Source: Lachnospiraceae bacterium
Lineage (GTDB): Bacteria; Bacillota; Clostridia; Lachnospirales; Lachnospiraceae
NCBI GenBank assembly: GCA_022797535.1
Contig: JAAWKU010000002.1
Coordinates: 1 to 62,855 of the forward strand
DNA length: 62,855 nt
Reading direction: 5' to 3'
Shown: positions 1-62,855 of the stretch, piece after piece
Layout: every line of letters begins with the position of its first letter
How positions within the stretch are numbered: position 1 is the first letter of the stretch
Position numbers and translations under genes: made by a program
The notes under the pieces: model-generated
Told to the model about the DNA's origin: nothing
Databases searched by the model: none
Seen by the model: only the letters and a program-made list of their open reading frames with translations

Positions 1-498
1 GTAGATCTCTTCCACGGACAGTCCCCCTCCCAACACTTTCTCAAAAAAGCGCCTTCTGGAAAACTGCTCGTACTCGTGCATCTCCTCCTGGTAGATGGCC
101 TGGTAGTCGCCGGGCTCCGCCGCCTGCTCGATTTTCTCCCTCAGTTCCACCAGCACCTTCTTCATGGTCTGCCTGGTGACAGGCTTCAGCAAATATTGCT
201 CCACCCCCAGGCTGATGGCTGTCCGGGCGTACTCAAAGTCGTCATAACCGCTCATAATGAGGATCCTGGTTTTGGGAAATTCCGCGCTCACCATTCTGGC
301 CAGAGAAAGACCATCCATAAAAGGCATCTTAATATCCGTTATCAGCACGTCCGGACGGGCCTGGCGGATCAGCGGAAGCGCCATTTCCCCGTCCGCCGCT
401 TCCCCCACGAATCGGTATCCGTACTGCTCCCAGGGTATGGTGTTCTTAAGTCCCTCCCTGATCACGGCTTCATCTTCTACCAGAAACAACTTTAACAT
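1..498 (-). CDS. YesN-type response regulator, receiver domain (partial, runs off left edge)
   Basis: The 166 visible residues form a CheY-like receiver: the acidic pair in LFLVEDE, the phospho-acceptor Asp55 in VLITDIKMP and the conserved Lys105 in YLLKPV. After about residue 120 a charged linker begins and the frame stays open to base 1, so the C-terminal output domain is not seen. An AraC-type helix-turn-helix is expected because the partner kinase is of the YesM class. The gene starts 11 bp after the sugar-binding lipoprotein stop, in the order kinase, binding protein, regulator. It probably controls carbohydrate-uptake or degradation genes; the target is not visible. Confidence 0.9.
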   Translation of the reverse strand, partial: MLKLFLVEDEAVIREGLKNTIPWEQYGYRFVGEAADGEMALPLIRQARPDVLITDIKMPFMDGLSLARMVSAEFPKTRILIMSGYDDFEYARTAISLGVEQYLLKPVTRQTMKKVLVELREKIEQAAEPGDYQAIYQEEMHEYEQFSRRRFFEKVLGGGLSVEEIY

Positions 499-509
499 GC
501 CTCACCTCG

Positions 510-1544
510 TCAATAATTTCTTTGGTCCAGATACTCGCCCACATTCTCCGGCGTAAAGACCTGTTCCTCAATATAAAAGGTCTTTTCCACATCCTCTCCC
601 CGCTCCAGGGCCCGGATGACTTTCTCCACCCACTCCCCCTGCTCCGGGTTGCACTCGATATCCACGTTGATCACACCCTGTTCCACCAGCTTCAGCGCGG
701 ATTTCACGGCATCAAAGGATACCACGATTACATCCCCCTCCACGCCCGTGGTGATACCCCGACGGCTCATGGCCTCCAGCGCCCCAAAGGTCATATCGTC
801 GTTCTGGGAGATTACCACGTCAATCTCCTCATATTTATCCAGAAGGTTATCCATGACTTCCCGCCCTTTGGCCGTGGTATATTCCGCATCCACCTGTTCC
901 AGGATGGTCCAGTTGCTGTGGGTGACAGCCACCTCCTGGAAGCCTCTGGTCCTGCCTATGGCGGAAGTGGCGCCCTCGGTTCCCTGCAGTACCACGATAC
1001 GGATCTCTTCTTCCTCCCGCCCCTGCTGCTCCAAATATCCCTCCAGCCATTCCCCTGCGTTCCGGCCCTCTCCGTGAAAATCCGATCCCACCCAGGCCGT
1101 ATACAGGGTATGGTCTTGTACATCCACCTGTCTGTCCATGAGGATCACCGGGATTCCCGCATCCCTGGCTTCTTGGAGCACCACGTCCCAGCCGCTCTCC
1201 GTAATGGGAGAAAACACAATGTAATCCACCTGGCGGGATATAAAACGCCGGATGGCCTTAATCTGGTTCTCCTGCCTCTGCCTGGCGTTGCTGAAAAGCA
1301 GGAAATACCCTCTGTCGTTGGTGAAAACCTCCTGTATGGAGGCAGTGTTGGCAGTCCTCCATACAGACTCGCTGCCCACCTGGGAGACTCCCACTACCAC
1401 CAGGTTTTCATCCACTGCAGGCTCCTCCTCTTCCCCGCTGATCCGAAACTGTCCTGCGCATCCTCCCAGGACCAGTGCCAGAAGGCCCAGGAGAAAGCAG
1501 ACTTTCCTGCCCGGGGATATGTCCCTCTGTGTCTTTATCGCCAT
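510..1544 (-). CDS. Sugar-binding lipoprotein (YtfQ/RbsB-like periplasmic-binding fold)
   Basis: The product is a membrane-anchored solute-binding protein of the ribose/galactose class. The N-terminus has a basic stretch, a hydrophobic core and a lipobox ending LGGC, so the mature protein is an exported lipoprotein. Later segments such as QGTEGATSAIGRTRGF and SQNDDMTFGALEAM resemble YtfQ-type sugar-binding proteins. I chose the ATG at 1544, preceded by GAGGAAGGT, over a GTG at 1592 that would place a hydrophilic tail before the signal peptide. No permease or ATPase gene is next to it. It sits between a YesM-like kinase and its regulator, so it may present sugar to the sensor rather than feed a transporter; that is inference. 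Confidence 0.85.
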   Translation of the reverse strand: MAIKTQRDISPGRKVCFLLGLLALVLGGCAGQFRISGEEEEPAVDENLVVVGVSQVGSESVWRTANTASIQEVFTNDRGYFLLFSNARQRQENQIKAIRRFISRQVDYIVFSPITESGWDVVLQEARDAGIPVILMDRQVDVQDHTLYTAWVGSDFHGEGRNAGEWLEGYLEQQGREEEEIRIVVLQGTEGATSAIGRTRGFQEVAVTHSNWTILEQVDAEYTTAKGREVMDNLLDKYEEIDVVISQNDDMTFGALEAMSRRGITTGVEGDVIVVSFDAVKSALKLVEQGVINVDIECNPEQGEWVEKVIRALERGEDVEKTFYIEEQVFTPENVGEYLDQRNY

Positions 1545-1601
1545 ACCTTCCTCTTTCTGCCGGACAGAAATGCCGCCCCACGGAATTTCCACGCTGCCGT
1601 G

Positions 1602-3122
1602 TCAATCCTGCTTCCGTCCTGCGCCATCGTCCGGGCGCGGCCCCTCTTCGGCTATCCGGACAGCAGGTATGACCAGTTCCACCATGGTTCCCCTTCCCTT
1701 GTCCGAATGGATCCGAAGACCATATTCCTCCCCGAAATACATATGTATCCGCTCGTTTACATTGGCCAGGCCAAAGCCCTTTTCCGCCTCCTTACAGGGA
1801 CGTTGGATCTCCCGCCGCAGCTGCTCCAGTTCCTCCCGCTCCATGCCTGCGCCGTTGTCCCGCACCACCAGACGGATTATATTTCCATCCTTCTCTCCAT
1901 GAATATGGATATAACCCCTGGCCCTCTTATACTTTATACCGTGGTACAGGGCGTTTTCCACCAGAGGCTGCAACGTCAGTTTGGGAATCTGAAAGTCGTA
2001 CACCGTCTGATCCAGCCGGATGTCATACTCCAGGATGTCCCGGTAGCGCATTCCCTGAATCTCCAGATAGCTGCGGATATGTTTCTCTTCCTCCCGGATG
2101 GTGATGATTTCCTTCCCCTTACTGAGCACCAGCCGGAAAAATCCGGAAAGTGTAATCACCATATTGACTGCCTGATCCGTCTCATTGCCCTCAATGAGCC
2201 AGACAATGGTATCCAGGGTATTGTACAGGAAATGAGGATTGATCTGCTCCTGTAAAAGCCGCAGATCCATCCGGCGCATCTTTTCCTCGTCCTCCCGGAT
2301 CTTGTGGATCAGCGTCTGAATATTTTCCGCCATGTTGTTGAAACCCTGCCCCAGGGCGGCGATCTCATCCCGGGTGTGTATCCGGGCCCTGACTGAAAAA
2401 TCCCCCTCGGCCACCTTCTCCGTGGCATCATACAGTTCCTGAATCGGCTGCAGAATCCCCTTGGCGATCAGGAACGTTGTGCCCACCACCATCAGCACCA
2501 GCGCCGCCGCGAGAACACTGCACAGGATCAGGAATTGGTTGATCTGCTGGTGTAATTGCCGGCTTACCTTCTCCATACTCCTGGTCTGATAATGGATATA
2601 ATATTGAATATCTTCCTGAATCAGTTCCGTCAATATGTAGATATTATTGTCCAGTTCCTGGATATTTTCGTTGTAGTTGCCCCCCGCCAATGCGCTCTCC
2701 CGCATATAATCCACCCTTTTCTCCAGGGTGTCAATATTTCGCAGCATGCTCTGGAGCCACATCATGCTCTCCCCTTCGGTAGTCATATCCATCAGCCGGG
2801 AAAATGCCTCCCTGCAGTCCCGGATCAGTTTGTAAGGATCCTGCAGCGCCGGATCCTGGGCAATCTCATCGAAGGACACATAGCCCACCACCAGTTTATA
2901 CAGGCTTTCGTCCATCTCTTCCTTAAAAACCAGGTTGTAGCTATTGGCTATGGTTATATTATTCACTATATCATCGTAATTTCGGCTGTAGTTGAGCATG
3001 GAGGTGAGAAGATACATGGCCAGCAGCAAAAAAGGCAGAACCGCTGTCAACGACATTAACACCAGTTTGCGGCGGATGGAAAAACGAATACTCCTTTTCT
3101 TCTGATTATGCGCCAAAGCCAA
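1602..3122 (-). CDS. YesM-type sensor histidine kinase
   Basis: This membrane sensor kinase has a transmembrane helix at about residues 19-43, an extracytoplasmic sensing region to about 195, a second helix at about 196-221, a HAMP linker (about 222-275), a His_kinase domain with the phospho-acceptor His297 in QINPHFLYNT, and a C-terminal HATPase with DNGAGM and GFGLANVNERI. This is the LytS/YesM architecture that pairs with AraC-type regulators. The open frame begins with TTG at 3122, preceded by a G-rich stretch; no better ATG exists before the first helix, so the exact start is uncertain. The binding lipoprotein and regulator follow directly and likely share its transcript. Confidence 0.92.
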   Translation of the reverse strand: MALAHNQKKRSIRFSIRRKLVLMSLTAVLPFLLLAMYLLTSMLNYSRNYDDIVNNITIANSYNLVFKEEMDESLYKLVVGYVSFDEIAQDPALQDPYKLIRDCREAFSRLMDMTTEGESMMWLQSMLRNIDTLEKRVDYMRESALAGGNYNENIQELDNNIYILTELIQEDIQYYIHYQTRSMEKVSRQLHQQINQFLILCSVLAAALVLMVVGTTFLIAKGILQPIQELYDATEKVAEGDFSVRARIHTRDEIAALGQGFNNMAENIQTLIHKIREDEEKMRRMDLRLLQEQINPHFLYNTLDTIVWLIEGNETDQAVNMVITLSGFFRLVLSKGKEIITIREEEKHIRSYLEIQGMRYRDILEYDIRLDQTVYDFQIPKLTLQPLVENALYHGIKYKRARGYIHIHGEKDGNIIRLVVRDNGAGMEREELEQLRREIQRPCKEAEKGFGLANVNERIHMYFGEEYGLRIHSDKGRGTMVELVIPAVRIAEEGPRPDDGAGRKQD

Positions 3123-3253
3123 CCCCCATCTGCCCGCCGGGCGTTTTATCGTAATATTTCATGCCTGTAAGAAACGGAAACTCTGCCTGAGCCGGTTGTC
3201 TGGCAATGCCCCGTCCCATCACACGGACATGGTCCGAAAAATGGTATCTCCCT

Positions 3254-3868
3254 TCAGGACAGACTCCAGAAAGCAGTCTTGTCACGAAAGAATTCCACAA
3301 ACCCTTCGTATCCCACCAGGTCGTCCGCATCGTGGGCGTTGACATCATAATAATATGCCCCGTCCTCCAGTCTCCTGGACAGACTGTCCAGAGGAAAGCC
3401 CGGACGACGGATTTCATGGGGCCTGGCTGTAAGCAGGAAGCGCCGGCTGGCCAGGCTCTCCTCCATGGATTCATACACATGTTCCCGGTCCAGAACCAGG
3501 CAGACTGCATTTCGGTATCTGGCTGTCAAATCTCCGTAACGGGCTGCCAGTCCTCCATAGTAGTCCATCATAGCCTGGTCATCCAGGTAGACGCCCTGGG
3601 GGGAACGCACATGCAGCCCCGGCTGCAGTTCCCGGGGCAGTCCTTCCAGATACAGCCCTGAATCGCAGGAAAACAGCGGAACGCGGTAGTGGCCATAGTA
3701 AAAAAGCGCCTTCTGACGGGCGTTTTCAAGAGGGCTGCCGCCCTCCTCCGGCGCCACAGGCACCTGCTCCATATCCCTGAGACTGGCCAGGCTGATGCCC
3801 AGAGGCTGCAGGGCATCTCTCATGGCCGTGTATTTGGCCGGATTGGTGGTGGCATATAGCAGCCGCAT
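3254..3868 (-). CDS. rdgB: RdgB/HAM1-family non-canonical purine NTP pyrophosphatase
   Basis: Proteins of this family hydrolyse ITP, XTP and dITP to monophosphates, keeping deaminated purines out of nucleic acids. The 204-residue length fits. The N-terminal ATTNPAKYTAM corresponds to the family's substrate-binding start, and SCDSGLYLEGL and AYYYDVN lie at expected positions. The match is looser than in typical RdgB: the family's usual FGYDPIF-like motif near the middle is not recognisable, so substrate range may differ. It starts 3 bp after the TrmL-fusion stop and is probably translated from the same message. The symbol is by family only. Confidence 0.75.
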   Translation of the reverse strand: MRLLYATTNPAKYTAMRDALQPLGISLASLRDMEQVPVAPEEGGSPLENARQKALFYYGHYRVPLFSCDSGLYLEGLPRELQPGLHVRSPQGVYLDDQAMMDYYGGLAARYGDLTARYRNAVCLVLDREHVYESMEESLASRRFLLTARPHEIRRPGFPLDSLSRRLEDGAYYYDVNAHDADDLVGYEGFVEFFRDKTAFWSLS

Positions 3869-3871
3869 AGA

Positions 3872-4909
3872 TCATTCCCCCTGTCTGGTATATTGCTTTC
3901 CCGCTTTCTCTATATAGTGCTCCGCATTGCGGCGGCTGGCCCGAACCTCTTCCTCCGTTACCCGGCGTTTGACGCGCCCGGGACTGCCCATCACCAGACT
4001 GTTGTCCGGGATCTCCATACCCTGGGTCACCAATGCGCCTGCGGCGATAACGCAGTTGCGCCCGATGCGGGCATGGTTCATGACGATGGCCCCCATGCCC
4101 ACCAGGGTGTTGTCTCCCACCCGGCAGCCGTGAAGAATGGCGCCATGCCCCACGGTCACATACTCCCCCAGATCCACTTCCCCTCCGGGATCCATGTGCA
4201 GCACCGCATTGTCCTGGATATTGCTGCCCCGGCCCACACGGATGGGGCCGTCATCCGCCCGCAATGTGGCATTGTGCCAGACACTGGTATCCGCCGCCAA
4301 AGTCACGTCCCCGGACAGACAGGCGCTGGGAGAGAGGTAGGCAGCCCCAACTGTTTCAGAGCATACCGCTCCCGTACCGTCATCCCTGTCGCCTGTCAGA
4401 CTGACCTGGCGGGGCCTCTCCTGCCAGGTCAGCCGGTGCAGGGCCCCCTGTTCCTGCAGCCCCGGAAATCCCTGCTGGCGCAGCGCCTCATAGAGTACAA
4501 TGGCCACAGAGTTGGATAGATTCAGGGAACGGATATCTGGCAGCATGGGGATGCGGATACAGTATTCCTGATTTTCCACCAGCAATTCCTCCGGTATCCC
4601 GGCGCTCTCCTTGCCGAACATAATATAATCCTCCGGCCCGAAATCCGCCTCCGTATAGCATCTTCCGGCCTTTGTGGTGGCCATCCAGATCCTGGCTCCC
4701 GGATGTGTCTCCCGAAATTCCTCAAAGTTTATATACCGGGTCACATCCAGCTTCTTCCAATAGTCCATACCGGCCCGGCGGATGGATTTCTCATCCAGAC
4801 TAAACCCCAGGGGCTCGATCAGGTGCAGGCTGACTCCGGCCGCCACGCAGGTGCGTCCGATATTGCCGGTATTGGCCGGGATTTCCGGCTGATGTAGCAC
4901 AATATGCAT
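3872..4909 (-). CDS. trmL: TrmL tRNA 2'-O-methyltransferase fused to gamma-carbonic anhydrase-like domain
   Basis: One 345-residue frame holds two domains. Residues about 1-160 are a complete SPOUT methyltransferase of the TrmL type, which 2'-O-methylates the wobble base of tRNA-Leu: NTGNIGRT near the start, FGKESAGIP at about 98-106 and the knot motif RSLNLSNSVAIVLYE at about 127-141. A linker of about 25 residues follows. Residues about 187-345 are a left-handed beta-helix of the gamma-carbonic anhydrase family, with the three candidate metal ligands His238, His255 and His260 in NAVLH, VGHG and ILHG. Both halves look intact. These domains are normally separate proteins. It is followed by rdgB after 3 bp. 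Confidence 0.9.
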   Translation of the reverse strand: MHIVLHQPEIPANTGNIGRTCVAAGVSLHLIEPLGFSLDEKSIRRAGMDYWKKLDVTRYINFEEFRETHPGARIWMATTKAGRCYTEADFGPEDYIMFGKESAGIPEELLVENQEYCIRIPMLPDIRSLNLSNSVAIVLYEALRQQGFPGLQEQGALHRLTWQERPRQVSLTGDRDDGTGAVCSETVGAAYLSPSACLSGDVTLAADTSVWHNATLRADDGPIRVGRGSNIQDNAVLHMDPGGEVDLGEYVTVGHGAILHGCRVGDNTLVGMGAIVMNHARIGRNCVIAAGALVTQGMEIPDNSLVMGSPGRVKRRVTEEEVRASRRNAEHYIEKAGKQYTRQGE

Positions 4910-4957
4910 AGTATCCTCTTTCCCACATATCCTTCAGCTGTTTTCAGGAAGGCAGGA

Positions 4958-6133
4958 CTATGCCTGCCTGGCCTCCCGTAGCCTGGTGACAAAACGATTT
5001 AATCGGGACATGGCCTCCCGCAGCGTATCCAGAGAGTAGGCATAGGAGATTCTTAAAAAGCCCTCACCGCTGTCCCCAAAAGCCGTGCCTGGCACGGCGG
5101 CCACTTTCTCCGCCTCCAGAAAGGCATTGGCGAACTCCTCACTGGTCATGCCAAACTCCCTGATACAGGGAAATACATAGAAGGCGCCGAAGGGTTCAAA
5201 ACATTCCAGTCCCATCTCCCGAAAGGCGTTAAGCAGAAAGCGCCTGCGCTGGTTGTAGGAAAGTTTCATCTCCTCCACATCCCCGTCTCCGTTTTTCAGC
5301 GCCTCCACAGCCGCGTACTGGCTGGTGGTAGGGGCGCACATAATGGCAAACTGGTGAATCTTAGTCATCTGCTCTATGATGGCGTGGGGCCCGCAGGCAT
5401 AACCCAGCCTCCAGCCCGTCATGGCGTAGGCCTTGGAAAAACCGTTGATCAGGACAGTCCTCTCCTGCATACCCGGCAGGGCCGCGATAGACACATGTTT
5501 CTCCTTGTAAGTCAGTTCACTGTAAATCTCATCAGACATGACAAATATGTCATGTCTAATAATCACCTCCGCAATGGCCTCCAGATCCTTCCGCTCCATA
5601 ATGGCTCCGGTGGGATTGTTGGGAAAGGGCAGAATGAGAACCTTAGTCTTGTCTGTGATGGCTTCTTCCAGTTCCCCGGCTGTCAGGCGGAACTCGTTTT
5701 CCGCCTTCAGGTTCAGGATCACCGGCTTTGCCCCTGCCAGGATGGCACAGGGTTCATAGGACACATAGCTGGGCTGGGGGATAATCACCTCATCCCCGGG
5801 ATTGATCATAGCCCGCAGACCTATGTCGATGGCCTCAGAACCGCCCACAGTGATCACCACCTCTTTGTCCCAGGCATATGTAATTCCCTGTTTTCTCTTT
5901 AAGTAATTGCACACTTCCTGGCGCAGCTCCTTCAGACCTGCGTTGGAGGTGTAGAAAGTTCTGCCCCGCTCCAGGGCGTAGATCCCCTCGTCCCGGATGT
6001 GCCAGGGCGTATCAAAATCCGGCTCGCCCACACCCAGGGAAATGGCGTCTTTCATTTCGCTGACAATATCAAAAAATTTTCTGATACCAGAGGGCTTAAG
6101 CGCAACCACCTGGTCTGATAATGGATTTCTCAT
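4958..6133 (-). CDS. PLP-dependent class I/II aminotransferase
   Basis: This 391-residue cytoplasmic enzyme has fold type I aminotransferase features: NNPTG (about residue 170), a pyridoxal-phosphate Lys in NGFSKAYAMTGWRLGY (about 235-250), and a C-terminal arginine in GFLRISYA that binds the substrate carboxylate. It resembles the aspartate/aromatic aminotransferases that follow an Lrp regulator in Firmicutes. The start codon overlaps the Lrp stop by 4 bp (ATGA), so the pair is translationally coupled. Amino-acid specificity cannot be read from sequence alone. Confidence 0.92.
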   Translation of the reverse strand: MRNPLSDQVVALKPSGIRKFFDIVSEMKDAISLGVGEPDFDTPWHIRDEGIYALERGRTFYTSNAGLKELRQEVCNYLKRKQGITYAWDKEVVITVGGSEAIDIGLRAMINPGDEVIIPQPSYVSYEPCAILAGAKPVILNLKAENEFRLTAGELEEAITDKTKVLILPFPNNPTGAIMERKDLEAIAEVIIRHDIFVMSDEIYSELTYKEKHVSIAALPGMQERTVLINGFSKAYAMTGWRLGYACGPHAIIEQMTKIHQFAIMCAPTTSQYAAVEALKNGDGDVEEMKLSYNQRRRFLLNAFREMGLECFEPFGAFYVFPCIREFGMTSEEFANAFLEAEKVAAVPGTAFGDSGEGFLRISYAYSLDTLREAMSRLNRFVTRLREARQA

Positions 6134-6612
6134 GGCGTAATTTTCTCCCTCTCGTCCTCATTTTTCTGTACAAAGACAGTCCCATGATCCTTATACTTTT
6201 TCAGGATAAAATGGGTAGATGTGCTGAGCACCCGGTCCAGCGTGGAAAGTTTGTCGGACACAAAGCTGGACACTTCCCGCAGGGTCTTGCCCTCCAGGAT
6301 CACCATCAGGTCAAAGCCGCCGGATATCAGGTACACACTTCTGACTTCGGGATAGCGGTAGATACGCTCCGCCATGCTGTCAAAACCCTGGCCCCTCTGA
6401 GGAGTTACCCGCACCTCGATCAGCGCCGTCACTTTCTCATTGGAGGTTTTCTCCCAGTTCACCAAAGTATGGTAACCGCAGATCACACCCTCCTTCTCCA
6501 TAATTTCCAGTTCGTTTACCACGTCCGTCTCCCGGACACCCAGTATGACAGCCAGTTCCTTTAAGTCGATACGGCTGTTTTTCTCAATGATGGACAACAA
6601 CTCTTCTCTCAT
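6130..6612 (-). CDS. Lrp/AsnC-family transcriptional regulator
   Basis: The 160-residue product has an N-terminal winged helix-turn-helix (about residues 1-60, with LKELAVILGVRETDV as the helix pair) and a C-terminal RAM ligand-binding domain (about 70-145, including VYLISGGFDLMVILEG). Such proteins sense amino acids and assemble as octamers. I chose the ATG at 6612, which follows AAGGAG, rather than an upstream alternative in the same frame. The overlap with the aminotransferase start suggests that the regulator controls that operon, perhaps autogenously. Confidence 0.9.
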   Translation of the reverse strand: MREELLSIIEKNSRIDLKELAVILGVRETDVVNELEIMEKEGVICGYHTLVNWEKTSNEKVTALIEVRVTPQRGQGFDSMAERIYRYPEVRSVYLISGGFDLMVILEGKTLREVSSFVSDKLSTLDRVLSTSTHFILKKYKDHGTVFVQKNEDEREKITP

Positions 6613-6735
6613 ATGATATCTCCTTATTCTATATGCAACGACTCTCTTTCGGTACACAGCCCCCGGTACTCTCACCGGAGCATATTAATACCAATCCCCT
6701 CTGCGTCCGAAAATTCGCTGTTTATTTACCATTCT

Positions 6736-7776
6736 CTACCCCATGTATTTATAGATTTCGTCCTGGGCAGGCTTATCCAGATAACGTTTCTCATCCCCAT
6801 TGTAGAGCAGCCTGTCGCGGCCGGCCGTAGCCCGGCCTATGACCGCTGCGGGAATCCGTTCCGCTGCCAGCCTGTCTGCCAGCGCCTGCCCATGGTCCGC
6901 CGCCAGCACCAGGCAGCCGGAGGAGGCCAGCATATAAGGGTTCACTTCGCAGAATTCACAGATCTCCACCGTCTCCTGCCGGATGGGGATTTTTCGCAGG
7001 TCTATGGACAGTCCGACACCCGAACTCTCTGCCAGTTCCCAGAGAGCCGCCAGTATGCCGCCTTCCGAGGCGTCATGCATGGCCAGGATGCCGGACTTCA
7101 CGGCGGATGCGGCCTCCGGAATCACGGACAGATAGCGGTCAAATCCCTCCGCCGTCTCCACCATATGGGCAGGATACCGTTCCAGCAGCCGTTGCCTGTG
7201 GATCCGGGCCAGCAAGGCCGTGCCCTCCAATGCCACCCATTTGGTCAACACGATATCCTGGCCGGGACGGACTCCCCGGGTGACACACAGGGGTGTGACG
7301 GAATGCCCCGGGCCTGCGCCTCCCCCCAGGAGCTCACTGGCGTCGGCTTCCGGCCCCTCCATTGGGGTTCCGTATATGGTGACACAGGCCAGGGGGCAGT
7401 CCACATGTCGACTCACGGTGGTGTGCCCTCCGGCTATCTGCATCCCCATTCGGCGGCCGGTCTCCTCCGCCGCCTCCATAAGCTGTCTCAGCAGCGCTTC
7501 CTCCGCCGTCTCCGGCAGCATCAGGGTAAGCAGGGAGGCCAGAGGCCGGGCTCCCGCTGAAGCCGTATTGTTGGCACACCTGGTCAGCAGCCTGGCCATG
7601 TCCGCTCCCTCCGCCGCCGCAGCCTGGGCCACAGCGGATACACAGAGGCCGGAGGGCGCAAAAATGGCGCAGTCCTCCCCTATCCCTGCGCCACTTAATA
7701 CTTCCTGCCTTTTGAACCTGATCTGTTGTAACACGGAGCGTTTCAGAACGCTGTCTGATATTTTCCCTGGTCTCAT
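6736..7776 (-). CDS. AIR synthase-related protein (HypE/ThiL/PurM fold)
   Basis: The 346-residue protein has the PurM-like layout: an N-terminal ATP-binding half with GIGEDCAIF near residue 30 and GGHTTVSRH near 125, and a C-terminal half with HDASEGGILAAL near 230. The family includes AIR synthase, ThiL and the hydrogenase maturation factor HypE. The length fits HypE, but no hyp or hydrogenase gene is near and the HypE C-terminal cysteine motif is absent. The sequence ends KPAQDEIYKYMG. The reaction is therefore unassigned. The gene stands alone between the lrp operon and a VanW gene. Confidence 0.8.
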   Translation of the reverse strand: MRPGKISDSVLKRSVLQQIRFKRQEVLSGAGIGEDCAIFAPSGLCVSAVAQAAAAEGADMARLLTRCANNTASAGARPLASLLTLMLPETAEEALLRQLMEAAEETGRRMGMQIAGGHTTVSRHVDCPLACVTIYGTPMEGPEADASELLGGGAGPGHSVTPLCVTRGVRPGQDIVLTKWVALEGTALLARIHRQRLLERYPAHMVETAEGFDRYLSVIPEAASAVKSGILAMHDASEGGILAALWELAESSGVGLSIDLRKIPIRQETVEICEFCEVNPYMLASSGCLVLAADHGQALADRLAAERIPAAVIGRATAGRDRLLYNGDEKRYLDKPAQDEIYKYMG

Positions 7777-7859
7777 CCTCTGCCGTCCTCTCCGGCCGGC
7801 ACCTGCCCCGGCAGGTGCCCAGGCCGGACATTCCTCTTTTGCCGGCTCTCACTCTCCTG

Positions 7860-9344
7860 TTATTGTTGAGCGGCAGCAGCCGCCACTGCCAGCGCCTGCT
7901 GCTGGGCCACGATGGCAATTACGTTCCGCACATTGGCCACGCTGCCGCTGTTGATGGCATCAATGATAGCCGCATAAGCATTGGGGTCCGCCGTGGCTAC
8001 CCCCACATGGTAGCTGCTGGGCACCATCTTATAGGAACTGCTGTTGATCTGGGTGCGCTCCACCTCCACGCCGTTCTCCCTAACCACTTTCCACAGCTGG
8101 GCCTTATAGCCGATATGGGCGCTCTCACCCTTCACCAGATAGCCGATGGGCTGCGAAGCCTCTGCGTACAGCATCTCTCCGGGAGGGTTTATGACCTCCA
8201 GCACCTTACTCTCGTAAGTCACCGTTCGTTCGCTGCTGCGGGTCTCATGTCCGTAAATATTAAAGGTAATACGTTTTCCATCAATGATGCCTTCTATATA
8301 GACGGGAATATCCAAATTGTTTATAAATTTGAAATCCTTGCCGGAAGATTCCGCAATGGCCGCATCCGCCGAAGGATCCACATAAGTGACAATCATGGAA
8401 TGGTTGTAGCGCTGGGTCACTTCCAGCTCCGCCCGAAGCACCGCATTGTACAGCGTGGTGGACACCTGACAGATGCCGCCCCCGATGCTGTCCACCACCT
8501 TGCCGTTAAGATAGGAACCCGCCATAAAATATCCGTTCTGCTGTGTAAAAGGGGCAACCGCCTCATAGGTGGAGAACTCCTCCCCGGGATACAGGGTGGT
8601 GCCATTGATCAGATTGCAGCCATTGGTCACATTGGCGCTCCTGTCCGCCCCCGACGAAGAAAAAGATGTGGTAAAACTACCCAGCAGATCCGTCACCTGA
8701 GCCAGTTCCTGGGCAGACCCCTGAGGCTGTTCCTCAAAAATTTCCAGTCCTATGGTACAGGGCTGCAGGTCCCATTCCTTTGTCAGATATTCATATACAG
8801 TGTCAATGGATGTCTCCACGTCCAGCCTGTAGCCTGTCTGTCCCTCCACTACAGTAAACACGCCGTTTTCCCGCTTCAGGACAGCATTGACCACCGGCTG
8901 GTCATAGGCGCTGCACTGCTCTGCCAGAATCTGGTTGATGGCATGTATGTCATAGTCAAACGAAAGTTCAAAGTTCATAGGCTCCCGCTGCAAATCCTTG
9001 AGCATCTTGTAACGGACAATCACATTGCCCTGGGTGCCCACGGCCAGCGCCTGGTCCAGAATCTCCGGATTGCTCCAGCGGATGCCCAGTTCTCCTGCAG
9101 TGACCTGCACCTGCGCATCATTGGAGGTCAACAGGGTAATCTGCACAGGTTTCAGAGTCTCCTCTATATACTGCTCCACTGCCTGGGCGGCCTGCTGTTT
9201 GTTCATGCCGCTCAGGTCCATGCCCTGGATCAGCACACCCTCCTTCAGGGTGGCCTGACCCGCCGCCCGTACGGGCAGAGCCATGCAGCACAGTAACGCC
9301 AACGACAGAATTGCCAGACCCCAATACCTCACCCATCTTTTCAT
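7860..9344 (-). CDS. VanW-family exported protein with peptidoglycan-binding-like repeats
   Basis: The 494-residue product starts with a signal peptide (MKRWVRYWGL, hydrophobic core, PVRAAG). Two segments at about 30-230 resemble the putative peptidoglycan-binding domains that precede VanW, and the VanW domain at about 260-400 has the signature GGGICQVSTTLYNAVL. An Ala/Gln-rich tail ends the protein. Family members are linked to the cell envelope, but their reaction is not established. I chose the ATG at 9344, before the signal peptide; an upstream in-frame alternative would bury it. It follows a 34-residue membrane peptide gene by 35 bp. Confidence 0.88.
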   Translation of the reverse strand: MKRWVRYWGLAILSLALLCCMALPVRAAGQATLKEGVLIQGMDLSGMNKQQAAQAVEQYIEETLKPVQITLLTSNDAQVQVTAGELGIRWSNPEILDQALAVGTQGNVIVRYKMLKDLQREPMNFELSFDYDIHAINQILAEQCSAYDQPVVNAVLKRENGVFTVVEGQTGYRLDVETSIDTVYEYLTKEWDLQPCTIGLEIFEEQPQGSAQELAQVTDLLGSFTTSFSSSGADRSANVTNGCNLINGTTLYPGEEFSTYEAVAPFTQQNGYFMAGSYLNGKVVDSIGGGICQVSTTLYNAVLRAELEVTQRYNHSMIVTYVDPSADAAIAESSGKDFKFINNLDIPVYIEGIIDGKRITFNIYGHETRSSERTVTYESKVLEVINPPGEMLYAEASQPIGYLVKGESAHIGYKAQLWKVVRENGVEVERTQINSSSYKMVPSSYHVGVATADPNAYAAIIDAINSGSVANVRNVIAIVAQQQALAVAAAAAQQ

Positions 9345-9379
9345 AACAAACCAGCCTTTCTTGATAAACCATTGAAAAT

Positions 9380-9484
9380 TCAGATCAGATATGCTAATGT
9401 AGGAATGACCATGGCCAGTACGATCAACAGTACGATCACGGCGGATATTACCCTCTTCGTTTTTTTGTTGTGGAAATTCATCAT
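9380..9484 (-). CDS. Small single-pass membrane peptide, 34 residues
   Basis: Reading the minus strand from 9484 gives a 34-codon frame beginning MMNFHNKKTKRVISA, followed by a hydrophobic stretch of about 18 residues (VIVLLIVLAMVIPTLAYL) and TGA. Short basic N-terminus plus one membrane helix is a typical small membrane protein. The start is backed by a strong ribosome-binding site, AGGAGGTTGTTCCC, about 8 bp upstream. It resembles in layout, but I cannot assign it to, the Prli42 or DUF4044 classes of tiny Firmicutes membrane proteins. It lies 35 bp upstream of the vanW-like gene and probably shares its message. It is easily missed by automatic gene callers. Confidence 0.65.
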   Translation of the reverse strand: MMNFHNKKTKRVISAVIVLLIVLAMVIPTLAYLI

Positions 9485-9587
9485 GGGAACAACCTCCTAT
9501 ATTTCCATTCCCGCAGCGCACGCCCGGGGCGGCGGCGGGGTCATGAGTATATGGACTGTCTATCTCTGCCCTGAAAGGATATTATAA

Positions 9588-10220
9588 ATGAATTTAATTG
9601 TTTTTGCAACCTTTATCATCTTTACCAGCATACTTTCCATGACCATCAAACGGCATAGCCGCTCCGACCAGAAGCGGCAGGAACAGTTCTGGGAAAGGGA
9701 AGCGCGGGCCAATCAGGTTCGCCGCAAATCCCTGGACGGCCTGGCCTATGTAGCCGTGCCGCTGGAGACGCTGCCCACACAGGTCATGGCCGATGACGCC
9801 GTGGTCCGGGACTGTCTGGACACCCTGGAATCTCTGTCTCATGAAAAAATCGTGAATCTGGCTGGCTACACTAATACGGATCTGAAACTGACTTACGGGA
9901 CGGCCAATATCACCACGTTGTCCCAGTACGACCAGAACTTTACGCTGCTGGCCCAGACCCTTCAGAAATGGGCGGAAACGCTGCACCGGGGGGGATATGT
10001 CCAGGAAGCCCGGCAGGTTCTGGAATACGCTGTGCTCTCCATACACAGCGACGCAGGCACATCCTATCGTCTGCTGGCCTCTCTGTACCACCAGGAAAAC
10101 GAACAGGAAAAGGTGGCGGCGCTATACGACGCCGCCCTGCAACTTACTTCCCCCTCCGGTAAAACCATAGCCCGCATCCTGCAGGAGACTTATCCCGATG
10201 TCGGCATCGGCCAGCCGTAA
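9588..10220 (+). CDS. Conserved hypothetical membrane-anchored protein with TPR-like C-terminus
   Basis: This is one of few plus-strand genes, transcribed away from the small membrane peptide. The 210-residue product has an N-terminal membrane anchor (about residues 2-19), a basic charged stretch, and a helical C-terminal half (about 120-200) with TPR-like spacing of small and aromatic residues in LQKWAETLHRGGYVQEA and YRLLASLYHQENEQEKVA. The start ATG follows AAAGGAT at a normal distance. I do not recognise a named family. A scaffold or protein-interaction role is only a guess from the helical repeats. Confidence 0.75.
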   Translation: MNLIVFATFIIFTSILSMTIKRHSRSDQKRQEQFWEREARANQVRRKSLDGLAYVAVPLETLPTQVMADDAVVRDCLDTLESLSHEKIVNLAGYTNTDLKLTYGTANITTLSQYDQNFTLLAQTLQKWAETLHRGGYVQEARQVLEYAVLSIHSDAGTSYRLLASLYHQENEQEKVAALYDAALQLTSPSGKTIARILQETYPDVGIGQP

Positions 10221-10258
10221 AGCAAGTCCCTATTGTACTATCTTATGCCATACCCGGA

Positions 10259-10460
10259 GCAGGTATGCCTTCTGACCCCAAGTCTCTGCCTCGTCCGGCA
10301 CTGATATGCCCTTCGATCCCAAGTCTCTGCCTCGTCTGGCATTGATATGCCCTCCACTCTCAATTCTCTGCCCGGTGCGGCACTGATATGCCCTCCCATC
10401 CAATTCTCTGCCCGGTACGGCACAGATATTCTTTCCGCTTCTGCCGGTTCTCTGTCCTGT
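10259..10460. repeat. Tandem repeat, about 5 diverged copies of a 40-41 bp unit
   Basis: Units start near 10259, 10299, 10340, 10381 and 10421. Each plus-strand copy has CACTGATATGCCC or a variant at its start and TCTCTGCC in its second half. Unit lengths alternate between 40 and 41 bp, so no single reading frame is kept. On the minus strand each unit contains GGCATATCAGTGCC, which can fold into a short hairpin. The array fills the gap between two convergent genes and ends exactly at the phosphoesterase stop codon. Confidence 0.85.
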
Positions 10461-11299
10461 CACAGTTCCAGTTTCTCCGCCACCTGCCGCCAGACTTCCT
10501 CCCCGGTGTCCGGCAGCGCCTTGTGACTGATGTTACAGGCCTCACACACCGCGTAATAGAAATAGTTATGCCCTGTCAGCAGCGTCTTTTTTACGGCCCT
10601 GGTAAGATATAGCCCGTAAGCCTCAATTCCGCTTTCCCGAAAGTCTTTCAGCAAGCCTTCCACATCATAATCAATGGTCAGAAGTTGGATCTCCCATCCC
10701 TGGGAAGTCCCCTCCATCAGGGCAAACTGAGCATGCCTTCCCTGCTCGTCTATGGGCAGGCCCAGGGATCCCGGGTTCATATAAGTCTTGCCATAGAGCT
10801 GGCTGACCTCCTGGTGATGGGTGTGTCCTCCCAGCAGATACCGGGTTTCCAGCCGCTCCATGCACTGCTCTTTCAAAGGTCTGTCAAATTGAAAGTTTCC
10901 CCGGATTGCTCCCGGCGCGCCATGGCATATGGTCAGCGCCGGGCAGTCCCCCAGCTGCAGCACCGCCTCTGAGGGAAGAGACTCCATCCAGTCCAGATCC
11001 GCTTCGGCCACATGTCGATAGGTATAGTACAGCGCCCCGTTGGGAGAACTGATATGCCATCCCTGATCCTGCCTGCGGTTGTCCAGCAGATATTCTTCCC
11101 GGTTGCCCCGAAGCAGATGACAGGGATATTTTTTCTCCATATCATAGAGCAGAGACATAGTGCGTTCCGGGTAGGGGCAATCCGTTACATAATCTCCCAG
11201 GCCGATGATGGCATCCACCCGGCAATTCTCCACATGCGCCAGAAACGCCTCCAGCGCTTTATAATTACTGTGAATGTCACTGAATACCGCAACCCTCAT
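10460..11299 (-). CDS. Calcineurin-like metallophosphoesterase (YfcE/DUF2 type)
   Basis: The 279-residue cytoplasmic protein shows the metal-binding motifs of this superfamily in order: DIHSN (residues about 8-12), GDYVTD, GNREE and GGHTHH. This set matches the YfcE-like phosphodiesterases. Their natural substrate is usually unknown, so none is assigned. A C-terminal helical extension (about 215-279) is longer than in the smallest members and carries no motif I recognise. The gene's stop lies at the edge of the 40-41 bp repeat array. Confidence 0.88.
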   Translation of the reverse strand: MRVAVFSDIHSNYKALEAFLAHVENCRVDAIIGLGDYVTDCPYPERTMSLLYDMEKKYPCHLLRGNREEYLLDNRRQDQGWHISSPNGALYYTYRHVAEADLDWMESLPSEAVLQLGDCPALTICHGAPGAIRGNFQFDRPLKEQCMERLETRYLLGGHTHHQEVSQLYGKTYMNPGSLGLPIDEQGRHAQFALMEGTSQGWEIQLLTIDYDVEGLLKDFRESGIEAYGLYLTRAVKKTLLTGHNYFYYAVCEACNISHKALPDTGEEVWRQVAEKLEL

Positions 11300-11356
11300 T
11301 TTTACATTTCCCCTTATCCAAAACCTTTATGAACCACTCTTCCCGCTTTGCGCCGC

Positions 11357-11378
11357 AAGGGGCCCACACGGGCCCCTT
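11357..11378. other. Perfect 9-bp hairpin between galK and the phosphoesterase gene
   Basis: AAGGGGCCC at 11357-11365 pairs with GGGCCCCTT at 11370-11378 across a four-base loop. No T-run follows on either strand, so it is not a standard intrinsic terminator. It lies 18 bp after the galK stop and could act as a 3' stabiliser or partial stop. Confidence 0.6.
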
Positions 11379-11396
11379 ACACAATCTGCGCAAATC

Positions 11397-12560
11397 TTAC
11401 ATCTTACAGGGACCGTCTCCCACCTCCACCACATAGAAATCAGCAGAGTAACCTATCTTCTCCTGATAAGCGGCTCCCACCCGGGCGATAAAGTCATCGA
11501 TGGCCCGATCCTCCACGATACTCACGGTGCAGCCGCCAAAGCCTGCCCCAGTCATGCGGGATCCCACTACGCCCTCCACCTTCCAGGCCTCCTCCACCAA
11601 AGTGTCCAGTTCCAGGCCCGTCACTTCATAGTCATCCCTCAGGGATAAATGAGAATCATTCATCAGCCGTCCAAACGCCGCCACATCATTTTCCTGCAAG
11701 GCCCTCACCGCGGCTATGGTGCGTCGGTTCTCATATACCGCATGCCTGGCCCTCCTCTGTCGCGTCTCACTGCCGATGCTGTCTTTGTGCTTTTCGAAAG
11801 CCTCTTCCGTCAGTTCTCCCAGCGAATTGACCCCGCATACCTTCCGCAGTTCTTCCAGAGCAGTCTCGCACTCGCTGCGCCTCTCATTGTACTTGGAGTC
11901 CCCCAGACCTCTCTTCTTGTTGCTACAGGCAATGACGATCTTGGCTTTGTCCAGCTTTATGGGGGCGTACTCGTAGGACAAATCCGCCGTATCCAGGAAG
12001 ATGGCATGCTCTTTCCTGCCCATTGCAATGGCAAACTGATCCATGATGCCGCAGTTCACGCCGTTGAATCGGTTCTCGGAATACTGGCCGATCAGGGCCA
12101 GATCCTGGTTGGACACCTCAAATCCAAACAGATCCCGCAGGATAAAGCCGGTCAGCACTTCCACCGATGCAGAAGAAGAAAGACCGGAACCGTTGGGAAT
12201 ATTGCCGTTCAGCAGAAGATCCATGCCCGTGGGCGTCTCCATGCCTTTTTCCCCAAAGGCCCATATCACGCCTTTGGGGTAATTGGTCCAGTCCGCCCGG
12301 GGATCAGGCTTCAATTCATCCAGAGAGGATTCCAGCACGCCCAGCTGTTCAAAGTTCATGGAGAAAAAGCGCAGCTTTCGATCCTGCCGTTTCCTCACCG
12401 CTCCATAGGTACCGATGGTCAATGCGCAGGGAAACACATGGCCTCCGTTATAGTCTGTGTGCTCCCCGATCAGATTCACCCGGCCCGGCGCAAAATATAC
12501 CTGTACGCCCTCCGCGTCCCCGAATATCTCCGCAAATCTGCGTAGCATTGTATCTTTCAT
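11397..12560 (-). CDS. galK: Galactokinase
   Basis: Galactokinase phosphorylates galactose to galactose-1-phosphate in the Leloir pathway. The 387-residue protein has the three GHMP-kinase motifs: the galactokinase signature GRVNLIGEHTDYNGG near residue 25, the ATP-binding PNGSGLSSSASVE near 110, and GAGFGGCTVSIVE near 340. I chose ATG at 12560, with GGAGGG just upstream; a TTG 12 bp earlier lies inside that ribosome-binding site. No galT or galE is present nearby. The Fe-S aldo/keto reductase gene precedes it by 14 bp and may share its message. Confidence 0.96.
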   Translation of the reverse strand: MKDTMLRRFAEIFGDAEGVQVYFAPGRVNLIGEHTDYNGGHVFPCALTIGTYGAVRKRQDRKLRFFSMNFEQLGVLESSLDELKPDPRADWTNYPKGVIWAFGEKGMETPTGMDLLLNGNIPNGSGLSSSASVEVLTGFILRDLFGFEVSNQDLALIGQYSENRFNGVNCGIMDQFAIAMGRKEHAIFLDTADLSYEYAPIKLDKAKIVIACSNKKRGLGDSKYNERRSECETALEELRKVCGVNSLGELTEEAFEKHKDSIGSETRQRRARHAVYENRRTIAAVRALQENDVAAFGRLMNDSHLSLRDDYEVTGLELDTLVEEAWKVEGVVGSRMTGAGFGGCTVSIVEDRAIDDFIARVGAAYQEKIGYSADFYVVEVGDGPCKM

Positions 12561-12574
12561 GATTCCCTCCAAAC

Positions 12575-13711
12575 TTACAACATATACTCACGGGCATCCA
12601 AATCGGCCTGAACTTTTTCCAGATCCTCCCGGATATGCAGATGCTGGGGACAAGCCTGCTCACACTTACCGCACTTAATGCAGTTTTGGGGCTGCTGTGC
12701 CTCTCCCATCTCCTTCTCCCATTGGTACTTTACCACATTATAGTTCTGATACATGTGATAACGGTTCCAACAGCCGAAACTGCCGGGAATATTTACCCCG
12801 GCAGGACAGGGCATGCAGTACCGACAGCCGGTACAGCCGTTCTGTACCCGGCTCCGCATCTGCTCCACCACGTCCTTCACGGTGGTCTGCTCCGCCTCGG
12901 ACAAGGGCCGGAACTCATCAAAAGTCTTTAAGTTGTCCTCCACCTGTTCCATATTGCTCATGCCGCTCAGGATCACTTTCACATTGGGCAGGGATCCCAC
13001 CCAGCGAAGGGCAAAGGAAGCCATGCTGGCCTGAGGATCATGCGCATGGAACTGTTCTGCGATATCCGGCGCGAAAGCCGCCAGGGAACCGCCCTTGACA
13101 GGCTCCATGATCACCAGGGGCACCCCCTTCTCCTCCGCCAGGGCGTAGCCTTTCAGTCCGGCCTGCTCCTCCGCGTCCATGTAGTTAAGCTGGATCTGAC
13201 AGAAGTCCCAGTCCCGATAGGACAGGATCTCTTCAAAAGCCTCGTAGTTGTCGTGGAAGGAGAATCCAAGATAACGGATTTTGCCTTCCTTTTTAAGCTG
13301 CTCCAGGCGCTCCAGCACGCCCAGCTTCAGCACTTCGCCCCAGGATCCCCTGTTCATGGCGTGGAGCAGATAGAAATCTATGTATTCAGTCTGCAGCTTT
13401 TCCAGCTGCCGGTTAAATATTCTGTCCACATCCTCCAGAGATTTCACATCCCACATGGGCAGCTTGGTAGCCAGATAGAAGCTGTCCCTGGGATGCTTTT
13501 TCAGCACCTCGCCCACAAACAGTTCGCTCTCGCCCCCGTGGTAAGGCCAGGCGGTGTCAATGTAGTTCACACCTGCAGCCATGGCCTGCTCCATCATGGC
13601 TGCGGCACGCTCCCTGTCTATTTTGCCCTGGCTGTCCGTGGGAAAACGCATGCAGCCAAATCCCAACAGAGACGTCTCAATTCCCAGTTTCTGCATCTTT
13701 CTCATTTCCAT
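12575..13711 (-). CDS. Aldo/keto reductase with C-terminal 4Fe-4S domain
   Basis: Residues about 1-280 form an aldo/keto reductase barrel with a candidate catalytic Tyr in DTAWPYHGGESE and YLGFSFHD in the barrel core. Residues about 300-378 carry two cysteine clusters, CTGCRYCMPCPAGV and CIKCGKCEQACP, which should bind Fe-S clusters. This combination is common in anaerobic Firmicutes oxidoreductases, but the substrate is unknown. The ATG at 13711 matches the family start. A longer frame upstream encodes no family sequence. The gene follows capA in the same direction, with a short hairpin (13734-13750) between. Confidence 0.9.
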   Translation of the reverse strand: MEMRKMQKLGIETSLLGFGCMRFPTDSQGKIDRERAAAMMEQAMAAGVNYIDTAWPYHGGESELFVGEVLKKHPRDSFYLATKLPMWDVKSLEDVDRIFNRQLEKLQTEYIDFYLLHAMNRGSWGEVLKLGVLERLEQLKKEGKIRYLGFSFHDNYEAFEEILSYRDWDFCQIQLNYMDAEEQAGLKGYALAEEKGVPLVIMEPVKGGSLAAFAPDIAEQFHAHDPQASMASFALRWVGSLPNVKVILSGMSNMEQVEDNLKTFDEFRPLSEAEQTTVKDVVEQMRSRVQNGCTGCRYCMPCPAGVNIPGSFGCWNRYHMYQNYNVVKYQWEKEMGEAQQPQNCIKCGKCEQACPQHLHIREDLEKVQADLDAREYML

Positions 13712-13788
13712 ATGCTTCACTAATTCCTTTCTTCGGAGCCCAACGCTCCGACTGGCTTTGCTTTCTCTTTGCAGAAAAGGCGCCGCTC

Positions 13789-15015
13789 TCACTGCGCCAG
13801 AGTGCCGTCCTGGGCAAAAACCACTCCGAATCCCTGACTGTAGGTATTGATCCGACCTATAATCCGGGATGCCTCCTCCCCCTGGGCGGGGGTAGGCTGG
13901 AAATTGTTCCGATCCTTTACAGAACTCACGGAGCAGGGGATAATCTGCACCTGTCTGTCTTCCTGCTTTACCCCATCCACAAAGGTAAAGGTCTGCCGGA
14001 AGATCATGGTATCCTTATCCACCGGGTTCCGATTGGCTCCAAAGCAGAAATTGGCCAGGCTGTATACGATGAATTTACCGTTGTACTCCTCTACGCCCTG
14101 AAGCACATGGGGATGATGTCCTATGACCAGATCGGCTCCCAGATCAATGCATTTGCGGCCCAGATACTGCTGATTCTCCGTGGGGTAATTGTCTTTCTCA
14201 ACGCCCCAATGGCAACAGGCCAGAATCAGATCCACACCTTCCTGCTGCAATTTACCGATCCCTTCCGCCAGCAGCTGTTCACTGCCCAGCCCCCAGGCCA
14301 CCTCATTGACGGACACAAATCCGATACGGATTCCTTTTTCCGTCTCATAGATGCCCACATTCCTGTCATAGGCATAGAGAATTCCTTCCGCCTCCAGCGC
14401 CGCCACCGTATCGTCACTTCCCCCGGTTCCATAGTCCAACCGATGATTGTTGGCAAAGCTGACCGCCTCTATGTGCCCCGCCGTCAGCAGCCGGGCATAC
14501 GCGGGATCCCCTTTGATGTTGTAGGTTCTGGTTTCGTCCCGCTCCTCGCTGTAGGTCAGCACGCCTTCAAAATTGACAATGGTCATGTCGTCGCTGTCAA
14601 AATACTCCCGGACATTCTCAAAAAAATAACCCTCGTCCTCGATCTGGTCATAGACCTGCCGAAAAGAAAACGCATACTCCTGCTCCTGATGGTTCCCCAG
14701 AGAACAGTCTCCTGCTGCTGAGATGGTAATGGTCTGCCTGTTATCCTCCGGCGGGGCCATATCCTCCGAAGCCGCTCCCTCCGATTCCTGCCCTCCGCCT
14801 TCCGAAGATGGCATCTCGGTGGGAATGGGCTTTCCAACCAGACCGTAAGGGCCGGGTATTACTTCCCCGCCAGGCGCTTCTCCCGGGGAACTGTCCCATT
14901 CCCCAAATACGATGCGCAAAAAAGGCAGGGTATCCTCCTCGGTCCCGTTGCCGCAGGCCGTCAGCAAGATCACTGGCAGAAATATCATGCCCACCCGCAA
15001 AATGAGTTTCTTCAC
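13789..15015 (-). CDS. CapA/PgsA-family lipoprotein (metallophosphoesterase-like fold)
   Basis: The 408-residue product has a lipoprotein signal (hydrophobic core then LLTAC), a Ser/Glu-rich linker to about residue 90, and a CapA domain with SAAGDCSLG, NFEGVLT, ANNHRLDYG, CCHWGVEKDN and GHHPHVLQG. The His and Asp motifs are those of the calcineurin-like CapA group, named for poly-gamma-glutamate capsule synthesis. No capB or capC genes are near, so a capsule role is not supported here. Translation starts at GTG 15015, with AAGGAGAGG about 10 bp upstream. Confidence 0.88.
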   Translation of the reverse strand: MKKLILRVGMIFLPVILLTACGNGTEEDTLPFLRIVFGEWDSSPGEAPGGEVIPGPYGLVGKPIPTEMPSSEGGGQESEGAASEDMAPPEDNRQTITISAAGDCSLGNHQEQEYAFSFRQVYDQIEDEGYFFENVREYFDSDDMTIVNFEGVLTYSEERDETRTYNIKGDPAYARLLTAGHIEAVSFANNHRLDYGTGGSDDTVAALEAEGILYAYDRNVGIYETEKGIRIGFVSVNEVAWGLGSEQLLAEGIGKLQQEGVDLILACCHWGVEKDNYPTENQQYLGRKCIDLGADLVIGHHPHVLQGVEEYNGKFIVYSLANFCFGANRNPVDKDTMIFRQTFTFVDGVKQEDRQVQIIPCSVSSVKDRNNFQPTPAQGEEASRIIGRINTYSQGFGVVFAQDGTLAQ

Positions 15016-15045
15016 CGCATTGCCTCTCCTTGCAATTCCCTGTTT

Positions 15046-15693
15046 TTGTCCATTTCACGTATTCATATCTTACCACAAACCACTGCAAATGTCATTCCCT
15101 TTCCGCAATTTCATTTTCCTAATATAAAAAATCATCACGAACTTACTGACAAGTTTACTCTGCGTGTGGTAGAATTAAATCAGATAGAAAAAGCAACTGA
15201 AGAGGATCGCCGATGGAAGATTGATTACTGGGCCGCCCTCTTCAAAGCCACTACATGGGAGGAGTCTCGAATGTTGGCAGAACAGAATCCAATCTTGGAA
15301 GAAGCTGTGGTAACTATGTATGAAATGACGGCAGAAGAAGCAATTCGGGAACAATGCCGGGCCAGGGAGGATTACTACCGAACCATAAACACTTTTAAAG
15401 CCGAAATACAAAACAGGGAAAATGCGCTGGAAGAATTGAATAGACAACTGGCAATAAAAGACCATCAGTTAGAACAGCAGGCACGGCAGATTGAATGCCA
15501 GGGCAAAGAGATCGAATCTCAAAGCAAGCAAATCGAATCTCAAAGCAAGCAGATCGAATCCCAAGGCAAGCGGATTGAATCTCAAAGCAAGCAGATTGAA
15601 TCCCAAAGCAAGCAGATCGAATCCCAAAGCAGGCAGATTGCAGAACTATCCCAAAAAATAGATACTTTGATGAACCTGCAGGCCATGCCATAG
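15046..15693 (+). pseudogene. 5'-truncated Rpn-family (PD-(D/E)XK) nuclease remnant with heptad-repeat tail
   Basis: From about 15139 the frame encodes a segment like the C-terminal half of Rpn/PDDEXK transposase-like nucleases: LTDKFTLRVVEL, then WAALFKATTWEESRMLAEQNPILEEAV. The nuclease core that should precede it is missing; upstream sequence is the capA promoter region, with no ATG in frame before 15271. The rest is a coiled coil built from the heptad IESQSKQ. The open stretch before 15139 looks like noncoding DNA that lacks stops. It is probably a deletion remnant, though translation of a short coiled-coil protein from an internal start cannot be excluded. Confidence 0.65.
15487..15654 (+). 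repeat. 21-bp tandem repeat coding for IESQSKQ heptads
   Basis: Seven clear 21-bp units begin at 15487, 15508, 15529, 15550, 15571, 15592 and 15613, with a degenerate eighth to 15654. Each encodes a variant of Gln-Ile-Glu-Ser-Gln-Ser-Lys. Differences between copies are mostly silent or conservative. Confidence 0.9.
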
Positions 15694-15699
15694 TCAGTA

Positions 15700-15741
15700 C
15701 AAAACCCCGGCTTCTTCTGGGTGTGAAGAGCCGGGGTTTTT
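15700..15741. terminator. Bidirectional intrinsic terminator after the pilin operon and the Rpn remnant
   Basis: AAAACCCCGGCT at the left pairs with AGCCGGGGTTTT at the right, followed by T residues on the plus strand and preceded by A residues that give a T-run on the minus strand. It lies 20 bp past the last pilin-like gene and just past the Rpn remnant. Confidence 0.85.
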
Positions 15742-15760
15742 GCTTGTACTCAGTATCTGA

Positions 15761-18241
15761 TTAATTGGCTATCCAGCCCGTGTTTGCGGCATTCCGTGTG
15801 AGATAACTTCGGGTGATCCAGGAACCGCCATCCAGCGTCTGATATTCGGCCGCATTTGCACCGATCACAAACCTTGTGACATTGTCGATATAGTATACAG
15901 GCCCATATTCAGTAAGCGTAGGACAATACATAATCTTGGGGGTCACACCGCCTGCCACAGTGATGTTGGGATCCTTAAAGCAGAAGAGCAGTTTCCCTTT
16001 GCAGCCTTTCATCTGATCAACCTGCTGCTGGGTTACGCCAAAGCCTGCATAGGGATCCGCCTTTGGCCTGAAGTTCGCGGGATCCGCCCATCCGGCTTCA
16101 TCCTGGATCTCCCAGGTTATGGGATCCATGTTCAATCTGCCCAGGAACGGATTATACTCATAAATCTCCTGTATGATTCCCCCATAGGGCTTCGCCAGAT
16201 CATAACACTTTTGTTTTTCTTCCTGATCCATGACAAATGTCAGATACGGCTCCCCTGGGTATCCGCCGGGCGTACTGGGGACGGAAGAAGAAATAGGGAT
16301 ATCCCTTCTAACATCCTTGGTGTAATCCGCGTCATCATAAATCAGCCCCACAAACCTCTCTAAATCATGAAAATAGTATTTTTCGGAATCATCCCAGCCC
16401 CTGTCAAACATAAAGTATACCGTGTAATCGGTCATGGTGTCCTGAGGCGTCACATAGATGATATTGTCTCTGACCCAGCCTGCCTGGCTGGAATTTCTGT
16501 ACAGGATGGACACCTCTTCAATGGGATAGGTCTCTTCCACCACCGTTGTCTCCACCGTACCGTCTTCCAGCGTATGCTGATAGGTGATTTTCACATCATA
16601 TCTGCTGGTATCCCTCCAGTTATAGGAAGACGCCACATGATAGCGCTGAAAATATCCATATGTCTGGGAGGGCAGCTTGCCATTGTCTTCCCACTGATCC
16701 AATGTTACGGCCGCGTGATACGGGCTGCTGTATGCCTGAAGATTATAGAACCCACTGGCATCCCCACTGTCGGTGGATACATTCAGAATCAGATTCCAAA
16801 CCTGTTCTATATGGGACATGGGAGGGATTTCAATATTCAGCAGGGCGTTCTGACTCCCTGTCCAGGGATTAAAGGTCTGTTCTTCCGTCTTGATCCCCAG
16901 CGAATTATATCCCACAAAACTCACGGTGGCCGTGTGCTTATACAGGCTGCCACCGTTATCCCAGAACCAGAAATCCCGTTCCGTAAGCGGCACGGTGATA
17001 TCCAGCTTGCCGTTCCGCCTCCAGGCCTGGTACTCCAGCACCCAGCTTCCACTTACTGTGCCGTATTTCTCTCCTGACTTATTGGTCATAACGGCGGAAC
17101 CGGCAGGATACTGGCCTTCCGGATGAGTCGCCGTCGCCGTCACTTTCAGCGCGCATCCCTGGGTCATGTTCTGCTTAAGGCGGAACGTAACATAGGGAAC
17201 GTTGCCGTCCATGCCCTGGCCTGTCACTTCTATGTAATCCATGGCGTTTGGCATGGTGACGTGGCCGTTGTCATCCTCCCTGGTAAACGCAAAGAACCAA
17301 TCCACGGCGTAGGGATTCACATAATCCACGTCATACCATGCGCCGGGTTCCCTGTCCAGATTTGTGCCGGCCAGAGGAGCGGTGACTTTGTAGTTGGCGC
17401 CCGTTTTGTTGACAGTACCGTCAATCTTGAACCCATTCACATAAATGGCGTTGACCCGCCTTACCAGTACATCCACATTCTGGGGGGCGACCGCAGCATC
17501 ATCGGACTTTACCTGGAAGTGGAATGTATCGCTGGTCTCCCCCAGGCCTACCGTAATGCGGGCGGTACTGTCATCCAGCACCGTCACGGAGGTTCCTGCC
17601 GCGTCCGCATGGCCGCTCAGACCCTCAATCCCAAATCCCCGTACGGAAGTACCCATGACCCGCACATTCAGATCATAGGTCTGCCCCGGTTCCAGAATGA
17701 TCCTGTTTTCCACAAAGAGGCTGGCCGTCCCGGACATGGCCGCACCCCCGGATGTAACGCCGTTTCTGGGAGTCACATGATAATCGCTCTCATAGTTTCT
17801 GGTATTTCCCGCATCCGTAATTTTGAGGGCAAAATCCACATTGCCGCCCACATCCTGCCTTACCGTAAAATCCTGCACATTTTCCGCCAGAATATGGGGT
17901 TCCGTACTCCCGCTGGTGATGTACATAATGTTACTGCCGTCCAGATACACCTGATATACAACGGTGACGCCGGATTCCACTTTCTCTACGATCAGCGTAT
18001 TGCCGCTGGCCTGCACCACCCTGTCCGAATCAATAATCAGATTGGTCAGCAGATTGGAAGTGATCTGAGCCTGCTGCTGCAAATCCAATTCCGCATTGCC
18101 TCTTTGATAGCTCCTGGCGCTGACCACCATGGCAGTCCCTACGCCGGTAATGACAATGCTGAATATGGCGATTGTACAAATCAACTCCACCAGCGAAAAC
18201 CCTTTTTGACTTTTTATCAGCCTCTTCCACCATCTCATCAT
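15761..18241 (-). CDS. Very large type IV pilin-like protein (826 residues)
   Basis: The N-terminus is a class III signal: basic residues, then KGFSLVEL followed by a hydrophobic helix (ICTIAIFSIVITGVGTAMVV). Prepilin peptidase should cut after the Gly and leave Phe+1 and Glu+5. The first 150 residues resemble GspJ/PulG-type minor pilins. The remaining 650 or so are large beta-rich segments with many aromatic residues, including Ig-like stretches (for example DSTARITVGLGETSDTFHF) and a Tyr/Trp-rich C-terminal part. Pilins are usually 120-250 residues, so this is unusual and could be an adhesive tip protein. I chose ATG 18241, behind GGTGG. It is the last gene of the operon. Confidence 0.85.
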   Translation of the reverse strand: MMRWWKRLIKSQKGFSLVELICTIAIFSIVITGVGTAMVVSARSYQRGNAELDLQQQAQITSNLLTNLIIDSDRVVQASGNTLIVEKVESGVTVVYQVYLDGSNIMYITSGSTEPHILAENVQDFTVRQDVGGNVDFALKITDAGNTRNYESDYHVTPRNGVTSGGAAMSGTASLFVENRIILEPGQTYDLNVRVMGTSVRGFGIEGLSGHADAAGTSVTVLDDSTARITVGLGETSDTFHFQVKSDDAAVAPQNVDVLVRRVNAIYVNGFKIDGTVNKTGANYKVTAPLAGTNLDREPGAWYDVDYVNPYAVDWFFAFTREDDNGHVTMPNAMDYIEVTGQGMDGNVPYVTFRLKQNMTQGCALKVTATATHPEGQYPAGSAVMTNKSGEKYGTVSGSWVLEYQAWRRNGKLDITVPLTERDFWFWDNGGSLYKHTATVSFVGYNSLGIKTEEQTFNPWTGSQNALLNIEIPPMSHIEQVWNLILNVSTDSGDASGFYNLQAYSSPYHAAVTLDQWEDNGKLPSQTYGYFQRYHVASSYNWRDTSRYDVKITYQHTLEDGTVETTVVEETYPIEEVSILYRNSSQAGWVRDNIIYVTPQDTMTDYTVYFMFDRGWDDSEKYYFHDLERFVGLIYDDADYTKDVRRDIPISSSVPSTPGGYPGEPYLTFVMDQEEKQKCYDLAKPYGGIIQEIYEYNPFLGRLNMDPITWEIQDEAGWADPANFRPKADPYAGFGVTQQQVDQMKGCKGKLLFCFKDPNITVAGGVTPKIMYCPTLTEYGPVYYIDNVTRFVIGANAAEYQTLDGGSWITRSYLTRNAANTGWIAN

Positions 18242-18269
18242 TACATCCACCAACTTCCTTAAAGCATGC

Positions 18270-18803
18270 CTATTTCAACTTGACTTTCCCCGTCAATGCA
18301 TCCAGCTCTATGGTCCTCATATAGCCTGTGGGGGAATATGTTCCCTTATAGACCTCTATTCTGGTGTAAATCCTGCCGTCGGCTTCCCCTGTCAACGAGC
18401 CCGTATCCCTCTGAAAACCAATTTTACGAACCGAATCCAGTTCCACCCAGGATTCGCTGTTCCCTGCCTGGTAATACAGACGGATCTTTACATCCTTGGC
18501 GCCGATTACCGACTCCCTCACCTTTTCGGTGGGATGTCCGGCATCCCGGACACTGTTGATCAGCTTTTCCCGGACTGCCGCCCTGTCGTTCTCCATATAG
18601 AATTCCAGCCATGCCTCTGTATTCCCCATGGCGTTGGTGCGATTCTGGTTCAATGCCATCTCAATCTTTTTGGCACATTCATCCACAGGCTTTTTAGTAA
18701 TCATCCCCAGCCCGTAGCCCGTCATTCCGATCATCACGCTCAGGATGGCCATAACGATAATCAATTCTACCAGGGTCACGCCCCTGTTGTCCCTTTTTTT
18801 CAT
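18270..18803 (-). CDS. Type IV pilin-like protein, GspH/PulG class
   Basis: The 177-residue product begins MKKRDNRGVTLVELI, a class III leader of eight residues with Glu+5 in place, then the usual pilin helix (IVMAILSVMIGMTGYGLGMI). The globular domain is short and beta-rich (VKIRLYYQAGNSESWVEL), like GspH-type minor pseudopilins. The gene lies 28 bp upstream of the 826-residue pilin-like gene and 12 bp after the leader-less tip-like gene. It is probably a minor subunit of the same fibre. Confidence 0.87.
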   Translation of the reverse strand: MKKRDNRGVTLVELIIVMAILSVMIGMTGYGLGMITKKPVDECAKKIEMALNQNRTNAMGNTEAWLEFYMENDRAAVREKLINSVRDAGHPTEKVRESVIGAKDVKIRLYYQAGNSESWVELDSVRKIGFQRDTGSLTGEADGRIYTRIEVYKGTYSPTGYMRTIELDALTGKVKLK

Positions 18804-18815
18804 GCCGCGCCCATC

Positions 18816-19499
18816 CTACCGTTTTGTCCAGTTCATATAGTTGATGCAGCCGCTGAAATCCAGCATTTCTTCCACTGAGCCCTCCGCGCCATAGGTCTCA
18901 GACCAGCTGACCCGGGGAATCGTAACACAATAATCCGTGGATATTATGGAACTGTAATGGCTGGCGCTGTCATAGGTAAAGGTCACTCCCCGCAGAATAA
19001 CCTGCCCGTCGCTGACGGCCCTGCCGGTATCCCATCCGGACGCAGCCGCCACCTTCACATCCCAGTAATTATCATCTGCAGCAGGGCTCAAAACGCTTCT
19101 GATGCCGACTTCCCAATTAATCAAACCCGCAGAGTCGGGAATCACGCCGCACCGCTCCTTCCAGATTTTATCCAGTTCGTCACAAAATCGCTGGCGATAA
19201 TTGGCCTCTCTGGCCTCCTCAGCGCCCAGACCCGCATACTCCGACATGGCTGCCGCATACGCCTTGGCAAAAGCAATCTGCACATCCTTCGCCAGCTGCG
19301 CCCGCAGTTCCTCCACCGGCGTTTCCGCCTGATAAAAACTCTCCTTGGTGCGGTAGTCCGTAACCTTCATCTGATAGTTAAGGCCGGATATATACAGCAG
19401 CACCGTGGCCAGTATCGTTATGAAAGTCACCACCACGAGAACTGTCACGATGGCCGAACCCGCATTATTGAGTTTATGCTTTTCCGTCTCACACCGCAT
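18816..19499 (-). CDS. PilX/GspK-like pilin subunit lacking Glu5
   Basis: The 227-residue protein has a short basic leader ending NNAG, then SAIVTVLVVVTFITILATVLLY as its membrane helix. After the Gly the fifth residue is Thr, not the Glu of standard pilins. PilX and GspK subunits at fibre tips also diverge here; GspK is known to lack Glu5. The rest is mostly helical, with a beta end (VILRGVTFTYDSASHY). Position between the other minor pilins supports a tip or initiation role, which is inference. Confidence 0.75.
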   Translation of the reverse strand: MRCETEKHKLNNAGSAIVTVLVVVTFITILATVLLYISGLNYQMKVTDYRTKESFYQAETPVEELRAQLAKDVQIAFAKAYAAAMSEYAGLGAEEAREANYRQRFCDELDKIWKERCGVIPDSAGLINWEVGIRSVLSPAADDNYWDVKVAAASGWDTGRAVSDGQVILRGVTFTYDSASHYSSIISTDYCVTIPRVSWSETYGAEGSVEEMLDFSGCINYMNWTKR

Positions 19500-19539
19500 A
19501 TCTCTGCGCCCTCCTGCCCCCTTGTCCTGTATTACCGGG

Positions 19540-20925
19540 CTATTCTATGATGGTGCCTTTCAAGGTATTCAGCGGATCCTGATGGGTAAGCCCGCTCTCA
19601 TAGATTGCTATTTCTATGTCGTACATGATCTGCCTGTCCCGCACTGTTTCCAAAGGCATGGCGGTAGGCAGGGCCGGGGAAGCATTGCCCGCAGTGGGAT
19701 AGTTTGCGTAGGCTGCGGCATACCCGATCCCATGATAGCGGGAGCCGCTCCCGGATACATGGATTTTGGAATCCACTATGACACCTGTGTCGCTTCCCAG
19801 CATTACATTCAGATTATCGTCATAGACATCCGCCCCGTTCAGGTGCAGATTCACCTCATACACGTTTTCCGCCGTGGACAGTCTGGCATCGCTGACAGCC
19901 AAGTTCTTTTGCTTATAAATATAGCATTTTATATCCGTGCCGGAACTATTGTTGATATAGATATTGTCCTCCCCGATGCGTACCGGGGAATCCGCCCCCG
20001 GCAGTCCCGAAACGGCGGGAACATATCTGTATGCCGGATAATAGTACAGGTTCAGACATTCCAGTGCCGTGGCCTGGTCAAAAATCACTTTGGACATGCT
20101 GTTGTCATTGGATAAATCTATCTCATAAGTCTGTCCCATGAGGCTGAACGTGTCCGTTCCCCCATGTGTGTCTTTGATATAGGGATAATCCGTCACATCG
20201 TAGGTATAGACGCAGTTTACTTTTGCCACATAATTACCGGTGCTGTTGTCGATGTCGATTCTAAGGTCCCTTTTGGTGATATGGATCTTGCTGTTGTCCA
20301 CTTCCGCAGGAGAATGGGAAATGGCAGGGGCGCTGGTGGCCGAAGGATCGGGGGTGGTTCCCGGCGCTCCTCCGCCCAAAGCCGCTCTCTCATACTCGGT
20401 CCACTTCTCCGCCACCTGGCCCATGATCCCCCTCAGCGCGTCGGCATCCATACCGGCATATCCCACATAGGCCGCGGCATGCTCCTGGGTGGGCGGCTCA
20501 TAGACCAGAGTACTGACCTGGGAGGCTTCGCTGCCGTGGGGGAACAGATCAATGCGTACATCATAAAGCTCCTCCTGATATCGCATATCAGATATTATAA
20601 ATTTCAGATATCCGCCGGGCACACCCTCATAATAGCTGCCCAGGCCCCCGTTCAGATGATACCCACTGCCGGACACATTGGGATCATAAGAGACGAACTG
20701 GTCATATATTTCCTGCACCGAATACGCCTTGAAATTCTCCATCACAGTCTGGGCGGCGGCGGTGGTCTGCTGACGTTCTCTGGACCGGGCATTGTACCGG
20801 GCGGAATAGACGAAGGACTGCAGCACGGCCAGGATGACGATGGAAAGGATGGCGATCGCCGCCACCACCTCCACCAGGGACATCCCCGCATTATTCCGTT
20901 TTGTACTGCCCAACATCTCTTTCAT
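19540..20925 (-). CDS. Type IV pilin-like protein, GspI/PilV class, enlarged (461 residues)
   Basis: The start MKEMLGSTKRNNAG is followed by MSLVEVVAAIAILSIVILAVLQS, a class III signal with Met+1 and Glu+5. At 461 residues it is much longer than GspI or PilV. A Gly/Tyr-rich globular region and a Pro/Ser linker (about 220-235) precede a second beta-rich part. I chose ATG 20925, eight to ten bases after GAGGGAAG. With its neighbours it forms the minor-pilin set of the operon. Confidence 0.83.
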   Translation of the reverse strand: MKEMLGSTKRNNAGMSLVEVVAAIAILSIVILAVLQSFVYSARYNARSRERQQTTAAAQTVMENFKAYSVQEIYDQFVSYDPNVSGSGYHLNGGLGSYYEGVPGGYLKFIISDMRYQEELYDVRIDLFPHGSEASQVSTLVYEPPTQEHAAAYVGYAGMDADALRGIMGQVAEKWTEYERAALGGGAPGTTPDPSATSAPAISHSPAEVDNSKIHITKRDLRIDIDNSTGNYVAKVNCVYTYDVTDYPYIKDTHGGTDTFSLMGQTYEIDLSNDNSMSKVIFDQATALECLNLYYYPAYRYVPAVSGLPGADSPVRIGEDNIYINNSSGTDIKCYIYKQKNLAVSDARLSTAENVYEVNLHLNGADVYDDNLNVMLGSDTGVIVDSKIHVSGSGSRYHGIGYAAAYANYPTAGNASPALPTAMPLETVRDRQIMYDIEIAIYESGLTHQDPLNTLKGTIIE

Positions 20926-20988
20926 GGAAATACTTCCCTCTCTGCTCCCCTGCACCCACGTCTTACACGTTAAGCCTGTATGGATTCT

Positions 20989-21777
20989 CTACTGTTCGGA
21001 CAGGCCGGTTTCGGTTTCCCCGCTTTCTCCGGCCCCTTCCCCGTTTTCGGCAGCTTCCTCTCCGCTGTCATCGGCTTCCTCCCCGGAAGCGGTAACCTCT
21101 CCAAATATATTATCCGTTCCGGCAATATAAGGTATCATGTCCGGCGCCACATATTCCCTGCCCGTGCCCTGCACGCTGTAGAATACCAGATCTATATGTC
21201 CGGACAGGTTGGGATTCTCCGCGTCACCTTTGGAATAGACCACATTCTGGATCCCGATCCGGTTATTGCTGTCGTAAATGGTCTGAATCATACGCTTCAA
21301 ACCGGTATAACTCACCTCGTTCACATAGGCGGCGTCCAGATTGCGGAATTGGATGGCCTGGCTGTACTTCTCACTTCCAGCTGCAACCACAGTCTCCGCC
21401 GGAACTTCATGAATCACATTTCCCTTCTGCATGTTTACCGTCAAAAATTCCGCGCCGCTCTCCCTCTGCATTTCCACCGCCAGCATGATGGCGTCTTCTT
21501 CCCGGGCGTCCGCAGGGTATTCCGCCAGAAGTTCATCCAGCATCTGCTCCAACAGCCGGGTATCCGCCAGATATTCCTCACGGTGGTCATAATACTCCTT
21601 CAGTTGGCTGACCCTCTGAGCCAGGATCACATTGGAAGTATTGATAGACTCCGCTTCCGTATTCAGCTTCTGATATACAAACACATACACCAATATCAAC
21701 AGCAGAGCCCCAAATGCGCCCACATACAGCAGGAGGCTATTGCTGCCGTCTGCCTTTTTTCCCTGATTCTTAGCCAT
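20989..21777 (-). CDS. pilO: PilO-like inner-membrane protein with acidic tail
   Basis: The 262-residue protein has one transmembrane helix (about 13-34, LLLYVGAFGALLLILVYVFVY), a coiled-coil stretch (about 35-85) and a ferredoxin-like region (about 120-220), the layout of PilO. The C-terminal 35 residues are almost all Glu, Gly, Ser and Ala. PilO pairs with PilN in the alignment complex linking the pilus platform to the envelope. It starts directly at the pilMN stop codon with no gap, so the two are probably made together. Confidence 0.75.
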   Translation of the reverse strand: MAKNQGKKADGSNSLLLYVGAFGALLLILVYVFVYQKLNTEAESINTSNVILAQRVSQLKEYYDHREEYLADTRLLEQMLDELLAEYPADAREEDAIMLAVEMQRESGAEFLTVNMQKGNVIHEVPAETVVAAGSEKYSQAIQFRNLDAAYVNEVSYTGLKRMIQTIYDSNNRIGIQNVVYSKGDAENPNLSGHIDLVFYSVQGTGREYVAPDMIPYIAGTDNIFGEVTASGEEADDSGEEAAENGEGAGESGETETGLSEQ

Positions 21778-23511
21778 TTACTCCACCTGCCCTTCCGCCT
21801 GCGCCGCGCCGGTTCCTCCCTGAAGCTGTGTTTCCAACTGGGACGTCAATTCCTGCCCCGGCAGATAACCGTTGGGGTAATAGGTACAGGATACGGTGAA
21901 TTCCACATAGCGGCGCAGTGCCGTCTCTTCCCCGTCGGCATCCTCTTCGTCTACCTCCTCCTGCACCTCCTGTATGCTGTCCACCGCCACATACTGCAGA
22001 CTGGTGAAATTACGAAGATTCTGGATGATGCCCGCCGCCGTGTCCTTGTCGGACGCCTGCACCCGCAGGGTAGCCGTGGTATCATTGGAGGAAAACTCCA
22101 TCACAGACACGTCCGCAGGAAGTTTTTCCTCCAGTTCGCTGATAAAACTCAGTATATTGTCATTGGGACGATTGGTCATCAGATGTCCAATCAGGGTGTT
22201 CTCATACAGAGATTGCATGGCGGTGTATTTCTGGTAGATCTGCTCCGCCGGTATATATGTGCTCTCCAGCCCCTGCAGACGCTTCTGCTCCTCCTTAGCC
22301 TCCTGATAGGCGATATAGCCGTTGGCCGTCAGGGCTGCGGACGCCACCACGAAAAACACCCCCAGCAGCACCGCCAGGGAACTGCTGTTGGTCTCCTGCT
22401 TTTGTTTCTGCTGCTTTTCGCCGCTGAGAAAATTCACCGGGGCCATGGAAGCGCCGATGCAGGCCACATAGTTGAAAAGATCGCCGTCCCCCATACTGGG
22501 ATGCCAGACGATGCCCTCCAGCTTGCGGAACACATTGGTCTTGATGCCCAGTTCATTGGTGAGCAGCTTGGACAGGCCGCTCATGTCACCGCCCATGCCC
22601 ATGATATAAGCCTGTTCGATATGCTCCGGATTGCGGGAATTGTAGAAATCCACCACCCTGGAAACACTGTTGATCAGGGGAGCCAGCGTCCGGGTCACAT
22701 TGATCCGGGCCTGGGTCATTTCCATATCGTCGTCCTGCTCCAGATCCGGTTCCACCACCCGGGTGTCCAGATCCAGCGCCACCTTGATACAGCACCGGCG
22801 CTTAATCAACTCCCAGGCATCCTGATCGTCCATCACATCAAAGGCCGCATTCACCGCCACCTCGTGAATGGCCTCCTCAATACCGTAATTGACGCTTCTC
22901 TGAAGCATCATGTTGTTGTCCTTGACCACCGTGATGATAGTTTGGTTCTCTTCTATTTTCAGGATCATGGAAGGAGTCTTGCTGGCCTCCTTCTTCACTG
23001 CCTGATAAATGCTGTTGCCCACAAAGTCCAGATCTATCAGCGTCAGGCCGCAGCTTTGGGCCAATGCCTCGTAGCTGGCCACCAATACTTTCTCTGCCGC
23101 CACCAGCAGTACCCGGGTCTTACCCGCATTGTCCCCTTCCCTGATGGTTTCCAGCACCACATGGGATACCTCGTGATCCCCCAGGTCGATGGGAAAGTAA
23201 TCCTTCAAATTCGCCTTGATCATAGTCTCCATCATATTGGGTTTCACAGGAGGCAGCATCACCTCTCTGTTGATAATCTTGCTGGAGGCCACCGTAAAAA
23301 TCACTTTTTTAGTCTTAATCTTATTGCGGAACAGGGCTTCCTTAATGGCGGTGCGCAGTCCCGCGCTCTCCTTCAGGTAGCCGTCCTCTATCACATTAAG
23401 CGGAGTAGGCACCATGGCAAACCGATACACCCTGGGCGTCTTCGCCTTATAATCCATCTCACATATCTTGATAAAACTATATCCAACCTCAATACTTACT
23501 ACTTTAGCCAT
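21778..23511 (-). CDS. pilM: PilM-PilN fusion, type IV pilus alignment subcomplex
   Basis: Residues about 1-355 are a PilM actin-like ATPase: SIEVGYSFIKICEM at the N-terminus, LPPVKPNMMETMIKANLKDYF in the first domain, and the glycine-rich YIMGMGGDMSGLSKLL at about 302-317. At about 360 comes VNFLSGEK, in the place of the PilN N-terminal peptide that normally docks into PilM. A transmembrane helix follows (about 378-403), then a PilN-like coiled coil and ferredoxin-like domain (about 404-545). PilM and PilN are usually two proteins that bind each other; here they are one chain of 577 residues. Confidence 0.85.
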   Translation of the reverse strand: MAKVVSIEVGYSFIKICEMDYKAKTPRVYRFAMVPTPLNVIEDGYLKESAGLRTAIKEALFRNKIKTKKVIFTVASSKIINREVMLPPVKPNMMETMIKANLKDYFPIDLGDHEVSHVVLETIREGDNAGKTRVLLVAAEKVLVASYEALAQSCGLTLIDLDFVGNSIYQAVKKEASKTPSMILKIEENQTIITVVKDNNMMLQRSVNYGIEEAIHEVAVNAAFDVMDDQDAWELIKRRCCIKVALDLDTRVVEPDLEQDDDMEMTQARINVTRTLAPLINSVSRVVDFYNSRNPEHIEQAYIMGMGGDMSGLSKLLTNELGIKTNVFRKLEGIVWHPSMGDGDLFNYVACIGASMAPVNFLSGEKQQKQKQETNSSSLAVLLGVFFVVASAALTANGYIAYQEAKEEQKRLQGLESTYIPAEQIYQKYTAMQSLYENTLIGHLMTNRPNDNILSFISELEEKLPADVSVMEFSSNDTTATLRVQASDKDTAAGIIQNLRNFTSLQYVAVDSIQEVQEEVDEEDADGEETALRRYVEFTVSCTYYPNGYLPGQELTSQLETQLQGGTGAAQAEGQVE

Positions 23512-23573
23512 CTATCAGTATCTCCCTATCCTGTTCGCAGAGTCTCGCAAAATCCGGCAAAAACCCCGCCCGG

Positions 23574-24335
23574 TCAACCCAGACCTGCAAAAGATAAATA
23601 CCAGGCTATCATCTGCTCCCCCCATATGGCGGAGGCTGCGATACCCATGGCCAGATATGGTCCCATGGCCAGCACACGGCCTTCGCCTGCGATCTTCATA
23701 CGACAGACATGTATCACGGAACCCAGTATGCAGCCCAGCAGAAAACCCAGCAGATTCAGTTTCCAGCCGAGCACTAATCCGGTGACGGCCATCAGTTTTA
23801 CATCGCCGCCCCCAATACCCCGTCCTCTGGTAACGAGGTAAATCAGTAATAAAGGAATGCTAACCGAGAGGAGGCCGATCCCATAAGAAAGCCAGTTTGA
23901 CAGGTCCGTCACTATACGGATCAGCCCCAGGGTTAGTATGAATACATTGATCCCCAGAGGGATCTCATACGTTCTGAAATCAATGACGCTGAGTGTGAGC
24001 AGCGCACTGAACAGCAGACAATAGAGTAGGGAATCTATGCTGCATCCATACCTCCAGAATACCAGAAGGTACAGCCCTCCGTTCAGCGCCTCCACCAGGG
24101 GGTACTGAACGGAGATCTTGCTGCCGCATCTGCGGCATCTGCCCCTGAGCACCAGGTAACTGAAAAGAGGGACTAAGTCGTACCATTTCAGCTGATACCC
24201 ACAACTCATGCAGTGGGACCGGGTGGTTGCTATATTCTCTTTTTTAGGTATCCGGTAGATGCAAACGTTCAGGAAACTACCGATGATGATTCCGTAGAGT
24301 AATATTATAACATAAAAAAATATTTCCAGGGACAT
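23574..24335 (-). CDS. pilD: Prepilin peptidase / leader peptidase (A24 family)
   Basis: The 253-residue polytopic membrane protein has the bifunctional PilD layout. The N-terminal cytoplasmic loop has two CxxC pairs, CMSCGYQ and CRRCGSK, which bind zinc in typical members. The two catalytic aspartates of the A24 family are in IDFRTYEIP and GGGDVKLMA. It would cut and N-methylate the five pilin-like products in this operon. It lies between pilMN and pilA. Confidence 0.93.
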   Translation of the reverse strand: MSLEIFFYVIILLYGIIIGSFLNVCIYRIPKKENIATTRSHCMSCGYQLKWYDLVPLFSYLVLRGRCRRCGSKISVQYPLVEALNGGLYLLVFWRYGCSIDSLLYCLLFSALLTLSVIDFRTYEIPLGINVFILTLGLIRIVTDLSNWLSYGIGLLSVSIPLLLIYLVTRGRGIGGGDVKLMAVTGLVLGWKLNLLGFLLGCILGSVIHVCRMKIAGEGRVLAMGPYLAMGIAASAIWGEQMIAWYLSFAGLG

Positions 24336-24358
24336 ACATGTATCCTTTTTAAGTAGTG

Positions 24359-24802
24359 TTATGGATTAGTACTAGTCTCTGTACTGACAGAAATGTTTCC
24401 ATTACCATCAACCCTAACAGTAATAGTTGCCGTATCAAAACTTTGTGTATTTGTGAGTTGTGGTAAATTGGCAAAAGTTTCTGTACTTGTTACTAAACCT
24501 GCATTCCTAATCGCTTCATTTATTGCGTCAGTCCCACCTGCGGCAGTAGCAGGCGCTCCTCTATGGAGAACAATAGTATCCCCATTCTTCAATTGATTAG
24601 TTGCCATAGTATCAACAAAATGTACTTGTAAGGCGCTCTCAATTGCCTTGATATTTTCATTGTCAGATGCCAATCTGCCTCTCTCCACATATCTCATGTA
24701 CTGGGGAGCCAACACGCCGATGAGCACTGCCATAATGGCGATAACAATGATTAACTCAACCAGAGAGAAACCATTATTGTCAATTCTCTTTTTGTTCTTC
24801 AT
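24359..24802 (-). CDS. pilA: Probable major type IV pilin
   Basis: The 147-residue protein has a short leader, then GFSLVELIIVIAIMAVLIGVLAPQYMRYVERGR, a canonical pilin helix with Phe+1 and Glu+5. The globular part is small and Thr/Asn-rich. Its size and its position beside pilC and pilD suggest the main fibre subunit. Its 3' half is clearly more AT-rich than neighbouring genes, which may reflect antigenic diversification or transfer. A 77-bp gap separates it from pilC. Confidence 0.9.
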   Translation of the reverse strand: MKNKKRIDNNGFSLVELIIVIAIMAVLIGVLAPQYMRYVERGRLASDNENIKAIESALQVHFVDTMATNQLKNGDTIVLHRGAPATAAGGTDAINEAIRNAGLVTSTETFANLPQLTNTQSFDTATITVRVDGNGNISVSTETSTNP

Positions 24803-24879
24803 AATAAACCTCTCCTTTACTTTATATAATTTTGTTTATCTTATTCACCCCGTCCCTACACGCAGGTGGATAATTCATT

Positions 24880-26094
24880 TTATATGCTGTCCAATGCCTC
24901 ATACATGGTCAGCATAGGAGCCATACATGCACCAATGAGTACCAGCACAATTCCTGCCAGCACCACTATAATCATGGGTTCCATGGCGGCCATTACCGTG
25001 GCAACCGCCATCTCCACTTCTTCCTCGTAATAATCTGCCAGTTTATCCAACATCTCCTCCGTGTTGCCGGATTCCTCACCAATGCGGATCATATGGTAAG
25101 CCATGGGAGGAAACAAACCGCATCTCTGCAGCGGTACGGATAAGGGCTGTCCTATGATCACCTCATCCTTAGCCATCTCCAATGCTTCTTTAAAATAGAT
25201 ATTGGTCATGGTGCGTGATACAATCTCCACCGCCTCCACCAGAGGGACACCGGAACCCATCAGCGTACTCAGGGTACGGGCCATTTGGGCTGATGCTGTC
25301 TTAACTACCAGGTTTTTTATTGGCTTGATGTTAAGAACCAGCTTTCCGAAAAAATGTTTGCCCGCGTCCGTGTGGCTGAACTGTATAACCGCTACCACAA
25401 TCACGGCAACACAGGGTGCAAGAATAAACCATTTGTTGATAATAAAATTACTGAGAGCCTGCACTGCCTTGGTAATGCCCGGCAGTTCCGTACCCATTTG
25501 GTCAAACATGACTACATAGGAAGGAATAACCTTCACCAGCATAACAATCACAACAATAATCGCCACTATGATTACCACAACTGGATACATCATGGCTTTC
25601 TTTACCAAAGACCTGGTCTTGTTGGAACGCTCAAACTGCACTGCCATACGTTCCAGGGATTTATCCAGACTGCCGGAGGCCTCGCCCGCCGCCACCATAT
25701 TTACCATCAGATCCGGAAACACCTTGGGATGCTCCGCAATGGCGCTGGCCAGAGTCTCGCCCTTCTCGGCGCTGATCCGTACCTCGTTAATGGCTTTTTG
25801 CAGCTTCTTGTTCTCCGTGGCTTCGGTCAGCATCCGCAGGGCGTCCAGAATAGTCACGCCCGCCCGGACCATACTCACAAACTGGCGGCAGAATACGCTG
25901 AGATCCCTGGCCTTGGGCTTGCCCCCGATCTCAATGTTGAGATCCCTTGTGAGCAGACTCTGCTCTTTCAGATTTACAATAGTCATGCCCTGGCTTTTCA
26001 GATCGGAGCGCGCTTTTTCCATATTGTCGGCTTCTATGCTGCCCTTGACCGGTTTCCCGGCCGCATCTATTGCTTCATATCCGTAGCTTGCCAT
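24880..26094 (-). CDS. pilC: PilC/GspF-family inner-membrane platform protein
   Basis: The 404-residue protein has two T2SSF domains (about 70-195 and 275-395), each ending in transmembrane helices. Typical features are FCRQFVSMVRAGV, EVFPDLMVNMVAAGEASGSL-like wording in the first domain, and PMAYHMIRIGEESGNTEEML in the second. PilC is the membrane platform that the assembly ATPase turns. It is the first gene after the promoter, and no pilB or pilT gene precedes it. Confidence 0.93.
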   Translation of the reverse strand: MASYGYEAIDAAGKPVKGSIEADNMEKARSDLKSQGMTIVNLKEQSLLTRDLNIEIGGKPKARDLSVFCRQFVSMVRAGVTILDALRMLTEATENKKLQKAINEVRISAEKGETLASAIAEHPKVFPDLMVNMVAAGEASGSLDKSLERMAVQFERSNKTRSLVKKAMMYPVVVIIVAIIVVIVMLVKVIPSYVVMFDQMGTELPGITKAVQALSNFIINKWFILAPCVAVIVVAVIQFSHTDAGKHFFGKLVLNIKPIKNLVVKTASAQMARTLSTLMGSGVPLVEAVEIVSRTMTNIYFKEALEMAKDEVIIGQPLSVPLQRCGLFPPMAYHMIRIGEESGNTEEMLDKLADYYEEEVEMAVATVMAAMEPMIIVVLAGIVLVLIGACMAPMLTMYEALDSI

Positions 26095-26671
26095 CTATTT
26101 CTCCCAATATCTTCCTGTTAAGTACACCCATATCCCCAAAGCCCGGCCCGAGTAAAGAATCCTGCCGGCATATTTTGTCCGCCAATAAATCTCCGCCCCA
26201 CCGATTCAAACAATACGTATTCCTGAAAAATACAAGATGGTGGGGACGCTTTCCGACACCACCACTATCACTTGCATTTCAAATCTTTTTTGTCGGAATA
26301 AAATGAATTCAGTACTATCTACCTATATGTATCTTCTATTGTAGTTATACTCCACTTTGCCCAAAAAGTCAACTATTCCTGACATTTTTTTGGGTAAAAT
26401 TATCCTGTTAAAGGCCGTTTTGAACAGTGTTTTTGTTATATTCTTATATTAGCTGATTTGTAATCGTGCGCAGTGGTTGCGCCAGGGGGATACATAAAGG
26501 GCGGAGAATCCCGCCCTTTAGATTGGATTTTTTCACGGGTTTAAACAATATTTCTCAAGAATGAAGCAAGGTTTTTTCTTGCATATTTCGTCTGATTAGT
26601 ATATTCTATTAGGTAAAGAAATGAATTGGCGATACAATTTCATAATAAAATACGAAAGGAGTTTGGCTGAT
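26095..26671. other. 577-bp divergent intergenic region between pilC and the S24-like repressor
   Basis: No gene was found here. The left part (26095-26337) would be the long pilC leader, with a GGTGG/CCACC hairpin near 26240-26275 on the minus strand. The pilC promoter is at 26344-26372. A perfect hairpin with stem AAAGGGCGG/CCGCCCTTT at 26496-26519 is followed after eight bases by six T on the plus strand. A short GCAAG/CTTGC hairpin lies near 26566-26582. I could not match the conserved core of the c-di-GMP-I riboswitch in the leader. Confidence 0.6.
26344..26372 (-). promoter_or_regulatory. Sigma-A-type promoter of the pilus operon
   Basis: On the minus strand TTGACT (26367-26372) and TATAAC (26344-26349) are 17 bp apart. 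The first gene, pilC, begins at 26094, so the message would carry a leader of about 240 bases. Confidence 0.7.
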
Positions 26672-27442
26672 ATGACAAGGCAGGAAGTGACAGGTAACTA
26701 TATTATCAATATGGAACGAGAGCGTGTCAGGCGTGGCTATACGCAGCCCCAGATGGCGAAACACATGGGGATCTCCACATCCGGCTACAAGAAGATCGTG
26801 GCGGGGGAAACCAGCAAGATCGACCTCTATGCCGCCTACCAGCTTTACAAGTTCACAGGTAAATTTATCTTTGAACTTTGCGGTGAGGAGAGCGCAGACC
26901 TGGAACTTTTTCAGAGCCTGCGAAGCCTGTCTCCCTCCCAGAAGGCTTTTGTGAGCGACATCATCCGATTTGAACAGAACTTTCAGGAAAAGGAAACGGA
27001 CACGGGAGACTATATCAGCGTATTGGTGCCCACTGGCAGCATGGAGGACGGCATGATCTGGGACTCCGCCAATGTGATCAAGGTCAGTGCCTCCTCTTAT
27101 CGGCGGAAATTTGGGCGGGAACTGCACTGTGGGGTTCTGATCACGTCCTGCAACCTGCAGCCCGTATACCAGGAGGGGGATATTCTGCTGGTTAGCAAAC
27201 GGCCTCCCAGAGAAGGAGATACCATTATACTGGTCAACCGCGAGGATGGTCGGGCCTATCTGCGCAAGTTCCGGGGCGGCAGCCCGGCCCGTCTGATTCC
27301 TGTCAACGAATACGGTATGACTTTTGAAGTGGACTGGTACGATGCCGCCGAGATGGACAAGTGGATCAAATTCGGCTGTGTACTGACAAAAATGCGGGTC
27401 CCGGGCAAGGGATACAACGGCGAAAGCGGCGGCGAAGAATAA
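26672..27442 (+). CDS. XRE-type helix-turn-helix protein with degenerate S24 (LexA/CI-like) domain
   Basis: The 256-residue protein has a Cro/CI-type helix-turn-helix at about 12-60 (RRGYTQPQMAKHMGISTSGYKK) and an S24-like C-terminal domain at about 115-245. The segment SCNLQPVYQEGD aligns with the family's GDSMEPxxxDGD, which puts Asn161 where the catalytic Ser should be. YLRKF puts Arg198 at the usual Lys position. Self-cleavage is therefore unlikely and the domain may serve only for dimerisation. I chose ATG 26672, after AAAGGAG. Divergent position to the pilus operon makes that operon a possible target, which is inference. Confidence 0.8.
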   Translation: MTRQEVTGNYIINMERERVRRGYTQPQMAKHMGISTSGYKKIVAGETSKIDLYAAYQLYKFTGKFIFELCGEESADLELFQSLRSLSPSQKAFVSDIIRFEQNFQEKETDTGDYISVLVPTGSMEDGMIWDSANVIKVSASSYRRKFGRELHCGVLITSCNLQPVYQEGDILLVSKRPPREGDTIILVNREDGRAYLRKFRGGSPARLIPVNEYGMTFEVDWYDAAEMDKWIKFGCVLTKMRVPGKGYNGESGGEE

Positions 27443-27515
27443 AATGGACAAGTCCTGCAGAATATGATATTCTACATATGGTAAAAAATCCCTTCCAGCA
27501 GGAGTGGAATCGAAA

Positions 27516-27743
27516 ATGAAACTGAAAAAGAATATCGAGGTAAACACTTTTCTTGAAACTGTCAGAAAATGTGAAGGCAATGTATATTTCAAAACCATAG
27601 AAGGGGATCAGCTGAACTTAAAATCCCTGCTGTCTCAATATATCCTGATCTCCATTGTGAACAACGATGAACTGATGGAAAACGGCGTGATTGACTGCTC
27701 GAACCAATCCGATCTTCCCATATTGGCCCCGTTTATGGAATAA
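27516..27743 (+). CDS. Small conserved hypothetical protein (75 residues)
   Basis: The product is 75 residues, soluble, and begins MKLKKNIEVNTFLETV. GGAG lies about 11 bp upstream of the ATG at 27516. The sequence contains GNVYFKTIEGDQLNLKSLLSQYI and ends ILAPFME. I recall similar short proteins in Lachnospiraceae, sometimes given unreliable names, but know no function. It follows the S24-like gene in the same direction by 73 bp. Confidence 0.7.
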   Translation: MKLKKNIEVNTFLETVRKCEGNVYFKTIEGDQLNLKSLLSQYILISIVNNDELMENGVIDCSNQSDLPILAPFME

Positions 27744-27766
27744 TTCACGGAAAAAGCCATATAGAT

Positions 27767-28531
27767 CTATGCCTTTCCTATGACCAGATCCGGCTTCCCG
27801 TCCGGATACAGACCCGCTTTGATTCCCTCCAGCTTTGCTGCTATGCGGCTTTTGACCAGTTCCGCCAGCTGCTGCTTGGTCAGGCTGCCGTATTCCTCAT
27901 AAAAAATAGCCTTCAAAAAATGTACCTGAGTAATCACTTTCTCAAAGGTATTGCTGTTCATGGCTTTATAGGAATCATAAATTACCACCGGCACCACGGG
28001 GCCTTTGCTCCGCAGACTGCAGCTGAAGCATCCGCTCTGGAACTGCTGCAGTTCATTGTGGTTATTGGTATAGCCGCCCTCCGGGAAGATCAGAAAATCC
28101 CTTCCCCCCTGCACGGCCTCTGTCACCCTGTGGATGCTGCGCACCTTTTCCCGGGGATCCGTCAAGTCGATATCCACTCCCTCCAGGAGCCTGCACACCT
28201 GTTTGCTCAAAAGCCGATTGGCCTGTTTTTTCTCCCAAAGTACGCCGCAGGGCCTTTTCAGCGCCAGCAAAATACCAAGCGCGTCATATTTACCCTGATG
28301 GTTGGAGTAAAAAATGACACCCCTGTCCTTTGGTATGTTCTCCACCCCGTATACTCTGGTGGCGGTGCGGCTGCATCTCCGCATATGATTGATCATCCTG
28401 CAAGCCAGCCGGAACCGCTGCGCAGAGGAATACTTTTCCTTGTGGTCAATGGCGTAATTGGCCACCGGAACCGTAAATAACGCATACAGGCCATTGATGG
28501 CCACAACCCATTTAAACCTTAAATTCAGCAA
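27767..28531 (-). CDS. plsC: 1-acyl-glycerol-3-phosphate acyltransferase family protein (PlsC-like)
   Basis: PlsC adds the second acyl chain to lysophosphatidic acid in phospholipid synthesis. The 254-residue protein has the acyltransferase catalytic motif as NHQGKYD (about residue 76) and the substrate-binding FPEGGYT (about 150), with a hydrophobic N-terminus (about 7-25). Translation seems to start at TTG 28531, after GAGGT. It lies downstream of the FAS II genes and fabT, so acyl chains made by the cluster would be its likely substrates. Confidence 0.85.
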   Translation of the reverse strand: MLNLRFKWVVAINGLYALFTVPVANYAIDHKEKYSSAQRFRLACRMINHMRRCSRTATRVYGVENIPKDRGVIFYSNHQGKYDALGILLALKRPCGVLWEKKQANRLLSKQVCRLLEGVDIDLTDPREKVRSIHRVTEAVQGGRDFLIFPEGGYTNNHNELQQFQSGCFSCSLRSKGPVVPVVIYDSYKAMNSNTFEKVITQVHFLKAIFYEEYGSLTKQQLAELVKSRIAAKLEGIKAGLYPDGKPDLVIGKA

Positions 28532-28720
28532 AGCTCTAACCTCAAATCCCTGAAACGACTATTAAACCGCAGTCTCTGCCTATTCCCGCATTTTCCGGGC
28601 CGGCCCTTGGCACCGCGCCATTTCTGCCAGATCGCGGCACCCGGGCCTGTCTTTTTCATCATACTATGTTTTATTGCTTTTTTCCAGTATTATTTGATGT
28701 ATAATCTTGGCAGATCTGCT

Positions 28721-29173
28721 TTATTTATCCTGTTCCCCGGGTTCAAAAAAGCTGTTGAGGTTCTCCAGACAGCGGTAAAGAATCTCCATCTCCTGTTCGT
28801 TTAAATCCTTCACAATGGCTTTGATCATCTTCTTGTGAAAATCCCGATGATGGTAAAATGCCTTCCTACCTTTATCTGTCAGCGTCACATACACCACCCG
28901 CTTGTCCTTCTGGCTGCGCTCCCTGCAAATATAACTCTTTTTTTCCAGGCCGTTCATATTGATGGTCAGGGTGCTCACCGTAACGTGCAGTTTCTGCGCA
29001 ATCACGGACATATTGCGGGGAGCCTCGATACCGATGGCTTCTATTATGTGCATATCGTTATTGGTGATATCCTTGAATTCCTCCGTAATGACCGCCTCTC
29101 CCTCCATGTCCATCACATGGTTAAACAGCTTGACCAGCAACTCATTCAGAGAACGTTTCCTGTTCTTCGACAT
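28721..29173 (-). CDS. fabT: MarR-family regulator, FabT-like
   Basis: The 150-residue product is a MarR winged helix protein with ITNNDMHIIEAIGIEAPRN leading to MSVIAQKLHVTVSTLT as recognition helices, and the wing RSQKDKRVVYVTLTDKGRKA. FabT represses fatty-acid synthesis genes in streptococci and related Firmicutes and is co-repressed by acyl-ACP. Assignment rests on its place at the end of the FAS II cluster and on FabT-like operators upstream of acpP. I chose ATG 29173 with GGGAGAA upstream over a start 39 bp earlier. It has its own promoter. Confidence 0.82.
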   Translation of the reverse strand: MSKNRKRSLNELLVKLFNHVMDMEGEAVITEEFKDITNNDMHIIEAIGIEAPRNMSVIAQKLHVTVSTLTINMNGLEKKSYICRERSQKDKRVVYVTLTDKGRKAFYHHRDFHKKMIKAIVKDLNEQEMEILYRCLENLNSFFEPGEQDK

Positions 29174-29238
29174 CTTTCTCCCTGCGCCTTCTTTCTCACT
29201 CCTATGCCTCATGCTGCCTTTCGGGTTTCATCTATCTA

Positions 29239-29266
29239 AATATACCAACTTTCAGGTAAAAGTCAA
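29239..29266 (-). promoter_or_regulatory. Promoter of fabT
   Basis: On the minus strand TTGACT (29261-29266) and TATATT (29239-29244) are 16 bp apart. An inverted repeat ACTTT/AAAGT (29248-29263) lies between the two boxes and may be an operator. It does not match the FabT-type boxes at acpP. Confidence 0.65.
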
Positions 29267-29318
29267 CCGAAATTTGGAATCCCTTATCCCTGCCGCCATG
29301 GAGAGCGCAGAGTGCCCG

Positions 29319-30284
29319 CTACCATCTCACGGTGCATGCCCCATAGGTAAGCCCCGCTCCAAAGCCCGACAGAACCAGGGTCATTCCCTCCCGCAGCCGT
29401 CCTTCACGGTTCAGCTCATCCAAAAGCACCGGAATGGCGGCAGAGGACATATTGCCCACCCGTTCCAGATTGGTGGGAAACCGGTCCATTTCCACAGTCA
29501 GACGCTTGGCTATGCCCTCGATAATCCGCCTGTTGGCCTGATGGAGTACATACAAATCCACCTCGTCCGGCGCAATCCCCGTCTGTCCCAGTACCTCTGA
29601 AATACAGGCAGGAATCTGCCGCACGGCAAAGGCAAATACTTCCCTTCCATCCATCTGCACATAAGGAGACCGGGCGGGAACGGAGACATAAGGATTACGA
29701 AGTTCCCTGCCGTCACAGCGCAGTACCCCGCCTCTGGAGCCGTCCGAATGCTGGGCGAATCCCAGGATGCCCGGTTTCTCGGCGCGTTCCACCAGCACCG
29801 CCCCGGCCCCGTCTCCAAACAAAACGCAGGTACTCCTGTCGCTCCAGTCGATGATCTTGGACAGCACTTCGCTGCCCACAATCAGAGCGTTGCTGTAGAT
29901 TCCCGACTGGATATAGGCACAGGCGGTATGCAGCGCAAACAGGAATCCGGCGCAGGCGGCGTTCAGGTCAAAGGCCGCCGCTCCCGTGGCCCCCAGCAGA
30001 TTTTGCACCTGGCAGGCGGCACAGGGAATACCCTGCTCCGGCGTGCAGGTAGCCACCAGCAGCAACTCCACTTCCGCTGCCTCCCTGCCTGCATTTTCCA
30101 ACGCTTTTTCGCAGGCCCGGGCCGCCAGGGATACCACTGTCTCCCCTGTGGAGATATGCCTGCTGCCAATGCCGGTACGCTCCCTGATCCATTCGTCCGA
30201 AGTCTCCACCATCTGCGCCAGGTCCTGGTTGGTTACGATCTTTTCAGGCAGAGCGCTCCCTGTTCCTATTATTTTTACTGACAT
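29319..30284 (-). CDS. fabH: Beta-ketoacyl-ACP synthase III
   Basis: FabH condenses acetyl-CoA or a branched acyl-CoA with malonyl-ACP to begin each fatty acid. The 321-residue enzyme carries the Cys-His-Asn triad: the nucleophile in NAACAGFLF (about 111), His in LHQANRRI (about 245) and Asn in GNMSSAAIP (about 276). The start ATG follows GGAGGAACAT. It lies between accDA and fabT. Confidence 0.96.
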   Translation of the reverse strand: MSVKIIGTGSALPEKIVTNQDLAQMVETSDEWIRERTGIGSRHISTGETVVSLAARACEKALENAGREAAEVELLLVATCTPEQGIPCAACQVQNLLGATGAAAFDLNAACAGFLFALHTACAYIQSGIYSNALIVGSEVLSKIIDWSDRSTCVLFGDGAGAVLVERAEKPGILGFAQHSDGSRGGVLRCDGRELRNPYVSVPARSPYVQMDGREVFAFAVRQIPACISEVLGQTGIAPDEVDLYVLHQANRRIIEGIAKRLTVEMDRFPTNLERVGNMSSAAIPVLLDELNREGRLREGMTLVLSGFGAGLTYGACTVRW

Positions 30285-30344
30285 ATGTTCCTCCGATTAG
30301 AGTCCCGCATATCCGAAAATATGCTGTTTGGGGTTCCGCGTCTG

Positions 30345-32201
30345 TTAAAATCTGCGGAACCGTTGGTATCGCTGGTCGGCCAGTTCCTCGCCGCTCATGC
30401 CCTGGCAGCGCTTTAAAAAGTCCACGATCTGTTCTTTCATGTAGCCGCCGATGGCCGACGCCGTAGTGCTGTCCGCCCCCCCAAATTCCGGAATGATTTT
30501 CTCAATGATATTCAGCCGCTTCAAGTCCTGGGCCGTGATATGCATGACCTCGCTGGCCTCCCTGGCCCTGGAGGCATCCTTCCAGAGGATGGAAGCGAAA
30601 CCCTCCGGGGAAAGGATGGAATAGGTGGCGTTCTCCATCATCCACACCTCATTACCTACCGCTGTGGCCAATGCGCCCCCGCTGCCGCCCTCTCCAATAA
30701 AGATACACAGCACAGGCACCTTCAGCGCCGCCATCTCCTTCAGGTTTCTGGCGATGGCCTCGCCCTGGCCTCTCTCCTCCGCCTCGATACCGCAGAAGGC
30801 GCCGGCGGTATTGACAAAGCTGATAATGGGTCTGTTGAATTTCTCCGCCTGCTTCATCAGCCGCAGAGCTTTACGATATCCCTCGGGCATGGGCATGCCG
30901 AAATTCCTCCGCTGGCACTCCCTGATGTCCTTGCCCTTGTGCTCCGCAATCACCGTCACCGGCTGTCCGTCCAGAAATGCCAGTCCTCCCATGATGGCGG
31001 GATCATCCCGGAAAGCCCTGTCTCCGTGGGATTCCACAAAAAAGTCAAAAATATGTTCCATATAGTCACAGGCCTGGGGCCTTTCCACCTTGCGCACCGC
31101 CTTGACTTTCTCCCAGGCATCCATGGGTCGCACCTTAAAGGATTGCTCCTTCAGGATTTCACTGAGCACAAAATGAGCGTCTTTTCCAGGGGTAAAAGCC
31201 GCGTACTCCCGCTCTCTGCACTGATGTGCCTTCACCAGAAAGTATATGGTTTTTTTCAGATTCTCCCGCTTCACAATGCCGTCTATAATGCCGTGTTCCA
31301 CCAGGAATTCTGCAGTCTGAAAGCCCTCGGGCAAGTCCTGTCCGATGGTCTGTTTGATCACTCTGGGGCCCGCAAATCCCACCAGTGCCCCCGGCTCCGC
31401 CATGATCACATCCCCCAGCATGGCGAAACTGGCGGTGACGCCGCCGGTGGTGGGATCTGTCAGAACCGTGCAGTACAAAAGCCCTGCCTCTCCCAGCTTC
31501 TGCACCGCTGCGGAGGTCTTGGCCATCTGCATCAGGGACACAATCCCTTCCTGCATCCTGGCTCCGCCGGAACAGCAGAACAGGAATACCGGCAGCCTGC
31601 ATTCGATGGCCCTCTCTATGGCTGCGGTGATCTTTTCCCCCACCGTCTGGCCCATACTGGACATCAGAAACCTGGAGTCACAGATTCCCAGCACGATATC
31701 CTCGCCAAACACCTTACATCGCCCCACGGTCACGGCTTCGTCCAGCCCTGTTTTCTCCCGGGCCTGGGCCAGTTTTTCCTCGTATCCCTCATAATTCAGA
31801 GGATTATGTACCGGCAGATCCGTAAACCAGGGTTCAAAGGAATGGGGATCCGCCACCATACGGATGCGGTTGGAGGTCTTTACCCGAAAGTATCCCTCAC
31901 ACTCATAGCAGATATATTTCCGCTTTACAACTCTCTGCCGGTTTACCTGTTTACCGCATTTGGGGCAGCGGATCATATAATTTTCGGGAGACTGGGCAGG
32001 GCTGCTCTCCTCCGGTCCTTCTCCCGCAGCGCCTTCCTGACGGGAAAGCCCCCGCCCCGCCGCTTCCTCACCCAGGCCGCTTTCTCCGCCCTCGTTCTGC
32101 GCCTGGCCCCGGGACCTGGAAGCCGCCAGGGAGGCATTGATTTTACTGAGTTTCCTGGCAAAATAGTCCGCTCTTTTTTGCTTTAACAGTTCCATGTTCA
32201 T
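30345..32201 (-). CDS. accDA: Acetyl-CoA carboxylase carboxyltransferase, fused beta and alpha subunits
   Basis: Acetyl-CoA carboxylase makes malonyl-CoA for fatty-acid synthesis. One 618-residue frame contains an acidic/Gly-rich N-terminal stretch (about 20-75), a zinc ribbon with CPKCGKQ and CYECEGY, the AccD carboxyltransferase core ([29 protein letters not shown]), and from about residue 340 the AccA core ([37 protein letters not shown]). The two subunits are usually separate. The biotin carrier and carboxylase (accB, accC) are not here and must be elsewhere. I chose ATG 32201 after GGAGAGG. Confidence 0.93.
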
Positions 32202-32336
32202 CGTCCATACCTCTCCGTGAACCCCGCAGGGCGTACCTGCGGTATCTTTCCTCTTTAACCAGCTGCCGGATGCCTCTCTCATCATATCCGCAGGCCCCGG
32301 TCTTGCTTACCTGTGTTCCACCGGCCCTGTTTATAC

Positions 32337-32765
32337 TTATCCGATGGAAAAGGTCAGTTCTGCCTGGGCTGCCACCTGATCCCCTACTTTCGCCACTGCC
32401 CGGCCTATGCCTATGGGACCTTTCACCTTTATGATCTCGGTTTCCAGTAGCAGCACATCTCCCGGAACCACTTTCCGGCGGAATCTGGCCTTGTCGATTC
32501 CCGCAAAATAGGCAGTCCGTCCTTTAAAGTCCGGTTGAGACAGCATGGCCACCGCCCCCACCTGGGCCAGCGCTTCTATAATCAGCACACCGGGCATCAC
32601 GGGATTGCCCGGAAAATGCCCCTGAAAGAAGGGCTCGTTTACGCTGACGCACTTTCTGCCCAGGGCCCGCGTCCCCGGTTCCAGCTCCTCTATGGTGTCA
32701 ATCAGCAGAAAGGGATACCGATGGGGAATGATATCCATGATTTCCTGTGCAGTATACAATGACAT
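32337..32765 (-). CDS. fabZ: 3-hydroxyacyl-ACP dehydratase
   Basis: FabZ removes water from 3-hydroxyacyl-ACP in each elongation cycle. The 142-residue hotdog-fold protein has the catalytic His in [10 protein letters not shown] and Glu in [11 protein letters not shown] at the usual spacing, with [13 protein letters not shown] between them. It starts 16 bp downstream of the fabF stop. No fabA-like isomerase is seen in this cluster. Confidence 0.96.
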
Positions 32766-32781
32766 CTTTATTCTCCTATTT

Positions 32782-34017
32782 TCAGCTCCGCATATTCCCG
32801 ATCAGAATACTGGCGTTGTGGCCTCCGAAACCCAGGGAATTGCTGAGGGCGTAGGGAACCTCCTCCCTCCTGCTCTCTCTGCAGTAATCCAGGTCCAACT
32901 CCTCCTCGCTCTCCCGAAGTCCCACCGTCCTGTGAATAAATCCTTCTTCCAGTTCCTTAACGCAGGCGATAAATTCCACCGCCCCCGCCGCGCCCAGCAG
33001 GTGGCCGATCATGGACTTGGTAGAATTGATCCGCAGCTTCCGGGCATGTTCCCCGAAAGCCAGCTTGATGGCCCGGGTCTCAAACAGGTCGTTGTGATGG
33101 GTGGCAGTGCCGTGGGCATTGATATAGGTTACGTCCTGCGGCGCCACGTTTCCGTCCGCCATGGCGTTCTCCATGGCTCTGGCCGCTCCGCTGCCGTCCT
33201 CCGCAGGAGATGTGATATGAAAAGCGTCCGAAGTACAGCCGTATCCCAGCACTTCCGCATAGATGCGGGCTCCTCGATTCCGGGCATGTTCCAGTTCTTC
33301 CAGAACCACCACCCCGGCGCCTTCCCCCATGACGAAACCGCTTCTGTCCTTGTCAAAAGGAATGGAGCATCTGGCGGGATCCGTGCTGTCGGACAGAGCG
33401 GTCAGGGAAGTAAAGCCCGCTATACCGATGGGGGAGACCGCTCCCTCCGTACCCCCTGCCAGCATTACGTCCGCGTCTCCATACTGGATGGAGCGGAACG
33501 CCTCTCCGATAGAGTTGGTTCCCGTGGCACAGGCCGTCACCACATTCAGGCTTTTGCCCTTCAGCCCGAAAGCAATACTCACATTTCCTGCCGCCATATT
33601 GGAAATCATCAGGGGCACAAACAGGGGAGCCACCCGGGAGGGGCCTTTCTCCAGGAGCCTGGCGTACTCCCTCTCAATGGCCTGCAGACTGCCGATGCCG
33701 CTGCCGATGCTGCATCCCACTCTGTAGGGATCCTCCTTCTCCATATCCAGGGCCGCGTCCTGCAACGCTTCCCCCGCTGCTGCCACCGCAAACTGGCAGA
33801 ACAGTTCCATGCGCCTGGCAGACTTTTTATCCATAAAGTCCTCTGGCTGGAAATCCCTGACTTCTGCCGCCATTCTGCACTTATAGTCCGAGGCGTCAAA
33901 CCTGGTGATGGGAGCAAAGCCGGTTTTTTCCTGTTTTATACCCTCCCAGAATGCATTCACGCCCACACCGACAGGCGTCACGGCTCCCATACCAGTCACT
34001 ACCACTCGTCTGCTCAT
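32782..34017 (-). CDS. fabF: Beta-ketoacyl-ACP synthase II
   Basis: FabF extends acyl-ACP chains by condensation with malonyl-ACP. The 411-residue protein has the Cys-His-His triad of this class: [25 protein letters not shown] and [14 protein letters not shown]. Its ATG overlaps the fabG stop by four bases, so the two are coupled. Confidence 0.96.
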
Positions 34018-34793
34018 ATCGCCATCCCTCCATCCACACAGATCACCTGGCCTGTGATGTAATCGGATTTATTCCCCGACAGAAAGGCCACCATCTCCGC
34101 AATGTCCTCCACGCTGCCCATCCTGCCCATGGGTACGGCAGCCACACCGGACTCCCTGGCTTTCTCGGACAGGGCACGGGTCATTTCCGTGTCGATAAAA
34201 CCGGGAGCCACCGCATTGACGCAGACCCCCCGGGAAGCCAGTTCCCTGGCCACGCTCTTGGTCAGCCCGATCAGTCCGGCCTTGGAAGCGCTGTAATTGG
34301 CCTGGCCCGCATTGCCCAGCACACCGGACACAGAAGAAATGTTTACCACCTTGCCGCTCCGCTGTTTCAGAAAATATCTGGACAGATGGCGCATGGTGTT
34401 AAAAGCCCCTTTCAGGTTGATATCCAACACCTTATCATAGTCCTCCTCGGACATGCGCATCAGCAGATTATCCCTGGTTACGCCCGCATTGTTCACCAAT
34501 ATGTCCACCCGGCCGTACTTTCCGATGATCTGCTCCACCATGCTGCCGCAGGCCGTAAAATCAGACACATCGCAGCCCACGCATTCCGCCTGCCCTCCCG
34601 CTGATCTGATCTCCTCCGCCGCCTCCCGGGCTCTCTGTTCCGAACCGTTGTAATTCACCAGCACCATAGCCCCCAGGGACGCCAGCTTTTTGGCAATGCC
34701 CCGGCCTATGCCGCGGCTGGCCCCGGTGACCAACGCGATCTTGCCTGCCAATTCCCCCTTGCAGGCTTCGGGGGTTCTATCCGTTTCTGTCAT
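34014..34793 (-). CDS. fabG: 3-oxoacyl-ACP reductase
   Basis: FabG reduces 3-oxoacyl-ACP with NADPH. The 259-residue short-chain dehydrogenase has the nucleotide motif TGASRGIGRGIA, the NNAG motif, Ser in ISSVSG and the catalytic YxxxK in NYSASKAG. An N-terminal extension of about 12 residues precedes the Rossmann core. It lies between fabD (54 bp) and fabF (4-bp overlap). Confidence 0.96.
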   Translation of the reverse strand: MTETDRTPEACKGELAGKIALVTGASRGIGRGIAKKLASLGAMVLVNYNGSEQRAREAAEEIRSAGGQAECVGCDVSDFTACGSMVEQIIGKYGRVDILVNNAGVTRDNLLMRMSEEDYDKVLDINLKGAFNTMRHLSRYFLKQRSGKVVNISSVSGVLGNAGQANYSASKAGLIGLTKSVARELASRGVCVNAVAPGFIDTEMTRALSEKARESGVAAVPMGRMGSVEDIAEMVAFLSGNKSDYITGQVICVDGGMAI

Positions 34794-34847
34794 CTGCTCT
34801 TCCTCGTTTTTCTATTATTCCCATACAGCCTGGTGCGCCGGACCTCC

Positions 34848-35765
34848 TCAAAGCATCCCGTCCAGTTTCTCCAGATCCTCCACTTTCTCCACATTGTACA
34901 CTGTGGCCTCCCTGTTGATCTTACGCAGGAACCCAGCCAGAGTCTTGCCGGGCCCCACCTCCACAAAGGTGTCCACCCCGTCTGCCAGCATACGTTCCAT
35001 GGTCTCGCGCCATCTCACCGTACCGCATACCTGCTTTGCCAACAGTTCCTTCACCCGGGATTTATCAGTCACGGGAGCCGCTTCCACATTGCACAGATAC
35101 GGGATCACAGGATCCTGCACCGTTACCTCCGCCAGTTTTTCCGCCAGTTTCTCCCCTGCGCCTGCCAACAGAGCCGAGTGAAAGGGGCCGCTGACCTTCA
35201 GCGGCACGCAGCGCTTCGCGCCGGCTTCCCGCAGCTTCTCCGCCGCTGCCTCCACCGCCTGCTCCTGGCCGGTGATAACGATCTGGCCGGGACAATTGTC
35301 ATTGGCAATGGATACGATACCCTCCGTGGCCTGGCAGACTTCCCGTATGGTGTCCGCATCCAGTCCCAGCACGGCCGTCATGGCCCCGCCCGTGGGATAA
35401 GCCTCCTGCATATAGATGCCCCGGCAGCGGATCAGGCGGAACAGATCTTCCGATTCCATAACCCGGGCCGCCGCCAAAGCGCCGTACTCTCCCAGACTGA
35501 GCCCAGCGCAGCAATCCGCCTTAAGCCCCTTTTGCTCCAGCACTTTCAGAATCGCCACCTCTGTGGCCAGCATGGCGATCTGGGTGTACTCCGTAATATG
35601 CAGACGCTCATCTTCCTCAAAGCAGAGCGCTGCCACGTCCAGGCCGGTGGCCTTCTCCGCCAGCCGGTATACCTCCCTGGCCGCCTCATATTGTTCATAA
35701 AAGTCTTTGCCCATGCCGCAGTACTGAGCCCCCTGACCGGGGAAAATAAACGCCGTCTTTCCCAT
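34848..35765 (-). CDS. fabD: Malonyl-CoA:ACP acyltransferase
   Basis: FabD loads malonyl groups onto ACP. The 305-residue protein has FPGQGAQYCGMGKD at the N-terminus, the nucleophile Ser in AGLSLGEYGAL and the His in GPFHSALL. I chose ATG 35765, with GGAGGAAG upstream, over an alternative 33 bp earlier. It follows fabK by 76 bp. Confidence 0.96.
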   Translation of the reverse strand: MGKTAFIFPGQGAQYCGMGKDFYEQYEAAREVYRLAEKATGLDVAALCFEEDERLHITEYTQIAMLATEVAILKVLEQKGLKADCCAGLSLGEYGALAAARVMESEDLFRLIRCRGIYMQEAYPTGGAMTAVLGLDADTIREVCQATEGIVSIANDNCPGQIVITGQEQAVEAAAEKLREAGAKRCVPLKVSGPFHSALLAGAGEKLAEKLAEVTVQDPVIPYLCNVEAAPVTDKSRVKELLAKQVCGTVRWRETMERMLADGVDTFVEVGPGKTLAGFLRKINREATVYNVEKVEDLEKLDGML

Positions 35766-35841
35766 TTTCTCTGACTTCCTCCATACTTCCATAAGCATAC
35801 CTGTTGTTTAACCCGGATCAGGTTCTGATAGGTGCAAACCG

Positions 35842-36765
35842 TTATTTTCCCAAAAGTTGTTCCGCCTGCTCCATAATCTCCCGGATTATCTCCCCGCAGG
35901 TCTGCTCCTTATGTACCAGCCCGGCGATCTGGCCTGCCATCAGGGTTCCGTTCACCACGTCCCCCTCCACCACGGCCTTGCGCAGCGCGCCCAAGGTCAG
36001 CTGCTCCAGTTCCTCAAAGGGAACTCCTGCCTTCTCCTGCTTCAGATACTCCCTGGTCATCCGATTGCGTAGCTGCCTCACGGGATGGCCATGGCTCATG
36101 CCTGTCACTTCCGAGTCAATATCCCTGGCGTCAATCACCTTCTGCTTATAGTTCTCATGTACGATGGATTCCCTGGCAACGATAAAGCGGGTACCAAGCT
36201 GAACCGCCTCTGCGCCCAGCATCATGGCTGCCGCCAGTCCCCTGCCATCCGCAATTCCTCCGGCCGCGATCACGGGTATGTTCACGGCATCCACCACCTG
36301 GGGTACCAGCGTCATGGTGGTGGCAGAACCGATATGGCCGCCGGACTCGGTTCCTTCCGCCACCACGGCGTCAGCCCCGGCCCGCTCCATCATCCGGGCC
36401 ATGGCCACGCTGGCCACCACCGGAATCACCTTTACGCCCGCCTCTTTCCAGGCAGACAGATATTTTGCCGGATTCCCGGCCCCGGTGGTCACCACCTTCA
36501 CGCCCTCTTCCACAATCACCCGGGCAATGGCGTCTGCCTCGGGATTCATCAGCATCAGGTTTACACCAAAGGGCTTCCCTGTCCTCTCTTTCACTTTCCG
36601 AATCTGTTCCCGCACAAACTCGGCAGGCGCGCCGCCGGCTCCAATCAGACCCAGCCCTCCGGCCTCGGACACGGCCGCCACCAGGTGATATTCCGCCACC
36701 CAGGCCATGCCGCCCTGAATAATGGGATACTCGATCCCCAGCATGTCAGTCACTCTTGTTTTCAT
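35842..36765 (-). CDS. fabK: Enoyl-ACP reductase II (FMN type)
   Basis: FabK performs the last reduction of each cycle, using FMN and NAD(P)H; it is the triclosan-resistant alternative to FabI. The 307-residue TIM-barrel protein belongs to the nitronate monooxygenase-like group, with IIQGGMAWVA, the flavin-binding AEGTESGGHIG (His about 144) and AAGGIADGRGLAAAMMLGA. No fabI is seen. FabK next to acpP and fabD is the usual Firmicutes layout. Confidence 0.95.
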   Translation of the reverse strand: MKTRVTDMLGIEYPIIQGGMAWVAEYHLVAAVSEAGGLGLIGAGGAPAEFVREQIRKVKERTGKPFGVNLMLMNPEADAIARVIVEEGVKVVTTGAGNPAKYLSAWKEAGVKVIPVVASVAMARMMERAGADAVVAEGTESGGHIGSATTMTLVPQVVDAVNIPVIAAGGIADGRGLAAAMMLGAEAVQLGTRFIVARESIVHENYKQKVIDARDIDSEVTGMSHGHPVRQLRNRMTREYLKQEKAGVPFEELEQLTLGALRKAVVEGDVVNGTLMAGQIAGLVHKEQTCGEIIREIMEQAEQLLGK

Positions 36766-36896
36766 CTCTTCCTCATTCCCGCATCCCGGACATCCTGTTC
36801 AGACAGAACCCGGCCAGCCTGCAAAACTGTGCCAGTCCATATCCGGATGTGCAATTTACGAATCTGCCCTCCCCAGATTGTCCCGATGCCAAAGCC

Positions 36897-37127
36897 TTAC
36901 TCCACGCCCTTGTCTTTCAGGTACTCCATCACATCCCCCACTGTGGACATTTTCTCCAGATCCTCGGAGGGAATCTCAATGTCAAACTCGTCTTCCAGGG
37001 CCATCACCATCTCAAACAGGTCCAGGGAGTCCGCATTCAGGTCCTCCTTGAAGCTGGTGCCCTCCGTGATGTCCATGCCGTCCGCGTTCAGCTTTTCCTC
37101 AATGATCTCTTTTACTTTCTCAAACAT
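36897..37127 (-). CDS. acpP: Acyl carrier protein
   Basis: The 76-residue acidic protein carries the growing acyl chain on 4'-phosphopantetheine attached to the Ser in [12 protein letters not shown]. It begins [13 protein letters not shown], the usual length and start. ATG 37127 follows AAGGAG by nine bases; an upstream in-frame alternative adds only a basic tail. It is the first gene of the FAS II operon and stands directly behind the promoter and paired operators. Confidence 0.96.
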
Positions 37128-37193
37128 ACTCTCTTCTCCTTTTCCTCTTTTCATGGTTTTCCAAACTACGTAAAATAGTCTGTCTCTCTATTT

Positions 37194-37223
37194 ATTTGAG
37201 TATCAAATATTTTGATCCTCAAA
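37194..37223 (-). promoter_or_regulatory. Two adjacent FabT-like operators before acpP
   Basis: ATTTGA-GTA-TCAAAT (37194-37208) and TTTGA-TCC-TCAAA (37211-37223) are two inverted repeats with centres 16 bp apart. Both match the known streptococcal FabT box, roughly TTTGATTATCAAA. They lie just downstream of the likely transcription start, where a bound repressor would block initiation or escape. Confidence 0.8.
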
Positions 37224-37235
37224 TTATTTAAAAGG

Positions 37236-37264
37236 ATAATACTACCGGGGAAAATAAATGTCAA
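37236..37264 (-). promoter_or_regulatory. Strong sigma-A promoter of the FAS II operon
   Basis: TTGACA (37259-37264) and TATTAT (37236-37241) on the minus strand are separated by exactly 17 bp. Transcription should start near 37229 and cross the FabT-like operators. Confidence 0.85.
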
Positions 37265-37292
37265 TAGGTTTTTTGTAAAAAAGTAACAAAAA

Positions 37293-37324
37293 AGAGAGGG
37301 CGCCCATATGAGCCTGCCCTCTCT
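37293..37324 (-). terminator. Intrinsic terminator after the Sel1-repeat gene
   Basis: On the minus strand a perfect nine-base stem AGAGAGGGC/GCCCTCTCT is followed by six T. It ends transcription from the Sel1-repeat gene just before the acpP promoter. Confidence 0.88.
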
Positions 37325-37339
37325 GTTCTGATTGGCTTT

Positions 37340-38554
37340 CTATATCTTTTTCCAGCCGAAAAGCGTCTTTTTAAAATGTTTTTTATGTTCCGTCACCGCC
37401 GGGTCCTGGGCAAATTTATTCCAATATCCCATAGCCTTTCCGATGTCCGCCGGCACGCCCAGACCATAGGCGTAAATCTCTCCCAGACCAATGCAGGACA
37501 GACGCTCGCCGGGATACTCCTCCAGCAGCTCCCGGGCTCTGACATAGTCCTGGGGCACGCCCTGGCCGTGCAGGTAGCACATACCCAGCATATCGCTGCA
37601 CCATGCGTTGGTGTCAATGGCCTTTAAAAAGCATTTGGCCGCCTCCGTATAATTCACTTCCAGGCCGTCCCCACCCTTGAAATAAATCTCGCCCAGGCGG
37701 TTGTTCGCGCCCACGGACTCCGGGTCCATCTCGATGGCTTTCTCAAAATATTCTTTGGCCACTGGCAGATTCCGCACGGTCTTGCTGCAATAAGTGTAGA
37801 GCTTACCCATTTCAAAATATCCGTCCGCATTCCCATGCTCCGCGGCTTTCTTAAACAGTTCCATGGCTCTGGTGGGCTCAGTGTCCACAAAACGCCGTCC
37901 TACCCGGACCTCATATGTGCCTATGCCCAGTTCCGCGCCCCGTTCCTCCAGGCGCTGTGCCCGCTCTTTGTCCACCGGCATACCGTAGTCTCCGGAGGTG
38001 AGGATGTCAATCAGATTGCCCAGACCCATGGCCATGCCGGAAGCCAGAATTTCCTCGTAGATCTGGATGGCCTTGCGCTGAAGGGAACAGATATCCGGTG
38101 CGCCGTTGATGGTAAGCCCCGCCAGATCTATCACATCTCCGTAATAATAGGCGTTGGCCACCATATATTTGCAGAAGATCTGGCCGTCTCTGGCCATCTC
38201 CACCACCTTATCCCAGATCTCTCGCTTGGTGGCATAGGGCGCATGTACGAAGGAACCGCACCGGGGCTTAAAGCCGCCCACCCTCATGGCTCCCATCATG
38301 CCCACCGCACTGCCCAGTTCGATGGACTTGTTATACCACTCTTCACACTTATCGTCATCGCTCTCAAACCCGAGTCCCGGGTCCACATAACAGGGACCGC
38401 TATAGCATCTGGCCAGAAAGTAGCAGGCGTCTCCGTCGCCTTCCTGAGCCGCCTCCTGAAGCCCCCGCAGAGCCTGCTGGCCATTGCCGGATCTGGGATT
38501 CACCCAGATATTCTGAATGGCATATTCCACTCTTCTGTCAAAAACCTCGCTCAT
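37340..38554 (-). CDS. Sel1/TPR-repeat protein
   Basis: The 404-residue soluble protein consists mostly of Sel1-like helical repeats: AAQEGDGDACYFLARCY near 35, AMELFKKAAEHGNADGYFEMGKLY near 225-248, AKEYFEKAIEMDPESVGANNRLGEIYF and AAKCFLKAIDTNAWCSDMLGMCYLHGQGV further on. Such repeats bind other proteins. It has no signal peptide or catalytic motif that I can see. The gene is transcribed alone, bounded by a hairpin upstream and a terminator downstream. Confidence 0.82.
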   Translation of the reverse strand: MSEVFDRRVEYAIQNIWVNPRSGNGQQALRGLQEAAQEGDGDACYFLARCYSGPCYVDPGLGFESDDDKCEEWYNKSIELGSAVGMMGAMRVGGFKPRCGSFVHAPYATKREIWDKVVEMARDGQIFCKYMVANAYYYGDVIDLAGLTINGAPDICSLQRKAIQIYEEILASGMAMGLGNLIDILTSGDYGMPVDKERAQRLEERGAELGIGTYEVRVGRRFVDTEPTRAMELFKKAAEHGNADGYFEMGKLYTYCSKTVRNLPVAKEYFEKAIEMDPESVGANNRLGEIYFKGGDGLEVNYTEAAKCFLKAIDTNAWCSDMLGMCYLHGQGVPQDYVRARELLEEYPGERLSCIGLGEIYAYGLGVPADIGKAMGYWNKFAQDPAVTEHKKHFKKTLFGWKKI

Positions 38555-38658
38555 GGCTCCTCACTCCTTCATAAATCTTTAGGCAATTACGAAACTACTT
38601 TTCTGGTACCGGATTGTGCAGATTGTATATTCCATAAGCAGGCCCTCTCTCATCGTCA

Positions 38659-38692
38659 GTACTTAGATGCTGTATTTTGGCATCTTATGTAC
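38659..38692. other. Hairpin between leuA and the Sel1-repeat gene
   Basis: GTAC and AGATGC on the left pair with GCATCT and GTAC on the right, around a nine-base loop. There is no T-run, so it may be a weak stop or 3' stabiliser for leuA. Confidence 0.45.
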
Positions 38693-38725
38693 CGCTACCA
38701 TGAGAATGAAGCAAAAGCGTGCATA

Positions 38726-40720
38726 TCACTTGTTCCTGCGGAACTGCACCGGGGTCATGCCGTAGGCTTTCTTAAACAGACGGTTAAAATGTTCCACCGT
38801 CTCGTAGCCCACCTCCGCCGCAATGGATTCCACAGTGCGGTTGGTCTCCTTCAACAGGGTGCGGGCCCGCTTCATCCGGGCAGCCTTCACTGCCTCCTGA
38901 AAGGTGGTTCCCGTGTTCTCCCGGATGTATTTGGACACATAGGGCTTTGACAGATGAAATACCTGGGACATCTCTTCCAACGTCACATCCTGGCTGTGAT
39001 CCTGGATATACTTTATCATGTCCATAATCCGCTCCTGACGGCCCTGGGTCATGTTTACAGCTTTTGCCAGCTTGTTTACCGCCACCACCAGGGCCGCGAT
39101 GGAACTCTTGATGATGTCTCCGTCCATACCCACGCCCCACTGAAAACCGCCGTTTTGCAGCACGCCCACATAGGAGGCCGCCTTGGAGGAAGAGCCTCTG
39201 GACACAGCGTGTTCCTCATATACGGAGAGTTCGTAAGAGATGCCGAAATACAGCTTCAAAGCGTTGCTCACAGCGTCCAGGCGGCCGTTGCCGTCTGCCT
39301 CGATCACCCTCTTTTCCTTGCCCTGCTGAATGGTCACACTGGCGACAATCCCCTCCGGCACCTGCTTGAAATGGCAATCCGTGACGTCAAATACTTCCCG
39401 GGGCTTGATATAGGCGTCCTCAAAAATCCGGTATACATCCCCGGGAGCCAGTTCTTTGTGGCGCTGGTCAGAGACGCCCTTCATCAGATAGCCCACTTCC
39501 TCCCGCATCTGGACGGGCAGGGCCATGCCGAAATTCTGCTTCAGGATAAAGGCAATGCCGCCCTTGCCTGACTGGCTGTTGATGCGGATCACATCGGATT
39601 CGTACTCCCGGCCCAGATCCTGGGGGTCAATGGGCAGATAGGGTACATCCCAGCGCTCCCCGCTTTTGCCCTCCTTCCTCCAGGTCATGCCCTTGGAGAT
39701 GGCATCCTGGTGAGAGCCGGAAAAAGCGGTAAACACCAGATCTCCCGCATAGGGAGAACGCTCATATACATGCATGCCCGTGAGCAGTTCATATTTTGCC
39801 CGGATGGAACCGATGTGAGAGAAATCCAGCCCGGAAGCCACACCATGGCACACCATGTTCATGGCCACAGTCACCACGTCCACATTACCGGTGCGCTCAC
39901 CATTGCCAAAGAGGGTCCCTTCCACCCGGTCCGCCCCGGCCAGCACGCCGAACTCCGCGTCACTGATGCCGCATCCCCTGTCATTGTGGGGATGCACGCT
40001 GAGCACCACCGCATCCCGATATTTCAGATGTTTGTGGATATACTCAATCTGGCAGGCGAATACATGAGGCATGGCAATCTGCACAGTGGTGGGGATGTTG
40101 ATGATGGCCTTGTGGGAAGCGACGGGCTGCCACACGTCCAACACGGCATTGCATACCTCCACCGCATAGTCCACTTCCGTGCCCGGAAAACTCTCCGGAC
40201 TGTATTCAAAGCGGAAATCCCCCTCCATCTCACCCGCAATCTCAAGCAACAGCCTGGCGCCGTCCACAGCCAGCTGCTTCACTTCCTCCTTACTCTTCCC
40301 AAAAACCTGCTCCCGCTGGGCCACGGAGGTGGAATTGTACAGATGGACGATGGCGTGGGGCACACCCTCCAATGCGGCGAAGGTTTTGCGGATAATATGT
40401 TCCCGGGCCTGGGTCAGTACCTGTACGGTCACGTCCTCCGGAATCATGTGTCGCTCGATCAGCGTCCGCAGGAACTGATACTCCGTGTCGGAAGCCGCCG
40501 GGAAACCCACCTCAATCTCCTTAAAGCCGATATCCACCAGCATCTGAAAAAATTCCAGCTTCTGCTCCAGGCTCATGGGCTCGATCAGAGCCTGGTTGCC
40601 GTCCCGCAGATCCACGCTGCACCATACAGGAGGCTTCTCTATAATGTCCCTGCGCACCCAGTCATAGGTGACTTCCGGGGGCATAAAATAGGATCTGCCG
40701 TATTTTTCCGCTACATTCAT
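38726..40720 (-). CDS. leuA: 2-isopropylmalate synthase fused to a C-terminal AraC-type DNA-binding domain
   Basis: LeuA condenses acetyl-CoA with 2-oxoisovalerate, the first committed step to leucine. Residues about 1-430 are the catalytic barrel and linker of the yeast/actinobacterial-type enzyme, with DLRDGNQAL near 37-45, the metal-binding HPHNDRGCG and [10 protein letters not shown]. Residues about 440-555 are the leucine-binding regulatory domain ([21 protein letters not shown]). Residues about 557-664 add a full AraC-type pair of helix-turn-helices: [20 protein letters not shown], then [22 protein letters not shown] and the ending [12 protein letters not shown]. All lie in one frame. 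LeuA of this type normally ends near 560. A leucine T-box precedes the gene; no other leu genes are near. Confidence 0.93.
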
Positions 40721-40804
40721 GTCATTTTTCCTCGCCTTTCACAAGAGTTTCGCATATCCCTGGGGTATATGCTGTTTCCAGGTTCCGTATATCCGGGTAA
40801 CCAC

Positions 40805-41110
40805 AAAAAATCCCTACAAAATATCCACCCGAATATTTCATAGAGACGCTCTTTCAAACGCGGTACCACTCTACTTCACGGCTTTCGCCATGCGCTCACC
40901 GGCACATACATGCCCGGCCCCTTTGTACGGCGGGCGGTCCGTCCGAGCCTACTTCCCGGTGTCAACAGAGATTCCGTTCACATCCGCTTTCGGTCGGCTG
41001 CTCAAAGGCCAGTTCACCGAATGCTTCTGACTGCCTCGCACCCTCCGGCAGTTCTCTGTTGTCCCACATACAGCTACTATTCCTTGTCATTGCATTTGCG
41101 TTATTTAATT
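40805..41110 (-). promoter_or_regulatory. T-box leader of leuA, leucine specificity
   Basis: The minus strand carries the T-box sequence AGAGTGGTACCGCG (40859-40872). Stem I is closed by CAACA and TGTTG; on its 3' side GAAT is followed by CTC at 40968-40970, the expected place for the specifier codon, which reads leucine. Downstream a 16-base stem (40811-40846, with G-U pairs) and six T form the terminator. Uncharged tRNA-Leu should therefore allow leuA transcription. Confidence 0.88.
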
Positions 41111-41116
41111 GAAGAT

Positions 41117-41145
41117 ATCTTAGCACAAAGCGCCGCCGGAAGCAA
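41117..41145 (-). promoter_or_regulatory. Promoter of the leuA T-box leader
   Basis: TTGCTT (41140-41145) and TAAGAT (41117-41122) on the minus strand are 17 bp apart, a short distance before Stem I of the T-box. Confidence 0.7.
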
Positions 41146-41314
41146 GGTGTGAATTTAATCAATTTTACTGATCTTTTTTGTTGTAATAGCTTTCCTTTTT
41201 TGCCCCAAATGAGCAGCAGGCAAGGCAGGGTGAAATACTGCTTTTGCACGCATCTGCAATTCTGCATTAACCCCCGGAGGGGGAGGGCCGGGTATTTAAA
41301 CAAAAAGCGGGAGC

Positions 41315-42853
41315 CTATTTATTATATATGGTATTCATCATATTTTTCACTTTAATAAAAGCAGGTTTGGGCTGGAAAGCTCCGTCAAACAGCCGGGAAT
41401 TGGTGGTATCACCCTCACGGTAGTGATCGATCAGGCCAAAAAAGGTCACATTGGTGATATTGGCATTGCCGCCTCCTTCCGTGTCCAGCTTCGCCAGAGA
41501 CATGAAGATGGAGCCATAGCGCTGACCCTGCCTTTCAAAGCTCTTCTCATCCTCTTTGTCAACCCCCACGGACAACTCGGTAATATGGATTTCCAGATCC
41601 AGTTCTCCGAACTTGCTTATGGTGGTCTCCAGCGTACCGATGGTGGGATAATCCACGCCCCAATATCCCTGCATACCGATACCATCGATCAATTCCTTCT
41701 CCTTCAGGGAGGCGCAGAGCGCATAGATGGCGTCCCGTTTCGGGATCTGGAAGGTATTAAAATCGTTATAAAACAGCTTTACATCCTCTGCGGCATACTT
41801 CCGAGCATATGTGAAAGCCATCTCCACATAGTCCTCGCCGATGGTTTCATACCAGGGATTGGGCGTTCCGTCATTCTCCGTGCGGCACAGGAAATAACTG
41901 TCACGATCCCCCTTGTCCGGGTCCACAGCCTCGTTCACCACATCCCAGCAGTATACCACGCCGGGATATTCGTCCTGCACATGGGTCATTAATTGAGCAA
42001 TATAGCTCTCCATGCGCATAAGCATGGTTTCCTTGTCCACATACGACCCATTTTCTTCGTACCCCTCCCGGAAAAACCATTCCGGCGCCTGGGCATGCCA
42101 GACCAGCGTATGGCCCCGCATCCTCATGCCGTTGGCCTGACACCATTCCAGCGTGGGATCAATGGCGGCGAAGGACAGAACCGGGCTGCCGTCCCCTTCC
42201 TTCACGCTTTTTTGAGAACCCTGCTGATCCAGTATATAGGCGCTTTTCATCAGATTGGACATGGTGCAGCTATTGAAATGCCTCTTTGCCACCGCCATAT
42301 ACTCCGGCATGTTCAGAGTCTGGTTCTCCAATGTGCTGCCGTTGATGCCCACGCCCAGAGTGAAATAATCGCTGCAAAGATCTTTCAGCGCAGGTTCGGT
42401 CAAAGCGGCGGTCAGATCATAGGGACTGTCGCTGAACTCACTCAGCACCTGCTGCCAATAGAGATCTTCTTCCGACAGTTCCGCATCCGGGGTAGTCTCC
42501 TCAGACATAGTTTCTTCGGAGATGTTCTCCCCGGACGCGATCTCTCCAGGGGCGGTCTCCCCTGAGACGTTTTCCCCGGACGCAGTCTCTCCAGGGGCGG
42601 TCTCCCCTGAGACGTTTTCCCCGGACGCAGTCTCTCCAGGGGCGGTCTCCCCAGAGACGCTTTCCCCGGACGCGGTCTCTCCAGGGGCGGTCTCCCCTGA
42701 GATGCCTTCCCTGGACGCCTCCTCCTGACCCGCAGGACTCTGGGTGGCGGACTGGTTCTCCGGTCCTGCACCGCATCCGGCGCCGGACAGAGCCAGACAG
42801 ATCCCCAGCGTTGCAAAACCCAGCTGTCTTATAAGTGTACATTTTCTTATCAT
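41315..42853 (-). CDS. GH10 endo-1,4-beta-xylanase, lipoprotein with repeat linker
   Basis: This exported enzyme should cut xylan backbones at the cell surface. It has a lipoprotein signal ending in LSGAGC, then a Gly/Glu/Thr/Ser/Ala-rich linker of four 15-residue repeats (about 50-125), then a GH10 barrel (about 165-510). The acid/base Glu is in WDVVNEAVD and the nucleophile Glu in EIHITELSVG. GHTLVWHAQAPEWF is the usual substrate-binding strand. No carbohydrate-binding module is seen. I chose ATG 42853, after GAGAGGT. The gene is alone, with no transporter beside it. Confidence 0.93.
   Translation of the reverse strand: MIRKCTLIRQLGFATLGICLALSGAGCGAGPENQSATQSPAGQEEASREGISGETAPGETASGESVSGETAPGETASGENVSGETAPGETASGENVSGETAPGEIASGENISEETMSEETTPDAELSEEDLYWQQVLSEFSDSPYDLTAALTEPALKDLCSDYFTLGVGINGSTLENQTLNMPEYMAVAKRHFNSCTMSNLMKSAYILDQQGSQKSVKEGDGSPVLSFAAIDPTLEWCQANGMRMRGHTLVWHAQAPEWFFREGYEENGSYVDKETMLMRMESYIAQLMTHVQDEYPGVVYCWDVVNEAVDPDKGDRDSYFLCRTENDGTPNPWYETIGEDYVEMAFTYARKYAAEDVKLFYNDFNTFQIPKRDAIYALCASLKEKELIDGIGMQGYWGVDYPTIGTLETTISKFGELDLEIHITELSVGVDKEDEKSFERQGQRYGSIFMSLAKLDTEGGGNANITNVTFFGLIDHYREGDTTNSRLFDGAFQPKPAFIKVKNMMNTIYNK
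42521..42720 (-). repeat. 45-bp in-frame tandem repeat in the xylanase linker
   Basis: Four 45-bp units begin at 42541, 42586, 42631 and 42676, with a partial unit before them. Each encodes a variant of SGETAPGETASGENV. Units 42541 and 42586 are nearly identical in DNA, indicating recent duplication. Confidence 0.9.
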
Positions 42854-43089
42854 AAAGGTACCTCTCTTTCCCCAATTCACCTGTTGGGCACTGCCCGCTA
42901 CTGTACCAGAATAGCAGAGCCACGTAGCTGTTGCTCCTCAATTTTTGCTAATCTGTTATCATTTCTTGCGAAGGCTTCAAATCGAAACCTCCTATTATAT
43001 AGCCGGCCTGCGTAAATAATTCCTTCCACATCTATATTTTTGAAAAATAAAGGCGCAGGGCTTTATCACCTTGTACAAACCCAAAAAAA

Positions 43090-43440
43090 TCACCTCGTTT
43101 GTCCGGACTGCAGAATCACTCCGCTGTAAGGAGCCAAAGTGATGCTTCCGTCCTTCTGCCCGTATTCTCCTATAGCGGCCAAAACCTGATCTTCGCCGTT
43201 TTCCGACATGTAGGAATCGGACTGTTGGGGCCGATTCACAAACACCAGACGCGCATCACCGCTTTCCACGTCATGGCGGAAAAGCAAATACCGGGGCTTC
43301 GGTGGCAACATACCCAGGCAGATAATCCATGGGCAGATACGATCTTTCCGCATCCAACAGTTCTGTGAAAAAGCCGGTCAGCTTCCTCCCCCTGTTGCTA
43401 TTCTGTCTGATAGTTTTCCATAGCAACGGCCCGTTCAAGT
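43090..43440 (-). pseudogene. Frameshifted C-terminal fragment of a glycoside hydrolase
   Basis: Two minus-strand frames together look like the end of a GH13-type enzyme. One gives GFFTELLDAERSYLPMDYL and reaches VFAF before a stop. The next frame continues with SGDARLVFVNRPQQ and ends DGSITLAPYSGVILQSG, like the closing beta-domain of alpha-glucosidases. No catalytic part is present upstream. The family call is tentative. It appears to be a leftover of a deleted gene beside the tRNA pair. Confidence 0.45.
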
Positions 43441-43517
43441 ACAATCATAGGTATTTCGGGCAAAAAAAGAACCCACCTCAGCAATCAACTGAATTCGTGG
43501 ATTCCTTATTACAACAG

Positions 43518-43601
43518 TGCTGGTGGCCGGACTTGAACCGGCACGGTGTTGCCACCGAGGGATTTTAAGTCCCTTGCGTCTGCCTATTCCGCCACACCAG
43601 C
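43518..43601 (-). tRNA. tRNA-Leu (TAA)
   Basis: The acceptor stem GCTGGTG/CACCAGC closes an 84-base gene with discriminator A. The T arm GGTTCAAGTCC and a long variable arm mark it as class II. The anticodon in GGGACTTAAAATCCC is TAA. CCA is not encoded directly after the discriminator. A second tRNA follows 72 bp upstream in the same orientation. Confidence 0.95.
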
Positions 43602-43673
43602 CGACGCAGAGTAAGGGCAGGCTGCCTGAGCCCCGCCTTACATTCTATGCACGCCCCTGCCGGGAAATGCAAA

Positions 43674-43755
43674 TGGATGGAGGTGGATTCGAACCACCGA
43701 AGCAATTTGCAGCAGATTTACAGTCTGTCCCCTTTGGCCACTCGGGAATCCATCC
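43674..43755 (-). tRNA. tRNA-Tyr (GTA)
   Basis: The acceptor stem GGATGGA/TCCATCC bounds an 82-base class II gene with a long variable arm, T arm GGTTCGAATCC and anticodon GTA in GACTGTAAATC. It precedes tRNA-Leu on the same strand, so the two are probably transcribed together. Confidence 0.95.
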
Positions 43756-43831
43756 ATGAAAAGCGCTCTAACGCTTTAACCTAAGCCATTGTAGCATATG
43801 TCGTCATAAAATGCAACCGAATTTTTTAAAC

Positions 43832-43862
43832 CCGGCCGCCGCTTTTACATTGCGGCGGTCGG
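43832..43862 (-). terminator. Putative terminator after the GH13 gene
   Basis: An eleven-base stem CCGGCCGCCGC/GCGGCGGTCGG around a nine-base loop lies 30 bp past the GH13 stop. The following minus-strand sequence begins GTTTAAAAAATT, a weak T-tract. Confidence 0.6.
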
Positions 43863-43891
43863 GATAAACCCCCGGAAAGGGGCGCCTTCCG

Positions 43892-45991
43892 TCACTGTCC
43901 CCTGTATTTCAGAATCACTGCCGAGAACCCGGGCAGCGATATCTTAATTTTGCCGGCAAAAATGGGGTACTCCACAGGCTCCAGGCTGTAGCCCCCCTCC
44001 TGAGTCCGGATCAGCTGCACCATGACGCCGCTGCGGGGAATGTTGACCTCCCAGACCATGACTTCTTTCTCCAGTTCATGGTTGTTGTTATTCACCAGGA
44101 TCACGCACTGCTCCCGGCGGGTAAAACGACCGTAGGCAAGATAGTTATAATCGGCGTCAATATATTTAATAGAACCGATTTTCAACTCCTGATTGCCCTT
44201 ATGGATGCGTATGATATCTCTGTGGAAAGCAATTAATTCATGATCCTCATGCCCCCAGGGATAGGTTCTCCGGTTGTCGGGGTCGGTGAAACCGCACAGG
44301 CCCGCCTCGTCCCCATAATAGATGGTAGGAGCGCCCATCCAGGTCATCTGCATCACCACCGCGGTCCGGAACACCGCCTTGTTGACGCCCTGGCCCGCCG
44401 CCTCCGGTCCCAGGGTGCCGGTGCGCCCCACTTTATGGTTGGTGCGGGTGAGGAAACGGGAATGGTCGTGATTGGACAGCTCATTCATGGCCACCTGCCA
44501 GCTGGGCATGGCCAGATTGGAACTGTGATGCCTCATAGCCCCCCAGAAGCTGTCCGCATTGCCCAGCAGATCCTCCCGGAAATCATCGCTGTGCTTCTCC
44601 ATGCCCGTGAGAAACCATGTAATCGGCTCCATAAAGGCGTCATAGTTCATGACCGTATCCCATTCATTACCCTGCAGCCATTCCCTGGTGTTGCCGTAAT
44701 GCTCCGCCAGGATGATGGCATTGGGGTTAGTCTCCTTGACCACCCGGCGGAACTCCTGCCAGAAATGGTGGTTAAACTCGGGAGAATGCCCCAGATCCGC
44801 CGCCACGTCCAGACGCCAGCCATCCACATTGTAAGGGGGAGAAACCCACTTTGCGCCGATGTACAGCATATAATCAAACAGGGCCTTGGAACCTTCATAG
44901 TTCAGCTTTGGCAGGGTGTCATGCCCCCACCAGCCGTCATAGTCTTTATTGTAGGGCCAGTTGCTGCTGTAAAAGGTAAAATAATCCTTGTAGGGACTGT
45001 CCCCGGAAATATGAGCCCCCTTCTCATATCCGGGAGCATATTCATAGATCCGCTCCCGGTCCATCCACTTGTTAAAGGAGCCGCAATGGTTGAACACGCC
45101 GTCCAGAATCACCTTCATGCCCCGGCGGTGCGCCTCCTCCACTACCCGGACAAAAAGGCTGTTGCTGGCCTCCAGATTGGCCTTATTGGTCACCCGGTCA
45201 ATATACCTGCTGGCATGACTGTTGTCCTTATCCCCGGGGGAAAGCAGATCTCCCTGATCGCTGATAATGCGCCCGAAATGAGGATCAATATAGTCATAAT
45301 CCTGAATGTCGTACTTATGGTTGGAGGGGGAGACGAATAGAGGGTTGAAATAGATCACCTCTATACCCAGGTCCTGGAGATAATCCATTTTATCCAGCAC
45401 GCCCTGCAAATCCCCGCCATAGAATTCCCGCACGTCCATCTGGGCCGGATATCGGTTCCAGTCCTCCACACGGTGCACATGCTCCCCGATATAGCTGTAT
45501 TCGTCCGTCAGTACGTCATTGGAGGAATCCCCGTTGCAGAAACGGTCCACATAGATCTGGTACATTACGGCGCCTTTGGCCCAGTCCGGAGTCTTAAAGC
45601 CGGGCAGAATCACAAAATCATAGTATTCATTCACATCCCTGGCCAGTCCTCTCACATCATAGATGCCGGAGATCCTGCCTGTCTCTACCTCAAAATGATA
45701 GGTAACCTTCTCATTCTCCAACTGGAGTTCATGAGCATAATAATCAAACAGCCCATCCGACTCCACCCGGTTCATCAGATAGCGCCGGCCTCCGCATATG
45801 AAAAACACCCGGTCCACATTGTGCCTGGCAGTCCTGAAACGAATGGTCACCCTGTCGTAGGGAGCCGGCTGCGAAGGGGTCACATAATCCTCGGTCGTAT
45901 CGGTGAAAAGACCTCTTTTATTAAAAACAGGACGCATCGTGGCCATGTATATCTGGGTCTGTTCCACTTTCCGTATATGGTCGATATCCAT
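43892..45991 (-). CDS. GH13 alpha-glycosidase (neopullulanase/cyclomaltodextrinase-like)
   Basis: The 699-residue enzyme has no signal peptide and should act on maltodextrins inside the cell. An N-terminal beta domain (about 1-125) resembles the module of neopullulanases. The barrel carries MYQIYVDRFCNGD, DGVFNHCG, the nucleophile Asp in GWRLDVAADLG, the acid Glu in IILAEHYG and the third Asp in LSNHDHSRF. A C-terminal beta domain closes it. ATG 45991 follows GGGAGGTAAA. It has its own promoter and a palindrome upstream. Confidence 0.9.
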   Translation of the reverse strand: MDIDHIRKVEQTQIYMATMRPVFNKRGLFTDTTEDYVTPSQPAPYDRVTIRFRTARHNVDRVFFICGGRRYLMNRVESDGLFDYYAHELQLENEKVTYHFEVETGRISGIYDVRGLARDVNEYYDFVILPGFKTPDWAKGAVMYQIYVDRFCNGDSSNDVLTDEYSYIGEHVHRVEDWNRYPAQMDVREFYGGDLQGVLDKMDYLQDLGIEVIYFNPLFVSPSNHKYDIQDYDYIDPHFGRIISDQGDLLSPGDKDNSHASRYIDRVTNKANLEASNSLFVRVVEEAHRRGMKVILDGVFNHCGSFNKWMDRERIYEYAPGYEKGAHISGDSPYKDYFTFYSSNWPYNKDYDGWWGHDTLPKLNYEGSKALFDYMLYIGAKWVSPPYNVDGWRLDVAADLGHSPEFNHHFWQEFRRVVKETNPNAIILAEHYGNTREWLQGNEWDTVMNYDAFMEPITWFLTGMEKHSDDFREDLLGNADSFWGAMRHHSSNLAMPSWQVAMNELSNHDHSRFLTRTNHKVGRTGTLGPEAAGQGVNKAVFRTAVVMQMTWMGAPTIYYGDEAGLCGFTDPDNRRTYPWGHEDHELIAFHRDIIRIHKGNQELKIGSIKYIDADYNYLAYGRFTRREQCVILVNNNNHELEKEVMVWEVNIPRSGVMVQLIRTQEGGYSLEPVEYPIFAGKIKISLPGFSAVILKYRGQ

Positions 45992-46029
45992 GTCTTTACC
46001 TCCCGGTCTGCATAATGTGCATTACTTTT

Positions 46030-46058
46030 ATTTTAATTGATCAGGATTGCCTGCGCAA
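46030..46058 (-). promoter_or_regulatory. Promoter of the GH13 gene
   Basis: TTGCGC (46053-46058) and TAAAAT (46030-46035) on the minus strand are 17 bp apart, about 40 bp before the ATG. Confidence 0.65.
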
Positions 46059-46081
46059 GAGTTTGATCCCCCGGTTTGCCC

Positions 46082-46095
46082 AGTACTATAGTACT
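46082..46095. promoter_or_regulatory. 14-bp perfect palindrome upstream of the GH13 promoter
   Basis: AGTACTATAGTACT equals its own reverse complement. It sits 24 bp upstream of the -35 box, where an activator could bind. No regulator for it is seen nearby. Confidence 0.5.
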
Positions 46096-46128
46096 ATTTT
46101 TGGCTTTTGGGGCAATCCACAGATCAGT

Positions 46129-46158
46129 AAAAAAGACAGCCGTTAAGCTGTCCTTTTT
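46129..46158. terminator. Bidirectional intrinsic terminator between ftsH and the GH13 gene
   Basis: GACAGC (46135-46140) pairs with GCTGTC (46147-46152), with A-run before and T-run after, so it can work on both strands. On the minus strand it lies about 230 bases past the ftsH stop. Confidence 0.75.
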
Positions 46159-46391
46159 AGAGAAGGTATTTCTTTCTTATGGGGTATAGCAAAAAACTAT
46201 ATAATGTATTGGGGGGTTACGCATATTATAATACCATGCCCACCCGGATTTGCATAGCCCCACTTTTCACAAATATTACAAAATCACATATCTATTTTTG
46301 TGCATTTCTAACGAATGCTGCCCGGCCTCCCCCACGGATTCCCCATCCTATACGCCAGCCTGCAACATACCCGGGAACGCGTTGTGTGCCC

Positions 46392-48203
46392 CTACACCGG
46401 CTGGAACAGAGCCTCAAACTCCTCCTGGCCGATCTTCTCCTTTTGCAGTAGAAGTTCCGCACAGCTGTGCAACACGTTCTCGTGCTCCAGAATCAGTTCT
46501 TTTGCCCTGGTGTAACACTGGTCGATAATGGACTTGACCTCCCGGTCAATCTCGCCGGAGATCGCCTCGCTGTGGCTCTTGGCATGGGCCAGATCCCTGC
46601 CGATAAACACTTCGTCATCATCATCGTCATAACAGATCACGCCAATCTGATCGGACATACCGTACCGGGTCACCATACGGCGGGCCTCCTTGGTAGCCTT
46701 CTTGATATCGCTGGACGCGCCGGTGGTAATATCTTTGAAAATTATCTCCTCGGCGATCCGTCCTCCCAGGGAAACCATGATGTCCTGCAGCATCTTGCCC
46801 TTGGTGAGGAACATCTCGTCCTTCTCCGGCAGGGGCATGGTATAGCCCGCCGCGCCCAGGCCCGTGGGAATGATGGAAACCGTGTGAACCGGTCCCACAT
46901 CCGGCAGCACATGAAACAGAATAGCATGGCCCGCCTCGTGGTAGGCAGTGATCTTTTTCTCCTTGTCGGAAATAATGCGGCTCTTCTTCTCCGGGCCGAT
47001 ACCCACCTTCACAAAAGCGGCCTCGATGTCCTCCTGCAGCACGAAAGCTCTGTCCTTCTTGGCGGCATTGATGGCGGCTTCGTTCATCAGGTTCTCCAGA
47101 TCCGCGCCGGAAAAGCCCGCCGTGGTCTGGGCCACCCGCTCCAGGTCCACGTTCTCGGACAAGGCCTTGTTGCGGGCATGTACTTTGAGGATTTCCTCCC
47201 GGCCCCGCACATCAGGCCGGCCCACCGCCACCTTGCGGTCAAAACGGCCGGGACGCAGAATAGCGGGATCCAGGATGTCTACCCTGTTGGTAGCCGCCAT
47301 CACGATGATGCCCTCATTGACGCCAAAACCATCCATCTCCACCAATAGCTGGTTCAGGGTCTGTTCCCTCTCGTCATGGCCGCCGCCCATGCCTGTGCCC
47401 CGCCTGCGGGCCACGGCGTCAATCTCGTCTATAAATACAATGCAGGGAGAGTTCCTCTTGGCGTCCGCGAACAGATCCCTGACCCGGCTGGCGCCCACGC
47501 CCACAAACATCTCCACAAAATCCGACCCGGAAATGCTGAAGAAAGGCACGCCCGCCTCTCCCGCCACGGCCTTGGCCAGCAGTGTCTTGCCGGTTCCGGG
47601 AGGGCCCTCCAGCAGAACACCCTTGGGAATCCTTGCCCCCAGCTTGGTATATTTGCCGGGAGTCCGCAGGAAATCCACGATCTCCTCCAATTCTTCTTTT
47701 TCCTCCTTGAGGCCGGCCACCATGCCGAAATCTGTCTTATTTTCCCCGGAAAAGAGCCGCACGGCCCGGTGCCTGCCGAAGTTCATCATCTTACTGTTGC
47801 CGCCGCCCGCGTTCTGAGCGTTCATCATCATAAAGAAGAAGATAAACATGGCGGCGATAATCAGCAAGGGAAGTATAGTGGTGAGAAACAGGCTCTCCCG
47901 TTCAATATCCTCCACGGTGGGCTCATAGCCGTGCTCCCTGGCAATGGCCTCCACCTCCCGGATATCCGTGGCGTACAGTTCCCTGACCACGTCTCCGAAC
48001 ACCACCCGGGCGTATCCGGTGGGGGCTTCTCTGTTGGGAATTATGATCACTTCCCGCACCACCCCGCTGTCCAGGTCCTGAATAAACTGGGCCTGGGTAT
48101 AGTCATTCTCCTGTCTCCGCAGCAGGGAGATCACCGCCAGCATGACCAGCAGAAATGCAATCAAAATAAAATAAGAACTAAAATATCTGCTATGTTGTTT
48201 CAA
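46392..48203 (-). CDS. ftsH: ATP-dependent zinc metalloprotease FtsH
   Basis: FtsH degrades misfolded and regulatory membrane proteins. The 603-residue protein has two transmembrane helices (about 8-27 and 107-126), the AAA ATPase with [17 protein letters not shown] and the second region of homology around [12 protein letters not shown], and the protease site HEAGH. Translation begins at TTG 48203, with GGAGG upstream. Placement after tilS and hpt matches the usual Firmicutes order. Confidence 0.96.
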
Positions 48204-48283
48204 TGGACGCCTCCTAATTCATTTCCGTTTCAAACTTACCTTATCCCTGCATATCACTGGCTTTGCCCGCCATATGGCGTCAA

Positions 48284-48820
48284 TCAGGCAGTGGGACTTT
48301 CAAATTTTACGATCCCGATATAGGGCAGGTTCCGGTAACGCTGGTCGTAATCCAGGCCGTAACCCACCACGAACTCATCCGGAATCTGAAAGCCGGTGTA
48401 ATCCACGTGCACGTCCACCACCCTTCGCTCCGGCTTATCCAGAAGGGTGCAGAGACGCAGGGATCTGGGGCCCCGGTCCCGCAGCATCTCCAACAGATAA
48501 CTCAGCGTCCGGCCCGAATCCACGATGTCCTCCACCACCAGCACGTCCTTGTCCTTGAGGGATTCGTCCAGATCCTTCACGATCTTGACCACACCGCTGG
48601 ATTTGGTATCTTTACCATAACTGGATACGGACATGAAATCCAGGGACACCGGCACGCTGATGCGCTTGGCCAGCTCACACATAAAAAAACTGCCCCCCTT
48701 CAGCACGCATACCAGATGCACCTGCCTGCCCTGGTAATCCCGGCTGATCTGCTCGCCCATGGCCTGTATCCTTGCATCCACGTCCTCTTCCGTTATCAAT
48801 ACTTCCACATGCTCCGCCAT
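48284..48820 (-). CDS. hpt: Hypoxanthine phosphoribosyltransferase
   Basis: This 178-residue purine-salvage enzyme converts hypoxanthine or guanine plus PRPP to IMP or GMP. The PRPP-binding loop is VLVVEDIVDSGRTL (about 98-111), and CVLKGGSFFMCELAKRI precedes it. I chose ATG 48820 after AAAGGAG; an upstream alternative in the frame would overlap tilS. It follows tilS by 19 bp. Confidence 0.95.
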   Translation of the reverse strand: MAEHVEVLITEEDVDARIQAMGEQISRDYQGRQVHLVCVLKGGSFFMCELAKRISVPVSLDFMSVSSYGKDTKSSGVVKIVKDLDESLKDKDVLVVEDIVDSGRTLSYLLEMLRDRGPRSLRLCTLLDKPERRVVDVHVDYTGFQIPDEFVVGYGLDYDQRYRNLPYIGIVKFESPTA

Positions 48821-48839
48821 ATCTGCTCCTTTCGTATCT

Positions 48840-50309
48840 CTACAACCTTTCGTACTCCACCTGGAGGATCTGTCTGGTGCCATCGCCGATCTTACAGGAT
48901 TCACAGATCCGGCCCCCCGCCACCCACAGCACATGGCTGCCCTGGGCCAGCAGAGGTATGCCGTCCCGCTCCTCCCGGGGCACTTTCCCGTCGATGAACA
49001 GGCTCTTCACCGTCTTGCGCCCCGGGCCGGCAGAAGTGCGGATTTCCAGGTAGTCCCCGGCCCGCCGGGTCCTCCACTCCAATAGTTCTTCCATTCTATC
49101 ACAATCCAGCCATTTCGTATACTGATTTTCCAAAAGATTCATACTTTTTTCATAGGAATCTCGGTCCAGAATCTTCTTATCGCATAAGTCCTTCTTCTCC
49201 CAGCGGGTCAGACGCAGAAAGCCTCCGGGCACTTCACAGACCCGGCTCTCCCCCAGAGTCCCGGGAAGCGGCACAGGAAGGGCAAAGGGTTCCGCCGCCC
49301 CGGCCTCCTCTGTCTGCCGCCGCTCCAGAATAATTCGGTCATAGCTGCGCGCCGCCCGGATTCCCTGGGGCAGGTGAATTTCCCGGTTGCCCGGCTGCAT
49401 CCACAGTTCCAGCACCTGGCTTACCTGCCCGGCCCCCATATCCCGGTGAGCCGGAGACAGTTCTTTCAGCGCGGACAGAAGCAGCCCTTTCTGCAGGGCG
49501 GGATGCAGTTCTCCGAAAGCCGGGACGTGGATAACCAGCCGGGACGCATTTTCCCTGGCCAGGCACAGCCGCTCCGCCTGCCTGGTCTGTTCTTCCATAT
49601 AATCCTCAATTTCCATAAAAATATCCGCAGTGCGACATAAATGGGCCGTGGCGCCCATGCAGACCTCCCGTTCCGCATAGGGCAGAATATGCCGCCGGAT
49701 CCGATTGCGGGTATAGGCGTCGGACTCGTTGGTGCTGTCCCGGCAATAGGTAATCCCTCGCTGCTCCAGATAGGCTTCGATCTCTCTCCGCTCCAGCCCC
49801 AGCAGCGGCCGCACCACCCGCCCCCGCACAGGCCGGATGCTTCCCAGGCCCGCCAGCCCGGTTCCCCGGAACAGATGGAAAAGCATGGTCTCCGCCCGAT
49901 CCCCTGCATTGTGAGCCACGGCCACCTTCCGGGCCTGCCGCCGCTCCATCTCCCTATCAAAAGCCTCATAGCGCACCTGCCTTCCCGCCTCCTCGGTGGA
50001 GCACCTGTGCCTCCGGGCCAGAGCCTGCACATCCTCCTCCACCAGCGTATAAGGCACTTCCAGCCTGCGGCACAAGTCCTCCACATATGCCCCGTCCCGA
50101 GCCGCATCGGGCCGTATACCATGGTTTACATGCACCACATAGAGCCGAATCCCCAGTTCCCGCCGGAGCCTGTGCAACGAAAACAAGAGGCAGACAGAAT
50201 CTGCCCCTCCCGAAACGCCCAGCACCACCCCGTCACCCGGGGTAAAAAGCCCCTGCGCCCTGCAATACGCCATCACCCGCTGTTCCAGTTCATAATATCG
50301 CTCATTCAT
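48840..50309 (-). CDS. tilS: tRNA(Ile)-lysidine synthetase
   Basis: TilS adds lysine to C34 of the tRNA-Ile that reads AUA, changing both its charging and decoding. The 489-residue protein has the N-type ATP pyrophosphatase loop SGGADSVCLL (about 30-39), HVNHGIR, and GHNAGDRAE-like wording as AHNAGDRAETMLFHLFRGTGLAGL, then the TilS C-terminal domain. It sits between spoIIE and hpt, as in Bacillus. Confidence 0.95.
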   Translation of the reverse strand: MNERYYELEQRVMAYCRAQGLFTPGDGVVLGVSGGADSVCLLFSLHRLRRELGIRLYVVHVNHGIRPDAARDGAYVEDLCRRLEVPYTLVEEDVQALARRHRCSTEEAGRQVRYEAFDREMERRQARKVAVAHNAGDRAETMLFHLFRGTGLAGLGSIRPVRGRVVRPLLGLERREIEAYLEQRGITYCRDSTNESDAYTRNRIRRHILPYAEREVCMGATAHLCRTADIFMEIEDYMEEQTRQAERLCLARENASRLVIHVPAFGELHPALQKGLLLSALKELSPAHRDMGAGQVSQVLELWMQPGNREIHLPQGIRAARSYDRIILERRQTEEAGAAEPFALPVPLPGTLGESRVCEVPGGFLRLTRWEKKDLCDKKILDRDSYEKSMNLLENQYTKWLDCDRMEELLEWRTRRAGDYLEIRTSAGPGRKTVKSLFIDGKVPREERDGIPLLAQGSHVLWVAGGRICESCKIGDGTRQILQVEYERL

Positions 50310-50368
50310 ATCCCTATGATAGCCATTTTACTACAAAATGTCAATTATCCGCCAGGCTGAATTTCCTG

Positions 50369-51658
50369 TTATCTGTGGCTGTCAAACACCCCCAGTACCA
50401 GCACGGTCATATCATCCATAATACGTCCCTGGCTGCACCGAAGCACAAACTGCAGGAGATTTCTGGCCATCTCCTCCGGGTGCTGCTCCCGCATCCCTTC
50501 CAGATAATGAACCATGGCCTCCTCATATCCGCCCTCCCGTAGCGCGTCCAGTACCCCATCGGACATCATGATAATGTAGTCGTTGTCAATAAGTTCCCGG
50601 CTTACGCTCTGTCGCAGGGCCTGCCGGGCCTCCTCCCCCTCCCCTGCCGCAAGGACGCCCAGAGGCAGCCCCGGCAGGCTGATCTGCTCCACATAACTGT
50701 TGCTCTTTAAAAAGGAGGCCGCCGCCCCCACCTTGCGAAATACGCACATGCCCTGGTACAGGTTCAGACTGCAGATGTCCAGGGTGGACATATTACGCCG
50801 CCCCGACGCGTCCTCTGACGCCAGCAGAGCGCTGTTCACCAGACTCACCGCCATATCCGTCTCAAATCCCGCCTCCAGCATTTTTTCCATCATTTCCAAT
50901 ACCTGGCTGCTGTCCGCGCCTGCCGCCGGGCCGCTGCCCATGCCGTCGGAGAGCAATACCGTCATCCAGCCCCGATCCGACTGGATAATGGAATAATTGT
51001 CCCCGGAAACCGCCTCATTTTCCTTCACGGCCCGGGCGCTGCCGGACAGTACCACGAATCGGGGCTCTTCCACAAACAGGTAAGTGCCCTCCCTCTCTTC
51101 GATGATCTGGGGACTGGTGACGGACACCACCAGCCGCCTTCCCAGCAGTACCGAAAGCATGTCCGCCACCTCCTGGCTGCCATGTCCCACCATCCGCTGG
51201 GTGTGCATGTGCAGTCCCAGGGTGGCTCTCGCCGAACTCCCCGCGCCTTCCGGGTCCTCTCCCTCCTCCGGGGCATCCTCCCGCCCGGGCAAGTCAATAT
51301 AAAAAAGGTCCAGCACAGTGATCCCCTCCTGCTTCAGAGCCCGTGCCACCAGCCTTTCCTCCCGTAGAGGAAGGGGCGTTAAGCGAAACACTTCCGACGC
51401 CAACCTTGCCATAATCTGAGACATCTCCTCCAGATTGTCACAAAGTACCTGCCGGTTCTCCCAGAGCCTGCGCTCCTCCAGCACCTGCTGCCGGGACGCT
51501 CCCTCCCGCTGCTCGCCTCTCCCCCAGGGCGACTCCCCCCGATAGCTTCTGGACAATTCCCGAAAGCTGTCCGCATAGGCCAAGAGCCTTCCTCTTCCAT
51601 AGTCTGACAGCATTATGCTCAACTGTTCCTGTTTCTCCCTGCCTGCCGTTGTCAACAT
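50369..51658 (-). CDS. spoIIE: SpoIIE-like serine phosphatase without the membrane domain
   Basis: SpoIIE dephosphorylates the anti-anti-sigma factor SpoIIAA and so releases sigma-F in the forespore. The 429 residues here hold a helical region (about 15-130) and a PP2C-type phosphatase (about 190-425) with LLSDGMGSGPAAGADS, STLDICSLNLYQG, IIMMSDGVLDAL and DDMTVLVLGV, close to the SpoIIE ending. Full SpoIIE is about 800 residues and starts with about ten transmembrane helices, none of which are here. Upstream is an intergenic region, so the gene is not split. The neighbourhood (tilS, hpt, ftsH) fits genuine spoIIE. Confidence 0.88.
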   Translation of the reverse strand: MLTTAGREKQEQLSIMLSDYGRGRLLAYADSFRELSRSYRGESPWGRGEQREGASRQQVLEERRLWENRQVLCDNLEEMSQIMARLASEVFRLTPLPLREERLVARALKQEGITVLDLFYIDLPGREDAPEEGEDPEGAGSSARATLGLHMHTQRMVGHGSQEVADMLSVLLGRRLVVSVTSPQIIEEREGTYLFVEEPRFVVLSGSARAVKENEAVSGDNYSIIQSDRGWMTVLLSDGMGSGPAAGADSSQVLEMMEKMLEAGFETDMAVSLVNSALLASEDASGRRNMSTLDICSLNLYQGMCVFRKVGAAASFLKSNSYVEQISLPGLPLGVLAAGEGEEARQALRQSVSRELIDNDYIIMMSDGVLDALREGGYEEAMVHYLEGMREQHPEEMARNLLQFVLRCSQGRIMDDMTVLVLGVFDSHR

Positions 51659-51707
51659 CCTATCACCTGCCCTCTATACTTTCCTCACGCCCCATGGGGC
51701 ATTCAAA

Positions 51708-51740
51708 AGTATACAAAAAGCAATCCATACTTTTTGTCAA
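51708..51740 (-). promoter_or_regulatory. Putative spoIIE promoter with 21-bp spacing
   Basis: TTGACA (51735-51740) and TATACT (51708-51713) on the minus strand are 21 bp apart. The same unusual spacing is described for the Spo0A-activated spoIIE promoter of Bacillus subtilis. TGTCAAA, close to the 0A box TGNCGAA, overlaps the -35 box. The elements lie inside the upstream gene's terminator hairpin. Confidence 0.5.
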
Positions 51741-51756
51741 AATATGGATCGCTTTT
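51715..51756. terminator. Intrinsic terminator after the unknown gene at 51822
   Basis: AAAAGCAATCCATA pairs with TATGGATCGCTTTT with one G-U pair around a 14-base loop. A run of T follows on both strands. On the minus strand it closes the transcript of the gene ending at 51822. Confidence 0.8.
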
Positions 51757-51821
51757 CTTTTTTTTCGTTGACAACTTTTCCTCTGCCCGCTTCCCTGGGA
51801 AAATCATCGGAAATATTCCGA

Positions 51822-52718
51822 TCAGTTCCTCAGGATATCCAGTTCTTTATAGGCCCGAACCTTCTGCCCCACCAGTTCCCAGGTGAAATCCGAACACACA
51901 AAATGGTAGTCGCTCCACATCCGATCCAGTTCCGCTTTGATCCCGGGAGCCTCCTCCAGCTTTTCCGCTTTGGTTCGGACATAGTAATCCGGCAGCAGAG
52001 CCCCGGCAATAATGCCGGTCTCCGGAGCGGGAGCTTCCTCCCCCTGTCCCAGAGCGCAGATCATCTTCAGATGCCCGTCCAGATAAGCGTCAATCTCCAG
52101 ATGAACTCCCATCATGCCATTGAGATCAAATACCTGGAAAGGCGCGCTGCCGGGGACTTCAATCTGGCTCCCAGTCCCCCAGAAAGCAGCGGAATCCCCC
52201 AGTTCGTAGAGGTCGCCGCACAGATTCCGCAGGCCGTAAAACTCCTCTTCTGTAGGCGCTTCCTGGAAAGACTTTAACACCAGGTCCACGGCCCATCCCA
52301 GCCTGCCCAGAGCCTGGCATCCGGGCAGGGACGCCAGCCGCTCTCCCAGTTTCACCAGCCGGGCCAGGGATAACAGGCCCCACACCCGGACCCTGGAGTC
52401 TCCCAGATCCGCCGCCATCTCTTCTACCTGAGCAGGAATGTTATTGTACAGCAGGGAGGCTTCCTCCAGCTTTTCCATGCGCTCGGAGCAGTCGTCCATC
52501 AGCTTTTCTCCCACTTTCTTATACACCTTATCATCGGCGCTGTAAATGGTATCCGCCCGGCTCAGCCATAGCTGGGCCCGGTTATACTCCTGCTGTTCCA
52601 TGGCGGCCACGCCCATCTGATAATAAACCCTGGTCAGTCCTGCCCAATCCCCTTTCTGCTGGCAGGCCCCCAGCCGTTCCTCCGGGGATTCCCCTTTTTT
52701 GCCAAATAGACCAAACAT
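51822..52718 (-). CDS. Conserved hypothetical protein with TPR-like N-terminus
   Basis: The 298-residue protein begins MFGLFGKKGESPEERL and has helical TPR-like segments at about 18-100 (YYQMGVAAMEQQEYNRAQLWLSRA). The C-terminal half (about 190-298) is mixed alpha/beta, with no motif I know. It has no signal peptide. The start ATG follows AAAGGAG. It is the gene upstream of spoIIE and may be transcribed with the xylanase gene 33 bp before it, but function cannot be stated. Confidence 0.75.
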   Translation of the reverse strand: MFGLFGKKGESPEERLGACQQKGDWAGLTRVYYQMGVAAMEQQEYNRAQLWLSRADTIYSADDKVYKKVGEKLMDDCSERMEKLEEASLLYNNIPAQVEEMAADLGDSRVRVWGLLSLARLVKLGERLASLPGCQALGRLGWAVDLVLKSFQEAPTEEEFYGLRNLCGDLYELGDSAAFWGTGSQIEVPGSAPFQVFDLNGMMGVHLEIDAYLDGHLKMICALGQGEEAPAPETGIIAGALLPDYYVRTKAEKLEEAPGIKAELDRMWSDYHFVCSDFTWELVGQKVRAYKELDILRN

Positions 52719-52750
52719 TACGGCACGACTCCTTTCCCTGACTGCATTCC

Positions 52751-54844
52751 CTATTTCTTATCCTTTTTTCTGCGGGCCAGAACAAATCCCGCTACACCTG
52801 CCGCCAGAACAGCACAGGCTGCCAATGCGGCGTACAGTCCTGCCCTGTTTCCCCCGGAAGCCGATGTGTCGGGCTCACTGGACTGGGCGGGAGATTCTTC
52901 CTGCTCCTGGCTCTGGATGTCCGAAACAGGGCTCTCCGCGCCGGGCTCTTCCGCCGGCTCCTCCGTTGGAGACGCGGTCTCCGCCGAATCTGCAGGCGTT
53001 TCTCCACTCTCCTCCGAATTCTCTTCTGCCGCTTCCAGCCTGCTGCCGTCCACAAAAGCCCAGTAAGAGGGTTTTACCTGATAATCGTCATCAAACAGAA
53101 GAGGGCACTGTTTGTTCTTACCGTCTGCCGCGCCTCCCACGGCGTTAAATGTCTGAAGCCAGGAGTTTTTGTCCACAACCCCCCAAAGGGTAATATTGGA
53201 TATGTTCACGCCCTCTTCCCGCAGGCTCTTCACCGTTTCGTACAATTCCCTGTAGCGCAGGCCCTGGGTGGCAAACTCTGCCTCCCGGGTGGCCTCTGTG
53301 CCGTCATAATTGCTGCTGGCTTTCATGTCCAGCTCCGTGATCTGCACCTGTCCCACTACAGCCGCATAGGCTCTGGCCGCCTTGGCAAATTCCTCCATGG
53401 TGGGACTGCCCACGGTCTGATAGTGCCCCTGCATACCCATACCGTCAATCCGGGTTCCCTCGGCCTCCTGCACGTCTTTCAGCAGCTGCACGATTCCGGC
53501 CCTCTTGGCAGTAAACCATTCATTATAATCATTGTAGTACAATTCCACAGCCGGATCCATGTACTGATTGGCATAGCGGAACGCGTTGATTATAAATTCA
53601 TTGCTCTGGTACACGGCCCACCAGCTGCTGTTCTCCGCAGCATTGCGGTAGCGGGAGACGCCGTCGCTGACAGCCTCGTTGACCACATCCCAGCCATAGA
53701 ACATCCCGTGGTACTTGCTGTCCGGGCCGGTGAAATGCTCCGCCATGGTTTTGATATACCACTCCAGGCGACGGTTCATGGTCAGGGTATCCGCATAGGG
53801 TTTATCCGGATCATAGTCCTCATGGAACCACCACTCCGGGGTCTGGGAATGCCATACCAGCACATGCCCCCGGACCTTGATGAGATCCTGAGGATGGCTT
53901 TGGTTCCAATCATATATGGCGTCCAGCGTCCTCTCGGCCCGGCTGTAATCCAGCCTGGGAACTTCAAGCGTTTCTCCATTCAGCGTGACCGTCTCCGTGC
54001 CGGGACATTTCTGGTTGCTGTAACCAAACATGGCATCGGGCTTTAACTCATTGCCCAGAGTGACGGCGTTAAAATGCCTGGTCACCAGAGCCATGGTATC
54101 CGTGTCCTTCAAATCGGAGTTGACGATGGCAGTGCCAATGACAAACTCCTCACCCAGTTCGCCGGGCACCGCGTCCCTCAGCCGGGGCACATCCGTCTGA
54201 ATCACGCTGTCCTGCACTCCCTGTGCTCTAAGTTCCATGCCTGTCAAATAATATGTACCCATCACACCTTCTCCTTGTCCGTATTCGCTGCCCTGTTCCA
54301 GAATCCTGATTACTACATGCTCCAATTCTCCCGACCAGGAGGGCGTGTACGTCCCTGAGAAACGGGTCCAGACCCCCGGTTCCAGCACCTGGCTCACCGT
54401 GCCGCTGCACCCCTGGCTGTAGACCGTGTTGCCGTCCGCCGTGATATAGGGGGAAATCTCCACACAGCGCTGCTGGGAAGGGGCGTCCGCATAATCGGCG
54501 GCATCCAGCATCACATAGAAGCTGTACGCATATTCCCTGTCCTTCTCCACCAGACCCGTTACGTCTTGGGAGAAACATTCATAGTTGGAAGTCCGGCCGG
54601 TGATCTTCCCATAGCTGGCCACATCTCCATAGACGGGCTCCCCGCCTGTCTCTGCGGTAATGACGGCATTCCCCTGATCCCTGTACCACGGGGAAATGTC
54701 CTCTCCCTCCGCAAAATCCGGGCACTTCACCAGGTTGGGGCCCGGTTCCGCCGCCAGGCAGCAGCCGCTGCAGGCCAAACCCGCCGCTGCTACCAGCCCC
54801 GCCGCCAGCGCAGCCACCAAAGTTCTCTGCGATCTCTTACCCAT
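52751..54844 (-). CDS. Modular GH10 endo-1,4-beta-xylanase with CBM and membrane anchor
   Basis: The 697-residue enzyme has a signal peptide, a carbohydrate-binding module of the CBM4/9/22 type (about 35-195), a GH10 barrel (about 215-590), an acidic Ser/Glu/Pro-rich linker (about 605-660) and a C-terminal membrane helix (AGLYAALAACAVLAAGVAGFVL) ended by RRKKDKK. The catalytic glutamates are in WDVVNEAVS and VQITELDM. There is no LPXTG, so anchoring is by the helix. I chose ATG 54844 after AAAGGATG. Unlike the other GH10 enzyme here, it binds substrate through a module. Confidence 0.93.
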   Translation of the reverse strand: MGKRSQRTLVAALAAGLVAAAGLACSGCCLAAEPGPNLVKCPDFAEGEDISPWYRDQGNAVITAETGGEPVYGDVASYGKITGRTSNYECFSQDVTGLVEKDREYAYSFYVMLDAADYADAPSQQRCVEISPYITADGNTVYSQGCSGTVSQVLEPGVWTRFSGTYTPSWSGELEHVVIRILEQGSEYGQGEGVMGTYYLTGMELRAQGVQDSVIQTDVPRLRDAVPGELGEEFVIGTAIVNSDLKDTDTMALVTRHFNAVTLGNELKPDAMFGYSNQKCPGTETVTLNGETLEVPRLDYSRAERTLDAIYDWNQSHPQDLIKVRGHVLVWHSQTPEWWFHEDYDPDKPYADTLTMNRRLEWYIKTMAEHFTGPDSKYHGMFYGWDVVNEAVSDGVSRYRNAAENSSWWAVYQSNEFIINAFRYANQYMDPAVELYYNDYNEWFTAKRAGIVQLLKDVQEAEGTRIDGMGMQGHYQTVGSPTMEEFAKAARAYAAVVGQVQITELDMKASSNYDGTEATREAEFATQGLRYRELYETVKSLREEGVNISNITLWGVVDKNSWLQTFNAVGGAADGKNKQCPLLFDDDYQVKPSYWAFVDGSRLEAAEENSEESGETPADSAETASPTEEPAEEPGAESPVSDIQSQEQEESPAQSSEPDTSASGGNRAGLYAALAACAVLAAGVAGFVLARRKKDKK

Positions 54845-55027
54845 GTCGCTACATCCTTTCTGATACAATAGTCACGCTCCCGGCGGCCGCGTAACGCTGG
54901 CCCTGACACTCTCTTTGAGGAAAATAGCAGGTCTGCGGCCCCTGACGCAATGCTTTATGAGTTCATGATAGCATATCCGCGCCTGAAAGGCTCCTCGTAT
55001 CTTGTCATTTACTTGTTTGATATTGCT

Positions 55028-55059
55028 AAAAGGGCCCTGGCGTATGCCAAAGCCCCTTT
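55028..55059 (-). terminator. Terminator after divIC
   Basis: AAAGGGG and TTTGGC pair with GCCA and CCCTTTT in an imperfect stem, followed by TTTT on the minus strand. It ends the hup-to-divIC transcript. Confidence 0.65.
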
Positions 55060-55080
55060 CGGTTTTCTAAAAAATCATTC

Positions 55081-55401
55081 TTATTCTGCCTTAAATACAA
55101 TCTCGTCTCCGTAAACCAGGCCCAGTTTCTCTTTGGCAATCTCCTCGTAGTACTCCTTGGTCTGGGAACGTTTGCGCAGAAGCTCAATCTCCTCCGCCCG
55201 CTCCTTCTCCGCGTCAATCTGAGCCTGCAGGGCGGCGGACTGAGCTTCCAGCGTGTCCAGCCTGTCCTGCAGCTTTATGCTGCTGGCGTACACTGCCACC
55301 AGGATCATCAACAGGGCAAGCATCACCAGAAACATGCTGAAACGGTTCTGTACTCTTTTGCGATATGCCGCTTTTTTTCTCCTGGTCCGCTTTGCTGCCA
55401 T
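55081..55401 (-). CDS. divIC: Septum formation initiator, DivIC/FtsB family
   Basis: The 106-residue protein has a basic cytoplasmic tail (RTRRKKAAYRKR), one transmembrane helix (about 22-41) and a coiled coil (about 42-85) with DRLDTLEAQSAALQAQI, the DivIC/FtsB layout. It helps assemble the division site together with FtsL and DivIB. It is the last gene of the hup, rqcP, yabP, yabQ group, its usual place in Firmicutes. Confidence 0.88.
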   Translation of the reverse strand: MAAKRTRRKKAAYRKRVQNRFSMFLVMLALLMILVAVYASSIKLQDRLDTLEAQSAALQAQIDAEKERAEEIELLRKRSQTKEYYEEIAKEKLGLVYGDEIVFKAE

Positions 55402-55423
55402 GTTCTCCTCCCGAATCCCTGTC

Positions 55424-55891
55424 CTATTGCTTCCTGATCTTTATTTTAAGTAGTTTTCCATAATATTTCAACTTGTTTTTACAAAATGACCGGGCCTTTT
55501 TCAGCAGGCGTCCCAGCGCGCCGCCTGCCGCATGGCCTGCTTTGCCCACAGGACGCAGGCAAAAACCCATGACACGGCACAGCAGATCCCGCACCCGGCA
55601 CAGGGCCATGGACAAATAATGAACCAGGAACCTGCCAACAGTCTTTTTGTACAACAGCATGCCCGCCAGAGCCCCCATCACCGCAAACCACCGCAGGCTG
55701 CCGTTGCTCTCCCGGTGCATCAGTTGAAAAATGTACAGGGCGCAGAAAATCCAGAAAGCCAGATCCTCCAGGGATACCAACAGCCCCTTGTGGGGCAGCA
55801 CCCTCCGCCATATACGCAGGACGTCATAGACGAAAGTGATCAGGATCCCGGAGGCAAAGGCGTACAGCAAAAATACATTTTCCTCAGACAT
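55424..55891 (-). CDS. yabQ: Spore cortex biosynthesis protein YabQ
   Basis: YabQ is a mother-cell membrane protein needed for spore cortex formation. The 155-residue protein has N-terminal helices (about 6-22, 35-55 and 67-85), the motif FVYDVLRIWRR after the first, and a basic C-terminal tail. Order after yabP supports the call. The sequence is diverged, as usual for this family. Confidence 0.85.
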   Translation of the reverse strand: MSEENVFLLYAFASGILITFVYDVLRIWRRVLPHKGLLVSLEDLAFWIFCALYIFQLMHRESNGSLRWFAVMGALAGMLLYKKTVGRFLVHYLSMALCRVRDLLCRVMGFCLRPVGKAGHAAGGALGRLLKKARSFCKNKLKYYGKLLKIKIRKQ

Positions 55892-55909
55892 CGTCCGGCT
55901 CCCCCTGTC

Positions 55910-56203
55910 CTACCGAAACAGCCTGGAAAGCAGGGATTCCGATTTGCCCGGGGCTCCGCCCGCCACGTCCGAGTAGGTGAAGCTGTCGATCCTGCCGTCT
56001 ATATCCACTTCGCCTTTGTCCAGCATCAGCCTGCTCACATGCAGTTCCTGGCCCTTGATCATAAGCATGCCCTGTTCCGTCTCCAACAGGATTTCATGCA
56101 CGTCAAAGGACAGGACGTCGTTTACGCCGGTGATGCCGCATGTCCTGCGATTGTTCATCGCCACCTTATGCGCGCGCCCTCCGACAGTATTTAGGTCCTC
56201 CAT
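55910..56203 (-). CDS. yabP: Sporulation protein YabP
   Basis: The 97-residue protein has the YabP core: SFDVHEILLETEQGMLMIKGQELHV-like strands, then LDKGEVDIDGRIDSFTYS. YabP and YabQ act together at the forespore surface in cortex assembly. It starts 114 bp after rqcP and ends 18 bp before yabQ. Confidence 0.9.
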   Translation of the reverse strand: MEDLNTVGGRAHKVAMNNRRTCGITGVNDVLSFDVHEILLETEQGMLMIKGQELHVSRLMLDKGEVDIDGRIDSFTYSDVAGGAPGKSESLLSRLFR

Positions 56204-56317
56204 AGGGCCCTCCTCCCCATCTGCGATTCCCTATAAATATATGAGGCAGAGAAGAGAAATATTCCTGTAAAAGCCCGTCACGCGGCAGGGACGCCCACAG
56301 AGCCGGTCTCTGTCAGC

Positions 56318-56557
56318 TCACAGATAGCGGAAAAGTTCTTTGGCCTCGTCTTTCTTTACCGTCTCCTGCACATCCAACACTTCCACCTTCACGTCCTTGT
56401 TGCCAAAGGAAATGGTGATTATGTCTCCGGCCCTGACATTGGAGGAAGCCTTGGCCGGTTTGTCATTGATCATCACCCTCCCGGCGTCGCAGGCCTCATT
56501 TGCCACAGTCCGGCGCTTGATCAACCGGGATACCTTCAGATATTTGTCCAGTCTCAT
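56318..56557 (-). CDS. rqcP: S4-domain RNA-binding protein RqcP
   Basis: The 79-residue protein is one S4 domain, MRLDKYLKVSRLIKRRTVANEACD, with VMINDKPAKASSNVRAGDIITI. RqcP (YabO) binds stalled large ribosomal subunits and helps RqcH add alanine tails in ribosome quality control. Its place between hup and yabP matches Bacillus yabO. Expression needs passage through the weak terminator after hup. Confidence 0.9.
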   Translation of the reverse strand: MRLDKYLKVSRLIKRRTVANEACDAGRVMINDKPAKASSNVRAGDIITISFGNKDVKVEVLDVQETVKKDEAKELFRYL

Positions 56558-56575
56558 AACAGTCTCCTGAATTTA

Positions 56576-56602
56576 AAAGAGAACCCATCGCTAGGTTCTC
56601 TT
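56576..56602 (-). terminator. Intrinsic terminator between hup and rqcP
   Basis: AAGAGAACC and GGTTCTCTT form a nine-base stem with TTTTAAATT after it on the minus strand. It likely lets hup be made in excess of the downstream genes. Confidence 0.75.
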
Positions 56603-56614
56603 GCGTACTTTATC

Positions 56615-56890
56615 CTACTTGTTTAAAGAATCCTTTAAAGCCTTGCCAGCCTTGAACTTGGGAGCCTTGGAAGCAGCGATCTTCATAGGCTTGCCGCTCT
56701 GGGGATTCCTGCCCTCTCTTGCGCTTCTCTCGGATACTTCAAAGGTACCGAAACCCACTAACTGTACCTTACCGCCCTTTTTTAATTCAGCCTCTACAAC
56801 ATCAGTAAACGCCTTCAGTGCCTTCTCTGCGTCCTTCTTGGACAGGCCAGCTTCTTCCGCCATAGCAGCAACCAATTCTGTTTTGTTCAT
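56615..56890 (-). CDS. hup: HU-family DNA-binding protein
   Basis: HU bends and compacts DNA as a dimer. The 91-residue protein begins MNKTELVAAMAEEAGLSKKDAEKAL and carries the DNA-binding arm GFGTFEVSERSAREGRNPQSGKPM, then a basic C-terminus. A strong promoter lies 76 bp upstream and GGAGGA precedes the ATG. Confidence 0.96.
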   Translation of the reverse strand: MNKTELVAAMAEEAGLSKKDAEKALKAFTDVVEAELKKGGKVQLVGFGTFEVSERSAREGRNPQSGKPMKIAASKAPKFKAGKALKDSLNK

Positions 56891-56965
56891 GTCGAAAATC
56901 CTCCTCTATTGAGTATTCTGTTATTGTTTTTGACAGATTCTTCATATGCGAAACGTCTACATATA

Positions 56966-56994
56966 TTTATATCTGCTTTTCCCATGTTTGTCAA
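56966..56994 (-). promoter_or_regulatory. Promoter of hup
   Basis: TTGACA (56989-56994) and TATAAA (56966-56971) on the minus strand are 17 bp apart. Confidence 0.82.
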
Positions 56995-57029
56995 GTTTTT
57001 TTCATAAAAACACTGAATCCTGCCCTGTA

Positions 57030-58394
57030 TTACGGAGCCGGAACAGGTTCGGGAGTCGGGGTGGCAGACAGGGGTGGAGTGACCGTGTCCTGGGTGCTGA
57101 CACCCGGAATCAATTCCGCAAAGGAGAAGGTCACATCCTTGTACTCATTGTCAACAGAAACGGTGTAACTTCTGGTCTCACAGCCGCTGCGGCGCAGGGT
57201 GATAATATGACTTCCCTCGCTTTTGGGAAAGCTGGTGGGCGCGATGCCCACATAGTTGCCGTCCAGATAGACCTCCGCAAATGCCGGCGCGTCCACAAAC
57301 ACCTTGTACTGGGCCAGCTTGTCCTTTTCTTCCTGCTCGTCGTTTTCATTCTCCTTGTCCACGGGATCCAGCGTGATATCCAGGCCGCCCGAGGGCTGCG
57401 CTACCTTTATATAGGTGGTTATGGTCTGGTAACCGTTGGCCCTGACCATCAGTTGATGAATGCCGTACTCCAGATTCACCGGAGCAGAAGGATCCGCCTT
57501 TTCCCCGTCGATATACAATTTGGCCTGGGCGGGTTCCAGAGTGAAAACAATGGTACCGTACTGAACCTCTGGCACCTCCAGATCCCCGATATCCAGCGTG
57601 GACTCCTCGCCCCGGCGGATGGTCACTTCCTTGGTGCCTCCTCCGCCCCGTTTGCTCACTCTCACCTGATAATGGCCCTCAGGCACTGTCAACAGCATGT
57701 CCTCGGCAATCCTTCGTATGCTGGACTGGCCGATTTCCATATAACCGTCAATAAAGTTCTCCTCATTTTGCAGACGCAGATAGCCATGTCCCTTCTCCAC
57801 CTGGATGCTGAGAATACTGCTTCCGATGCCCTTAAAGGTCAGCACATCCACGGGATTTAGTTCCATGGCCTCGATACGCATGCCCTGAGACAGATAGAGG
57901 GTATCGTCAGTGAGCTTGTAAACATCCTCGCCAATGGTCACTTCTCCCCGCCGCAGGTCGATTTCATAGCGGGAGGCGTCTGCATAGACCCAGGACGAGG
58001 GGCTGACCTGCATGGTATTCAGCCTCTTCTTGGAACGCAGAAAAGTCACATCCACTATATCCCCTACCGCAATCTGTTCCAGGGACACCGCCTCCCCGTA
58101 TTTGTCGTATAGATCGCTGGTGCCTTCCACTGTCAGCGTGTAAGTGCGGCCCAGATCCAGGTTCAGCAATGTCACCGTCCCCTCCTGGCTGTCCTTTTTC
58201 AACAGCACCGCCGTGTCTTTTGAGTCGTAGCTGTGGGGACCCGCCGGGACAAATCCTGTGCCCTGCTCCTGGGAAGCGGGAGGCGCAGACTGCGCTCCCT
58301 GGCCCCCGGGCTTTGCGCCGCAGGCTGTCAGCAGCCCCAGCAGCCCTGCCAGCGCAAGCATTCTTATGACCGTCCTCTTTCGTCTCTCTGCCAT
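57030..58394 (-). CDS. PEGA-domain lipoprotein
   Basis: The 454-residue protein has a lipoprotein signal ending LLTAC and a Gln/Gly-rich stretch. Its C-terminal half holds two PEGA-type beta units: AKLYIDGEKADPSAPVNL near 300 and AEVYLDGNYVGIAPTSFP near 385. The N-terminal half (about 55-240) is beta-rich and of unknown type. PEGA units are often found in surface proteins. The gene lies between hup and the CotS-like gene, on its own. Confidence 0.82.
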   Translation of the reverse strand: MAERRKRTVIRMLALAGLLGLLTACGAKPGGQGAQSAPPASQEQGTGFVPAGPHSYDSKDTAVLLKKDSQEGTVTLLNLDLGRTYTLTVEGTSDLYDKYGEAVSLEQIAVGDIVDVTFLRSKKRLNTMQVSPSSWVYADASRYEIDLRRGEVTIGEDVYKLTDDTLYLSQGMRIEAMELNPVDVLTFKGIGSSILSIQVEKGHGYLRLQNEENFIDGYMEIGQSSIRRIAEDMLLTVPEGHYQVRVSKRGGGGTKEVTIRRGEESTLDIGDLEVPEVQYGTIVFTLEPAQAKLYIDGEKADPSAPVNLEYGIHQLMVRANGYQTITTYIKVAQPSGGLDITLDPVDKENENDEQEEKDKLAQYKVFVDAPAFAEVYLDGNYVGIAPTSFPKSEGSHIITLRRSGCETRSYTVSVDNEYKDVTFSFAELIPGVSTQDTVTPPLSATPTPEPVPAP

Positions 58395-58458
58395 CTCTAC
58401 CTCTTCCCTGCATCAGTCAGTTAAATATCTGTCTGACGCAAAACTCTTTTCCTGCGTC

Positions 58459-59439
58459 CTATATCTGAAACACACTTTCCAGAAAGTTCTTTTTTTGTTG
58501 CTCCTGGGCCAGCAGCTTATCCAGTTTCTCCTGGTTGCGCTGGGGGATCCAGGCTTTTCCGGAATTGTAATAAAAATTCACGATTTTCCAGAATTTTTCC
58601 GGGTAAGCCAGGCGGTAATACAGGTCTATATAGGCGTACGCGCTCACCGACGCCGACTTCTCATAGGTGGTCAGCAGTTCCCGTCCCAGGGCTGCAGGCC
58701 AGTCGGTCTTTTCCAGGAGTTTGCGCATCAACAGGTACAAATCCCGAATCTGCCGGTCCCGCATACATTTTTCAAAGTTTACAATATACATGCCCTGGCT
58801 GCTCCAGAGGATGTTGTGATACTGATAATCCCCGTGACAGTAAGCATACTCCTCCTGCCCTTCGGGCATGCGCTCCTCATAGGCGCGCCAGCCCTCCGTC
58901 ACCTCCCCGGCCTGCTCAATAAAATAGTCCATGCAGCCCAGCAGGCTATATTCAAACCCGGTTTTCTGGCTCTTTTTGCGCAGAAACCTATGCACTTTCA
59001 CCAATTCCCGGTTATGCTTCTCATATTCCTGCAGCGGGGAGAAACGTGCCGGCGCGGGACATCCATCCCCGGGCTCCAGCACCATGCATTGATGCAGCCG
59101 GGCCAGGGTGCGTACTGCCTCCTGGCATTCCCCCCGGTCAGAGATATTACATTCCCGACCGTCCGCGCAGGTCTTGAGAATATAAGCCGTCCCGTCATTT
59201 TCCCGGACACACAGCGCGCCTTCCCTGGTGGGAACCAGCTCCTCTGCTGGCACCCTGCCCTGTTCCCTGATCTGGGATAACAGTCTGTCAATCAGCGCCA
59301 GCTTTGCCTCGTTGCCCTCATATTCCTTAAACACCAGCAGGCCCTTATCCGTGTCACACAGGATCACCCCTCTGCCCTTTCTGGTCCTCAGAACCTCCAC
59401 TTCGTATTGTTCCAGCAAAGCCACCGCCCGATCATTCAC
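58459..59439 (-). CDS. CotS-family protein (kinase-like fold)
   Basis: The 326-residue protein belongs to the aminoglycoside-phosphotransferase-like fold used by spore-coat CotS proteins. The catalytic loop is CHGDYQYHNIL (about 197-207). The metal-binding segment reads IVNFEKC, where active kinases have Asp (IDFD), so activity is doubtful. Translation begins at GTG 59439 behind GGGAGG. Sporulation genes elsewhere in the window fit a coat role, which is inference. Confidence 0.82.
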   Translation of the reverse strand: MNDRAVALLEQYEVEVLRTRKGRGVILCDTDKGLLVFKEYEGNEAKLALIDRLLSQIREQGRVPAEELVPTREGALCVRENDGTAYILKTCADGRECNISDRGECQEAVRTLARLHQCMVLEPGDGCPAPARFSPLQEYEKHNRELVKVHRFLRKKSQKTGFEYSLLGCMDYFIEQAGEVTEGWRAYEERMPEGQEEYAYCHGDYQYHNILWSSQGMYIVNFEKCMRDRQIRDLYLLMRKLLEKTDWPAALGRELLTTYEKSASVSAYAYIDLYYRLAYPEKFWKIVNFYYNSGKAWIPQRNQEKLDKLLAQEQQKKNFLESVFQI

Positions 59440-59519
59440 GTCCTTTACCTCCCATAAAACATGCAGCTCCGGCGCATTCCTGCCCGGCCCTATCCTATCT
59501 TATGAGAGCCCTTAAGAAC

Positions 59520-60866
59520 TTATGTTACTTTCAGAAAAATCTCAGACAGCTTTTCCCGGGTATTGTCCTCCGGCGTCTCCAGTACATGCTCCAGCATTCG
59601 CTGCAGCACCGTGCCCAGTTCCGGGCCCGGCTTCATACCGGCGGCAATCAGGTCTTTGCCCCCCAGCGCCAGATCCTTCAGGGAGACGCACTGACGCTTG
59701 GCCACGATTCCCCGGTACTGATTGTCCCAGGCGTTTACCAGCTTCAGCTTCTCCTCACGGCGGTACGGGCTCTGGGCCATGATATCCGCCCGCTTGACTA
59801 TAAGGAGCCTGGCAAAAATGTCCTCACCGATCCGGTTCATGGCCCGGCGCACAGTCACGGGCGTGGGCTGCACATTGTTGCCATAGTCGTGGAATTCCAC
59901 CAGACGGCAGACTGTGGCAATGGTGGAGTTATCAAATCTAAGCCGACGCAGGATTTTCTCTGTCATCCCGGCGCTGACCGACGGATGCCCATGGAAATGG
60001 GTAATGCCCTGAGAATCTGTCTCCAGTGTGGGGGGTTTGCCAATATCGTGAAGCAGCATGGCCAGACGCAGGTCCTGAGTGGCAGGCACCCCCCAAAGAC
60101 TGTGAAGAATATGCTCCCCCACGGTGTAACAGTGGTGGGGATGGTTCTGAGGTGTCTCCATACAGCGGTCCAGTTCCGGCAGAATCACCGCCGTGACACC
60201 CATGTGGTATGCCTGGCGCAGGTAGTCCGGATGGTCGGAGAGCAGGAGCTTTACCAGTTCCGTTCGTATCCTCTCAGCGCTGATGGCTGCCAGGCTGGGG
60301 GCCAGTTCCCTTATGGCCGCTACGGTATCTTCCTGGATCTCATAGCCCAGCTGCGCGGAAAAGCGAAGGGCCCGGAGGATGCGCAGGGCATCCTCGGTAA
60401 ATCGCTCCCGGGCACAGCCCACACAGCGGATCATTCCCCGCTGGATATCCCCCATACCGTCAAAAGCATCCACCAGCCCGGCAGTCTCATTGTAAGCCAT
60501 GGCATTAATGGTGAAGTCCCGGCGTTGCAGATCCTCCACCAGTCGGGAGGTAAACACCACCTCCCGGGGATGCCTGTGGTCCTCGTACTCTCCGTCGATG
60601 CGGTAGGTAGTCACTTCATAGCCGTCCCTGTCCAGCATCACTGTCACCGTACCATGGGCGATGCCCGTGTCCACAGTGCGGCGGAACAGAGCTTTCACCT
60701 GGTGCGGCCTGGCGGAGGTGGTGATATCCCAGTCGTCCGGCTCCCTGCCCAGAATACTGTCCCGGACACATCCTCCCACCGCATAGGCCTCGTATCCCGC
60801 CTCCGTAATTCTGTCTATAATATATTTTACTTTTTCCGGCAGATTTATTACCATATCCTTCTCCAT
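59520..60866 (-). CDS. cca: CCA-adding tRNA nucleotidyltransferase
   Basis: The enzyme builds or repairs the CCA end of tRNA. The 448-residue protein has the class II nucleotidyltransferase head VGGCVRDSILGREPDDWDITT (DxD), the template Arg motif in RRDFTINAMAYN, and an HD domain in the C-terminal half (MLLHDIGKPP). It is needed here because the tRNA genes in the window do not encode CCA at the 3' end. Confidence 0.94.
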   Translation of the reverse strand: MEKDMVINLPEKVKYIIDRITEAGYEAYAVGGCVRDSILGREPDDWDITTSARPHQVKALFRRTVDTGIAHGTVTVMLDRDGYEVTTYRIDGEYEDHRHPREVVFTSRLVEDLQRRDFTINAMAYNETAGLVDAFDGMGDIQRGMIRCVGCARERFTEDALRILRALRFSAQLGYEIQEDTVAAIRELAPSLAAISAERIRTELVKLLLSDHPDYLRQAYHMGVTAVILPELDRCMETPQNHPHHCYTVGEHILHSLWGVPATQDLRLAMLLHDIGKPPTLETDSQGITHFHGHPSVSAGMTEKILRRLRFDNSTIATVCRLVEFHDYGNNVQPTPVTVRRAMNRIGEDIFARLLIVKRADIMAQSPYRREEKLKLVNAWDNQYRGIVAKRQCVSLKDLALGGKDLIAAGMKPGPELGTVLQRMLEHVLETPEDNTREKLSEIFLKVT

Positions 60867-60912
60867 GTATGTCAGAACCCTGTCTCTCCTTTACCTGCCC
60901 TTTCTTCGGAAT

Positions 60913-61719
60913 TCAACTCATAAATTCCCTTATGACCTCCACAATGCCGTCCTCATCGTTGCTGGCGGTGATGTAATCCGCCGCCTCCTTCACCGCAGGC
61001 TGGGCGTTAGCCATGGCCACACCCAGCCCTGCGTAGCGGATCATGGAAATATCGTTATAGCCGTCGCCGCAGCAGATCACATGCTCCCTGTCCACGCCCA
61101 GCACAGGCAGCATATGCTCTATGGAACTGGCCTTGCTGACGCCCTGAGGCATAATCTCCACAAAAAAAGGCTCGGAGCGATATATGCTGGCCTCCCGGCT
61201 GTATTTCTCCTGCAGTTCCTTTTCATAAACAGCCGCCTGCTCCCCCGGCGCGGTCATCAGGCATTTCTGAATATCAAAATCCACAAAGCCGGGAAAGTTC
61301 TCCACCACCCGAACGGGCAGGCCGTTAATTCTGGCCTCAAGCTGCACATATTCATCGGGTTCAAAAGCCGAGATCACAGTATCTCCCAGATAAGTGACCA
61401 GGCCCATGCGGTGTTCCCTGGCATAGCGGTACAATCCCGGCACCAGGCCCGGAGACAAAGTATTCTGATAGATCACCTCCCCGGTGCGGCATTCCACGAT
61501 ACGGGCGCCGTTGAAAGACAACAGATAGCCGCCGTAGCGGGCCAGTTTCAGTTCCTCCTCATAGCGGCGCATGCCCGGCGTGGGCCTGCCAGAGGCCAGC
61601 ACGACCTTGTGTCCTCTCAAAACCGCGTCCCATATGGCCTGCCGGGTTTTGTCAGTAATTTCCTTTCTGGAATTGGTCAGGGTGCCGTCTATGTCCAGCA
61701 CCAGCACTTTTTTCTCCAT
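60913..61719 (-). CDS. Cof-type HAD-IIB hydrolase
   Basis: The 268-residue phosphatase has the HAD motifs: DIDGTLTNSRKEI (motif I), VLASGRPTPGM (motif II), a Lys in the cap-adjacent region, and CCGDGYNDISMIRYAG (motif IV). Family members act on sugar phosphates or flavin mononucleotide. Its substrate is unknown. ATG 61719 follows AGGAGGATGC. Confidence 0.92.
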   Translation of the reverse strand: MEKKVLVLDIDGTLTNSRKEITDKTRQAIWDAVLRGHKVVLASGRPTPGMRRYEEELKLARYGGYLLSFNGARIVECRTGEVIYQNTLSPGLVPGLYRYAREHRMGLVTYLGDTVISAFEPDEYVQLEARINGLPVRVVENFPGFVDFDIQKCLMTAPGEQAAVYEKELQEKYSREASIYRSEPFFVEIMPQGVSKASSIEHMLPVLGVDREHVICCGDGYNDISMIRYAGLGVAMANAQPAVKEAADYITASNDEDGIVEVIREFMS

Positions 61720-61836
61720 GCATCCTCCTGTAAATCGGTTTCAGCGACAGGAGGGAAAGCCCTCTGCCGCTGATCCTTTTGTCATCCTGACTGATTGTCC
61801 TGTCGGGATTCCCTTCCCGCCAGTATACCGGAGTTC

Positions 61837-62855
61837 TCAGCCCACGTCCTCCGATGAGGATTCCGCAGATTCCTCTTCAGAGGACTCTGGCTGACTCTCC
61901 GGCGTATCTCCCTGGTTTTCCGTCGTAGCTTCCTGGTTTTCCCCGCTCTCCGATTCCCTGGCTGCCTCCTCGGACGCGGCGGCCTCCACCTTCAGATAGT
62001 TCAGGTTGCCCTTGGGGTCCTCCAGCGTCATGGCCTGGCTGATGCCCTCCAGGTATTCCGTCATGGCCTGGCTGAGCAGCAGATCATGGATACTCAGCTT
62101 CCATACCGGGTCATTGACCCCCATGTAATAGATCACATAGTCGGAACCGTCCGGCTCTGTAAAAGCAGCGGTGTCCCCCTTCTGGCGGGCGGGGTCGGCC
62201 AGCCAGGCATTCATCTCATCGCTCATGCTGTCGGTGGCCACGCCCTCATACAGGCCTTCTTCCACGCCGTTTTCGTCATATTTACCGCACAGCTCGATAA
62301 AGCTGTCTTCCGTGGCCGCTCCGTTCTTCCACTCCTCCAGAATGCTCTGGGCATTGATCTCGGAGCCTTCCGCAGGCCGGGTCACAATGGCCCGAATGTC
62401 CGCCGTAGGAGTCTCCACCCGGTATCTCTGGTCAAAACCCGCCACCAGGTAACGGTGGTTGGCAGTGTCTTCCACCACAGTGGTATCTCCCTTAGCCCTG
62501 GCTTCGTCAAACAGCCATTCACTCAGAAGATAACTGACGGCGCTGCGGCTCTGGGCTTCCTTGGACTCGCCTCCCACCAGGATCGTGGCCTCCATGGAAT
62601 CCGCCGTCTTTTTGGCCTCTTCCATGGCTGCGGCAGTCTCCTCCTCGGTGGGCTGGTATGCCACCTCATTGCCCTCCTCGTCCAGGGTGGGGCTGCCGTC
62701 CGGGGCCGCGGTGGGAAGTTCCGCCTCCACAATGGTCAAATGATAGTCCACCACATCATAATTTTCCTTATGTTCTTCATAATAGCTGTCGATCTCAGCC
62801 CCCGAAGGCGCGGAGGCATCCGCCACCTGATCATAATAGGCATTGGTCAGAATAC
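61837..62855 (-). CDS. SurA/PrsA-like peptidyl-prolyl isomerase (partial, runs off right edge)
   Basis: The visible 338 residues begin inside the protein (ILTNAYYDQVADAS) because the frame is open to the last base, so the N-terminal signal is not seen. The sequence resembles the second half of SurA/PpiC-like foldases, with helical and mixed parts, and ends in a tail of about 45 residues rich in Glu, Ser and Gln. A GTG near 62826 is not the true start. Foldase activity is inferred from general resemblance only; the isomerase active site cannot be confirmed. Confidence 0.65.
   Translation of the reverse strand, partial: ILTNAYYDQVADASAPSGAEIDSYYEEHKENYDVVDYHLTIVEAELPTAAPDGSPTLDEEGNEVAYQPTEEETAAAMEEAKKTADSMEATILVGGESKEAQSRSAVSYLLSEWLFDEARAKGDTTVVEDTANHRYLVAGFDQRYRVETPTADIRAIVTRPAEGSEINAQSILEEWKNGAATEDSFIELCGKYDENGVEEGLYEGVATDSMSDEMNAWLADPARQKGDTAAFTEPDGSDYVIYYMGVNDPVWKLSIHDLLLSQAMTEYLEGISQAMTLEDPKGNLNYLKVEAAASEEAARESESGENQEATTENQGDTPESQPESSEEESAESSSEDVG

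Follow-up and report, generated by a model that had tools for sequence, protein, structure and literature searches.

A 2-isopropylmalate synthase carrying an AraC-type DNA-binding domain, a probable autoregulator of leuA in Lachnospiraceae

The window, by which we mean the whole stretch of 62,855 nucleotides of Lachnospiraceae DNA that was analyzed, carries on its reverse strand an open reading frame of 664 codons without interruption (38726..40720) that is a complete 2-isopropylmalate synthase joined to a full AraC-type DNA-binding domain. We call this gene leuA-HTH. Domain profiles place a catalytic HMGL-like domain at residues 32-307 (39800..40627, reverse strand) and an IPMS post-catalytic domain at residues 327-394 (39539..39742, reverse strand), and profile and conserved stretches together place the allosteric, leucine-binding LeuA_dimer domain at residues 423-551 (39068..39454, reverse strand), where the profile match reaches 83.3 bits against a cut-off of 24.9. 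Some 33 residues separate LeuA_dimer from a complete AraC-type double helix-turn-helix (residues 585-662; 38735..38968, reverse strand), whose two helix-turn-helices (HTHs), about 100 residues, are matched by the HTH_18 and HTH_AraC profiles; the assignment also draws on a model of the tail, on structural matches and on dN/dS. The open frame and the profiles thus confirm the claim of an earlier note, made from this DNA alone, that a complete LeuA with its leucine-binding domain runs in frame into an AraC-type HTH.

The enzyme appears intact. In an alignment of 25 fused proteins, residues R39, D40, H243, H245, H337 and Y361 are all invariant, and these align with what we take to be the active-site (metal and substrate) residues R80, D81, H285, H287, H379 and Y410 of Mycobacterium tuberculosis LeuA. 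Within LeuA_dimer, a YEEHA stretch and one stretch of 10 residues are conserved among the fused proteins. The window's genome is 93.75% complete, and the fused gene is the sole full-length leuA found in it. A structure prediction, which the earlier note had called for, gave a confident model of the HTH tail alone (pLDDT 91.2), to which AraC-family DNA-binding domains match over nearly the full length; the model of the whole protein is of low quality between domains (pTM 0.52), and a fold search with it returned LeuA and other enzymes of the LeuA fold and was uninformative about domain arrangement.

The fusion is not a product of sequencing or assembly. The earlier note had allowed for an error joining two genes and for a fusion absent from related genomes; both are ruled out by one open frame across many relatives, full-length one-frame fusions being present, among the matches listed, in 40 of 61 genomes of the genus and in 59 of 250 sampled genomes of the family. 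A search of the order found at least 17 full-length fusions among 295 genomes, all those listed lying in family f1, and a search of the phylum found four among 398 genomes, again counted from the matches listed, with G859 alone outside f1. The homologue search maps the fusion mainly within that family, and we infer that the G859 copy arrived in its own family by horizontal transfer; misbinning is also possible. A scan of named genomes yielded fused genes at 35 of the 80 loci kept from the best-listed matches, the fused records including at least Lachnospiraceae, Eisenbergiella, Roseburia, Butyrivibrio, Schaedlerella, Mediterraneibacter, Lachnospira, Suipraeoptans, Lachnobacterium, Faecalicatena, Dorea and Eubacterium. 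Six genomes (G004, G016, G024, G033, G038 and G045) encode, besides the fused LeuA, a second, unfused LeuA of about 50% identity. LeuA homologues with unusually long frames, 976-1200 aa, occur in G538, G362 (family f17), G780 and G643, and may be other fusions or neighboring frames.

On a tree of 157 LeuA cores, from which the HTH columns were left out, a single clade (SH-aLRT 95) holds every HTH-encoding member; nine of its 106 members are HTH-less. The fewest HTH gains and losses that account for the pattern number nine, which we read as probably one gain followed by repeated losses, on a quick tree whose root is not inferred and whose deep order is weak. Losses of HTH and operator make only three independent pairs on the starred branches, too few for significance. 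Where the HTH is kept, it is under purifying selection like that on the catalytic domain: among 14 pairs of close relatives, dN/dS is 0.000-0.041 for the HTH (12 pairs computable) and 0.013-0.040 for the catalytic part, values that are rough because dS often approaches or exceeds 1. The recognition helices are conserved, so that, as far as tested, the earlier note's reservation that the HTH might lack DNA-contact residues does not hold.

A sequence, ATCAAnnnAAnTGATTAAAT, is common to the upstream regions of fused leuA genes at a near-fixed distance 5′ of an extended -10, and we describe it here, for the first time, as a probable operator. The predicted operator of the window is ATCAGTAAAATTGATTAAAT (41153..41172, reverse strand; PWM score 23.3), placed by motif search and spacing at about -62 to -43 of a predicted promoter (41117..41145, reverse strand) that consists of a weak -35, TTGCTT (41145-41140), a 17-nt spacer and an extended -10, TGC-TAAGAT (41122-41117). 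This promoter was recognized by reading the sequence and by its spacing; a stricter consensus scan missed it. Measured to the TG of the extended -10, the distance from the operator's start is 47 nt at 53 of 86 sites and falls within 46-48 nt at 66 of 86; at 18 sites no extended -10 of that kind was found downstream of the operator. From this spacing it follows that the operator covers about -62 to -43, upstream of the weak -35. It comprises two conserved boxes about one helical turn apart, the arrangement expected for one AraC-type domain. In the window's own genome the leuA operator, which lies upstream of the T-box described below, has the top score of 28 matches within two mismatches (reversed control, 9); it is not unique there, because two operator-like sequences away from leuA score 21.7 (L154, G000:C87:13623) and 18.6 (L153, G000:C10:6121). 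At L049, L051, L053, L054, L055, L080 and L100 the operator stands within a longer inverted repeat (GGAAAGTGA...TCACTTTCC and the like) followed by T-runs; such a repeat might act as a palindromic operator or terminate transcription of the gene upstream. At L062 (G106) two copies of the operator, directly repeated some 40 nt apart, precede leuA.

Across the loci compared, presence of the operator largely follows that of the HTH tail. An operator score of 12 or more was found at 85 of 95 HTH-encoding loci and at 1 of 59 HTH-less loci, counts in which most of the 95 had trained the matrix, three of 157 entries with less than 250 nt upstream were dropped, and L217, L218 and L225 were taken as HTH-encoding; this and the tests that follow are partly non-independent, because the motif was first seen in leuA upstream regions. 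Two split trainings, both started from one typed seed, gave the same threshold score in 55 of 61 other fused loci versus 3 of 60 unfused loci when the matrix was trained on the genus only, and in 16 of 30 genus loci versus 1 of 60 unfused when it was trained on all but the window's genus, which thus scored weaker when the matrix was trained elsewhere. The best unfused score in these trainings, 17.8, was exceeded by only 39 of the 61 and 8 of the 30 test loci. Among genomes unused in training, 13 of 16 fused loci and 0 of 20 unfused loci reached 12 (17 of 20 fused before removal of four identical to training loci), the three fused genomes below threshold scoring 4.6, 5.0 and 11.3. In an exact search of whole genomes, the 55 fused genomes yielded 26 matches, of which 23 lie upstream of leuA, and the 25 unfused genomes yielded three, none at leuA; a reversed control pattern had no match in the 80 genomes.

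Below threshold are ten of the 95 HTH-encoding loci. At L028, L035, L066 and L091 a site that is degraded or displaced stands at roughly the right spacing, L078 has a short upstream region, and L027 is the locus with the altered HTH described below; for L039, L041, L042 and L050 no explanation was found. L122, with a score of 14.1, is the one HTH-less locus over threshold.

Loci that have lost all or part of the HTH offer natural experiments. At eight HTH-less loci nested in the fused clade (L210, L211, L212, L215, L216, L219, L220 and L223) the operator score is 4.1 or less within 600 nt, and at L112, HTH-less and on a long branch, it is about 5; Rfam detects a T-box at five of those eight and at L112. 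Three loci keep the operator with HTH coding that is cut by a contig end (L217, 25.6) or split by a frameshift or stop (L218, 26.3; L225, 17.6). L225, also recorded as L393 (G137:C6), has a leuA stop with the HTH coding just after it and the operator kept, and may represent a division into two genes or a recent mutation. The HTH of L027 departs from the consensus at 8 of 28 columns that are at least 95% conserved in 93 fused proteins (the next highest number is 2); the changes include Y594E, S596A and H644L, and several are in recognition helices. L027 has no operator (-6.0) and keeps a T-box, and its sister L022 has an intact HTH and an operator. The fused copy of G859, in another family of the phylum, has an operator scoring 25.9.

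Most of the predicted binding appears to concern leuA itself. The earlier note had proposed that the protein regulates genes; this seems to hold for its own leuA above all and for leuC in a few genomes, and a wide regulon did not emerge from the searches around ilv genes. A second target seems to be leuC in most examined genomes of one genus, g207, which by tree position is Butyrivibrio (G266 is L071 and groups with Butyrivibrio records): an operator with the right -10 spacing lies 99-103 nt before leuC in six of its nine genomes, and G275 has one 293 nt before leuC. In a first set of 30 fused genomes, leuC gave six matches of 12 or more (reversed control, 0), one with the spacing (G266); a second set of 30 more genomes, searched without a reversed control, gave six spaced matches, of which g207 has five and G275 one. 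The leuC sites of G510 and G388 are identical, as are those of G266 and G368. In 30 fused genomes, matches of 12 or more were found at ilvD (2), ilvC (5) and ilvB (3), with reversed controls of 1, 2 and 1, and none had the right -10 spacing. Each ilv and leuC search covered 30 loci with 1.5-kb flanks where the contig allowed, so that an operon promoter farther upstream would be missed; the ilv genes, and with them a wide branched-chain regulon, are rejected at this level of sensitivity only, leuC being kept in g207 and G275. When the neighbors of 35 fused loci were compared by BLAST among themselves, no downstream cluster exceeded four loci, which makes a general leuA-leuBCD operon unlikely. 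One exact operator match elsewhere (L194, G106:C11:3487) is followed by the -10-like sequence TGCTAAAAT and lies about 450 nt before what reads as a PspA-like gene; it is a possible extra target. By reading, the upstream neighbor of leuA-HTH in the window (41315-42880, reverse strand) encodes a secreted GH10-type xylanase-like protein with a lipoprotein-like signal and then a repetitive GETAPGETASGEN linker, and an enoyl-ACP reductase/nitronate monooxygenase-like gene (35842-37154, reverse strand) lies beside a small acyl carrier protein-like open reading frame (36897-37154) on the same strand.

We consider it very likely that the HTH is functional and that its main target is the leuA promoter, and quite likely that fused LeuA is a bifunctional trigger enzyme, an AraC-type autoregulator that probably activates when leucine is low. 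This is in substance what the earlier note had proposed, and the proposal draws strong comparative support from the way the operator tracks the HTH; direct binding of the operator and the effect of leucine are what we infer from those comparisons. Keeping its catalytic and leucine-binding domains, the protein would bind through its C-terminal AraC-type domain to the operator of about 20 bp just upstream of its own -35. At low leucine, a LeuA dimer on the operator would help RNA polymerase at the weak promoter; leucine would inhibit the enzyme and release or reorient the HTH. It strikes us as likely that DNA binding is switched by leucine at the regulatory domain, through which leucine also exerts its inhibition of the enzyme, with the result that leuA is transcribed under leucine shortage. 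Class II AraC-type activators have their site just upstream of the -35, as here, and since the operator is placed upstream of a -35 that is weak and accompanied by an extended -10, we judge it reasonably likely to be an activator site of that type.

The same site might instead serve repression, leucine-loaded LeuA blocking the promoter through it and letting go when leucine is absent. The comparative evidence for binding applies equally to such an autorepressor, a passage in PMC8249747 describes PutA as repressing its own promoter when no substrate is present, and an inverted repeat reaches over the -35 in part of the sites (arms of at least 8 in 18 of 71 operator sites, and in 0.3% in shuffles). 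The conserved 20 bp, however, stop some 7 nt short of the -35 on its upstream side, and the match of the -35 averages 3.3 of 6 (2.5 in shuffles), so that the promoter looks dependent on help; we regard repression as an unlikely though serious possibility.

The window also has a T-box leader (40839..41099, reverse strand), identified by Rfam and by reading, whose specifier by eye is CUG (leucine). A terminator-like hairpin with a T-run stands at the end of the leader (40810..40847, reverse strand); one was found versus 0.8 expected in shuffles, and its place fits a T-box terminator. A T-box reads tRNA charging. The one here controls the same gene as the predicted operator and, unlike the fused LeuA protein, is an RNA element; it would be a second check, on transcript elongation. 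Rfam, at its gathering score, which would miss weaker T-boxes, finds one at 10 of 45 HTH-encoding loci (the window, 6 of 20, 3 of 20 and 0 of 4) versus 20 of 27 HTH-less loci (12 of 16 and 8 of 11), in a sample of the window and 40 fused loci, 16 HTH-less loci chosen for small size and 15 further loci; a looser regular expression points in the same direction (19 of 95 versus 39 of 59). The fusion thus tends, on these counts, to stand in place of the T-box, and the window keeps both. The earlier suggestion of two leucine signals accordingly applies to the window and otherwise to a minority of fused loci, because most of the fused loci examined have no detected T-box; there the enzyme-regulator seems to have taken the T-box's place. 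The signal might also be substrate occupancy (2-ketoisovalerate or acetyl-CoA) or oligomeric state, PutA being described in a passage of PMC8249747 as a trigger enzyme that responds to its substrate; we think this improbable, given that the HTH follows directly on the leucine-binding domain and that the T-box seemingly replaced is, by the specifier read in the window, of the leucine type.

That the HTH is structural or vestigial and another regulator binds the upstream motif and controls leuA, as the many other AraC-type proteins of the window's genome might supply, is very improbable in view of the purifying selection on the HTH, the absence of the operator in HTH-less relatives, the joint degeneration of operator and HTH in L027, and the site at G859, outside the family.

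Trigger enzymes such as PutA, BirA and NadR resemble fused LeuA in combining a metabolic enzyme and a DNA-binding regulator in one protein; what sets fused LeuA apart is that the enzyme is biosynthetic, has a feedback domain and bears an AraC-type domain at its C-terminus. Known trigger enzymes are few: a passage in PMC8249747 names five in E. coli, LeuA not among them, and describes PutA as binding only the putA/putP spacer. With AraC, MarA, SoxS and Rob, of the AraC/XylS family, fused LeuA shares the double HTH, which matches theirs in structure over nearly the full length of the domain, and it has, unlike those regulators, a complete enzyme and allosteric domain in place of the usual ligand domain. 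In Ada, a repair protein activated by self-methylation, an AraC-type HTH is part of a DNA repair methyltransferase, which unlike fused LeuA is not an allosteric biosynthetic enzyme. Among the titles and abstract openings listed in literature searches, none describes a LeuA-AraC protein.

We incline, if only slightly, to a broader account, in which a feedback-inhibited biosynthetic enzyme turned into the leucine-responsive transcription factor of its own gene. Catalysis and operator binding would both be governed from a single allosteric site, and leuA, as a self-contained feedback circuit, would have displaced the leucine T-box riboswitch over a large part of the Lachnospiraceae before leuC was added in one genus. 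Fused LeuA would be an allosteric biosynthetic enzyme that works as an AraC-type regulator; it occurs in many Lachnospiraceae of gut and rumen, and its operator and cases of natural loss are at hand. The change from enzyme to transcription factor, and the way a protein may take over control from a riboswitch, become directly testable, and a candidate leucine-responsive pair of domain and operator is on offer.
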